Of a stretch of DNA of 52,500 nt, positions 1 through 52,500 are shown piece after piece. This stretch comes from Neocallimastix lanati (nom. inval.). Lineage: Eukaryota; Neocallimastigomycota; Neocallimastigomycetes; Neocallimastigales; Neocallimastigaceae. How positions within the stretch are numbered: position 1 is the first letter of the stretch; every line of letters starts with the position of its first letter. A program made the translations under genes and the position numbers. The notes under the pieces were generated by a model. It was given only the letters and a program-made list of their open reading frames with translations. It was not told the origin of the DNA and searched no databases. The stretch spans positions 252,501-305,000 of the forward strand of contig JACVTC010000132.1 of NCBI GenBank assembly GCA_016946835.1, in the 5' to 3' direction.

Positions 1-73
1 TTTACAATTGGAAATTTAGTCTTATAAAGCTTCTTCATCATTTTTTAAAAATTTTTATATTTTCCTTTCAAAA

Positions 74-139
<66 letters not shown>

Positions 140-367
140 TATAATAATAATTAAAGCAAGTTAATAAAAAAAAAAAAAAAGAAAAATTATAAAAAAAAAT
201 TTTTTTATTTTTGTATCATTTTAATAGGATTATCACACAAAAAGTATAAAAAAAAAAATCTTTTTTTAATTTGAATTATATTATTTATTCATTTATTAAT
301 TATATATTATTTATTTATTTATTTATTTTATTTATATTAATGAATATTACTACTCAAATAAAATACA
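1..367. other. AT-rich spacer with (AAT)n microsatellite
   Basis: No coding signal. A pure AAT/ATA trinucleotide run lies at about 70-139, followed by poly-A and poly-T tracts and a TTTA-type run near 300-330. It leads directly into the copia relic that starts near 368. Confidence 0.7.
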
Positions 368-859
368 GACATCAATTATGGCAATATTCCTGGCAACGCC
401 GTAAGCAGTTTAACTTCAAACTTTGAAACAATTACAATTTTCACAGACCACGAATTAATATCATCAAATAACAACAAAATAACAAATGAAATACTTACTC
501 AATTAAACTTGCCATCTACATCAAATAATCATATCAATAAAAGAAAGATTCAAAGCTTGGATTTAATAATTAAAAAGCCTAAAGTTCAGTATAATGGAAT
601 ATCTTCACTCCTAAAAAGGTCAGGAAGTCCTTTACTAAAAGAAGATCACAAAAGATTCGACTCAAACTTAAATAATATAGAAAATGATAACAAAATGATT
701 ACTGATGTTTCATTAAATTATAAGCAAGTAATTTTGGGTAAGAATAAGAAGCATTGGATTGAAGCTATAAATGCAGAACTAGGGTTAGGGTTAGGAACAA
801 TAATAATGTAAAATTAAGAGAATATTTCCATAAAGATACTATCAGTGGAGTTTAAAAAA

Positions 860-860
<1 letters not shown>
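368..860 (+). pseudogene. Ty1/copia pol relic, copy A (linker to RT start)
   Basis: A decayed fragment of copia polyprotein. The longest open stretch (509-811) has no ATG and begins inside older coding sequence. Near its end it contains KNKKHWIEAINAEL, which matches the W-x-x-AI-x-x-EL signature that opens the copia reverse-transcriptase domain. Upstream, residues such as KRKIQSLDLIIKKPK and SLLKRSGSPLLKEDHKRF match copy B at about 4500-4660. The two stretches therefore derive from one family, in the variable linker between integrase and RT. Homology ends abruptly at INAEL, where a telomere-like repeat begins. No LTR is visible here. Confidence 0.7.
781..795 (+). repeat. Short interstitial TTAGGG-like repeat
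   Basis: AGGGTTAGGGTTAGG amounts to two and a half TTAGGG units. It sits exactly where copia homology of copy A stops. TTAGGG is the usual telomere repeat of filamentous fungi. Such a short array could be repair-associated insertion or chance. Confidence 0.5.
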
Positions 861-898
<38 letters not shown>

Positions 899-947
899 AA
901 ATCAACTAATATATTAAATTCAAATCACATTACGCATAGAATAAAAT

Positions 948-1325
948 ATGGATGAAAAAATAATCCATGATTCCAGGTATACCTCGTATGTAAATTTCGA
1001 TAATTTAAAATACAGAGTTTATACTGATCAGAATGAAGAAGAACATAAGGAATTAATTAATAAGATAGATGAAGTACATAATGAAATAAATGAAAAAGTT
1101 AAAGCTTTTAATAAATATACGTCCCCAGAAGGTCATTATAAAGAAGCTAATCATATTATGGAGTTAATTGATAATTATAATGAATTAGTAGCTACTAAAC
1201 TAAGTTTGTATGATACCAATAATGATGATATAAGTTATATCCATGTATCTAATGATATGGAAACATTCGAAAGATTAAATTATATGCGTGTAAAATTATT
1301 TAATAGATCAGATAATGAAGAATAA
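948..1325 (+). CDS. Hypothetical acidic helical protein, possibly decaying
   Basis: A 125-residue frame with an ATG, clearly above the background composition. It is rich in Glu, Asp, Asn and Lys, and the stretch from about residue 27 to 85 looks helical or coiled-coil (NEEEHKELINKIDEVHNEI). No family is recognised and there is no signal peptide or membrane segment. The reading continues in other frames immediately downstream, with similar composition, so this may be the first part of a frameshifted gene rather than a complete protein. A poly-A tract (860-894) precedes it, following the copia relic. Confidence 0.4.
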   Translation: MDEKIIHDSRYTSYVNFDNLKYRVYTDQNEEEHKELINKIDEVHNEINEKVKAFNKYTSPEGHYKEANHIMELIDNYNELVATKLSLYDTNNDDISYIHVSNDMETFERLNYMRVKLFNRSDNEE

Positions 1326-1328
1326 TTC

Positions 1329-1920
1329 AAATGAGTTTAATATTAAAGATAATGAAAATCTTGAAAATCGTATAGATAAAGATAGCGCCAAACATTATAA
1401 ATTTAATGATAAATTTGAATATGAACCATCCTATAAATGATTATAAGGTTTTAAATGAAAGATAATATTAATTCTAATGATGAAATCTTAAAGAAATTTG
1501 TGGATACTTCAAAGAATAATAAATTATTATTGGAAATGAAAGATTCTTTTAAATTAGGATATAAGCTTATGTTAAATGAATTATCAAATTACAGAGACCA
1601 GTTTATGATGGATGAAATAAATGGAGTAACTCAACATAAAAAGATGTTCAGCGATGTTAAGAATAACTAACTTAAAATATTTTGAAACTCAAAAACAAAC
1701 TGAAAGTAGATTTAAAAATGATTTAATTTCAGAAGAAAATTAAATAGTAATAGTAATAGTAATAATTTTGATGATGTAATTATTACCATAAATAGGGATT
1801 ATAATGATATATCAATAAATGTTGAAAATCAATTAGCAAATATTTGTATAAATCAAATGAATGAACTTGTAAGATATTCTGGTAATACACCTTCCCTAAC
1901 AAGCCATAAAAAGATTAAAT
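1329..1920 (+). pseudogene. Downstream fragments of the same hypothetical gene in shifted frames
   Basis: Three or four short coding-like stretches follow the 948-1325 frame and change frame each time: about 1331-1440 (EFNIKDNENLENRIDKD), 1455-1670 (71 residues from an ATG, MKDNINSNDEILKKF), about 1676-1743 (YFETQKQTESRFKNDLISEE) and about 1745-1920 (FDDVIITINRDYNDISINVE). Acidic, Asn-rich composition is shared throughout. No clear GT..AG introns explain all the junctions, so frameshift decay is more likely than splicing. An undetected intron pattern remains possible. Confidence 0.4.
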
Positions 1921-2428
1921 TTTTATTTTTAAATATTTTATATTATTTTATTCTATATTATAATTAATTATATAAATATTTCAAATAAATTAAATATATT
2001 TTAAATATTTTTGTAAGAAAGTATTTTTTTTATTAAAAAACATTTTAAAATATTATAACATATATATATATAAATATTACAATTAAAAAAAAAAATATTA
2101 TAATATATGACAAAAACATAAAATAATACAAACATAAAACACTTTATAATTTAATTTTTTTTTATATATATTTCAATATTTTTTAATAAATTTTTATTTT
2201 TATTTTTATATTTTATTATTATTATTATTATTTTTAATAAGTAATTTTTATAATACAATTGTATACACATCAAAAGAAAAATTAAAAAAAATTATTTTCT
2301 CTTTTGCTTTTACACATATACCATTTACATTAAAAAAATTAACTTTTTCAAAATAATAAAATAAAAAATATAAGAACATATATATAATTTTAATAAAATA
2401 ATATATATAATTTTATATGTTAACCAAT
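1921..2428. other. AT spacer
   Basis: Only A/T-rich sequence with poly-T and short ATT runs. It lies 3' of both the plus-strand fragments and the minus-strand gene at 2429-2803. No gene seen. Confidence 0.7.
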
Positions 2429-2803
2429 TTAATTTTGATTTTGTTTGTTCATTTGATTATATATTTGGTTAATGTAAAATAATTTAATATCTATATTATT
2501 TTGAATATTTCTAATTTCAGATTCAACATAATCTAATTCTTCCCTTTCCATTAATACACTATTAATTAAATTGTTAAGTAAACCATCTTCATTTTGCCTT
2601 GCAATATGGATACATTGAACATTTTGTTCTCGCTGGTTATTTCGAATGAAAGGGTAAATATTTTGATGAGGATAATTCGTTTCTTGTTGAACATGACCAT
2701 CTTCATGTTGATTGTTATTTAAAACATTTGGATTTGGATTAGGTCCCTGTACCCAAGGAAATTGCCAACCATTTTCTTGCATTTGAAAGAGTTTATTATT
2801 CAA
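2429..2803 (-). CDS. Hypothetical protein, Asn/Gln-rich with C-terminal coiled coil
   Basis: A complete 124-residue frame with ATG and stop. The first half is low in hydrophobics and rich in Asn, Gln and Pro (WVQGPNPNPNVLNNNQ). The second half (about residues 72-120) has a heptad-like pattern (LLNNLINSVLMEREELDYVE), suggesting a coiled coil. No catalytic motif, signal peptide or membrane span is seen. The codon composition is much less A/T-extreme than the flanks, which supports real coding. The family is not recognised. It could also be the last exon of a larger gene, because an AG-containing T-rich stretch precedes it on its own strand. Confidence 0.55.
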   Translation of the reverse strand: MNNKLFQMQENGWQFPWVQGPNPNPNVLNNNQHEDGHVQQETNYPHQNIYPFIRNNQREQNVQCIHIARQNEDGLLNNLINSVLMEREELDYVESEIRNIQNNIDIKLFYINQIYNQMNKQNQN

Positions 2804-3307
2804 TTTTTCCTTATTTAAGCTTTATAAAATTAATTTAAACTAATAATAGAAAAAACTTTTTACTTTAAAAATAAATTTAATTAACTTTTTAAAAATTACT
2901 ATTTTTAAATAAAATTTTTTCTTTTTTATTTTATATTTTACTTTTATATATATATATTGTTTTAAACTATATTAAGTTTTTAATTTAAAATTATTAATAC
3001 AAAATAATTTTTCTTTATAATTAAATTTAAAAATTATTTATACTCCTATTTTTAATTTTTATAAAGACTTTTTATCATTTTATATTTTTTTTTCATTTTC
3101 TTTTTATATGTTTTTTTAGGGATTATTTATAATTTCTAATATTATTTAAGATATTATATATATTCAATATATTAATATTTTTATTGATTTTAATTTATCA
3201 TATATTAAAATCATTGATTTCAATTTTAAATTAACTTTCATATATATTAATTAAAACCTATATATATCGGTTATCTCTTATTGGGTGAAGTTACATAATT
3301 TATTAAT

Positions 3308-3338
<31 letters not shown>

Positions 3339-3620
3339 TTTTAAATTTTAAAATTTATTTATTTATAAATATTAAATTTTATAATTTCATTTTATTAATA
3401 GTATTACATTCAATATTTATTTTATTTTATTGTATTTTATTTTATTTTATTTACTTGTACTTTTATATTATTACATTCAATATTTATTTTATTTTATTCA
3501 ATCTGTACTTATATTTATATTTCAACTATTTATTTTAGTATTTTTATCTTTTTAATTATTTTATATATAAATAAACTTTAATTAATAATAAAACGTTTTT
3601 TAAAAGTCTCAATTGTACAA
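2804..3620. other. AT spacer with TTTA-type repeats
   Basis: Contains a TTTA run at about 3300-3340 and imperfect copies of a TTACATTCAATATTTATTTT motif near 3404 and 3472. No coding evidence. It leads into copia relic copy B. Confidence 0.6.
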
Positions 3621-3621
3621 A

Positions 3622-4872
3622 ATGTCTTCTGAACTCCAATTAAAACAAGAAATCTGTCTCAACAAGATTATTTTGATGAATGGTCTTTCTTAATTAAAAA
3701 TACATTAATGGCTAGGAAAGTCTCTGATTACGCTGATCAAGATCAAAGTAGACGCTTATGGCTTAGAAGATTGGGACACTTCTACCATGAGAACTTGGAA
3801 AAATACCTAACTTTACATAGTATCAAAGTTTCCAAATGCTTAAAAATTGCCAGATTTCAAAACTCAAAAGGATAACTCACAACGGAACTACTCCTACTAC
3901 TGCATGCATTCTAGAAACATTTCATTCAGATGTTTTATAGGTCCAATTCAACCATCTTTTACAGGAAAAAAGATTCATTCTCTCTTTCGTGGAGGTCTAT
4001 TCGAGAAATAGTTGGGTCTTCTTTCTGGAAAGTAAATCAAAGATTCCTAATATAATTATAAATTACTTTACTTATTTAAATAACCCATTTAACAAGAAGA
4101 TTAAAATTTTCGAAATTGATCAAAGTCGAGAATATTGCAATATAAAGGTTTAAAAATTCCGTATTAGAAATGGTATTAGAAAAACTTTATCATTCTACAG
4201 AAAATATAATTGATCAAATTAATTCAAACAATCCAGCAGAAAATATATTCGACGAATTAAGAGACAATATTAATGAAGTTTACTATTCAACTCCGGATTT
4301 TGAAGTCATAAGTGACGAAAATATAGAAAGATCCTGCAGCGACATCAATTTAAACTGCAATATCAATTACGATAATAATTTCGATAACATTTATAGGTAA
4401 TTTAGCCTTAAACTTTGAAATAATTACTATGTCATCTGATAATGAATCAGTATTATCCCACAATAACAGAATAATAAATGAAATAACTACTCAATCCAAA
4501 CATGTCATCGACATCTAATTTTCAAACTAATAAAAAAAATATTCAACGTTCTGTCTCAATAATTAAAAAACCTAAAAGTACAGTATAATGAAATAACATC
4601 CCACTCAAAAGACCTGGAAGTCCCCCTATTAAATAAGAATCATAAAAGATTTAACCCAAGTGGAGAAATCAATAATAAATTAAAAAAAAAAAAAAAAACA
4701 TAGATATAAAATTTCATTTTAATGACAATATTAAAAATTAATAAAATAACTTTAAATTATATTAACACCGAAAAGATGTTGGCGGATCCTTTAATCATGA
4801 ATTTAAATGGACCAAAGATGACCAAATTTACAGACCAAATATTCAATAAAAAGTATTCTAGTCTGAGTGGGA
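3622..4872 (+). pseudogene. Ty1/copia relic, copy B (gag scrap, integrase, linker, RNase H tail)
   Basis: A broken copia polyprotein on the plus strand, scattered over frames. In order: a gag-like start near 3660-3735 (YFDEWSFLIKNTLMARKVSD); the GAG-pre-integrase motif at about 3752-3800 (RLWLRRLGHFYHENLEKYL); integrase-core traces near 3910-4130; a linker region with a 76-residue open piece (4170-4400); a stretch at 4400-4660 homologous to copy A; and a C-terminal RNase H tail near 4765-4850 (EKMLADPLIMNLNGPKM). Gag joins integrase directly, so protease and zinc knuckle are deleted. Most of RT and RNase H are also missing. Many stops and frameshifts show it is old. Confidence 0.75.
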
Positions 4873-5040
4873 ATGTTAGATTATATAAAATTAATTAAAT
4901 ATGTTTAAAATAATATTAATTACATTATTTTCTTACGTGTATAGTAACTTCTTTGTATTTGAAATACATTATTTAATTCATTGTTAAAATTAATTTCATA
5001 GTATTAATACTTATATATATATATATATGAATTATTCCTT
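4873..5040 (+). repeat. Putative 3' LTR of copia relic B
   Basis: The sequence GAGTGGGAA looks like a polypurine tract and is immediately followed by TGTTAGATTATAT, the expected TG start of an LTR. The position, just after the RNase H tail, is right for a 3' LTR. No matching 5' LTR was found upstream, so the right boundary is a guess. Confidence 0.45.
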
Positions 5041-5241
5041 TAAAAAAAAAAAAAAAAATTTTTTTTTTATTTGGATATGAAGTAATAAATATATATAGTA
5101 GTAGTAAATTATATATAATATATGTTATTAATTAATATGGAATAAAAGAAATGACAAAAAAAAAAAAATAAAAATAAAATATAATTAATTAAGAAATATC
5201 ATTATTATATTTATTATATTATGATAAATTTTATTTTTTTT

Positions 5242-5276
<35 letters not shown>

Positions 5277-5787
5277 TCGGTTTATATTATTTGATTATTT
5301 GGATTATATTGGAAGTATATATATTATCTATAAAAATTATGACATTATTGTTGATAATAGAATTGTATTATATATATATTTTTTATTTTTTATTATCAGT
5401 ATTTTTTTTTAATCTATTAAGTGTATTGTATTGTATTGTATAAAAATTAATTATTGAAAATATATTATATAAATAAAAAAAAAAAGGATTAAGAAAGCTA
5501 TGTAGATCATTAAAAATTATAATAATAACATTACTAATAAATAATATATTGATATTATTTTTATTGATTTGGTTTTTAAAATATAAATACATATATATAT
5601 TTTTCTTTTTTCTTTTGTTATTATAACTTTTATTCTTACATTTTTTTTTAATTCCCTTTTTTCTTTTCTTTCTTTTTATTTTTTTGTTTGTTTTTTGTTT
5701 GTTTTTTGTTTGTTTAATATAATAATATATTTTATTATTTTTTTTTAAAAAAACTTTCAAAATATTTTTTTTGTTTTGTTGTTTTTC

Positions 5788-5832
<45 letters not shown>

Positions 5833-6312
5833 TTTTGTTTTGTTTTGTTTTGTTTTGTTTTTATTATTTTTTGTTTTTATTTTATTTTATTTTGTTTTGT
5901 TTTATTTTGTTTTGTTTTGTTCTATTTTTAATTTTTTTAATTTAATTTTATTGTTTGTATTTAATTTAATTCTATTTTATTTTAGTTTAGTTTTAGTTTT
6001 GTTTTGTTTTTTTTTTTTTGTTTTTTTTATAGTTTTTTCTTCTTTTTTATTTATATTTTACCTTTTATTTTATTTTTCTATCTTTTTATTTTATTTTAAT
6101 TTTTTTTTTTTTTACTTTTTTTATTTTAATTTTTATAACTTTAAAATTTTGAATTTATTTATTTATTATTATTTGTTTATCTATTTATCTATTTATTTTA
6201 ATTTTTATTTTAATTTTTATTTTTCTTTAATTATTATTTTATTTTATTTTATTTTTAAATTTATTGTGTTATTTTATTTTATTTTAAAATTGTAATTAAA
6301 TAATTTCTTATC
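5041..6312. other. Low-complexity A/T tracts between copia relic and MIT gene
   Basis: Long homopolymers (poly-T at about 5240-5274 and 5797-5830) and a strongly T-biased strand from about 5771 to 6300. In that strand TTTTA, TTTTG and TTTG repeats dominate and C is nearly absent. It lies just 3' of the minus-strand MIT gene. Open frames here encode only Phe/Leu/Tyr or Lys/Asn runs and are not believable genes. Confidence 0.65.
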
Positions 6313-8724
6313 TTAAAAGAAGATATTTTGTTTTAATTTATATAGATAACGATCCAATAACATTTCAAAATCTCTTAATACAAAGGTACAGATGACACGA
6401 CCAAAGAAATAGGAAATACGTCCTAATTGATTATGAATATGAGCATATTGTAATTCATTAGGATTGGCTTTACCTTTTGCTTCGATATAGTTAATCCATT
6501 CTACAAAGAATTGGGCTTGATTGAATAAGGTGATAAGAATATCTATATATCCTGAAACATCACCTACTTTTTCTCCCTTCTTATTAGTAAATTTATCCAT
6601 ACTACGTGAGAGACGACTCTTCGAATGGGCTAATTTGGAAGAGCAGGTGACATTAGAATTTATAGAAATTGAAGAGATACTATAGGCTCCTGGACCCTTC
6701 ACCCCAAAAACTTCTTCCTCAATAATATTATCTTGAATTCTTCCATTGGTAATGTCTGTGATACTTCTCGTCGATTTAATGAGATCATCATTAGTCATAC
6801 CCATACCATAGCCATTATTAGATTTTATACCGATGGCACTACCAAATTCATTAGTACGACTGAGGACATGATCCTCTCCATGGAAATGAGAACCTGTTGC
6901 AGAAAAGAGTGGATCATTACCATTTTCTCTATTTCGAGTAGCATCTTCTTCATATGGAATTTCTCTCATCAAATTTAACTCATATCCATACTTCCAAAGA
7001 AGAGACATGTTAATCTTTTTATCTAAACTCACCACTGCTCCTAATTCAATAATTTCATCGATAAATTTTAATTTTTTGGAAAGCATATTTTGAATGGCTT
7101 CCATCTCATTTTCTAATCCACGAAGAACTTCATATACCTCACTACAATTTTCAACTTTGGTATTTCTAATTTTTTGAAGATGTTGAACAAGATTAATACA
7201 GGCTTGATATTTTGTGTCAATGGCTACATACTTAACTCCACGTTGATACCAAAGTTGTCTTGGAACATATAATCTTGGAGTTAGATAACCACCTTCATAC
7301 ATACTACGTGACAATAATCTCATTAACCAGAAAGGTCTCATGATCATTTTCGATGGTAACATTTCTGGCTTAGGAACATTATGTGGCTTTTCCATTAAGA
7401 GATATTCAATGGAGTATGGTAATGAATTGTTTGAAAGTAAAATATTAGGCATATCCTTATTTCCTTGTGATTCCGCAGCAAAAGATAGATAGGCAGTGGT
7501 AGGAGTAGTAGGAGTTGGTTGGGAGATAAGTTTTGAGGAGAAAGGAACAACATAAGGATTATTTTTGTTCCTTGATATGGAAGGATCTCTTTTAGGAATT
7601 TGTACTTGAAGTGGTTTTGGAGCTTTTTGTTGAAGAGATGGGGTACCCTCCATGCTATTATTGTCATTCATGATGTAGGGTGGTTTCTCTGAATTTATAG
7701 GATTAGGGGGTATAGGTGGTACTAAAGGTATGATCTTAGCTGCTGGTGAAGTTATTCCAACAGGATTACTTGCATTTATATTGGGAGTACTATTACTGTT
7801 ATTAATTGATTTACTCAAGCTAATATTTCTTGTCATATTTGGATTAATTCCCATGTTATTATTAATTGGTGGAGATGTTGATTCGATGGGTAAATCATCC
7901 ATTTCATTATTCATTTTCTGAATGAAAATATTATTACTTGCAATAGGTTCAATACCATTTTTATTTTCTGGATTGGTATTTAGTTTGCTGAGGTCAGGAT
8001 TTGAAAGATCAAGATTATTAAATATATTGTTATTTGGATTAGATACTAAGCCAGCAGTCACATTACTTTCTTCATCCATGAAAAAACCAAATTTATTTTT
8101 TACTACAGGTACATTAAAATTAGTACTTTTAGTATAACTTGGAGGTTTAATATCTCCATAAATTGGATCCTCATATAACATTTCTGACATATCATTCATA
8201 TTTTGGGTTCTTTTCTGATCATCTAAAGCTTGCTTATTTTGCATACTATAAAAATCTAAATTTTCAAATAAATCTAAGTTATTTTGATATTCCTGAATTT
8301 TTTTCATACGCTGCAACTCAATATCACTCATACCATATTCCTGTTGTATAGCTTGTTGTCTTAAATTGACATTATAAATTTTTTGTGGGTTATCAATTTC
8401 AATATTTTTTAAATTACTAGTATAATTTTTATCTGTATTCACCTTTAAGAAATTTAATCTGTCATAGTAAGCACTATGAATATTTTGTAAAAGAATGAAA
8501 TCAGTTTCAGATATGACATTCTCATTATGATTATTTATTCTTTCATTTTCAACTGTTTCTAAAATTTGCTTAATTTCATTTATAGCTGTTTCATAAAGAA
8601 GTATGGCTTCCTCGTAACAATGAAAATTATCTGCTTTTACTGCATCCTTTGCAAGAGATTGTGCCTCAACAATTTGTTTTTTTATGCTTCTTTTTGTTAC
8701 TGGTACATTATCTTGAAAATTCAT
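6313..8724 (-). CDS. MIT-domain protein, fungal type, 803 residues
   Basis: A single uninterrupted frame with ATG at 8724. The N-terminus (about residues 10-75) has the features of a MIT (microtubule interacting and transport) three-helix domain: KKQIVEAQSLAKDAVKADNF followed by YEEAILLYETAINEIKQIL, the usual helix A/B pattern. The middle (about 150-430) is Asn/Ser/Pro-rich and probably disordered. A conserved-looking C-terminal region starts near residue 445 (KPEMLPSKMIMRPFWLMRLL, then EGGYLTPRLYVPRQLWYQRG) and runs to the end, broken by a Ser/Asn-rich insert at about 610-700. MIT proteins bind ESCRT-III tails or act in endosomal traffic. The exact partner here is not known. The start is chosen because it precedes the MIT domain directly. 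The family call is fairly sure, the function inferred. Confidence 0.85.
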   Translation of the reverse strand: MNFQDNVPVTKRSIKKQIVEAQSLAKDAVKADNFHCYEEAILLYETAINEIKQILETVENERINNHNENVISETDFILLQNIHSAYYDRLNFLKVNTDKNYTSNLKNIEIDNPQKIYNVNLRQQAIQQEYGMSDIELQRMKKIQEYQNNLDLFENLDFYSMQNKQALDDQKRTQNMNDMSEMLYEDPIYGDIKPPSYTKSTNFNVPVVKNKFGFFMDEESNVTAGLVSNPNNNIFNNLDLSNPDLSKLNTNPENKNGIEPIASNNIFIQKMNNEMDDLPIESTSPPINNNMGINPNMTRNISLSKSINNSNSTPNINASNPVGITSPAAKIIPLVPPIPPNPINSEKPPYIMNDNNSMEGTPSLQQKAPKPLQVQIPKRDPSISRNKNNPYVVPFSSKLISQPTPTTPTTAYLSFAAESQGNKDMPNILLSNNSLPYSIEYLLMEKPHNVPKPEMLPSKMIMRPFWLMRLLSRSMYEGGYLTPRLYVPRQLWYQRGVKYVAIDTKYQACINLVQHLQKIRNTKVENCSEVYEVLRGLENEMEAIQNMLSKKLKFIDEIIELGAVVSLDKKINMSLLWKYGYELNLMREIPYEEDATRNRENGNDPLFSATGSHFHGEDHVLSRTNEFGSAIGIKSNNGYGMGMTNDDLIKSTRSITDITNGRIQDNIIEEEVFGVKGPGAYSISSISINSNVTCSSKLAHSKSRLSRSMDKFTNKKGEKVGDVSGYIDILITLFNQAQFFVEWINYIEAKGKANPNELQYAHIHNQLGRISYFFGRVICTFVLRDFEMLLDRYLYKLKQNIFF

Positions 8725-9678
8725 TTTTAAATTATCTTTCTTTCTTCTTTTTATTTTAATTATAAAAAATTATTTATTTTATTTATTTATTTACACTTTT
8801 ATAAAGAAAATATATATAATATAATATTATATAATATAAAAAATTTTAAAAACAAATTTAATTTCAATTTTAAATCAATAAAATTTATATATTTATATAT
8901 ATATTTTATGATGAATTTTTCTTAAATAATAATTAATAATATGAAAAAGAACAATAAATAATATAGTAACTAATAATTTTTATAATTTTATTATATTTTT
9001 TTTTTCCTTTTTTCTTGTTATATATTTTAATTTATCTATAAAGTATTGTACTATTATACAAATTTACATAAAAAAATAATAAAGAACTGAAAATTTTTAA
9101 AAAATTTATTTATTAATATTTTTTATATTACCTTAAATTAATCTATTGATTTTATTCTTATATATTATTATTATTATTGTTGTTTTTATATGAATGCGTT
9201 GATTTATAAATTTCTATAAATTTATTGTTTTACTTCTTATATTAAAAAAATTAAAAAAAAAAAAAAAAATAAAAAAAAAGCTTTAAAAGTGGATTTATTT
9301 AAAATTTATATTATTGTTTGTTTAATAGGAAAAAAAATAAATTGAATTATTTTTTAAATTATTTATTAAATATAAAAATTCTACAATTGCATTGTTTTAT
9401 TGAATATTTAACACATTTTTTTTTTTTTATGAAACTTCTTTAAATTCTAATAAATCTACTATTACTTTACTTTTTTTTTTTTTTAATTATCTAATAATAA
9501 AAAAAACTAAATAAAAAAAAAACAACAAATAGAATTATAAAAATAATAAAAAAATTTTTTTAATTATTTATTATTATTTATTTATTTATTATTTATTTAT
9601 TTATTATTTATTTATTTATTTATTATTTATTTATTTATTTATTTATTTATTATTTATTTATTATTTATTTATTTATTT

Positions 9679-9718
<40 letters not shown>

Positions 9719-10320
9719 TTATTTATTTATTTATTTATTATTTATTTATATATTTTTTTTTTGTTTGTTTTATAAATAATAGTAAATTTTCGTTTATTAT
9801 TATCTATTAATTAATATTTAATATATATTCAATATTAAATTTTCAAGTTTTCATAACAATTTAAATTGATTATATTAATCTTTTCATCATATTGTGAATA
9901 TTAATATATTATGTCAGCTTAAAAATTATAATTTATTATTAAATAAAGTTAAACATGAAATATATTTATTGAAAAACTTTTAAAACAATAAAATATATAA
10001 CAAAATAGTAATTAATAAGGTTTACACGTTTTCTTCTGGTAGTAAACTTTGTTAAAATGAAAAATAAAAAAATGGAAATTTAAAATTTTGAATGAATAAT
10101 ATAAAATATAAAAGGAGTGAAAGAAAGAAAATAAACTAATAGTAATAATAATAAATTATAACAAATAGAAATAAATATTAAATAATTATTTTAAAAAAAG
10201 TAATAAAAAAAAAAAAATAATTATTATATGATATTTAACTCTGGTTTGAAGAAGTATATTTAGGATTAATTTATTAAATTTATTAACGTATTATTTATGT
10301 ACTTATTTAATTCTATTGTT
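8725..10320. other. AT spacer with long TTTA/TTATTTA microsatellite
   Basis: This is the 5' flank of the MIT gene on the minus strand. A TATTTATTTATT-type compound microsatellite runs at about 9560-9750. No coding signal in six frames. Confidence 0.7.
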
Positions 10321-10407
10321 ATGATTACATATATTCATTCAATTTTATTTTTATGATTATATATATTCATTCAATTTTATTATTATGATTACATATATTC
10401 ATTCAAG
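10321..10407 (+). repeat. 32-bp tandem repeat, 2.7 copies
   Basis: ATGATTACATATATTCATTC recurs at 10321, 10353 (one base changed) and 10385, giving an exact 32-bp period. Non-coding. Confidence 0.8.
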
Positions 10408-10524
10408 TAAAATAATTATATACATTTAAAAATATCTACCAACTTTCTCACACACACTTACACACTTCTCTTAATTCAGAGATATGTTATATTTTTATGT
10501 TATTTAATTATTTATTCTTGTGAT

Positions 10525-10666
10525 TAAAATAAACTATTTAATGAGTTTTTGATGTTTAAGTATTATAAATATTAAACATCAAAAACTCATTAAATAGTTT
10601 ATTTTATTAAGTATTATAAATATTAGTAATTTTTAAATAATAATTATTAATATTTATAATACTTAA
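10525..10666. repeat. Double foldback: 33-bp perfect and 24-bp near-perfect inverted repeats
   Basis: First hairpin: arms 10526-10558 and 10573-10605, 33 bp with no mismatch and a 14-nt loop. Second hairpin directly after it: arms 10607-10630 and 10643-10666, 23 of 24 bases matching, 12-nt loop. The loop of the first carries the same AGTATTATAAATATT motif as the arm of the second. No coding sequence lies inside. It could be a foldback element or MITE remnant, or a replication-generated palindrome. Confidence 0.8.
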
Positions 10667-11498
10667 AGAAAATATTTAATAGCAATATAAAGTTAAATAT
10701 AAAATAAAAAGAAATTTTATAAAGAAAATATTTAATAACATAAATCAATGTTATAAAATTTATTATTAATTATAAGTATAATTAATATATAGATATCAAG
10801 CCACATATTTAAAATATTATAAAAATACTAGATTTAAATTTGATTTATGATTTTAATTTATATTTAAATAATAAAAAATTAGTTTATATTAATTAAAGTT
10901 TGAATATTTCATTTTTATATCATAAATGATAAATAAAAAATGCAAATTTCAAATAGATATTAGATATTACAAATAGTACAAAATATTAAAATTATGTATT
11001 ATATCATTTTGTATAAATAAGTATATTAATAATATAATAAATAAAAATATATATTATTAATTATTACTCCTCTATTATTGTTATATTTCAGATCACTTAA
11101 ATATAATGTAATTATATTGATATTTCGATGTTATTTGTTGTTCTTTGAATTAGTTATTATTTGAAATTCTTATAAAACTTTATTTTATTTTTATTTTTAA
11201 ATATTTATTAAATAATAAAGTTATCATTATCAATAATAATAAATAATATATAAAATAATAAATAATATTAATAATATTAATAATAATTAATTTTATTTTT
11301 TTATATATATTTATTGTTTTTTTTTTTATATATATATATATTTATTATAATTAATATATGATTATTAATTTATAATTATTAAATTTTATAATTTTTTTTA
11401 TTTTATTATTATTTTAAATTAATTATTAGTATTATCATATCAAATTTAATAAATAGATTTTAATTAATAATGGAATAGTAACAATAAAAGAATGAATA
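10667..11498. other. AT spacer
   Basis: Nothing recognisable beyond short A/T runs. Confidence 0.6.
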
Positions 11499-11735
11499 TA
11501 CATTGTTTATTAAATAATAAATAATAAATATATTAATAATAAATAATAAATAATAAATAATAAATAATAAATAATAAATAAATTAATAATAAATAATAAA
11601 TAATAAATAATAAATAATAAATAATAAATAATAAATAATAAATAATATAAATAATAAATAATAAATAATAAATAAATAATAAATAATAAATAAATAATAA
11701 ATAATAAATAATAAATAATATTTCATGTATTTTAT
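11499..11735. repeat. AATAAATA-type microsatellite
   Basis: About 230 bp of AATAAATAAT-type repeats with occasional one-unit slips. Confidence 0.85.
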
Positions 11736-11786
11736 TTTCATGTATTTTTTTTTTTAATAAATATTATTATTAATTAAAATAAATAC

Positions 11787-12110
11787 ATAGACCATTCACT
11801 CCCCACTCCCCCAATGGGTGTAATTAATTGTTTTGTTGTGTATTGGCTCCCACCTAATTCCTATTGAATTAACCGAAGATATCATCAAGGGTTTTGTTGT
11901 GTATTGGATACCACCTAATTCCTATTGAATTAACCAGAGATATCATCAAGGATTATGATTAAGTAGTAGAGAGGTATTAGGGTTGTGTGAATAAGCAGCC
12001 AGGGGAAAGCTTTTTGGACGAAACTATGATTGCATGATAACTAAGGATAGGAAACCTCAGTGATTATTTGGTGACATGTTGAAGATATTATTAAATAAAA
12101 TTTATTTCAA
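11787..12110. other. GC-richer relic island with 61-bp tandem duplication
   Basis: A patch of markedly higher complexity than its surroundings. It contains a direct duplication of 61 bp (11830-11890 and 11891-11951, few mismatches), built around GTTTTGTTGTGTATTGG and CCACCTAATTCCTATTGAAT. Its start, CATTCACTCCCCACTCCCCC, resembles the sequence at about 39211-39240. This suggests two copies of one dispersed element, probably an LTR or other transposon scrap. No open frame of note. Confidence 0.5.
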
Positions 12111-12798
12111 GCCTAAAAAAAAAAATCAAATAATACCAGAAATAATTTAATGTTAATTAGTATGAGATAATAATTATAAATTTAGGATAAATTTTTTTTT
12201 ATTTTATTTAAGTTATATTTACATAAATATTAGTTTATTTTTATATTTCTATATTCTATTAACACTAGAAAAATTATTGGAAATTTGTGTCTTTTTTTTA
12301 TCATAATATGTTTTTATAACCTTACTATTATCCAAAAATATTGTTACAATAAACTACATTAACACATAAAATTTTAGATAATATACAATATTAATATTAA
12401 AAAATATTTTTTATTAATATTAATATTTTCAAGGAGATAATGCATTTTGCAATGCACTAGATTCATATTTTCTATCTTGGAAATTAACTAAGTTAACCTA
12501 AGTCTAATAATTACACGAAGGATATTAGGATTATTTACATACAAACTTATAGTTTTATAATAAACTAAATATATAATAATATATAGATAATATAACTAAT
12601 AATATCAACTATATATATTTAATTATAATATAATATATAATATAATATTAATTATAAATAAAATTATTAAAGATATAAATATATAATTTGAACAAGAAAA
12701 AATATTATAAAAATTATTGTTAAGAAGATATAAATTTAATATTTAATAATTATAATTAAGTGTAAAAATATGTTACTACACATATTTGTTTTATATCA
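12111..12798. other. AT spacer with small island near 12430-12545
   Basis: Mostly A/T. At about 12430-12545 there is a more complex patch with a small palindrome (TGCATT-TTGC-AATGCA at about 12440-12455). No gene seen. Confidence 0.5.
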
Positions 12799-12868
12799 TT
12801 ACTTATTTAACACTGTAAGATAGATTATACACTTATATTCCATTAGGAATATTATTATAGATCTAAAT
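12799..12868 (+). repeat. 70-bp direct repeat, left copy
   Basis: Begins TTACTTATTTAACACTG and ends ATAGATCTAAAT. It matches 14065-14135 in the same direction with roughly ten differences. The two copies bracket about 1.2 kb holding a pyrimidine tract and relic islands. They may be degenerate terminal repeats of one element or two members of a dispersed repeat. Confidence 0.6.
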
Positions 12869-12895
12869 ATAATGAAGCTAACAAGTATTAATATT

Positions 12896-13290
12896 ATTGT
12901 TATAATTATTATTATTATTATTATTATTTTTTATTTTTTATTATTATTATTTTTTTATTATTATTTTTTATTTTTATTTTTTTTATTATTATTTTTTATT
13001 ATTATTATTTTATTATTATTTTTTATTATTATTATTTTTTTTATTATTATTTTTTATTTTTATTTTTTTTATTATTATTTTTTATTATTATTATTTTATT
13101 ATTATTTATTTATTTTTATTTTTTTATTATTATTTTCTATTTTTATTTTTTTTTTATTTTTTATTTTTTATTTTTTATTTTTTATTCTTTTTTTTTTATT
13201 TTTTATTCTTTATTTTTTATTTTTTATTTTTTATTTTTTATTCTTTATTTTTTATTTTTTATTCTTTATTTTTTATTTTTTATTTTTTAT
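12896..13290. repeat. 395-bp T-rich (TTTTTA/ATT) low-complexity tract
   Basis: An almost pure T/A strand with ATTATTATT and TTTTTATTTTTTA units and only a few C residues, which encodes only a spurious Phe/Leu/Ile frame. It is a microsatellite expansion, not a gene. Confidence 0.85.
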
Positions 13291-13490
13291 TTTATTTCTG
13301 GTGTGTATATTGAGGGAGTCACAACAGATAATGTCCCTTCTGGAGGGTATTCTGAGTCTTCAGCATCGACGCTCTGATATGCATATTATTGATGAGAATT
13401 TATCTACCCTTTTTCTCGGAGTGCTTCTCCAATTTCAAACTTCCATTATAACCTAACTTATTGAGATTGTATTAGTTTCTTGATAGGGAG
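13291..13490 (+). other. Unique-complexity island, possible 3' end of an old retroelement
   Basis: About 200 bp of normal base composition between low-complexity tracts. It has an open frame that is entered from the T tract and contains LSLQHRRSDMHIIDENLSTL. It ends in AGGGAG followed by TGTTGAACGTGG, which looks like a polypurine tract and LTR start. No protein family is recognised. Confidence 0.35.
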
Positions 13491-13745
13491 TGTTGAACGT
13501 GGCTTTATATATTAAATATCATTTATGCACATGTAGCTTAAATTATATTATTCAAATAAAGAAATATTTCAATATCTTTTGTTAAAATAATAATAAAATA
13601 TTTAATTTTAAAGATATATTTTAATATTTTTTATTAAAATATTGATAAAATAATTTTTAATATTTAATTTTAATGATATATTTTAATACTTTCGGTTGAA
13701 ATAACAATAAAATAATATTTAATATCATTTAATTTTAAATAGTTA
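13491..13745 (+). repeat. LTR-like sequence with about 65-bp internal tandem repeats
   Basis: Starts TGTTGAACGTGG after a purine run. Inside, the motif GATATATTTTAATA..TTAAAATA recurs about every 65 bp (near 13555, 13613 and 13675). A further copy of this motif lies at the right edge of the window (52440-52500). Confidence 0.4.
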
Positions 13746-14040
13746 GGACAGTATCATGTATATTATAAGCCACATTCCGAAATGCACTATCCCATAAATA
13801 ATGTATAATAAATAATAAATAAATTATAAAAACTGTAGCAATAATTACAGAAACATTATAAAAATAAATATAAATGAATTTTTATTCATTCATTCATTCA
13901 TTTAGTTATATAAATATGCCACGTGGCGAAATGCAACCTTGATAAATGCAACTCCCCTTAAAAACCTCATGTGAGGAAAACCTGGAAAATGGTCATAGAA
14001 CAGGTTCAAATTAGGAGCCTTATGCTCCGGAAAATTCATT
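13740..14040 (+). repeat. Dispersed repeat, copy 1 (inverted relative to 36.2-36.4 kb)
   Basis: AGTTAGGACAGTATC (about 13741) and, further on, AAAACCTCATGTGAGGAAAA with GGAAAATGGTCATAG (13965-13998) and AGGAGCCTTATG (14013-14024) occur as reverse complements at 36210-36380. Spacing between the blocks differs, so both copies have suffered indels. Probably an LTR or SINE-like element; type not determined. Confidence 0.6.
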
Positions 14041-14064
14041 GCATTGACATGTAAAGTGACCTAA

Positions 14065-14135
14065 TTACTTATTTAATACTGTTAAGATAGATCATATACT
14101 TATATACCATCAGGAATATTTTTATAGATCCAAAT
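14065..14135 (+). repeat. 70-bp direct repeat, right copy
   Basis: Same-direction partner of 12799-12868, beginning TTACTTATTTAATACTG and ending ATAGATCCAAAT. Confidence 0.6.
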
Positions 14136-14880
14136 TTAAAACCATATCAAATTTTTAATTATATTGAGATAAATTAATAATTATATATAATAAATATTAA
14201 ATAATAATCAACAATAACAAACATGAAGTATAAAAAAATAATTAATAATAAAAATTTTGTAGTTATTAACTATACTTTATTATATAACTTTTAAAAATTC
14301 TATGTATATGGAATAAATACTATTAAATCGCATCTCCTTATTAATACAATAAAATATAAATATATTTATAATAATTTAATTAAAAATTATTTTAATAATA
14401 AATGAATATTCCCAATTAAAAAAAATAAATAATAGAAATAATAATATAATAATTATTGTTTTTAAATGAACTTTAAACTATTAATTAAAATAAAATATAT
14501 TTTTAAAACAATAATTAATTGTACAAAATTACAAAATTGTTTAAATTTATTTATAAAAGTATATAAAAAATAATATTCTATTTTTCTTATTTAAAAATAT
14601 GATAAATAAATTTTATTAATATTAAAATTAACTATAAAAATAGATTATATAATTTTTTATTTTTATTTTTATTTTTATTTGATTTACTATGTAAGAAAAA
14701 ATACAAATTTTTTTTTTTTTTTTTTTTTTTTTAAATATTTAATTTACTATGTAAGAAAAAATATAAATGAAACATTAGTAATTTACATAAAAATAATCAT
14801 TTGAAGTATCATCTGTTTTAATTATAATTTTAATTTATATATATTTTATTTTATTTTATTTTATTATTATTTTATTATCA

Positions 14881-14950
<70 letters not shown>

Positions 14951-16616
14951 TTATTATATTATTATTTTATTTTATTTCATTATTATTTTATTTTATGTTA
15001 TTATTATTTTATTTTATTTTTTTTTTTTTTATTTTATTTTTTTTATTTTATTTTTTTTTTTCTTTTTCTTTTTTTTTTTTTTTTTTGATCTTTAGTAATA
15101 ATATTTTTTTTTTATGTAGATTATTTTTAAATCTAATTTTATATCTTACAATTATGAATATAAATGCTATGAATAAACTTTTTAAAGAAGAAATATAATA
15201 TAATAAAATAAGAATATTAAAGTTTTCGTTTTATTATTATATTAAAGTTTTAAAATATTGAGCCATTTCTATAGCAAATGAACTAAACTAATAATAATTA
15301 AAATTTTTATAATTATAATTTATATTAATAATAATTAATATTTATATTAATTATTATAATTATTATATTAATTATATAATATGAATAATCATATTTATAA
15401 TAAATTATAAATTTACATATTATTAAGAATATATTGACCATACGAACTTTTTTTTATACCTATTTATATTTTATCTTGTTTTATTATTATGTATTATTTA
15501 TTCTTTTTTTAAATGGCAGTGGAATTATCATTAAATTAAATAAACTTAATATTGCAAATTAATTAAATAATGAGTATAATAATAAAAGATAAATATAAGA
15601 AAATAAAGCAATAATATATATACATGTATGTGTATGTATATATTTATTTATGCAAAAAATTCAAATTTAAAAATATTTAAATCTTATATATTCTATCTTC
15701 GAGAATACATTTCAAATAACAATTTTATAAATTCGAAAAAAAAAAAAAATAAATAATAATAAGAATAAAAATATATATTATATATATATAATAACAAGTA
15801 GAATATTAATCTGTTAAGGAAAAAAAATTTAAATATCGATTTTGGAAAAAAAATTAAAATAAGAAAAATAAAAAAAAAATAAAATAATAATAACAATAGT
15901 ATAATATATATAATATATATAATAAGCATTATTAAAAAAGTATCCTATATATATACCATTTAATACTGCTATTTAAAAAATCTGGAATTTAAATATTTTT
16001 TCTTTATATATATATATATATACATTGGAAAGTATCGCTTTTAACGAAATAAAACTTTATTTGTGTTTTTTTTTTTTACATCATTTTTTCAAAGGTATTT
16101 GTATATATGTAATCAATATATTGGGATAATATAAAGAAATTTCGGATATACATATTTTACTATTTATAGTATAGAATTACAATAATATTATTATATATCG
16201 ATTTTTATTATTGAATAAATGAAAAAGAACTAATAATAATAATAAATAATAATAATAAAATAATAAATCTCAATTTTATATGTAATATAGAATGAAAACA
16301 AGGAATCAAATATAACAATATTAAAATCATAATATAATATCTAATTCAAAACTAAAAAGCTAAAACTGAGAAAAAAAAAAAAGAAAAGAAATTAGAAACA
16401 TATATTATACAATATTATATTATTATATCTAAAAACAATTAAGATATAACTTGGTGATATTAAAAAAAATAAATATATATATTAATATAATCCTAACCTA
16501 ATATCAGTATAGATATATTAATATAAATTAAAAAAAAAAAAAAAAAAAAAAGAAAATAAAAAACAAGGATAATAAAAAAAAAAGATAATAGTCAATTAAT
16601 AAATTAAATAAATATA
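14136..16616. other. AT spacer upstream of G-alpha gene
   Basis: Includes a pure ATT run at about 14885-14950, a TTTTATTTT tract to about 15085, and A-rich sequence just before the G-alpha start. No gene. Open frames here (for example 15693-15929 minus) are Ile/Leu/Phe/Tyr-only and not credible. Promoter elements cannot be told from the A/T background. Confidence 0.6.
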
Positions 16617-17033
16617 ATGGGATTATGTCATGGAAAAGAGCTATATGAGCCTCCAACAAAGGACGAAATACAAAGAAATAAAGAAATAAACATTATTATT
16701 AAAAAGGAAAAACAACAAATTAAAAAAGAATCAGCAAATACGAATAAAATATTGTTACTCGGTATATTAATACTATTATTTCATATTATTATAAAATATC
16801 AATAATATATTACTATAATTTTTATTATTTATTGTTATAAAAAAAAAGATTTAATATAAAATTATTATTAATTATTATTATATTTATAACTAATTATTAT
16901 TGCTATTTTATAATATTTATTATAATATAAATTATCAATATAATATTTATATTTATAATATATCATTATTATATAATATTTATAATATATTATTATTATT
17001 ATATATTGTAATTGTTATTATCATTATTATTAT

Positions 17034-17072
<39 letters not shown>

Positions 17073-17896
17073 TTTAAATTGAATATATTAATACAAAAGG
17101 TCCTGCTGATGCTGGAAAATCCACAATAATGAAGCAATTTCGATATATATATTCGGACGGTATTGGTGAAGAAGAACGAAAAACATATAAACGGCCTATT
17201 ATATGGAATACTATAGAAAGTATGAATAATATGATTGAAGCTGTTAATCGTTATGATTATAAATATGAACAAGAGAAAAGTGTGGTATGTTAAAAAAAAA
17301 TGAAAAAATTGGAAATATTTATATAATTGTATTTAAATAATATTAAATATCATGATAAAATTAAAAGTATTAATATATATATATTAAAACTAAATATACC
17401 TATATCAATATTCTATGTATTTAAAAAATTATTCATATCAATATTATTATTATTATTACTATTTCAATACGTCAAAATCATTATTGTCATTGATATTATT
17501 TAAAGGAATATTCTCAATTAATATCAAAAGATATATATAATGTATTGAATTCAGATACAGATAATCCCGAAATTCCAACCGATTTTATTAAAGCAATAGA
17601 ATTTTTGTGGAAAAAAGAACCAGCAATAAAAAAAGTTTTTGAAAGAAAAAATGAATATAATCTCAGTAAATATTTGTTAATTATAATTTATTATTATTTA
17701 TAAAATTTATATATTTTATAATAATAATTAATTATTAATAAATTCACTACATATATTTAATATATTTATAAAATAGTTGATTCAGCAGAGTAGTAAGTGA
17801 AATATATAGAAGTGTATAATATATATATTAGTTTATAAAGAATTAATAGAAAAAAAAAAAAAAAAAAAAAAAGAAAACAAAGTATAAAGATTTATA

Positions 17897-17932
<36 letters not shown>

Positions 17933-18280
17933 TAATTTTAATTTTTGGCTTTTTATTTATTATGTAAAATAATTATATTAAGTTTTTTAAATGATGTCGA
18001 AAGAATATTAGCAAAAGATTATGTCCCAACTCAAGATGATCTACTATTTTGTAGAAATATGACGACAAAAATATTAGAGATAAAAATAGTTATAACGAGA
18101 ATGATATATAAGTAAATTATAAATTTAAATATATATATTTGAAATATTTAACATAATAAAATATATATATATAAATATATACTAAAGAAATTCTTTTAAA
18201 TAATTAAATAATTATAATAATATAGGATATATGATGTTGGTGGTCATAAAAATCTTCGAAATCAATGGGTAAATAAAACA

Positions 18281-18327
<47 letters not shown>

Positions 18328-18568
18328 TTTTTTATTAAACATTAAATATAATATTTAAATAATCATTATTGGTTAATATATTTTTGTGTTTAATAATTAA
18401 ATTTTAATTATAATTTAAATGATTTATAAATAAAATAAATATATATATATATATATTAAAATAAAAAAGGCGGATTATTTTGATGATGTAACAGCATTAA
18501 TTTTTGTTGTTTCATTGAGTTCGTATGATCAAAATATGGTAGAAAATCCAGAAATGAAGTAATATATC

Positions 18569-18603
<35 letters not shown>

Positions 18604-18651
18604 TAATATCTATTATAATAAGATATTTATTAAACAAATATTTTTTATTTA

Positions 18652-18685
<34 letters not shown>

Positions 18686-19403
18686 TAAAAATAAAAATAA
18701 ACTACAAAATAATTCATAATAATTTTCTATTCTTTTAATTTTAATTTTAATTTATTTTTATAATTATATATTTATATATTCTATTTAAAAAATATCAATA
18801 AAGTCAAATAAATGATGCCTTAAGTCTATTCCAAACTATTATACAGCTACCACAATTTACGGATACCTCATTAATGTTGTTTTTAAGTAAAACTGATTTA
18901 TTTAAAAAGAAAATAAAAGTATCACCAATAGAAAATTACTTCCCTGATTATACAGGTAAATTATAAATAAATTATTATCTATCCATCTATATATCTATAT
19001 TGCATTATTTTTTATTATAAATTATTTCATTATCATTACAGCAATTATTATTTAATAATCAAACAGTAATTCAATAAATCAAAAAAAAAAAAAAAAAAAA
19101 AAATAAATAAATAAATAAAAAATATTGTAAATCACATCCATCATAAATGAATGTTAATTTTGAGAAAAATTACTTCTTATTATGAATGAAATAAATAGAA
19201 GATTAATGATTTTTTTTTTTATTTGAAGATTCTGAATCTTATAAATAGATATACAATAAGAAAAAAGAAATAAAAATAAAAAATGGATGATATAAATACA
19301 TAGTTATATATATTAAGTATTGATTAAATAGTCAATAATTATTTAAAAAATCTTGGATTATATTTTGGATTATATCTTGGATTGTTATATTAAACTAAAT
19401 ATT

Positions 19404-19454
<51 letters not shown>

Positions 19455-19899
19455 AATTTTGATCTTATTTGTGGATTATTTTCTTTTTTTTTCTTTCATT
19501 TTTTTTTTTTTTTTTTTTTTATCTTTAATTACTTAAATTTTTTTTAAAAGGAAAATTTCATAAGATAATGGAAGAATGGAATAATACTAATGAAATTTTA
19601 AGTTGAAATATTAAAATAATAAACGGAATATTAATATTAATGGTATCAATAATTAAAAATTATTAAAAAAAAATAAAACTCAAAGATCTATTCAAAGCGA
19701 TTCTTTTTTTTTTTTTTTTTTTTTATATGTTAATATTTATTAACATAATAAGATAAAACAAAATAAAAAATAATAAAAAATCAATAATTGGATAATTCAT
19801 TTTATATCTTTGAATTGGACTAATAAAAAAAAATGGATTTTTTGAAATCGAAATTATATCTGAAAATTTTATAAATTATATCACAACATTAGAATCATT

Positions 19900-19935
<36 letters not shown>

Positions 19936-20145
19936 AAATATGGAGTCATTGGAAATATGAAATTGATTATTGAAAATATGGAATTAATGGAATTATTTAG
20001 AAGAAAATGAAAATTATATAATAATACGAATTAATATATATATTATATTTATATATCATATTTAAATTGATAAATTGACAGTAATTATTTTAATAAATGA
20101 AATTTTAATTTAAAATAATTAATTAAAAAAAATTCAAAATAAACG

Positions 20146-20191
<46 letters not shown>

Positions 20192-20639
20192 TTTATTCTT
20201 TGATTAAATTAAATGATAATGATATAATGATAATGAAAAAAAATTTATTTTATTTTATTTTATTATTTTTAAAAAAAAAAAATTAAATTATTATCAATTA
20301 TTATTTAAATTAATTCTTTATTTTATTTTATTTTTCTGATAATTAAATAATAATAATAATAATAATAATATATACATATATATAAATTAACCTATAATAT
20401 TTATCATTATTATAATTTTATTATATTATATAATATCATTTTAATATCTAGGTGGTACTGACTATTCCAAAGCTATTACCTATTTTGGTAGTAAATTTAT
20501 TGCATTAAATAAAAACAAAGATAAACAAATTTATACTCATTTAACATGGGCAACAGATACTAAAAGTATGAAAGTTGTATTTGCTGTAGTAACAGAAACA
20601 GTCAGAAGAGGGAATCTTAAAAGTGCTGGATTATTTTAA
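16617..20639 (+). CDS. Divergent heterotrimeric G-protein alpha subunit, nine exons
   Basis: Exons as read: 16617-16761, 17100-17284, 17506-17665, 17777-17792, 17983-18111, 18226-18268, 18470-18558, 18804-18955, 20452-20639. They sum to 1107 nt, 368 residues plus stop, every junction GT..AG and in frame. G-alpha couples receptors to effectors at the plasma membrane. MGLCH gives Gly2/Cys4 for lipidation. Motifs: G1 GPADAGKST (residues 49-57; usual GAGESGKST); DSAEYFLNDVERI in the helical domain; Arg finger and switch I CRNMTTKILE (192-201); G3 DVGGHKNLRNQW (215-226) with His219 for the catalytic Gln; ADYFDDVTALIF; G4 SKTD (284-287; usual NKxD); G5 TWATDT (338-343); C-terminus NLKSAGLF. Length is normal. 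The changes predict weak hydrolysis or altered nucleotide binding. The last intron (18956-20451) is about 1.5 kb. Exons 8-9 are duplicated downstream as pseudogenes. Confidence 0.9.
17777..17792 (+). other. 16-nt microexon of the G-alpha gene
   Basis: Flanked by ...ATAG and GTAAGT. It supplies the DSAEY residues of the conserved NDSAEYFL segment. Skipping it joins exon 3 to exon 5 out of frame and gives a stop within three codons. Confidence 0.85.
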
Positions 20640-21021
20640 AACGAAAATAAAAATTTTTACAATAAAATTATAAATATATTTAAATAATTTCAACTATAAA
20701 AAAAATAATAATAATAATAAAAAAAAAAAATAAATAAATAAATAAATAAATAAAATATTTATAATATTAAATATTTATAATAATAAAATAAAAAAAAAAA
20801 AAATAGTAATTTATTTATTTAAAATGTATAAATTCTAACACAATATATCATAATTAATTATATAATTTTTTAGTCTATTTTGAATTAAAAAGAAAAAAAA
20901 AAAAAAAAAAAGGCTTTTTTTTTTTTTTTTTTTTTATTTTTATTTTTATTATTATTTTTTATTTTTTTATTTTTATTTTTATTTTCCAAATTTTTCTCTA
21001 TTCTTTTATGTTTTATAAATT

Positions 21022-21055
<34 letters not shown>

Positions 21056-21382
21056 AATTTAATTATAAATATTATATGATATATTTATATCGTATTTATA
21101 TATAAAAATAATTTTTTTTCTTATCAATTCAATTAAACTATTATTTTATAAATATAATTAAATAAAAAATTGAAATTATAAATTAAAATAAAAAATAAAA
21201 ATAAAAAAAAAATAAAAAAATAAGAAAATAAGAAAATAAAAAATATAATAAAAAAAAAAAAAAAAAAAAAAGTTTTAGTTATTTTATAGAATATATGTAA
21301 AAAGTAAATTTAAAATAAAAATGCAAATCAATATAAATAAATAATTTTATCAAAATATTCTTATAATAAATAAATAATATAA
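20640..21382. other. 3' flank of G-alpha gene, A/T tracts
   Basis: Poly-A and poly-T runs only. The first about 200 bp is duplicated at 31608-31850 in unit 2. Confidence 0.65.
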
Positions 21383-22400
21383 AAGGGTGTCCTTATCCCT
21401 AATTTTATTTAAAGTATTTATTGATGACGTATTTGATAAATTTAAGAGATATGAGGTGATTATTGAAAGAAAAAATGTGTTGTAGTGTCTTATTTACCTA
21501 TTTGTTAATGATATTGCTTTGTTGATCAATCCTCTCTTAAAAATCATTTAAATAAAGCTCATGAATGAGGAATCAAAAATGAAATGACCCTTTGGAATTA
21601 GTAAATGTGTTACACTTGTTTTTAAAGAAAAGAATTTTATACCTTCAAGGCATTATAAAAATCTTCCATTTAAGCTTGACATGAACAATTTACCAACCAT
21701 TAATCAATATATCAATATATATATCTTGGAATATCCTTCAATGAATCATTGGATTAAGAGCTTATTATTTACTAAGATGAATAGTAAAATAAATTATTAG
21801 GTTAACTCTTTTTTAAGATTTTTAATTAATAGGAATTTTCCTTTCTACTTTAAAACTTGTATTCAAGTTTCCTTTGTTCTTAGTTCAATTTTTTATTATG
21901 TACCTTTAACTAGGGTCTAATAAAAAGAACAGTGAAAAAGCTCAATCTTGCTTTAATCGATGTTTATTTTGAAATTTTAAGCTTAAAAATTAAGACTTTT
22001 AATATTACTATTTATAATATATTTAAGGAACCTAATGTAAAAAGAAAACTGATATAAGAAGATTTCCAAGCATATTGCCCTTGTTGTGATGTGATGTAAG
22101 TAACAGAATACCTAGTATTACACAATGGATACTTTTATGTCCTAAATTCTTCAAATTTAGGCAAACAAATCATTCCATTTGTTGAATAAATTTTTATTAA
22201 ATTTTCTATGTTTGTTCAATAGAAATCATTGAGCATTCCTGATAACAAAGAGGAAAATTTTAATGTTAATGTTAATATTAATTTTTATATATTGTATCTC
22301 CATTTTGGCTGAAATACAACATATGAAATCTTGAAGATCGGTTCGGCGGAAAGAAGTCTTCGAAAATCCTAATGAAGATTTTTAATAATTATATAAAAAA
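21383..22400 (+). pseudogene. LINE (non-LTR retrotransposon) RT relic, unit 1
   Basis: Broken plus-strand coding sequence. At 21383-21475 two frames together give a GCP..., LSLILFKVFIDDVFDKF stretch, matching the LINE motif GCPLSPxLFNLFIDD. At about 21494-21530 LFVNDIALLI corresponds to the catalytic YADD/FADD region, with Val-Asn in place of Ala-Asp. Near 22068-22100 AYCPCCDVM followed by a His resembles the C-terminal CCHC of LINE ORF2. Multiple stops and frameshifts; the 5' part is missing. A second copy of the 3' half lies at 32330-32650. Confidence 0.7.
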
Positions 22401-22754
22401 TTTCATGCATTTTTTTAATAAGTTTATATTACTAATTTATTAAATAAATAAATAAAAATATAATATATATTTATATATATATATACATAATTATTTTAAT
22501 AATAGATATATAAAGTTTCAACATTCAAAAAAAAAAAAAAAATTATTTTATTTTATTTATTTATTTATCAATTGAGTATTAATTATATTACATTATAATG
22601 CATAATTATATATTTTGTTATATATATATAATATATATATATATTATTTAATATTATAAAAAACAATAAAACCATCAAATAATTTTTATTTTTAAAAATT
22701 AAAATATTTTGTGGATTTTTTTTTTTTTCTTTTTTTTTTTTGGCTTATATAAAT

Positions 22755-23474
22755 TTAAATAAATCTTCTAATTTTGCATGGAGTTTGGTAGTTGGCATTG
22801 CTTTCTTTAATACCATCCTTGGAATTGGCGGCATGAACAATTCTGTTGTTACCTTCATAAATAGCAACATGATTAACACTTCCATTTGAGCAATAGAAAA
22901 TTAAATCAGCTGGTTTTGCGTTGGATAAGCCACTAACAGATTTTCCTTTAGTAGCTTGATCAGAAGACTGTCTTGGTAAAGTAATACCAAACTTTGCAAA
23001 AATTAACTTTGTAAAACCGGAACAATCACAACCTTTAGTAAGACTGTTACCTCCATAAACATATGGATTTCCAATAAATTGTTTAGCATAACTTACAATT
23101 TTATTTCCATTGATGGAAGTATTAGCTTTTGTGGTAGTTTTGGCTTTGGCTTTAGTAGTAGTAGCATTAGTAACACAACATTTAAAATCAGAACCTCCTG
23201 GACATAAATTTGAATAAGTGGTACCTTTACAAGCAGAAGTAAACATACATGAACCAACTTTACCATTTGGTGCAACACATTTTGATTTATTACAACATTT
23301 AATATTAGATGGATCACTTGGGCATAAACCATTGACATAGGTACCTCCAGCCTTGGTACAACTAGATGTAGAAACACATACACCATTACCAGAGGAACAT
23401 TTGCCATTAACTTTTCCTAAAACTGCTTGAGTAGCAATTAAGGTTAAAAATAATAATTTGATATTTAAATGCAT
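22755..23474 (-). CDS. Secreted NlpC/P60-family cysteine peptidase with two Cys-rich modules
   Basis: A 239-residue frame from an ATG. Residues 1-20 form a signal peptide (hydrophobic core LLFLTLIATQAVLG). Two Cys-rich modules follow (about 26-61 and 66-100), each with spaced Cys and ending GLCP/NLCP...KCC, as in secreted fungal hydrolases. A Thr/Lys/Ala linker (103-120) leads to an NlpC/P60 domain (about 122-239) with catalytic Cys151 in KGCDCSGF, His202 in NHVAIY and His214 in HAAN. The family cleaves the gamma-D-Glu to diamino-acid bond or related links in bacterial peptidoglycan. In a rumen fungus this would suggest attack on bacteria. The catalytic domain is of bacterial type, so ancestral horizontal transfer is likely, but the codon bias matches the host. 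No intron. Truncated copies lie at 33937-34319 and 36131-36200. Confidence 0.9.
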   Translation of the reverse strand: MHLNIKLLFLTLIATQAVLGKVNGKCSSGNGVCVSTSSCTKAGGTYVNGLCPSDPSNIKCCNKSKCVAPNGKVGSCMFTSACKGTTYSNLCPGGSDFKCCVTNATTTKAKAKTTTKANTSINGNKIVSYAKQFIGNPYVYGGNSLTKGCDCSGFTKLIFAKFGITLPRQSSDQATKGKSVSGLSNAKPADLIFYCSNGSVNHVAIYEGNNRIVHAANSKDGIKESNANYQTPCKIRRFI

Positions 23475-24480
23475 TTTGTTTTATTTATTTTATAATAAAT
23501 TTTTTTTTTTTTTTTTTTTAATTTTTAATGATTTTTAAAATATATTTATATATATTAACAAATTTACATTTTAAAAAGGGAGTTTTGAAATTTTTTAATA
23601 TTTATATATATTTTTTTTACTATTATTATTTCATTTTTATTTATTTATTTATTGCATTATAATATAATTGTTAATATCACATACTATTATTTTTATTAAT
23701 ATCATTCATTTCAATATTAAAACTATTAAATATATAAAATGTAATTGGTGATTTAATTTTATTAATATCGTTCATTCAATATAAAAACTATTAAATCTTT
23801 AAAGTGTAATTAATGATCTAATTTTATAATTACTTAAAATATTATATTATTCAAGAAGATATATATATCTTTTATTAAAGTAATTAATTTAAACAACATT
23901 AGCAAATCCATTTATCTGTAAATAATAATTTTTAATTAATTTTTTTTTTTTTTTTTTTTTTTTTCATCCTATATTTATATTTAATATTAATTTAATTCTT
24001 AATTTATTTTTACATTAATATAAATGATATAATTACAAAAAATAAAATAAAATATATTAAAATATTAATAAAAGTTGGTCTAACATAAAAAATACAAAAA
24101 GAAATTATTATTCCTTAATTGATTTTTTGGTAAAAGTTAAATTATATCTTTAATTAAAAAAAAAAAAATTAAAAAAAAAAATATATTAAAATCTTAAATT
24201 GATTGTATAACCATATTATATAAATATATATTAATATAAAATTATATATAATTATTTTTAGATTGTTAATATTTTAAAATGAAATATTATAATTAAATAC
24301 AAATTTTTAATGAATTTAGTATTTTCATCAATCAATAAAAAGTACTATTAATAGCATTGATGTTTTGGTATTAAAAAAAAAAAAAAAGTTTATTACTATA
24401 TATATTCTACTATTTTATTAGATTTTACCAATTTTAAATTTAATTTTTATTATTTCTTTATTTTTATTATTTCTTTCAAT
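23475..24480. other. Spacer 5' of NlpC/P60 gene, duplicated in unit 2
   Basis: A/T-rich. The segment at about 23960-24180 matches 34530-34800 (shared words AAAAAGAAATTA and CCTTAATTGATTTTTTGG). No coding sequence. Confidence 0.6.
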
Positions 24481-24698
24481 AAAATCAAATAAATGATGCC
24501 TTAAGTCTATTCTAAACTATTATACAACTAACGCAATAACAAATACTTCATTAATTCTGCTTTTAAGTAGAACTGATTTTTTTTTTAAAAAAAAAAAGAA
24601 ATGTGTCACCAATAAAAAATTAGTTTCCTGATTATACAAGTTAATTTATATAATTATTATATATATTATATAATTAAGTAATTTTTTTTTTTCTTTTG

Positions 24699-25022
<324 letters not shown>

Positions 25023-25121
25023 GTATTGGTTTTCTATGAAATAGTTAATAGAATCATGAAATTGTTGGAAATATGAGTTTATTTGGAAAAATAGGAAAAT
25101 ATGGATAATATTATATCAATG

Positions 25122-25153
<32 letters not shown>

Positions 25154-25231
25154 GAATTAATATTATATTATTATATTTATCAATACATTAAAAAATAAAA
25201 TTTAAATAAAAAATATATATTATATTTCAAT

Positions 25232-25236
25232 GAAAT
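25232..25236. repeat. 5-bp target-site duplication, left
   Basis: GAAAT immediately left of the LTR, repeated at 31148-31152. The unfilled site (ATGAAATTTTAATTTAAAATAA) is seen in paralogous unit 1 at about 20097-20118. Confidence 0.85.
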
Positions 25237-25420
25237 TATTAACTCAGATGAAAGATTAACAATTCATATTATATTTTCGTATTTATTTATTTATAAAAGT
25301 GTTAAGTAAAAATAAAAATAAAAAATACATAATGCTTATTTTATACATTTAGATAATTAATTCTATTGGTTAAATATATTAAATATTAATTCTTATATTT
25401 AATATTTATCTCATTTCACA
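25237..25420 (-). repeat. 3' LTR of the copia element, 184 bp
   Basis: Identical to 30964-31147 except for one base (A at about 25402, G in the other copy). On the element strand it begins TGTGAAATGAG and ends CTGAGTTAATA, so it is TG..TA rather than the usual TG..CA. Confidence 0.93.
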
Positions 25421-25430
25421 CACCCCCTCA
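25421..25430 (-). other. Polypurine tract of the copia element
   Basis: On the element strand TGAGGGGGTG directly abuts the 3' LTR start, the standard place for plus-strand priming. Confidence 0.8.
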
Positions 25431-25485
25431 AATCTAATTTCTACATGTAGTAAAAATTAGATTTGCTTTTCTGATGTATTACCCT

Positions 25486-26445
25486 TTAATCTTTAATTCT
25501 TTCGAGAAGTGTATTTCTAAATTTATCCATTAATGAATTATTCAGATATTTAGTGAACCCATCGGCTAGATTATTCTCTGATTTTATGTATTTTAATCTT
25601 ATTTTATCCTTTTTAACAAGATCTCTTATATGATGATATTTTATATCAATATGTTTTGATTTCGCATTAATAGAATGATTCTGACAATTATATATTGTTG
25701 CCTTATTATCAACATTTATTATTACATAGTTAAGATTGATATTTAGCTCATTTAAAAGGTTCATATACCAAAGACTATGCTTAGCGCATTCGCTTACGCT
25801 ATAGTATTCTGATTCTGACGTTGAAGTTGCAACGCAATGTTGTAGTTTGGAATACCAGCTAGTAGGTGCATCTCCCATCATCATCAGAAAACCGGAGGTT
25901 GATTTTCTTGTATCAATGTCTCCAGCATAATCGGCGTCCACAAATATTTTTAATGAGCTATTCTTTGAGAATTTAATTCCATAATTTTCAGTACCCTTTA
26001 GGTATTTGAAAATCTTTTCTACGTTAATCCAGTCCTCCATAGTAGGATTTTTGCTTTTTCTTGCTGCTTGATTTAATGAAAATAATATGTCTGGTCTTGT
26101 ACAAATTGCAAGGTATAGGAGGTTCCCAATGGCACTTCTATAAAAGGTTTCATTAAATTTTTTGTTTCTTAATTCCTTATTTTCCAATGGCTTCATATTT
26201 CTTACAGGTGCGCAATTAGTCAGTCTAAACTTATTTAGTAATTCTCTTAGATATCCTCTTTGATGTATAATATAACCATCACTTTGTCTTTCAAATTTTA
26301 TCCCAATGACGAAATCTACTTCACCTATATATTTAATGTTATAATTCATTTTAATTTGTTCCTTAATATTTATTATTACATTTTCCTTGCCTATTAAAAG
26401 TATATCATCAACATATACCGTAAGAATACATATTATTTCCTTCAA
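25486..26445 (-). pseudogene. copia pol, C-terminal part: RT catalytic half and RNase H
   Basis: 319-residue open piece. VYVDDILLIG near its start holds the YVDD active site of copia reverse transcriptase. RNase H follows, with VDADYAGD, TSGFLMMMGD, STSESEYYSV and DNKATI, and the tail ENNLADGFTKYL is typical of the copia C-terminus. It has no real initiator and is out of frame with the preceding RT piece, so a frameshift near 26445 separates them. Its stop lies 56 bp before the polypurine tract. Confidence 0.9.
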
Positions 26446-26840
26446 TTATTTTCCTTCACATAGATACAAGGTTCACTATTCAATCTTCTAAATTTCATTT
26501 CTAATAGTGTAGAGTCCAATTTTTCGTTCCATTCCCTGCCGGCTTGCTTTAAACCATATAAGGCTTTGTTTAATTTAAAATAAACTTTGTTGTATAATGG
26601 GTGACCTTGAGGTGGCCTCATATAAATGTCTTCGCTCAAGTCGGCATTTAGGTATGCTGCATTAATGTCTAATTGAAAAATTTTAAAGTTTTTCTGTACT
26701 GCGATTGCTATAATTATTCGCAGTGAATCATGTTTTAAAGTAGGCGAGAAGGTAAGTAAGTAGTCTATACCAAACTTTTGTGTGAATCCCCTTGCGACTA
26801 AACGTGCTTTGCGTACAAGGATATTTCCGTTGAAATCCCG
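26442..26840 (-). pseudogene. copia pol, N-terminal half of reverse transcriptase
   Basis: Continues the frame of the upstream pol piece after an in-frame TAG (26838-26840) that replaces a Lys codon in the conserved WVFKYK motif. Downstream motifs are intact: ARLVARGFTQ, QLDINAAYLNADL, YMRPPQGHP and KALYGLKQAGREWN. It ends at a stop next to the frameshift that leads to the YVDD piece. Confidence 0.88.
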
Positions 26841-29294
26841 CTAATATTTGAAAACCCATTTACAGGAAACTATGTTTACTCCCTTTGGAATGGATTTTAT
26901 TGGTTTGGACACGTTAAGTTGTTCCATATTTTCTAGTTCTTTGTTAACGGCATCCAACCATTCATCCTTATCTGGTAGATTGAATATGTCATAAAAATCT
27001 TTTGGTTCTTTTAAGTTTGTATTATTGTGAGTTTTTGGTGTAGATGATTTGTGATTTGTTAGTTTTGGTCTTTTGTCATTTATTGAATTGTTGTATATTG
27101 CATTTATTACTTCGTTATTTGTATTGATATTATTATTATTATTGTTATTATTATTGTTATTGTTATTGTTATTATTATTATTATTGTTATTGTTATTGTT
27201 ATTATTATTGTTATTGTTATTATTATTGTTATTGTTATTGTTATTGTTATTGTTATTGTTATTGTTATTGTTATTGTTATTGTTATTGTTATTGTTATTG
27301 TTATTGTTATTGTTATTGTTATTGTTATTGTTATTGTTATTGTTATTGTTATTGTTATTGTTATTGTTATTGTTATTGTTATTGTTATTGTTATTGTTAT
27401 TGTTATTGTTATTGTTATTGTTATTGTTATTGTTATTGTTATTGTTATTGTTATTGTTAAAAAAGTTATAATGGTTGAATCTTTTGGAATCATTATTACT
27501 GAGTAAATCGCTCCCCCTGATTTCGGAATTGGGAATAAAATAGTAGAAATCCTTGGGGATGGAAGAAGTGATTTTAGAATTGCCAGGGTTATTTTCAAAA
27601 AATTCAACAGAGCGGGAAAGAATAATTTTATTAGAAGACAAATTAAGAATTTTATAAGCTGAAGAATACGGATGATAACCCAGGAAAATGCCTGGTAAAG
27701 CATTATTGTCAAATTTATTTCGAAAAGATTTTGGAACGTGGAAAAATACGCGACATCCAAAAACCTTAAAGTGAGAATAATCAACTTTTGATTTAAATAA
27801 AATTTCGTAAGGTATTTTGTTATGGATACCAGAGTGTGGTATTCTATTATGTATATAGTTAGCTGTATCAACAGCATATTCCCAGAATTCGTGACTTAAT
27901 TGAGCCTCATTTAATAAGGCTTTAGCAGAATTTATAAGGATACCATTAAAGCGTTCCGCACGACCATTTTGTTGGGGAGAATATGGGATAGTAAATTGTT
28001 GAACAATCCCATTATTGGTACAGAATGTTTTGAATTTTCTATTGTTGAATTCCGTTCCATTATCGGTACGAATAAAAGATATAGATTTATTGAAAATATT
28101 ATTGATTTCTTTATACCAAGAGTGAAATTTATCGAACGTTTCACTTTTGTTGTCGAGAAAGAGGACCCATCCATAACGTGAAAAATCATCTAGAATTGAG
28201 AGGAAATACTTACTTCCATGAATTGATTCATTGACTGGCCCAACAAGGTCCATGTGGATTAATTCGAAAATGGATTTAGATTTATTTATAGATCTTTTAT
28301 ATGGAAAATTTTTTAATTTTGAATTAGAACAAATAGGACATTTTGATTTAATATCAATTTTTAATAATTTGTTTTTGATGGGATTAATATAAAAATGCCC
28401 TAATCTCCTATGCCATAATTTTATTTTATCGGGGATAGATAGTCTTGATAAGTGAAATAGATGTATAGGTGTATTAATTGGTTTATTATAAATTATGAGA
28501 TTGGTTGATAACCAAATAATGAAAGTATTTTGTTCGTTTGAAAATAGATTAATTATTCTGCTTCCATATTGATCATAGATGGTTGCACATAAATGATTTT
28601 TGTTATTAAAGAAAATGACCTTATAATATTGTTGGATGAGTTTAGTAACTGAAATTATATTTTTAGTTATGTGTGGTACAAAATGGACGTTTCTTAATAC
28701 AACTTTATTATTATTTAAATATCCAATGAAATCACCACATTTATGTGATGTGACTATGTTACCATTTGGGAGTACAATATTTTCATTGCAATACTTTAAA
28801 TTTTTGAGGGAACTGATGGAATTAGTGATATGTAATGAAGCTCCAGAATCTAAAATCCAAGACGAAATTTTATTGTTTTGTTCAAGTTTTGTTTTCGAAT
28901 CATTTTGTATTTTAGTTGTGATACAGTTTAATAAAACGTCATTTTCTAAATTGTAATCTTCTGAAAAAATACCAGAATTATGGTTTTTATCATTTGAACT
29001 AACATAGTTTATTTGTTTATTTGTATTTCTAAATGTTTTGTTTTTAAACTGGTTATTTCTGGTATTTTTATAGTGTTGTTTTTTGAATTTAAAGTAATTT
29101 TTATGCTTGTTCTTAAGTTTGTTATTGTGCCAACAGTCCCTTGAAAGGTGACCGAATTTTCCACAGGTATGACATTTTCCGTTATTTGATTTTCTTTTGA
29201 CATTGTGTTTTTTGCTATTAGTACGAAATCTAGTTTTCTGTTCAATATGGAATATCTGTTTATCGGATCCTTCTTGTTTTATTGATTCCTTCAT
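26841..29294 (-). CDS. copia pol, first part: zinc knuckle, protease, integrase, poly-Asn linker, RT start
   Basis: 817 residues. CCHC knuckle CHTCGKFGHLSRDC (41-54); aspartic protease WILDSGASLHITNS with Asp149; GAG-pre-integrase HRRLGHF...CPIC; integrase core with the DDE acidic residues in IHMDLVGP, RTDNGTEF and NGRAERFNG; then a run of about 110 Asn (residues about 612-722, DNA 27129-27458); then the RT opening DEWLDAVNKELENM to VSCKWVFKY, where a TAG stop ends the frame. Its ATG overlaps the gag stop as ATGA. The zinc knuckle belongs to gag in most elements, so the gag/pol boundary is unusually early. Functional only if the stop and the later frameshift were bypassed, which is unlikely. 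Confidence 0.92.
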   Translation of the reverse strand: MKESIKQEGSDKQIFHIEQKTRFRTNSKKHNVKRKSNNGKCHTCGKFGHLSRDCWHNNKLKNKHKNYFKFKKQHYKNTRNNQFKNKTFRNTNKQINYVSSNDKNHNSGIFSEDYNLENDVLLNCITTKIQNDSKTKLEQNNKISSWILDSGASLHITNSISSLKNLKYCNENIVLPNGNIVTSHKCGDFIGYLNNNKVVLRNVHFVPHITKNIISVTKLIQQYYKVIFFNNKNHLCATIYDQYGSRIINLFSNEQNTFIIWLSTNLIIYNKPINTPIHLFHLSRLSIPDKIKLWHRRLGHFYINPIKNKLLKIDIKSKCPICSNSKLKNFPYKRSINKSKSIFELIHMDLVGPVNESIHGSKYFLSILDDFSRYGWVLFLDNKSETFDKFHSWYKEINNIFNKSISFIRTDNGTEFNNRKFKTFCTNNGIVQQFTIPYSPQQNGRAERFNGILINSAKALLNEAQLSHEFWEYAVDTANYIHNRIPHSGIHNKIPYEILFKSKVDYSHFKVFGCRVFFHVPKSFRNKFDNNALPGIFLGYHPYSSAYKILNLSSNKIILSRSVEFFENNPGNSKITSSIPKDFYYFIPNSEIRGSDLLSNNDSKRFNHYNFFNNNNNNNNNNNNNNNNNNNNNNNNNNNNNNNNNNNNNNNNNNNNNNNNNNNNNNNNNNNNNNNNNNNNNNNNNNNNNNNNNNNNNNNNNNNNNNNNNNNNNNNNNNNNNNINTNNEVINAIYNNSINDKRPKLTNHKSSTPKTHNNTNLKEPKDFYDIFNLPDKDEWLDAVNKELENMEQLNVSKPIKSIPKGVNIVSCKWVFKY
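27129..27458 (-). repeat. (AAC/AAT)n tract encoding about 110 Asn in copia pol
   Basis: 330 bp made only of ATT and GTT triplets on the plus strand, mostly ATTGTT hexamers, in the pol frame. Mixed codons mean it is not a pure trinucleotide slip product. Frames such as Leu-only or Thr-Ile alternations over the same DNA are shadows. Confidence 0.92.
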
Positions 29295-29986
29295 ATAATG
29301 TCAGGAATGACATTTTTAATGTAGGAACATAGTTTATTCCAATCATCTTTATATTGGAAAACATTTATAAATCTTAGGTTTTCGGGTAGAGATCTGTTAA
29401 GTATTCCAGCTTTTATATTATCACTAATATCGTGATCTAGGTTTTCAAGCTCTTCTATGGCATTTTGTAGTTTTGCCATAAAGATATTTATGTCTTGGTC
29501 TTCATTGTATTTTAGATTGTTTATTTTATTTTGTATTTCTAATTTTCTTCGTTCTGGACTTCTTGTGAAGGAATGTTCTAAGATTTTCCATGTTTGGAAA
29601 GCTGTTTTCCCTTGTCCCTCGATTATTTTCCTAGTTTCCTCTCCTAAACTATTAATGATGATCCATTTTACCATGACATCATTTTTAATGTCTAGAAGGT
29701 TGGTGTCTTTATCATACACTAAATTATTATCGAACTTATCTTCCATGTAATCACTGAGGTCATCTTTAACATTCCTTTTTCTTATCTTCTTTACCTTTTC
29801 AGAAACAACGTATCCTTCAAGGTTATTTATCATTAATAAGTAAAGGATACTAGTTCTCCAGCTGTTGTAATTTTCTGGAGTGAGATCAATTACTCTATTG
29901 AAATTTTCAGAGTAACTGAAAGTGATACCCTTTGTTTGGGGATCGTTAATCACAATAGGTTGATTAATATTTCCTTGTCTTGTCAT
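29291..29986 (-). CDS. copia Gag polyprotein, 231 residues
   Basis: Complete frame from ATG to TGA. It shows the copia gag fold signatures: LTPENYNSWRTSILYLLMIN near residue 35, then KIIEGQGKTAFQTWKILEHS and FMAKLQNAIEELENLDHDIS, and a C-terminal NRSLPENLRFI. It would form the particle shell. No zinc knuckle is present here; it is encoded at the start of the next frame. The last codon overlaps the ATG of pol in ATGA. Confidence 0.92.
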   Translation of the reverse strand: MTRQGNINQPIVINDPQTKGITFSYSENFNRVIDLTPENYNSWRTSILYLLMINNLEGYVVSEKVKKIRKRNVKDDLSDYMEDKFDNNLVYDKDTNLLDIKNDVMVKWIIINSLGEETRKIIEGQGKTAFQTWKILEHSFTRSPERRKLEIQNKINNLKYNEDQDINIFMAKLQNAIEELENLDHDISDNIKAGILNRSLPENLRFINVFQYKDDWNKLCSYIKNVIPDII

Positions 29987-30930
29987 ATTATTTTGATTGT
30001 TAATACTGCTTTATTTAAGGGATTAGTTGTATTTCGTAATATAAATTTAATATTGTTATAGAATAATTCTTTTATTTTATTATTTGTTCTATTTATATTT
30101 ATATTTTTAATTTAAATTTTGATTAAAGAATGGTTTATGATTGGGGGTTTATATTGAATTGTTTATATTATTTTAATATGCCGAATACTGATTTTGTCCT
30201 GCTTTATTGGGTATATTTTAGTTAAAGATATCATCTGATTATTAAATGTTGATTTTTGCGATTGGTTATTTATATTATTTTCATTGTTTAAATTGTTTAT
30301 TTTTGATTCATTGAAATTTTATTTTGATCTTTAGTTTTGTCAAATAGGATGATTATATTTTGTTATTCATTTGATTGAATGATTTCTTTGATAAAAAAAA
30401 TTTTTTTTTTTTTATTCTTATTTTTATTTTTTATTATTTTTTATATTTATATTTATGTAATCAGCTCAGATTATTTGGCTGACTTTACTCAGCTCAAAAT
30501 ATTATTATTCATTTGGCTGACTTTATTCAGCTCAGAGTATTTTTAACCATTTGGCTGACTTTACTCAGCTCAAAATATTTTTGCTATTATTTTTATTTAT
30601 ATTTTATTATAAATGATATTTGTATTTGTTTATTTAATTTTTAATTCATCTAAATTTAATATCACATTATGTTGTAAGATTTCTTGAAAAAAAAAATTAA
30701 TATCATTGAAATATATTTCTTATTTTGAACACATTAGGTTGAGTTATAGTTTTTGTTTAAGTTATATGTTTAAGATTTATATAAGAGTAAACGTTAAAAA
30801 AAAAAAAAAACTCCTTTTTTTTTTTTTAATTTTAAAACTTTTGAACATTTATGACAAAAAAAAAAATATCATTGTTTATATGATCCAAAAAAAAAAAAAA
30901 TAAAAAAATATAAATATTTATCTTTTGTTA
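29987..30930 (-). other. Long leader of the copia element
   Basis: About 940 bp between primer site and gag ATG, without open frames of note. It holds the 38-bp repeats at 30461-30582. Its base composition is T-rich on the plus strand. Confidence 0.7.
30461..30582 (-). repeat. 38-bp tandem repeat in the copia leader, three copies plus a partial
   Basis: TTTGGCTGACTTTACTCAGC recurs with a 38-bp period (GG at 30477, 30515 and 30553), and a partial copy begins at 30461. Each copy contains GCTGA..TCAGC, a small inverted repeat able to form a stem. Candidate packaging, dimerisation or promoter element. Confidence 0.85.
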
Positions 30931-30963
30931 TAGCTCAATCTGAGGAGATTGAGACTCTTAATC
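30931..30963 (-). other. Primer-binding site complementary to the 5' half of tRNA-Lys(CUU)
   Basis: On the plus strand this reads like the inner 5' half of a tRNA-Lys: TAGCTCAATC (D-arm start), then GAGACTCTTAATCT (anticodon stem and CTT loop, 30951-30964). From memory of eukaryotic tRNA-Lys(CUU), 28 of 34 positions agree. The element RNA would be complementary to it, right next to the 5' LTR, as in half-tRNA primed copia elements. Confidence 0.75.
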
Positions 30964-31147
30964 TATTAACTCAGATGAAAGATTAACAATTCATATTATA
31001 TTTTCGTATTTATTTATTTATAAAAGTGTTAAGTAAAAATAAAAATAAAAAATACATAATGCTTATTTTATACATTTAGATAATTAATTCTATTGGTTAA
31101 ATATATTAAATATTAATTCTTATATTTGATATTTATCTCATTTCACA
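30964..31147 (-). repeat. 5' LTR of the copia element, 184 bp
   Basis: Partner of 25237-25420 with one substitution. The outer end is flanked by the GAAAT target duplication, the inner end by the tRNA-Lys-like primer site. Confidence 0.93.
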
Positions 31148-31152
31148 GAAAT
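31148..31152. repeat. 5-bp target-site duplication, right
   Basis: GAAAT, identical to 25232-25236, followed by TTTAATTTAAAATAA as in the unfilled paralogous site near 20103. Confidence 0.85.
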
Positions 31153-31607
31153 TTTAATTTAAAATAATAAATTTAATTCGAAATAAATAATAATTGGAGA
31201 AAAAAAAATAATATATAATATATTAAGATAAGAAAAAAAAATATATATGATTTATTAAAATTTACACATATTCTTTGATTAAAATAAATATTAATGATAA
31301 TTTTTATTTTCTAATAATTAAACAACAATAATAATAATATAAAAAAAGAAAAAAAAATTAACCAAAAGTATTTATCATTATAATTTTGTTATATTATATA
31401 ATATCATTTTAATATCTAGGTGGTACTGACTATTCCAAAGTTATAACCTATTTTGGTAGTAAATTTATTGCATTAAATAAAAACAAAGATAAACAAATAT
31501 ATACTCATTTAACATGGACAACAGATACTAAAAGTTTGAAAAATGTATTCGCTTTAGAAACAGAAATAGTCAGAAGAGGGAATCTTAAAAGTGCTGGATA
31601 ATTTTAA

Positions 31608-31822
31608 AACGAAAATAACAATTTTTAAAATAAAATTATAAATATATTTAAATAATTTCAACTATAAAAAAAATAATAATAATAAAAATATTAAAATTAA
31701 ATATTTATAATATTAAATATTTATATTAATAAAATAAAAAAAATAGTAATTTATTTATTTAAAATGTATAAATTTCTAACAATATATTATAATTAATTAT
31801 ATAATACTTTTAGTCTATTTTG

Positions 31823-31863
<41 letters not shown>

Positions 31864-31959
31864 TCTTTTTCCGTTCTTTTGTTTTATATATATTTAAAAA
31901 AAAATAATTCAATTATAAATTAATATTATATGATATATTTATATATTTATATATTTAAG
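31608..31959. other. Duplicated 3' flank of G-alpha
   Basis: Matches 20640-21070 with indels in the homopolymers. No coding sequence. Confidence 0.65.
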
Positions 31960-32960
31960 GAACTATTTATACTTCCTATAGCTATTTTTTGTGCTAAAGC
32001 GGATGATTTGATGCTTTAAAAAATGGAAAGGAGTCTTCTTGTATTATTTATCATTTAGTCAAATATATATGAACACTTTCATATTATTCATTAACAAAAA
32101 AAAAAAAAAATAATAATAAGTAGATTAACAATATGCAAACATAATAACAAATTTCCTGGAGAAATACAAAAGTTTTAATTGGTAAATACTTATTATACAA
32201 ATACTCCTGCGATTAAATCAATTAAATACATGAAATCTAAATTTGGTTTTGAAAAATTTATTCATCATTTATTTCTAAAATATTCACTTAGATTTTTTTT
32301 TTTTTTTTGGATTAGACAATTAAATATAGATTCAAATTTAATGCGGAACCTAATGCCCTTGTCGTAATGTGATGTAAGTAACAGAATACCAAGTTTTACA
32401 CAATGGATACTTTTATATCCTAAATTCTTCAAATTTAGGCAAACAAATCAATACATTTGTTGAATAAGTTTTTATTAATTTTTCTCTGATTGTTTATGAA
32501 AAACCATTGAAAATTCCTGACGACAAACAAGAAGATTTTAATGTTAATGTTAATATTAATTTTTATAAACTGCATCTCCTTTTTGGCTAAAATACAACAT
32601 ATGAAATCTTAGAGATCGGTTCGGCTGAAAGAAGGTGTAGTTTATTCAATAATAATATCTTTCAATCACCTTCAGAATGTATTATTTCCTAATTTCATAT
32701 TTAGTGGAGCTTACGTAAATTCCTTACTAATATTATGCCTATTATGATTAATGATATTTACACTATGATCAATTTGTATTACCATAAAATCTACCATTGT
32801 CAAGAGCGTCAATATTGGAATGATAAGGCAAAGAAGTAATTCTAATACAGATACGGATGATAATTTTTAACCGCATGGATTTATCATCGATGAATGGGAA
32901 GAGTTAAAGGTTATTTCGTTCTCCTTTTTTTTTTACAGTCTCAGTTATTCCGAACTTTAA
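31960..32960 (+). pseudogene. LINE relic, unit 2
   Basis: Complex, non-repetitive but frame-broken sequence. From about 32345 to 32635 it is colinear with 22030-22370 of unit 1 (shared words GTGATGTAAGTAACAGAATACC and GAGATCGGTTCGGC-type ends), including the CPC..VM part of the LINE C-terminal zinc motif. The part before 32330 (open piece 32179-32367 with NTYYTNTPAIKSIKYMKSKF) and the part after 32640 (RSNSNTDTDDNF, PHGFIIDEWEEL) have no clear counterpart in unit 1. They may preserve LINE sequence lost there. Confidence 0.55.
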
Positions 32961-33239
32961 CCTTTATTTATTTATTCATTTATTAATTACATGAATTTTT
33001 TTTTTAAAACAAAAATACACGATTAATAACAAAATGGATGTTATTTATCCAATTTGAACATAATAATATTTGAATAGTAATGTAAAATAAAAAGTAATAT
33101 TCGAAATATAAAGTATATAAATAAAAATTAATTCAGAAAAAAAGTTTATATGCAACGAACCTCACCTCCAGAGTATAAAATTTCTATTTAAATGGAAATC
33201 TTATTTCGGATTAGGGTTTGAATTGACTATCCAAAAGAA

Positions 33240-33515
33240 ATTATGATTTTTTCCATTTCCAAAATTCTTCACTAAAAATATCAAATTTATTGTGATCAAA
33301 AATTTCTTTCTTTAAGTTCAAGGCATTTTTTTATCCATCTCATTTTTTTTTTTTTTTTTGTAACAAAAAAATAATTCAGCTGTAGTAGTTTTCTTGCAAT
33401 AAACTATCTGTGTTGATATCTCTCTAAGTAAAACAGAGATAACACAGTTCGACTATTTCCATTTTTTAAAACTCCTTACCTGAGTAATCACATATTTCGT
33501 CTTCGAAACTCATAT
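33240..33515 (-). CDS. Possible small intron-containing gene or gene fragment
   Basis: On the minus strand an ATG at about 33512 starts MSFEDEICDYS, followed at once by a good donor (GTAAGG) and, some 60 nt later, by acceptor-like TTACTTAG. Downstream stretches read RDINTDSLLQENYYS in one frame and NALNLKKEIFDHNKFDIFSEEFWKWKKS in another, the latter ending at a stop near 33247. The frames do not join under one simple splice model, so it may be a decayed gene. No family recognised. Confidence 0.25.
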
Positions 33516-33710
33516 GTAGTTTTTTAATAATAATATTAAAATTTTATGTAATTATTTATTTTTAAATTAGGAATAAATTTTATTTGATAATATTTAACAA
33601 AAAAAATAAAAATAAAATAAAATAAGTAAAGATATAAAATAAAGTATAATATAAATAATATTATTAAATAATAATATAAGTTTCAATATTTAAATAAAAA
33701 GGTTTTCATT

Positions 33711-33749
<39 letters not shown>

Positions 33750-33936
33750 TTGAAGATTGATTAAATTACATAATAACACATAATTATATATTATGTTTAT
33801 ATATATATATATTGGTTATTTAAGAATTAAATAATAATATTATTATATAAATAATAAAATCAACATTTAAATATTTTTTTTTAAAGAAAATTTAAAATAT
33901 TTAGTAATTTTTTTTTTTTTTTGGTTTTATATGAAT

Positions 33937-34319
33937 TTAAATAAATCTTCTAATTTTGCATGGAGTTTTGTAGTTGGCATTGCTTTCTTTAATACCATCC
34001 TTGGAATTGGCGGCATGAACAATTCTGTTGTTACCTTCATAAATAGCAACATGATTAACACTTCCACTTGAGCAATAAAAGATTAAATCAGCTGGTTTTG
34101 CGTTGGATAAGCCGCTAACAGATTTTCCTTTAGTAGCTTGATCAGAAGACACTCTTGGTAAAGTAATACCAAACTTTGCAAAAATTAACTTTGTAAAACC
34201 GGAACAATCACAACCTTTAGTAAGACTGTTACCTCCATAAACATATGGATTTCCAATAAATTGTTTAGCATAACAAACAATTTTACTTCCACTAATGGAA
34301 GTATTAGCTTTTGTGGTAG
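33937..34319 (-). pseudogene. 5'-truncated NlpC/P60 copy, unit 2
   Basis: Covers the Thr/Lys linker end and the whole catalytic domain. Cys (GCDCSGF), both His residues and the C-terminus CKIRRFI are kept, with a few substitutions (for example PRQSSD to PRVSSD). Signal peptide and Cys-rich modules are missing. Upstream in frame, unrelated residues lead to a TAG and no ATG precedes the domain. The open domain with lost export signal suggests recent truncation. It might still be expressed as part of another transcript, but no evidence shows that. Confidence 0.88.
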
Positions 34320-35180
34320 TCTTATAATAGCAATCATTTTGGATTTTAAATTGGTAGGACTATTATTAATATATATGAATGAATTTTTAATACTTTCCAA
34401 ATTAGGAATTATAATTAGAAAGTATTAAAAATAACATTGTTTCGTTCATTCTGTAATAATTTTTTTTTTTTTTTTTTTACAGCCGCAATTATTGCAAACT
34501 TTAAACTTTATTTATTCTGTAACAAGATATTTAAAATTCATTCTATATATTATATTTAATTCTTAATTTATTTTTATAATAATATAAATTATATATTTAA
34601 GAAAAAAAATAAAGTAGATTAAAATATTAATGAAAGTTAATAAAAGTATCATTAACATAAAAAAAATGCAAAAAGAAATTACTATTCTTTAATTCCTTAA
34701 TTGATTTTTTGGATTTATCTTTTGGTATGAATTATATGGTATGATTTTTTTGGTAAAAATTTTTTGGTATAATTAAATTATATTTAATTAAAAAAAAAAA
34801 AAAATTAAAATCTTAAATTTTTTATTATATTTATTAATAAGAAATTACACAATCAATTTAAACATAAATTTTTAATGAATATATATTACTTTTTATATTA
34901 TATATATATTCTATTATTTTATATTTCACTATTTTCAATTTAATTTTTTTTTCTTTATTATTTTACCACTATCTATTATAACTTGACACTTTACTAATTT
35001 TTTTTTTTTATGTTTAAATTTTCTATTTATTGTATTTTGTTTTTATTAATACTTTTATTTTCTATTACTATTAATTTTTTTTTATTTATGCTTTACTGTT
35101 TTTATAATAGTTTACCATTAACTATTTTATTCATTTGACAATATTTTTATATAATTATATATTAATATATTTCATTTAAA
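34320..35180. other. Spacer of unit 2
   Basis: A/T-rich, partly colinear with 23950-24480. Contains imperfect repeats of TTTTTTGGTA words near 34705-34765. No gene. Confidence 0.6.
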
Positions 35181-35194
35181 TAATATCAATGAAT

Positions 35195-35356
35195 TCAAAT
35201 AAATGATGCCTTAAGTCTATGCCTATACAGCTACTATAATTTTACAAATACTTCGTTAATGTTATTTTTAAGTAAAGATTGATTTAATTTTTTTTTAAAA
35301 AAAAATCTATCTTTACTTAAATGTATCAATAGAAAATTATTTCCTTGATTATACAA
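35195..35356 (+). pseudogene. G-alpha exon 8 pseudogene, unit 3
   Basis: Begins TCAAATAAATGATGCCTTAAGT like 18804, with the acceptor AG lost, internal deletions after GTCTATGCC and an A-rich insertion. It ends at CTTGATTATACAAG. Non-coding. Confidence 0.8.
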
Positions 35357-36099
35357 GTTAAATATAATTAAATTATTGTTTATATTAAATAATTATGTAT
35401 ATTTTTTTTTTCCTTTTATCCTTTTTTATTATTATTATTATTATTTTAAATACATAAAAGAAGCTTTTTTATTACATATATACATATATATATAGTTTTA
35501 ATATAAAATTAATTGGTTTTTTCTAATCAAAAATTATAATAGGATATTATGAAAATATATAATAACATTCCTTTATTATTATTATTATTATTATCGTGGT
35601 TTTCTTTGAAATAGTTATTGGAAACATGAAATTATCGGAAATATGAAATTATTTAGAAGTATAGGAAAATATGGATAATATTATATCGTATCAATGAATT
35701 TTTTTTTTATGGGTCATATTTATTACTATATTATTTGAAAAAAATAATTAGGTTTATCTATAAAATACATTAAAAAAATTAAATAAAAAATATATAATGC
35801 ATTTATTATATTTATATATCATATAACAATTGACAATATCCTACTCTAATCAAATTCAATATAAAATAATTAATAAATAAAAAAAAAATAAAAAAATACA
35901 TATAAAAAAACAATAATTAGAGAAAAAAAGATATAAAGTATATTATTAAGAAAAAAAAATTATAATGATTAAATTAAATGATAATAATAATAAAAAATAA
36001 TAATCCATTATTATTAATAATAAATTATTTAATTTAATTTAATTCTTTATATTTTTTTGCTTTCCTGAAAATTAAACAACAATAATAATAATAATATAA

Positions 36100-36130
<31 letters not shown>

Positions 36131-36200
36131 CCATCCTTGGCATGGGAGGCCTGAACAGTCCTTGTTGTTACCTTCATAAATAGCAACATTATTAACAGTC
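36131..36200 (-). pseudogene. NlpC/P60 remnant, unit 3
   Basis: About 70 bp homologous to 22812-22882 (CCATCCTTGG...GTTGTTACCTTCATAAATAGCAAC), covering the NHVAIYEGNN to KDG region with substitutions and a frameshift. Confidence 0.8.
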
Positions 36201-36380
36201 CGTTGGGCTAACATACATAAGGCTCCTGGTTCAATCCCGCCCTATGACCATTTTCCAAGTTTTCCTCATAAGAGGTTTTTACGGAGATGGTTAGGGTTAC
36301 AGGTAAAGCATATCCACCTTATATATGTTATTATACTAAATCTTCTAAATAATATAGACAAGATACTGTCCTAACTGTGA
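36196..36380 (-). repeat. Dispersed repeat, copy 2 (inverted relative to 13.74-14.04 kb)
   Basis: ATAAGGCTCCT, CTATGACCATTTTCCA, GTTTTCCTCAT..GAGG and GATACTGTCCTAACT are the reverse complement of blocks in copy 1. It contains GGTTCAATCCC, resembling a tRNA B box, but copy 1 does not keep it at the aligned place. Confidence 0.6.
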
Positions 36381-36720
36381 GCTTGAGAAGGCTGAGCAAG
36401 TACTGTCATTTAATATATTTATAAGGGAATTACTTGTATTTAGGTACATATCATGTGACCATGCAGATACATATTCTTCTTAAGTGATGTAGATATATTC
36501 TACTAAATTGCAATCATTCTAACGTTTATACATTTGCCAAGAAAGCTAGTACGTATCTTAGTGGTTTAGGTTATATTGACCTCGCTTCAAAGGGAAATTA
36601 GAAATTGGAGAAACACTACGAGAAAAAGCGTACTAGAAAAATTTTCAGAAACATTGTGAAGTTAAAATTAATTATTATACTACAGTATAATAAAGCCATT
36701 GTGAAGTCTTACAGATATTA
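36340..36720 (+). pseudogene. Possible LINE C-terminal relic
   Basis: Frame pieces RYCPNCELEKAEQVLSF (about 36361) and LEKHYEKKRTRKIFRNIVKL (about 36606-36665) have normal composition and a CPxC start like the LINE zinc motif. Stops separate them. Family assignment is weak. Confidence 0.3.
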
Positions 36721-36868
36721 ATTAAATGAAACTAGAATATATTATACCATTATTTTATTTTATTTTGTGTTTTTTTTTTTTTTGTTTATTTTTTATCTTT
36801 TTTTTTCTTTTTATTACATGAATTTTATCATATATTTAATTAATAAAGATGAAACAAGTTTGCTGCCG

Positions 36869-36900
<32 letters not shown>

Positions 36901-37239
36901 AAGAAGGGACCTCTTGAATAAACTTTAATATAATATTAAATTTTCTACTTTGTTTTAAGATAAATTATTTGAGGAAGATCTTTATTATAAAAATAAAGAA
37001 GAATATATATATATATATATATAAAAGTAAAGTATTTATGAAAAAATAAAAGTATGCATATATATACTTAACCTATAACAAAGAAAAAAAAAAAGTTAAT
37101 AATTAATTTATTTATTTTTTTTTTTTTTTTTTTTGGTTTTTGGTTTTTGGTTTTTGGTTTTTTTTTTAATTCATTATATATAAAAATATTATAATTTTAA
37201 TAAAAAAAAAAAAAAAAAAAAAAAAATAATGACACAGCT
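36721..37239. other. Low-complexity spacer
   Basis: Poly-T, poly-A and a TTTTTGG repeat near 37132-37160. No gene. Confidence 0.65.
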
Positions 37240-38390
37240 GTTATTTCATTTCATTTCGATTTCCAAATAATATTAATTAATGAATTAATGAATGAATCCT
37301 CTTTTTCTTCATCAAAGAATGAAATGTAGTACATCTTCATTAACACTTTATATATATAATTATAGTGATATTAATATATACTATAATATGAAAGAGATGA
37401 ATGTAAAAAATTTATTATTATAATTAGTTAATATTTGTATTACTCTTTATTATTATTATTGACATAAATATTATTATTAGAAGTATTGGTAGTAGTATTA
37501 TATATTATTATTATTAATATTGTTATTAATGTTTTCATATTTATTATGATAATAGATAATATTATTATTAGTATTATAGGTTTGAACAACAGATATAGAA
37601 CCATATTGGCCACCTTAATTTATAATTATTATAATGATTAATATTTTTTTTTTTTTTTTATTTTAGAAGATTCATTTAAAATATATTAGTAAAAAAAAAA
37701 AAAAAACCATTATAATTAAATATATTAATAAAAAATTTTTATAACTAAATTTTTTTTTATTAATATTCATACTACCACTATCCCTATCTCTATTATGATT
37801 ATTCTCCTTTTTTTTCAAAATCTTCATAATTTTCAATATTTAGTTTAGGTTTATTTCATCCTAAAGAAGAAAAGGAACAAAAGTAGCATATATTTCAACC
37901 TCTTTACCTACGGAAATAATAGTTTCAGTAATTTGATGAGAAGAATAAGAATTGGACGATGATGAATGATTTTAATATTTTCTTTTTTTTTTTCTTTTTT
38001 TTTTTTTCTATTTTCAAATTCCGATTGGTGTTTTTTGAGTAAAGAAATGATAAGATGTATAGGAATAATAATTTATATCAGCATTCTTTATAATTTTAAA
38101 ATATGGGAACTTCTTTATTTTCTTTTTGAACTAGTATTAAAACTAGATTTTATTATTATTGTAACTATTATTACTTCTTCTATTTTCTTTTCCATTTTTC
38201 CATTTTTTGTATAATTTACTAAATCTAAAAGAATGGAATTAATAATAACTTCTAATATAGATAAATATCATTGTTATCAATATATTTAATAGAGGATGAA
38301 CTATCTCCAGTTACTACTTTTTTAGGTTTTTTTTTTTTTTTTTTTTTCATAACTTCAGCTTCAATGAGTGTCTTTAAAAATGAAATGAAA
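37240..38390 (-). pseudogene. Traces of an Asn/Ser-rich gene, intron-split or decayed
   Basis: Minus-strand pieces with clear coding flavour: TLIEAEVMKKKKKK then KKVVTGDSSSSIKYIDNND (about 38375-38280), NHSSSSNSYSSHQITETIIS then VGKEVEIYATFVPF (about 37970-37870), GGQYGSISVVQTYNTNNNII then Asn-rich (about 37610-37490), and FDEEKEDSFINSLINIIWKS ending at a stop near 37253. They lie in order on one strand but in different frames, separated by A/T-rich DNA with possible GT/AG sites. No domain recognised; the TIISVGKEVEIYA piece is faintly SH3-like. Confidence 0.3.
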
Positions 38391-38569
38391 TAAAACATAA
38401 AAAATATAAAAATAATAATTATTAATTTATTATGAATTAATAAAATTTATATATATCAGATAGTTTATTAGTTTTTTTTATCAGTATAGAAAATTTTCCT
38501 TTTAAAATATTTTTCAATTTTTATTTTAAATATTAAATATTCTTCTACTCAATAGAAAAATGCAAAAAA

Positions 38570-38629
<60 letters not shown>

Positions 38630-39050
38630 AAAATAATAAAAAATATAAATAAAATAATAAAATAAAATATGATATAAATATGAAATTATGTTTAAATATA
38701 AATAATAATAATAATAATTAATTACAATAACAATTTAATAATAATTACTATTGTAAATCAATAAATAAAAAAAAAAATAAAATAAAATAAAATAAAATAA
38801 AATGTTTAAATATAAATAAATAATAATAATAATAATTAATTAATTACAATAACTAAATAATAATTACTACTGTAAATCAATAAATAAAAATAAAATAAAA
38901 TAAAATAAAATAAAGTTTTGCAATCATTTATTTTATCATTATAATTTTTTTTATTAATATTAAAACAAAAGATTATATTAAACTTTAAATTCTTAACAAA
39001 AATACTAAATACGTAGACAGATACATAATATGAGTAACCATCTCCCATTA
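38391..39050. other. AT spacer with 114-bp tandem duplication and poly-A tract
   Basis: Poly-A of about 50 nt at 38574-38627. A direct duplication with 114-bp period spans 38690-38803 and 38804-38914 (TGTTTAAATATAAATAA ... GTAAATCAATAAATAAAA). No gene. Confidence 0.7.
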
Positions 39051-39255
39051 GTTCCCCAAATAGTTATTACTGTAGGTGTGACGATACATGGTATATCAGT
39101 ACATATCACCGCTCATAACACCTTGTTACACGTCTGTCCGGAACTGAATTCACTATACATTCCTTCCTACATATATCTCCATTGACCTTGAGCACGAGCA
39201 TCTGAAGGGGAATCATTCACTCCCCCAGTGAGGGTAATCAATGGCGTGTTGGAAT
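39051..39255. other. GC-richer island, possible solo LTR
   Basis: About 200 bp of normal complexity (TGTAGGTGTGACGATACATG ... CACGTCTGTCCGGAACTG ... CACTCCCCCAGTGAGGGTAA). It shares CATTCACTCCCC with 11797 and has no open frame. TGT start and unique composition suggest an LTR remnant. Confidence 0.4.
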
Positions 39256-39269
39256 TTGTAATTAATTTT

Positions 39270-39425
39270 TAATTTCTTAACATATTACTTCCAAAACATT
39301 AATTACTATTATTGTTATTATCAAATTATTAATATTTTTTTAACAATTTTAAAATATTAATATATATATATTGTCTAATTACATTCTTTAAATTCTTAAC
39401 ATATTACTTTCAAAACACTAATTTC

Positions 39426-39479
<54 letters not shown>

Positions 39480-39557
39480 ATTAATAATTTTTTTTTTTTT
39501 TTCTTTGACAATTTTAAAAATATTAATATATATATACATTGTCCAATTACAATCTTC
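39270..39557. repeat. 120-bp tandem duplication with ATT expansion in the second copy
   Basis: CTTAACATATTACTT starts at 39275 and again at 39395, and both copies end ATTGTC(T/C)AATTACA. The second copy carries an ATT run at about 39427-39478, which makes it longer. Confidence 0.8.
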
Positions 39558-39837
39558 ATAATAAAGTGTAATATTAATTTTTAATAATAATCTATTTCTG
39601 TGATATATATAACTCATACTTTATGAATTTATTTAACAATTAAATATATTTTAAAATACTTTATAGAATTAAATATTTAAAAAGTATAAAATTATACCAA
39701 TTTATTAATTTCATTTTTTTTCCTAATTATTTATGTTTATGATAATCTATTGAAAAGAAATACTTATTTTACTTGATTTCATTATAAATATTTAAATTAA
39801 TTTTTGATAATAAAATATAGATTTAGGGAAAAAAAGG

Positions 39838-40210
39838 AATTAATAAACTAGTATAATTTTACACTTTATAATTGATTTCATTTTAAATATTATAGTAATT
39901 TTTGATGATAAAATTATTATTTAGGAAAAGTGGAATTAATAAATTAATAAATTGGTATAAATTTACACTTTCAAACTATTTAATTATTTGAAATATTTTA
40001 ATAAATATATTTAATTATTAAATAGGAAAAATGGAATTAATAAATTGGTATAAATTTACACTTTCAAACTATTTAATTATTTGAAATATTTTAATAAATA
40101 TATTTAATTATTAAATAGGAAAAATGGAATTAATAAATTGGTATAAATTTACACTTTCAAACTATTTAATTATTTGAAATATTTTAATAAATATATTTAA
40201 TTGTTAAATA
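39838..40210. repeat. 93-bp tandem repeat, three near-identical copies plus a diverged one
   Basis: TTGGTATAAATTTACACTTT recurs at 39952, 40045 and 40138, an exact 93-bp period with almost no differences. A diverged upstream copy starts near 39838. Non-coding. Confidence 0.9.
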
Positions 40211-42058
40211 AAGTTATATAGTATTAATGATATCTTAGAATATATTATTATTAAAAATTAATAATAAAAATTAAGAAAAAAAAATTTAATAATAATAAAC
40301 TTTTTTTATATGATACTTTTTCTTTTCTTTTATTTTTTAATTTGTTATTAAGATGTCAATTGAGATAATTAATAAAAATAATTTTTTTTTCCAATTAAAA
40401 TAAATATTTCTATAAACTTTTATTATATATATTATTAATCAAATAATATTATTTTTTAATAGTTAAGGTTTATATTATATAAAAATTTGTTGCATAATAT
40501 ATATATTTAATATTTACATAGAAAAGTATAATTTATTATTCTGTGAATCTATAATTTAAATATTATTTGTTTATTTATAATTCTAATTCTAAATAAAGAG
40601 TAATATTAATTAAGATTTATATCAAAGATTCTTTACAGCTGTGTGTTTGGATTAAAGTACTAAATTTGACTAAATAATAAAATTAATAATAAATAATAAC
40701 ATTTTAATGGTATCATTAATATCTAATGCTTCTATCTTCAAATTATTAAAAATACCTATATTATTATTAAAGTATGACCTTTTATTCTTATTATTACTAA
40801 ATAAGATTATTATCAACTTTGTTTATTATACTTTTTATAAAATAATAAATATATATATATTCAATACATGAATATAAATATATTTTGATAAATTAGAATA
40901 TTTATTTAAAAAATAGATATTATAATTCATCCATTCAAAAATATAGATAATTTAATATTATTAATCATTATTATTATAATTAAAATATTTATTTTTTTTT
41001 TTTTTTTTCAATTATATTAGGATTAGGCATAGATTTAACAAATATTAAAATTTTGAATTATTTATTTAAAGTATATAAAATAGAACAAATATATGACATA
41101 ATTTGACATATTATATATTTATTTAAATGTTTTTATATTTATTTATTAATATATAAAAATAAATATTATAAACTACTATTGTTTTATTTATTAATAAATA
41201 TTTATATATCATTTAAAACAGTATATTTATATGTGTATATATTTTCTGTATATATTATATCCCTTTGTAAAAAATATTTTAAATAAAATTTCATATTCAT
41301 TTTTTTTCTTTTTATTTTTTTTTTTTCTGTATATATATATATAAATTAAGAAAACTTTAATAATAATAAAAAATATATGTATCAAAAAATTTTACAAAAA
41401 ATGTTAACATATTAAATAATATTAAATAATTTTTATATACATTTTTTATATATATTTTATAATAAGAAAAATTATATATTTATATTTAATATTTTACATA
41501 ACTATTAAAAATATTATATAGAATTTCTCTATGATAACGTTTATGTTTGATGTTTGATCAAATTGAAATATAAAACTTTAAAAAAAAAAAAAAAAAAGAA
41601 GTTTATTTTACATTACACATAAGGCAATACATTATTGATACAATTTTGTATTTATTAAGAAATAAAAACAAAAAAAAAATTAATGTACAAATAATAAATA
41701 ATACTTGAAGTATTTATCCATCTATCAATATACATTATTTATACATTTATTTATTTATTTATTTATTTATGTATTTATTATTAATTAATAATAAATATTA
41801 CTTTGGGATTTTTAAATTAAACAATAATTATTAAAATGTCTATTTTAATAATGTAGAATAATATTTAAATATTTAGATTATATTATAATTATAAATTAAA
41901 ATAGAGAGACTAATCCTAAAATATTAAATAGTTAATATTTATAATATTACTTTACTGTATCTAATGAGTTGTAAATTTTAACTATTTTATTTTATTATAT
42001 AGCAATTTGAATTATTATACTTTATTATTTTAATAATATATAATAAAACAGGATTAAT

Positions 42059-42103
<45 letters not shown>

Positions 42104-42727
42104 ATTTTATTCTTTTATGTTTTACTAATGTACATTAATAAAAGATTTCACTGGCTATTATAGACATTTTTAAAATCTTTTTTTTTATTATAATTATTAT
42201 AATTATTATTATTAAAAAAATTGTTTTTTTTTTTTTTTTTTTTAATTTTATTTTTATTTATTTATTTATTTATTTATTTATTCTGAGGTATATTTTAATA
42301 TCAACTAACCTTAATTATATATATTTTGAAAATACTTTTTCTTAAAAAACTTTATATTCAATCAATTTCCATAATTACTATATATAGAAATTATTATGTT
42401 CTTGTGGAAAATTTAAAATTCTTTTAAATGAAAAGAAAAAAAAAAAAAAATTCATAAAATATTATTGGTAACATATTAAAAAAAGATAATTTTATATATA
42501 TATATATTTTTATTAAATAATGAAAATAAGAAAAATACTATAATGAGTTTTCTTAAGAGAGATAAAATTTAAATATAATAATATAAATAAATAAATAGAC
42601 ATAAAATGACATTAATATTAAAATAAACCACTATGGATTTAAAACAGGTGTAATTTTAAATAAATAAAATGATATAAAAAAAATAGATATATAAAATAAT
42701 AAAAAAAATAAATAATAAATAATATTT

Positions 42728-42763
<36 letters not shown>

Positions 42764-42968
42764 ATTAATTAATTACAAAAATTAATTTATTATTTATTAT
42801 TTATAACATAATCCTTGGTCAACACTATCTTTGATTTTTTTTTTTTTTTTTTAATATCTTCTAAAAGTATTTAATAATTAAAAATTATTTATTAATTTAT
42901 AATAATTTAGGTGAATTAAAACTAACAAAAACAAATAAGTAAACAAACCACATGAATTGACAAATTTT

Positions 42969-43030
<62 letters not shown>

Positions 43031-43900
43031 TTATTAATTTCATTTCATAAAATGTTATTAAATAATTGATTCATTAATATATAAAATAAAATAAAAAAAA
43101 ATTTTTTTTTTTATTGAATACGTGTTTATTTTTTCCTAATTAAAAAAAATAACCATAGGATTATTGGAAAAATAATTTGAAAAAAAAAAAAAAAATAAAT
43201 AAATAAATAAATTGAAAAATGAAAAATAAAATAAAAAATTATATTATAATTATTATTAATTATAATTATAGTTTTTAATTAATTTGGTCTAAATAAAAAT
43301 TCACCAATTTTATTTAACAATTTAAAGTTTTATAGTTTTTATTAATACCATCCCATTCTATTATTGCTATATTTTTTTTTCTTTTATTATTTTTATTTTT
43401 ATTTTTTTTTATTTTATATATTAGTAATTTCGTTTTTTCATCATATTTTTACTTTTATTTATATTTTTTATTATTTGGTTTTAAAATTCTATTATCTCAT
43501 TTTTAAATCAGATTAATAATTAATTAATCAAAGAGAAATTTAGTATAATTTTTATTGCTAATTTAATTTCTATTTTATTTAAAATAGATTGTTAATCTAA
43601 AAATATTTTTTTATAATTTTCTTTTTATTTAGTACTGATGTGTTTTATACTTTTTTTTCATTTTCATTTTTACAAAATTAAATATATTAACTATTTGATT
43701 AATATCTTATATTGAAAGCATTTTATTAAGTAAACAAAATATTTATTTGTTTTTTTTGGTTAGATTTTGTATATCAAAAAAGATCTAATAGTGGATATAA
43801 TTAAGAATGAAGTTAAAAGATATTTTATAATTTTTATATTAAATATTATCTATTGTTATAGTAAAATGGATATCTTAATATTGATTAGATTTATGACATT
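40211..43900. other. Long AT spacer without genes
   Basis: Homopolymers (for example poly-A at 42060-42101), an ATT run at 42973-43030 and TTTA runs at 41746-41768. No open frame with credible composition and no RNA gene recognised. Confidence 0.65.
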
Positions 43901-43909
43901 AATAGTAAT

Positions 43910-44560
43910 CAACATAAATATAAATATGACCTGTACCTATTAAAAATAAATAATATTCATCTATTTTTTGTAATTCTTATAATCATAATCTTCAAAAGAT
44001 ATCGATATAAATATTTTCTATGTCTATTATAATAACTATTATAATATATTTAATTTTTATAAATAAAAAACATCATCATTAACATTAAATATGGATATAA
44101 ACATGGTCAGTATCTGTTAAAATAATTAAAAAAATACAATTTTTTAAAATACAATAGTATTGATCATCATCAAATATAGATACAAATATAATCTATATTT
44201 ATTAAAAATAACAAAGTGTATATCTATTTTTTAAAAAATATTAATCATTATCAAATATTGATACAAATATAATCTGTATCAGTTATTCAAATATCTAATT
44301 TCTAATATAAAATAATATTATTAACAATCATCAGATATAGATACACATATAATCTGTATCAGTTATTCGAATATCTAATTTCTAATATAAAATAATATTA
44401 TAAACAAATATCAAATATAGATACACATATAATCTGTATTAGTTATTCGAATATATTAACAATCATCAAATATAGATACAAATATAAGCTATATCTATTA
44501 AATGAGTACAATAAAAAAAATATTAATAATCATTGAATATAAATATAACTTATAGTCACT
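43910..44560. repeat. 80-bp tandem repeat cluster, diverged
   Basis: The core ATCAAATATAGATACA(A/C)ATATAATCTGTAT recurs. The GATAC cores at 44260, 44340 and 44420 are exactly 80 bp apart; further diverged cores lie near 44179, 44091 and 44475. Confidence 0.8.
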
Positions 44561-47500
44561 GAAATATATTTAATTTTTATAATAATAATATCAACAATCA
44601 AATAAATATATGAAAATATTTTAAATTTTAATTTGTTATTTAATATATTCATTATAAAAAATATATAGAAAACTAGTTCTCCTTTTTTTTTTTTTATTCA
44701 AAATAGTAATAAGACATACATAATATAAAATATATTTCAAATATATTCTTTAAAATAAAAATATTTTATACTAACCTTTAATAAAGAATCTTTAATAAAT
44801 TATTATAAACTTTTAAAATAAAAATATATATTTCTATTATTTGATTTAATATCATTTTATTTAATTTATTAAATAAACTGATATTTTTATTTTTAAACAA
44901 ATATATATATATACATACATATAAAATAATCGGTTCCAACCAAATGGTGATGAAGAAAAAAAAATATTACAATATATTTTATTATAAATAATAATAATTA
45001 TCTTATAAGATTTATTATCATCGCTTAAGTGATAAGTGATATATAATCTATAATCTGGTTATTTTTATTTTATTTGTATATTATTTTGTTATTATTTTTT
45101 TTTTCAAAAGAATTTATTTAAAACGTTTTTTATATAAATAATTTAAATAGAGTCACAAGTTATCACTTTAGTGGATCATCCTTTTTTTCGACAAATTAAA
45201 TTAATTAAAAAAAATAAACATTTTTTTTTTATTCTAAAATAATTATATACAATAATATTTAATAATGTAGTATTTTCAATAATTTTATAATATTTAAAGT
45301 TAATTCTATGAAAGTGTAGTTAATATAAAATTCAATAAAAAAAAAAAAAATTTTTTTTTTAATAATTAAATATATAATTCATTTAAATAATTGAATAGAT
45401 ATCACCAAATTTTATATAATATACAAAGTTTAATATTAATTTTTATTTTTTTATATTATTAACTAGTATAAAAAGAATCATAGTAATGACTATAATAATA
45501 TACAATATAAAAAGTTGTGATTATTAATCACAATCCTCTTAATAAATTATTGTAGTATTAATAATTATCATAATAATAATTATAATAAAAAGTATTTGTA
45601 ATTAACAATAATTTTTAAATAATAAATTAATAAACTAATAAATTATAAGTAAATAAATAAATAATAAATATAATAAATTATAATTAATAATTAATAATTA
45701 ATAATAATAAATTATAAATTATACACACTTTTTTTTATATTATAAAATTTACATTTTTTATTTATATTTATTTATTACTATTATTACTATTATTTATTAT
45801 TTATTATTATTTATTATTTATTATTATTTATTATTATTTATTATTTATTATTTATTATTATTTATTATTTATTATTCAATTATTTATTTCTTAATTCTTA
45901 ATTATTTATTATTATTTATTATGTAAATAAATATTTACATTTATTAATGCATTAATATTAATTATACATAGAAATGTATGTAATTTATATACTAATATAT
46001 ATAAACATAATTTATAATACATTAGGAGTATATTATAATAATTATAATTTAAAAAAAATTTATATTAATCATTTGTATTTTTTATAAATTTCCACAAATT
46101 TAAAATAGAAAAAAAAAGAATTAATTTTATTGTTTAGTTTAGAGAATAAAAATAGTTATATTAATATATATTATAATATATAGTTAATACATTTTTATTA
46201 TAATTTAAAATTATTAAATAATTAAATATCCTAAATAATAATTAAGTAGAACTATGTAATATATTAAAAATACATTGTAATTATATAATTAAATTTAGGT
46301 ATAAAAAAGTATAAATTAAATAAAAATAGAATTGAAAGCAAAATATAATTTTGATTTAATTATAATAATTATTCTATTCAATATATTGGTTACAGTATAT
46401 TTATTAGTATTGTTTTATATGTACAATTTAAAACAAAATTAAATTTTGCAATTGCTTCATATAAAAATCCTCGAATATCTAGTAATAGACATATATATTG
46501 ATACATATATTAATAATATATTATTCAATTAATTTTATAAATTATATAATTATAATAAAAAATATAAAGTTAATAAAGTATAATAGATTAATATATCAAT
46601 AATAAATTATAAATTAATATTCTAATATATAAATTACATAAATTAGATAATATAAACTAATAATATTTTAGATAATAAAATAGTTTGATAGTATAAATAA
46701 ATATTTAATATATAAACCTTTCTAGTATAGATTAGAATTAATTTATTAATAATTTATTATATATTAAATACATTTTTTTATTATATATTTAATATTAAAT
46801 ATATTAAATGTATTTGAAGAATAGTTATATCTTAATTATTATAATATAGGATGTGTTATATATTATTTTATTAAATATAATATTTTATTATTAAATATCA
46901 TAGGCTATAATATATTTGTTTAATAACTGACAAAATATATATTAATATTTGATAATATAAATAATTTATAGGATTATAAATAATGAAATAATATAAATAA
47001 TATAATATAATATAAATAATAAATATAATTTATAAATTAGATGTGAATTATAATTATATTAAAATTTTATAATTATAATTAATAATAGAAAATTTTATTT
47101 TTAAAAAAAAAATTATTTTTTATTATTATTACTATTAATTTTATTTTAACCAAATTTTATTATTAGATATTAAATAATAAATAATTTTTTTTTTTTTTAG
47201 ATATTAAATAATAAATAATTTTTTTTAATATTTTTTTTTTCATATTTTTTTATTTTTAAAAATATTAATTTATTTATTTATTATATATTAATAAAAGATT
47301 AATAATAATTTATTAATTGCTTTATTTCACTATTCGTTTATTAATAATAATATTTAATAAAAGTAAATAAAAATAAAGTAGAAAAAATTTTTTAAACCAT
47401 ATTTTTTTTTATTTTGTTGAATATATTTGTTTTTTTTTTTTTTTTTTTTTTTTGTAAAGAAAGGTTTAATCATTTTACTTTTTTTTTTTTTTAAATAGTT

Positions 47501-48595
47501 TAAATAAGATTGATAAAAAAAAAAAAATTAGTAAATTTGTTGAAAATAATAATATAAATTGAAATTAAATATATAAACTAAAAAAAAAAAAAGGAATCAT
47601 ACTTTTTTGTTTATCTTATATACAAAGAAAAAAAAAAAAAAAAAAAGTAAATTAAAATTTTTAAATAATAAATACAATTAACGATCGAAACAATTTGTCA
47701 TATAAAAAATTAAAGCAAAAAGTAAAATTAAAGCAAAAGAACAAATAAATATAATAATAAATTAATAAAAATTATTAATTAATAGACAGATAAATTGCGA
47801 ATAAATCAATCTAAATTTTAATACTTTTTATTTTATTGTAAATATTTTTTTTTAAATATTAAATAAAATTTGTAAATTTTAAATAAAAATCAAAATAATT
47901 AAAAAAAATAAATAATAAAAATAAAAAGCAATAATCTTTTGAAAATTTATTCAGTAAAAAAGTAAGCAAGAATAAAGTGAATAAAAGTATAAGATTAATT
48001 AGTAGGTAAAATTGATGAAAAATAATAAACAATAATCAATATTTTAATAATTATTTAATAAATTTTAATAAATAAAAGAAATAAATATTTAAACAAATAT
48101 TTAAATAATAAAGTAGGAAAATAAATCCAAAGAAATATTTATGAAACAATAAAATTAATAGAAAACAAAAATGAAATTTTGAATAGTCAAAAGTAATAGA
48201 TTAATAAAGTTTAATAAAGAAATATTTAATAAATAATGAAAGATAAAAGATAATAATAGTTAATAGATAATAAATAAATATTAAAGAAATTTAATAGTAA
48301 ATAGAAAATAAAGATCTTATAAAGATAGTGATAGACAAATAAAAGAAATAATGAATGAAATCTAAATGTTTAGATAATAAAAATAGTATAAAATAGAATA
48401 AGGCGGGATAAATAAAAATTTTAAAATATATGATAAAAAAATATGATTATTGTAAAAATAAGAAACATCAATAAAATAATATAAACAAAATATAATTTTT
48501 AATAAATTAATATTATTATATTAACAAAATATATAAATTAATTAAAATTTTAAAAATAATAGTATTTTAAATCAAAATATTTTTTGTAAAATAAG
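44561..48595. other. Long AT spacer upstream of Ras gene
   Basis: A/T-only words, TATTTATTATT microsatellite at 45770-45930 and poly-A/T runs. From about 47700 to 48590 the plus strand becomes A-rich with few T runs, probably the 5' leader or promoter of the Ras gene. No gene found. Confidence 0.6.
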
Positions 48596-49554
48596 ATGAC
48601 TTTATATCGTTTAGTCGTATTAGGTGATGGTGGTGTTGGTAAAACTGCTCTTACCATCCAGGTAAATTTTTAATTATAATTTTAAATATTTTTTTTTTAA
48701 AAATAATACATCTTACTAATAAACATTTTTAAAATGTATTTTTTGTAGTTGTGTTTAAATCATTTTGTTGGTAAGTTAAAATAGAAAAAGAATAAAATAT
48801 TAATTAATATAAAGAAAAATGGGATAAAGAAATTAATATTAATAATACTTTAAATGAATAAATTTAAATTTAAAAATTCCATATTATTGTTAAAATAGAA
48901 GTAAGTTATTTAACAAAATAATAATTAAATTTTTTTTGAATAAAATAAGTATTAATATGTAAATTTTTAAAATATATTTAAAATAGACTTACGATCCAAC
49001 TATCGAAGACTCTTATAGAAAACAGGTAGTTATAGATGACCAACCGTGCATTTTAGAAGTTTTAGATACTGCGGGACAAGAAGAATATACGGCGTAAGTA
49101 TTTAATATAAAATAAAATATTTATAATGATCAAAAAGTTAATCAATATCTATATATATATATATTTTTTTTTGGAAAATATTAGTTTAAGAGATCAGTGG
49201 ATTAGAGATGGTGAAGGTTTTCTTCTCGTATATAGTATTATTGCAAGGAGTACATTCGAAAGAGTTGAAAAGTTTAGAAATCAAATTTTAAGAGTAAAAG
49301 AAACTGATAGAGTACCAATGGTTTTAGTAGGAAATAAATGTGATATAATCAATAAGAGAGATATTTCAAGAGAAGAAGGTTATTTCTTAGCTAAAAGATT
49401 GCAATGTGAATTTATTGAAACTAGTGCAAAAACTTGTGCTAATGTTGAAAAAGCATTCTATACTGTAGTTAGATGCATTCGTGCTCAAAGAGGTGGCGTT
49501 GTAAGAAAAGAAGGTGGTAGTGGTAGTAATGGAAAAAAATGCAGTATCCTATAA
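48596..49554 (+). CDS. Ras-family small GTPase with CSIL prenylation box, five exons
   Basis: Exons 48596-48661, 48749-48770, 48899-48900, 48987-49093, 49185-49554: 567 nt, 188 residues plus stop. Ras proteins are GTP switches at the plasma membrane that control growth and cAMP or MAPK signalling. Visible motifs: P-loop [13 protein letters not shown] (10-22); effector loop [20 protein letters not shown], with Tyr32 and Thr35 in exact Ras numbering; DTAGQEEY with Gln61; NKCD; ETSAKT; C-terminus KKCSIL, a CaaX box whose Leu favours geranylgeranylation, as in Rap, R-Ras or Rsr1. The polybasic region is short and Gly/Ser-rich. GDGG and LLVYSI are typical of fungal Ras. The frame depends on a 2-nt exon. 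Closest type is fungal Ras; Rsr1/Rap-like is the alternative. Confidence 0.93.
48899..48900 (+). other. Predicted 2-nt microexon (AA) of the Ras gene
   Basis: Context is TTAAAATAG|AA|GTAAGT. Exon 2 ends with G at 48770 and exon 4 starts ACTTAC at 48987. AA completes a Glu codon and gives HFVETYDPT, equal in length to Ras HFVDEYDPT. Direct exon 2 to 4 joining gives [10 protein letters not shown] and a stop. Confidence 0.65.
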
Positions 49555-50202
49555 ACTATTTCAAAATTATATCTACCAAAATTAAAAAAAAAAATAAAAA
49601 AAACAAAGTAAATATCAGAATAAAAAGAAATAATTAACAAGCTAACAAACGTAAAATAAAAATAAAAATCAACAAAATCAAACAAATCGAATTATTAAAA
49701 TTTTTTACCATCAAGGATATTTATAATACTTTTTTTTTTTAAAAAAAATTAATATTATTTTTATATTTTAAACACAATAAAGTCTTTTTATTATTATAAT
49801 ATATAAATATTATTATAATTATACTCTAATCCATAAATTTTATTTTCAATTTATAGTTTTATTATTATATTAATTAAAATATTATGGAATAAAGGAAGAT
49901 TTTGAAAGGTTTATAAATTAAAAATTATAAAAATTTATTATATATTTTTCTTTATTTTATTTAACACTTTTCCCTTAAATTATTATTTTTATTATAGTTT
50001 TTTTTTTTTTTTTTACTTTTAATAAGTAAGAAAATATATATATAATACTAAAATAATAATAATAAAAGGAGAAGTGATAGTTTAGGAAAAATATTATTTT
50101 TTTAAAAAAAAAAAAAAAGAAGGAAAAAAATTTGTTTATATTTGTATTTTTTATATTAAACTTAAAAAAAAAAAAAAATTCTAAATATAACCATAATATA
50201 AT

Positions 50203-50244
<42 letters not shown>

Positions 50245-50858
50245 AAAATAGAACAAGAAAAAAGAATTAAGAAAGGTTGAAAGGGAAGAATTTTAAGATA
50301 ATATGAACTATGTTTATAAATAAATAAAAAATAAAAAATAAAAAATAAAAAAATGTAATGTTTATTTTCAAGCTTTCTTTATTTCGCTTTTCTATATCTT
50401 TTTTCCTTCATTTTTTTTTTTTTTTTTTTATGTTTTTTTTTTTTTTTTATGTTTTCTTTTATTTTGAATTTAACTTAAAGTTTTTTTAAAAAAAATTTTA
50501 TTTTTATAAATTAATCTTAAGCAAATCACTCTATAAAATAAAAATAAAAAAAATATATAAAATATATATATATATATATAAAATTTTTATATTAATAAGT
50601 TAAGTCTAAGTAAATTTTCGAAATTTTTATTTTGAATTTATTTTAAAAATATAAAAAAAAAAAAAATTCATATATTTAATTTATATAGATAATAATTTTA
50701 TAATTAATACAAATATTTTAATATATTTAAATAATGTAAATTTTTTTTCTTTCTTTTTTGATTATTTATATTAAGAGAAATAATATAGTATATCTCAGGA
50801 TTTAATATAAACTTTTAAAAAAAAAAAAAATATATATATATATATATATATTATGAAT

Positions 50859-50897
<39 letters not shown>

Positions 50898-51455
50898 GAG
50901 AAAAGGTGGATGTTATTTTATGTGAATATATTATAATATTTAATGTTGCCCACGGTCATGAAGACTCTAAAATATAATTTATTAGATTTTATAACCGACT
51001 AAAAAAGGATAAATAAAATAAATGATTTTATTAAAGTATTTAAAAAAATTTTTCTTTTTTTTTTTTTTTTTACGCCCAAATTGATTACATTACATAATTA
51101 TATTAATATATTGATATAAATACATAAACAAAAAAAAATTTTTTTAAATATTATTAAAATATTGTAAATATACATATTTTTTTAAAAAAAATATGTATTT
51201 GTAAAGTGTTAAGAAATGTAATTGTGATCTAATAATTTCAATATAGATTATTTATTTATACTTAATATGGTTTATATTTATATGTATTAAATTATATGAA
51301 TATTACATGAAATGAGAATATTAACAATTTAACAAAATATAATAAATAAGATTTATAATATTTAATATTTATCGTTTTTATAATTTATTTATTGTGGCGT
51401 TTAAATATTCTAATATATAATGTATAAGTATAATGTAGTTAATATTAAGATAGTG
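49555..51455. other. 3' spacer of Ras gene
   Basis: A/T tracts, with a small complex patch at about 50943-51000 (GTTGCCCACGGTCATGAAGA). No gene. Confidence 0.65.
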
Positions 51456-51522
51456 TTATGTATTTCGGAAAATGTATTAATGTATTACTAATTTTCAACA
51501 CCACATTTTACGAAATACATAA
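51456..51522. repeat. Hairpin, 20-bp arms
   Basis: Arms 51456-51475 (TTATGTATTTCGGAAAATGT) and 51503-51522, 19 of 20 matching, 27-nt loop. Confidence 0.8.
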
Positions 51523-51810
51523 AAATAATAGTAGTAGTAATAAATAAGTATAATAAAAAATAAATATAAATGTGTTAATAATAGATAAGATTTTAAGTAT
51601 TTTAGACATTAAATGAAATATTTTTAATAACACTTTAAAATTAAAAAAAAAAAAAAAAAGATTTAATTGGCCGTATAAATATTCATAGTAATTATATATA
51701 AAAATGTAGAGCAGAAAAAAATATTTCCTAATATAAATATTAAATACTGTATTTTGGCACAATAAAATGAATTATACTATAATGAAGAAGTAAAATCTAA
51801 TAATATATAT

Positions 51811-51867
51811 TATTCAGGATTTACAAAAAAAATATTTTGAACTTGACTTTTTTGTAAATCTTGAATA
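51811..51867. repeat. Hairpin, 20-bp arms
   Basis: Arms 51811-51830 (TATTCAGGATTTACAAAAAA) and 51848-51867, 19 of 20 matching, 17-nt loop. The arm ends in a T run on the plus strand only partly like a terminator, so function is unknown. Confidence 0.75.
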
Positions 51868-52439
51868 TATAATTGATATTAAGTATGAAACAAATAATAA
51901 TGACCAATTTATGAAAATTTTAGTATTTTTGAATTAATATAACAATATAGAACATATAGCAAATAATAAGCATAAAAGTAAAAAAAATATATTTTTTCTA
52001 AAACTTTTACTTGAATATTTTATTTTTAAAAAATATCTTATTTTTAAAGAATATTTTATTTATATATTTATTTTAAAGATATATAAATTTTTTAATTTTA
52101 ATTTTTTATTAATAAAAAGAATATTTTTTTCTTCTTAGAATATATTTTTAAAAATATTTAAAGAATATTTTTTTTTTATATTATTAAGATTTATAAATCC
52201 TTTTAATTTTAAATTTTATGAATATAAAAATAATAAAAAATAATATATCATGTATTATTAAAAAATAAATCTTTGAAAATAAATAAAAAAAAACTTTGTA
52301 AAAAAGGAAAAATATTTATTCTACAATTTTTTTGTCACAATATAATGAAAATTTTAAAGAATTTTTTTATATTTTTATATAAACCGTTTGTGTAAAGATA
52401 AAGGTGATTTAAATTATACTAAATAAATAATTAATTAAT
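51868..52439. other. AT spacer
   Basis: Repeated AATATTTTATTTTTAAA(GA) words near 52010-52175. No gene. Confidence 0.6.
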
Positions 52440-52500
52440 AATTTTAAAGATATATTTTAATATTTTTTTGTTAAAATAATAATAAAATATTTAATAATAT
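52440..52500 (+). repeat. Copy of the LTR-like internal repeat of 13.5-13.7 kb, cut by the window edge
   Basis: ATTTTAAAGATATATTTTAA and TGTTAAAATAATAATAAAAT match about 13579-13655 in the same direction. It probably continues past the window. Confidence 0.5.

What the first reader, a model, noticed from the sequence alone, without database searches (positions are those of the whole stretch)
48771..48986. A 2-nucleotide exon is needed to read the Ras gene
Exon 2 ends HFV plus one base and exon 4 begins with the frame of TYDPT, two bases short. Between them, at 48899-48900, AA is bordered by a strong acceptor (TTAAAATAG) and a perfect donor (GTAAGT). Including AA gives Glu30 and exact Ras numbering through Tyr32 and Thr35. 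Skipping it produces a stop after about ten residues in the most conserved part of the protein. Exons of one or two nucleotides are among the smallest reported anywhere, and exon definition cannot explain their recognition. The neighbouring 22-nt exon 2 is itself a microexon.
Basis: partly seen in the sequence, partly recalled or inferred. Interest (0 to 1): 0.9.

Follow-up and report, generated by a model that had tools for sequence, protein, structure and literature searches.

The report
Two-letter exon in fungal Ras gene
A fungal growth-switch gene appears to carry an exon only two DNA letters long, without which its protein would be cut short, and gene models of a number of other fungi go wrong at the same spot, which suggests that the tiny exon may be old and overlooked.

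Summary
Window 48596-49554 (+) encodes an intact 188-aa fungal Ras2, most likely of an anaerobic gut fungus (199-Mb, AT-rich genome). Exons are 66, 22, 2, 107 and 370 nt. With the flanking exon ends fixed, AA at 48899-48900 is the only canonical exon in the 216-nt gap that restores the frame without a stop; it gives Glu30. Skipping it ends the protein at 39 aa. A spliced aligner recovers the 2-nt exon with 4 of 5 references; the fifth is a Piromyces gene model lacking V29-E30. The donor after AA outscores 55 of 75 genome donors; a null model gives an equally good Glu site at 7e-5. A second copy keeps TAG|AA|GT at the edge of a gap. Transcript-like JGI proteins of close relatives read HFVETYDPT. 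Other genes here have 5- and 8-nt exons. One-nucleotide exons are published, so the kind is known. No cDNA and no genomic DNA of other fungi was available.

The parts
48596..48661 (+). Ras2 exon 1, 66 nt, M1-Q22 (P-loop GDGGVGKT)
   Evidence: 65 of 66 bases identical in the C52 copy
48662..48748 (+). intron 1, 87 nt, GTAAAT...TTGTAG; its acceptor is the lowest scoring of the set (0 of 75 lower)
48749..48770 (+). Ras2 exon 2, 22-nt microexon, L23-V29 plus first base of codon 30
   Evidence: 21 of 22 bases identical in C52
48771..48898 (+). intron 2, 128 nt, GTAAGT...AAAATAG
   Evidence: donor above 51 of 75 genome donors
48899..48900 (+). Ras2 exon 3, 2-nt microexon AA, bases 2-3 of codon 30 (GAA, Glu30)
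   Evidence: TAG|AA|GT kept in C52 just before its gap
48901..48986 (+). intron 3, 86 nt, GTAAGT...AAAATAG
   Evidence: donor above 55 of 75 and acceptor above 45 of 75
48987..49093 (+). Ras2 exon 4, 107 nt, T31 to the first two bases of codon 66 (switch [14 protein letters not shown])
49094..49184 (+). intron 4, 91 nt, GTAAGT...TATTAG
49185..49554 (+). Ras2 exon 5, 370 nt to the stop codon (NKCD, ETSAK, C-terminal CSIL)
   Evidence: Pfam Ras 2.8e-56 for the spliced protein

Best explanation
48596-49554 is a functional fungal Ras2 (RasB-type) gene in which codon 30 is completed by a constitutive 2-nt exon, AA at 48899-48900, flanked by two ordinary GT-AG introns (128 and 86 nt). Both introns are most likely recognised separately by intron definition and removed one after the other, because U1 at the donor and the 3' splice-site factors at the AG cannot sit on a 2-nt exon together. 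Either order works on paper: the last base before AA is G in the pre-mRNA (TAG) and in the spliced product (TTG), so the donor context GAA|GTAAGT is the same before and after intron 2 is removed. Shown here: gene structure, frame logic, splice-site quality, partial second-copy conservation, protein-level match to transcript-like sequences. [quoted passage not shown]
For: Only stop-free 3k+2 exon of 19 listed in the gap. The spliced aligner recovers exons of 66, 22, 2 and 107 nt and the last exon with references P0001, P0003, P0006 and P0016; masking the acceptor costs 16 score units with P0001 and with P0006 and forces loss of residues 29-30. Good donor and ordinary acceptor; 0 AG-NN-GT sites above the 10th percentiles of both profiles in 13,608 bases of other introns; null probability 7e-5 to 0.0023. 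C52 copy: exon differences are synonymous, introns have diverged (62/82 and 91/115 aligned bases identical, plus 25 gap columns each), and TAG|AA|GT is kept. Glu is at position 30 in 27 of 27 transcript-like proteins. P0001 (95% identical, JGI 923-bp contig, 17 members) and P0003 (JGI 903-bp contig) read HFVETYDPT without interruption. Indels at residues 23-31 in 27 of 83 gene models against 0 of 27 transcript-like proteins, first search only. Other 5- and 8-nt exons in the same genome.
Against: No RNA read or cDNA of this gene was available. The C52 copy stops two bases into the donor. P0001 and P0003 are taken as cDNA only because their contigs are short and uninterrupted. The NCBI model of Piromyces sp. 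E2 (P0002) lacks V29-E30. Genomic DNA of other fungi could not be read.
Confidence: 0.9

Rival explanations
1. Exon 2 ends earlier at the in-frame donor CATTTT|GTTGGT (48767) and joins exon 4 directly, giving a Ras lacking V29 and E30.
For: In frame. The NCBI model of Piromyces sp. E2 has exactly this form (P0002), as do 11 other gene models (12 of 111 HF-TYDP), and the aligner chooses it if P0002 is the reference.
Against: The donor GTTGGT scores below all 75 training donors while GTAAGT lies four bases on. Of 27 transcript-like proteins 27 have Glu30, with V29 in 23 and I29 in 4, including the two closest, P0001 and P0003.
Confidence: 0.04
2. One non-canonical intron 48771-48984 ending in AT, with AG taken into exon 4, giving GAG = Glu30.
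For: Gives the right protein with no microexon.
Against: An intron ending in AT directly before an AG would be exceptional (general knowledge). The other 14 Glu codons of the gene are GAA, none GAG. It would leave the AG-AA-GTAAGT site and its retention in C52 as coincidence.
Confidence: 0.02
3. The locus is a pseudogene or the assembly lost two bases.
For: No expression data; the second copy is partly in a gap.
Against: Intact 188-aa frame with the GTPase motifs. The C52 copy has the same exon 2 end and donor and only synonymous exon differences in exons 1-2. The Piromyces model lacks the same residues, which fits the same gene structure in another genome (inference).
Confidence: 0.03
4. The exon is alternatively spliced: exons 2 and 3 together are 24 nt and may be skipped in frame (Q22 joined to T31), giving a second Ras lacking L23-E30. 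This could hold beside the main explanation.
For: 22 + 2 = 24 nt keeps the frame; the product is an uninterrupted 180 aa. Gene models of exactly this form are 11 of 111 in both searches and 5 of 83 in the first.
Against: None of the 27 transcript-like proteins has it. The models look like annotation errors, and 8 residues next to switch I are lost.
Confidence: 0.1

Closest known systems
1-nt exon of Arabidopsis APC11 (PMC4674806, parts 1 and 2 of 3 read) and of plant APC11 and VPS55 (PMC8831610, passages read)
   Same: An exon below codon size, constitutive in APC11, flanked by canonical introns, needed for the frame, missed by annotation; GTRAGT donors at VPS55; sequential intron removal proposed for APC11
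   Different: Plants, one nucleotide, proven by cDNA and (APC11) mutated reporters; here a fungus, two nucleotides, inferred from sequence
1-nt exon of Fusarium CYP621A (PMC12940212, outline, abstract and Discussion read)
   Same: Fungal gene; tiny exon inferred from a frame gap in a conserved motif across orthologs
   Different: Fusarium P450, one nucleotide (AG-G-GT), supported by RNA reads; here a Ras GTPase of a gut fungus, two nucleotides
Recursive splicing ratchet points (PMC8605326 and PMC6110457, start of abstract in the search listing only)
   Same: An acceptor and a donor side by side, used one after the other
   Different: Ratchet points leave no nucleotide in the mRNA (recalled) and lie in long introns; here two coding bases remain and the introns are short
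Fungal Ras2/RasB small GTPases (148 listed homologs)
   Same: Full-length match to the intact members, with [13 protein letters not shown] motifs and CAAX-like end
   Different: Exon structure with a 22-nt and a 2-nt exon; structure in other fungi not read from DNA

Membership tests
Sub-codon (1-2 nt) exons | Flanked on both sides by canonical GT-AG splice sites | tested here: met
   TTAAAATAG|AA|GTAAGT; donor above 55 of 75, acceptor above 35 of 75
Sub-codon (1-2 nt) exons | Required to keep the reading frame of a conserved protein | tested here: met
   Skipping gives 39 aa; inclusion gives 188 aa; unique stop-free choice of 19
Sub-codon (1-2 nt) exons | Conserved between gene copies or species at DNA level | tested here: inconclusive
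   Kept as TAG|AA|GT in C52 up to its gap; other fungi not available as DNA
Sub-codon (1-2 nt) exons | Present in mature mRNA of the gene itself | not testable with these tools
   Only transcript-like proteins of relatives (P0001, P0003)
Fungal Ras2 small GTPase | Ras domain, G1-G5 motifs, switch I, C-terminal Cys box | tested here: met
   Pfam Ras 2.8e-56; GDGGVGKT, T35, DTAGQ, NKCD, ETSAK, CSIL in the spliced protein (motif names recalled)
Recursive-splicing ratchet point | AG directly followed by GT, no bases retained | tested here: not met
   Two bases lie between AG and GT and are needed for Glu30

The most novel reading that the evidence does not exclude
The 2-nt exon of Ras2 is ancestral to a large part of the fungi (gut fungi, chytrids, Zoopagomycota, Mucoromycota, Mortierellomycota, Glomeromycota; placements recalled) and has survived for hundreds of millions of years inside the effector loop of Ras. 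It has been missed in many genomes, so that a good share of deposited fungal Ras2 proteins are wrong at residues 23-31. The 22+2-nt pair may form an in-frame 24-nt skippable unit.
Probability: 0.5. Interest if true: 0.8.

Novelty: new member of a known kind. Interest (0 to 1): 0.62.

Why it matters
A 2-nt exon in a core signalling gene tests how the spliceosome finds an exon too small to hold both splice-site complexes, in a genome whose sampled introns are 91% A+T (79 introns). If the exon is shared across early fungi, as annotation errors at the same junction suggest, it would be an old and conserved sub-codon exon, and deposited Ras2 proteins of many fungi need correction next to the switch I loop. 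Gene finders that cannot place exons of a few nucleotides will miss such cases.

Tried and rejected
Fungal DNA from other species: the search for related loci in genome contigs and viral contigs gave pattern matches but no relatives. A switch-I codon pattern gave 4 and 2 stretches, none of them Ras. So the pan-fungal reading rests on proteins alone. Searches used peptide patterns that span the split exons, a poor choice, corrected. Frameshifting or editing in place of splicing was rejected because uninterrupted transcript-like proteins carry the residues. A pure chance site was rejected. The FTYDPT models were considered as real short forms; rejected as main reading because none of 27 transcript-like proteins has them. 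The 9-nt and 13-nt exons that the aligner put at or near the ends of some phosphatase and Ubc matches (L059, L062, L086, L087) look like artefacts and are not counted. The second homology search was seeded with a deletion model (P0105), which enriches such models; statistics were therefore repeated on the first search alone. A look for branch-point k-mers gave only weak AT-rich words and is not used. The 14-protein alignment A1 shows V29-E30-T31 invariant, but I chose its members among intact ones, so it is not used as evidence. In one search exon 1 was cut one base off; searches have it right, and the gap listing is not affected. Correction made on recount: one search put 19 models in the skipped class; one (P0136) belongs to 'other', so 18.

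Full report
SETTING. The window is G000:C38:252501-305000 of a 199-Mb, 762-contig genome; window GC is 16.8% overall and 9-29% per 2.5 kb. The closest named homologs are from Piromyces sp. E2 and, for Ras1, also Anaeromyces robustus, so the organism is taken to be an anaerobic gut fungus (Neocallimastigomycota); this is inference.

THE GENE. Exons 48596-48661, 48749-48770, 48899-48900, 48987-49093 and 49185-49554 (66, 22, 2, 107, 370 nt) spell an intact 188-aa Ras protein, [38 protein letters not shown]...CSIL, with a Pfam Ras match of 2.8e-56. Exon 2 ends one base into codon 30 and exon 4 begins with codon 31. The AG...GT pairs in the 216-nt gap with length 3k+2 were listed with the neighbouring exon ends held fixed; of 19, only AA at 48899-48900 has no stop. 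Omitting it gives 39 aa, omitting exon 2 alone 36 aa, and omitting exons 2 and 3 together keeps the frame (180 aa).

IS IT MORE THAN CHANCE? A spliced aligner that was given no hint of the exon was run with five reference proteins. With P0001, P0003, P0006 and P0016 it returned the 2-nt exon; with P0002, a Piromyces sp. E2 gene model that itself lacks V29-E30, it returned the weak donor at 48767. Splice-site profiles were built from 75 other introns of this genome. They come from the same aligner on 30 small-GTPase loci, less four low-scoring ones (L039, L042, L043, L044) and the duplicate L005, plus this gene; of 79 introns two doubtful terminal ones and the two beside AA were left out. The set holds related gene pairs, so the 75 are not independent. 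The donor after AA scores above 55 of 75, the acceptor before it above 35 of 75; the alternative donor GTTGGT scores below all 75. The acceptor of exon 2 is the lowest of the set (0 of 75 lower). In 13,608 bases of those introns no AG-NN-GT passes the 10th percentiles of both profiles. In 100,000 first-order Markov introns of 216 nt an equally good site giving Glu appeared with frequency 0.00007, one above both 10th percentiles and giving Glu with 0.0023, and with any two bases 0.0076. TAGNNGTAAGT occurs once in the window, 0.14 expected. The gene uses GAA for all 15 Glu codons, counting codon 30, and GAG for none, which speaks against the non-canonical AT|AG alternative.

SECOND COPY. Contig C52 holds a diverged copy of the 5' part. 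Exon 1 is 65 of 66 and exon 2 21 of 22 identical, both changes synonymous; introns 1 and 2 have 62/82 and 91/115 identical aligned bases plus 25 gap columns each. The copy runs to TAG-AA-GT and there meets a stretch of N. This is support but not proof: only two bases of the donor are seen, and some of this identity is expected anyway.

RELATIVES. The two nearest unnamed JGI proteins, P0001 (923-bp contig, 95% identity, 17 members) and P0003 (903-bp contig), read [16 protein letters not shown] uninterrupted. Since this gene has introns around its small exons, such short uninterrupted contigs are most likely cDNA; that is inference. Of 148 homologs from the two Ras2 searches, 27 come only from JGI or lgn contigs under 3 kb (here called transcript-like), 111 with NCBI names were treated as gene models, and 10 were set aside: P0005 and P0017 as paralogs, P0004 as a chimera, and seven of mixed, long-contig or EukProt source, all seven intact at this place. 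All 27 transcript-like proteins have Glu30, with V29 in 23 and I29 in 4. Indels against the consensus at residues 23-31 occur in 53 of 111 gene models and 0 of 27 transcript-like proteins (p 3e-7). The regions 2-22, 32-66, 67-100 and 101-150 give 11, 7, 1 and 14 of 111, and 0, 0, 0 and 6 of 27. Because the second search was seeded with a deletion model, the first search alone was recounted: 27 of 83 against 0 of 27 (p 2e-4); the other regions give 2, 4, 1 and 12 of 83 and 0, 0, 0 and 6 of 27. These p values ignore shared ancestry and shared annotation pipelines.

WHAT THE ERRORS LOOK LIKE (first-search numbers of 83 in brackets). Of 111 gene models, 54 [54] are intact at the junction, 12 [10] read HF-TYDP (residues 29-30 lost), 1 [0] HF-IYDP, 7 [6] HFVG and then intron-like residues, 11 [5] jump from Q22 to T31, 7 [0] from K16 to T31, and 19 [8] are other; of these last some are intact apart from a substitution (P0030) or differ further upstream, and several (such as P0060, P0097, P0113) fit no simple scheme. 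In six of the seven HFVG models the residues are compatible with a donor starting right after the first base of codon 30: GKC and GKS (GTAAGT), GRC (GTAGGT-like), GES twice (GTGAGT), GMC (GTATGT); GSP (P0068) does not fit well (back-translation by me, inference). The species are Thamnocephalis, Calcarisporiella, Mucor circinelloides, Powellomyces (two models), Actinomortierella and Linnemannia. HF-TYDP models include Piromyces, Phycomyces, Piptocephalis, Rhizophagus, Podila, Gigaspora and the basidiomycete Violaceomyces (names; phylum placements recalled). HF-TYDP, a jump Q22 to T31, and read-through of the donor are what a gene finder that cannot place a 2-nt exon would be expected to produce (inference). 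Against a universal split: Lichtheimia ornata (P0082) and Mucor velutinosus (P0125) read HFVE-VN, which fits an unsplit 24-nt exon with a donor after codon 30; a jump over residues 23-30 would also fit an unsplit 24-nt exon; and 54 of 111 models are intact. So the exon may be ancient but is not shown to be universal. No genomic DNA of other fungi was obtainable.

OTHER TINY EXONS HERE. The aligner also finds a 5-nt exon AACAA in both Ras1 copies (L014, L013; donor GTAGGT) and an 8-nt exon in both Rab6-like copies (L036, L037). Masking the acceptor costs 68 score units for L014 and 33 and 60 for L036 and L037; for L013 the loss is only 9, since another 5-nt exon that changes one residue takes its place. 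A PP1-like pair (C599, C85) has a 5-nt exon GAAAG, in C85 with a possible 4-nt exon beside it. The nine nearest Ras1 entries (P0149-P0157), including the Piromyces and Anaeromyces models, are intact at the 5-nt exon, so annotation of that gene coped while the Piromyces Ras2 model did not.

MECHANISM. Introns 2 and 3 are 128 and 86 nt against a median of 130 nt in 77 introns, so each is an ordinary intron. Exon definition is not plausible for 2 nt; Guo and Liu make the same argument for the 1-nt exon and propose intron definition with stepwise removal (PMC4674806, parts 1 and 2 of 3 read). Here the base before AA is G both in the pre-mRNA and after joining to exon 2, so U1 sees GAA|GTAAGT in either case. 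This is inference.

LITERATURE. Published 1-nt exons: plant APC11 and VPS55 (PMC4674806; PMC8831610, passages) and Fusarium CYP621A (PMC12940212, outline, abstract and Discussion). A search listing also shows a Trichoderma paper on a regulatory microexon (PMC11121469, start of abstract only; my attempt to read it failed). Full-text searches for 2-nt exon wordings found no paper on the subject: one search gave two papers, unrelated by title and not read; none; none of 11 papers holds the term 2-nt exon. No paper held both Neocallimastigomycota and microexon. The library holds only openly licensed papers, so absence is weak evidence.

VERDICT. A real 2-nt exon is the best reading (0.9). The kind is known; I found no report of a 2-nt exon, or of one in Ras, in the searches named above. 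Signs of deep conservation and systematic misannotation rest on proteins only. The missing piece is cDNA.

Noticed in passing
L014 1723-1727; L013 1737-1741 counted on its reverse complement: Ras1-like gene pair with a conserved 5-nt exon AACAA (AAAAG|AACAA|GTAGGT) encoding Glu-Gln in EEYSAMREQYMR.
   Followed up: yes
L037 577-584; L036 1009-1016 counted on its reverse complement: Rab6-like gene pair with an 8-nt exon (CATATCAA / CTTATCAA) in a gene with seven introns in the aligned part.
   Followed up: partly
L079/L085 (C599) and L080 (C85): PP1-like phosphatase pair with a 5-nt exon GAAAG between small exons.
   Followed up: no
L010 / L049 (contig C52): Second Ras2 copy, only exons 1-2 and TAG-AA-GT readable before a long stretch of N.
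   Followed up: partly
genome G000, contigs C62/C446, C101/C16, C511/C190, C738/C49, C290/C334: Several conserved genes occur as diverged pairs on different contigs, suggesting large-scale duplication or separated haplotypes.
   Followed up: no
window 25486-29986 (-): Copia-type LTR retrotransposon pieces: gag, integrase and reverse transcriptase domains.
   Followed up: no
window 22755-23474 (-): NlpC/P60 domain protein (E 3.4e-22), possibly of bacterial origin.
   Followed up: no
window 6313-8724 (-): 803-aa open frame with a MIT domain just under the curated cut-off (28.5 against 30 bits).
   Followed up: no
P0002, P0028, P0032, P0037, P0038 and others: Public fungal Ras2 protein records look misannotated at residues 23-31.
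   Followed up: partly
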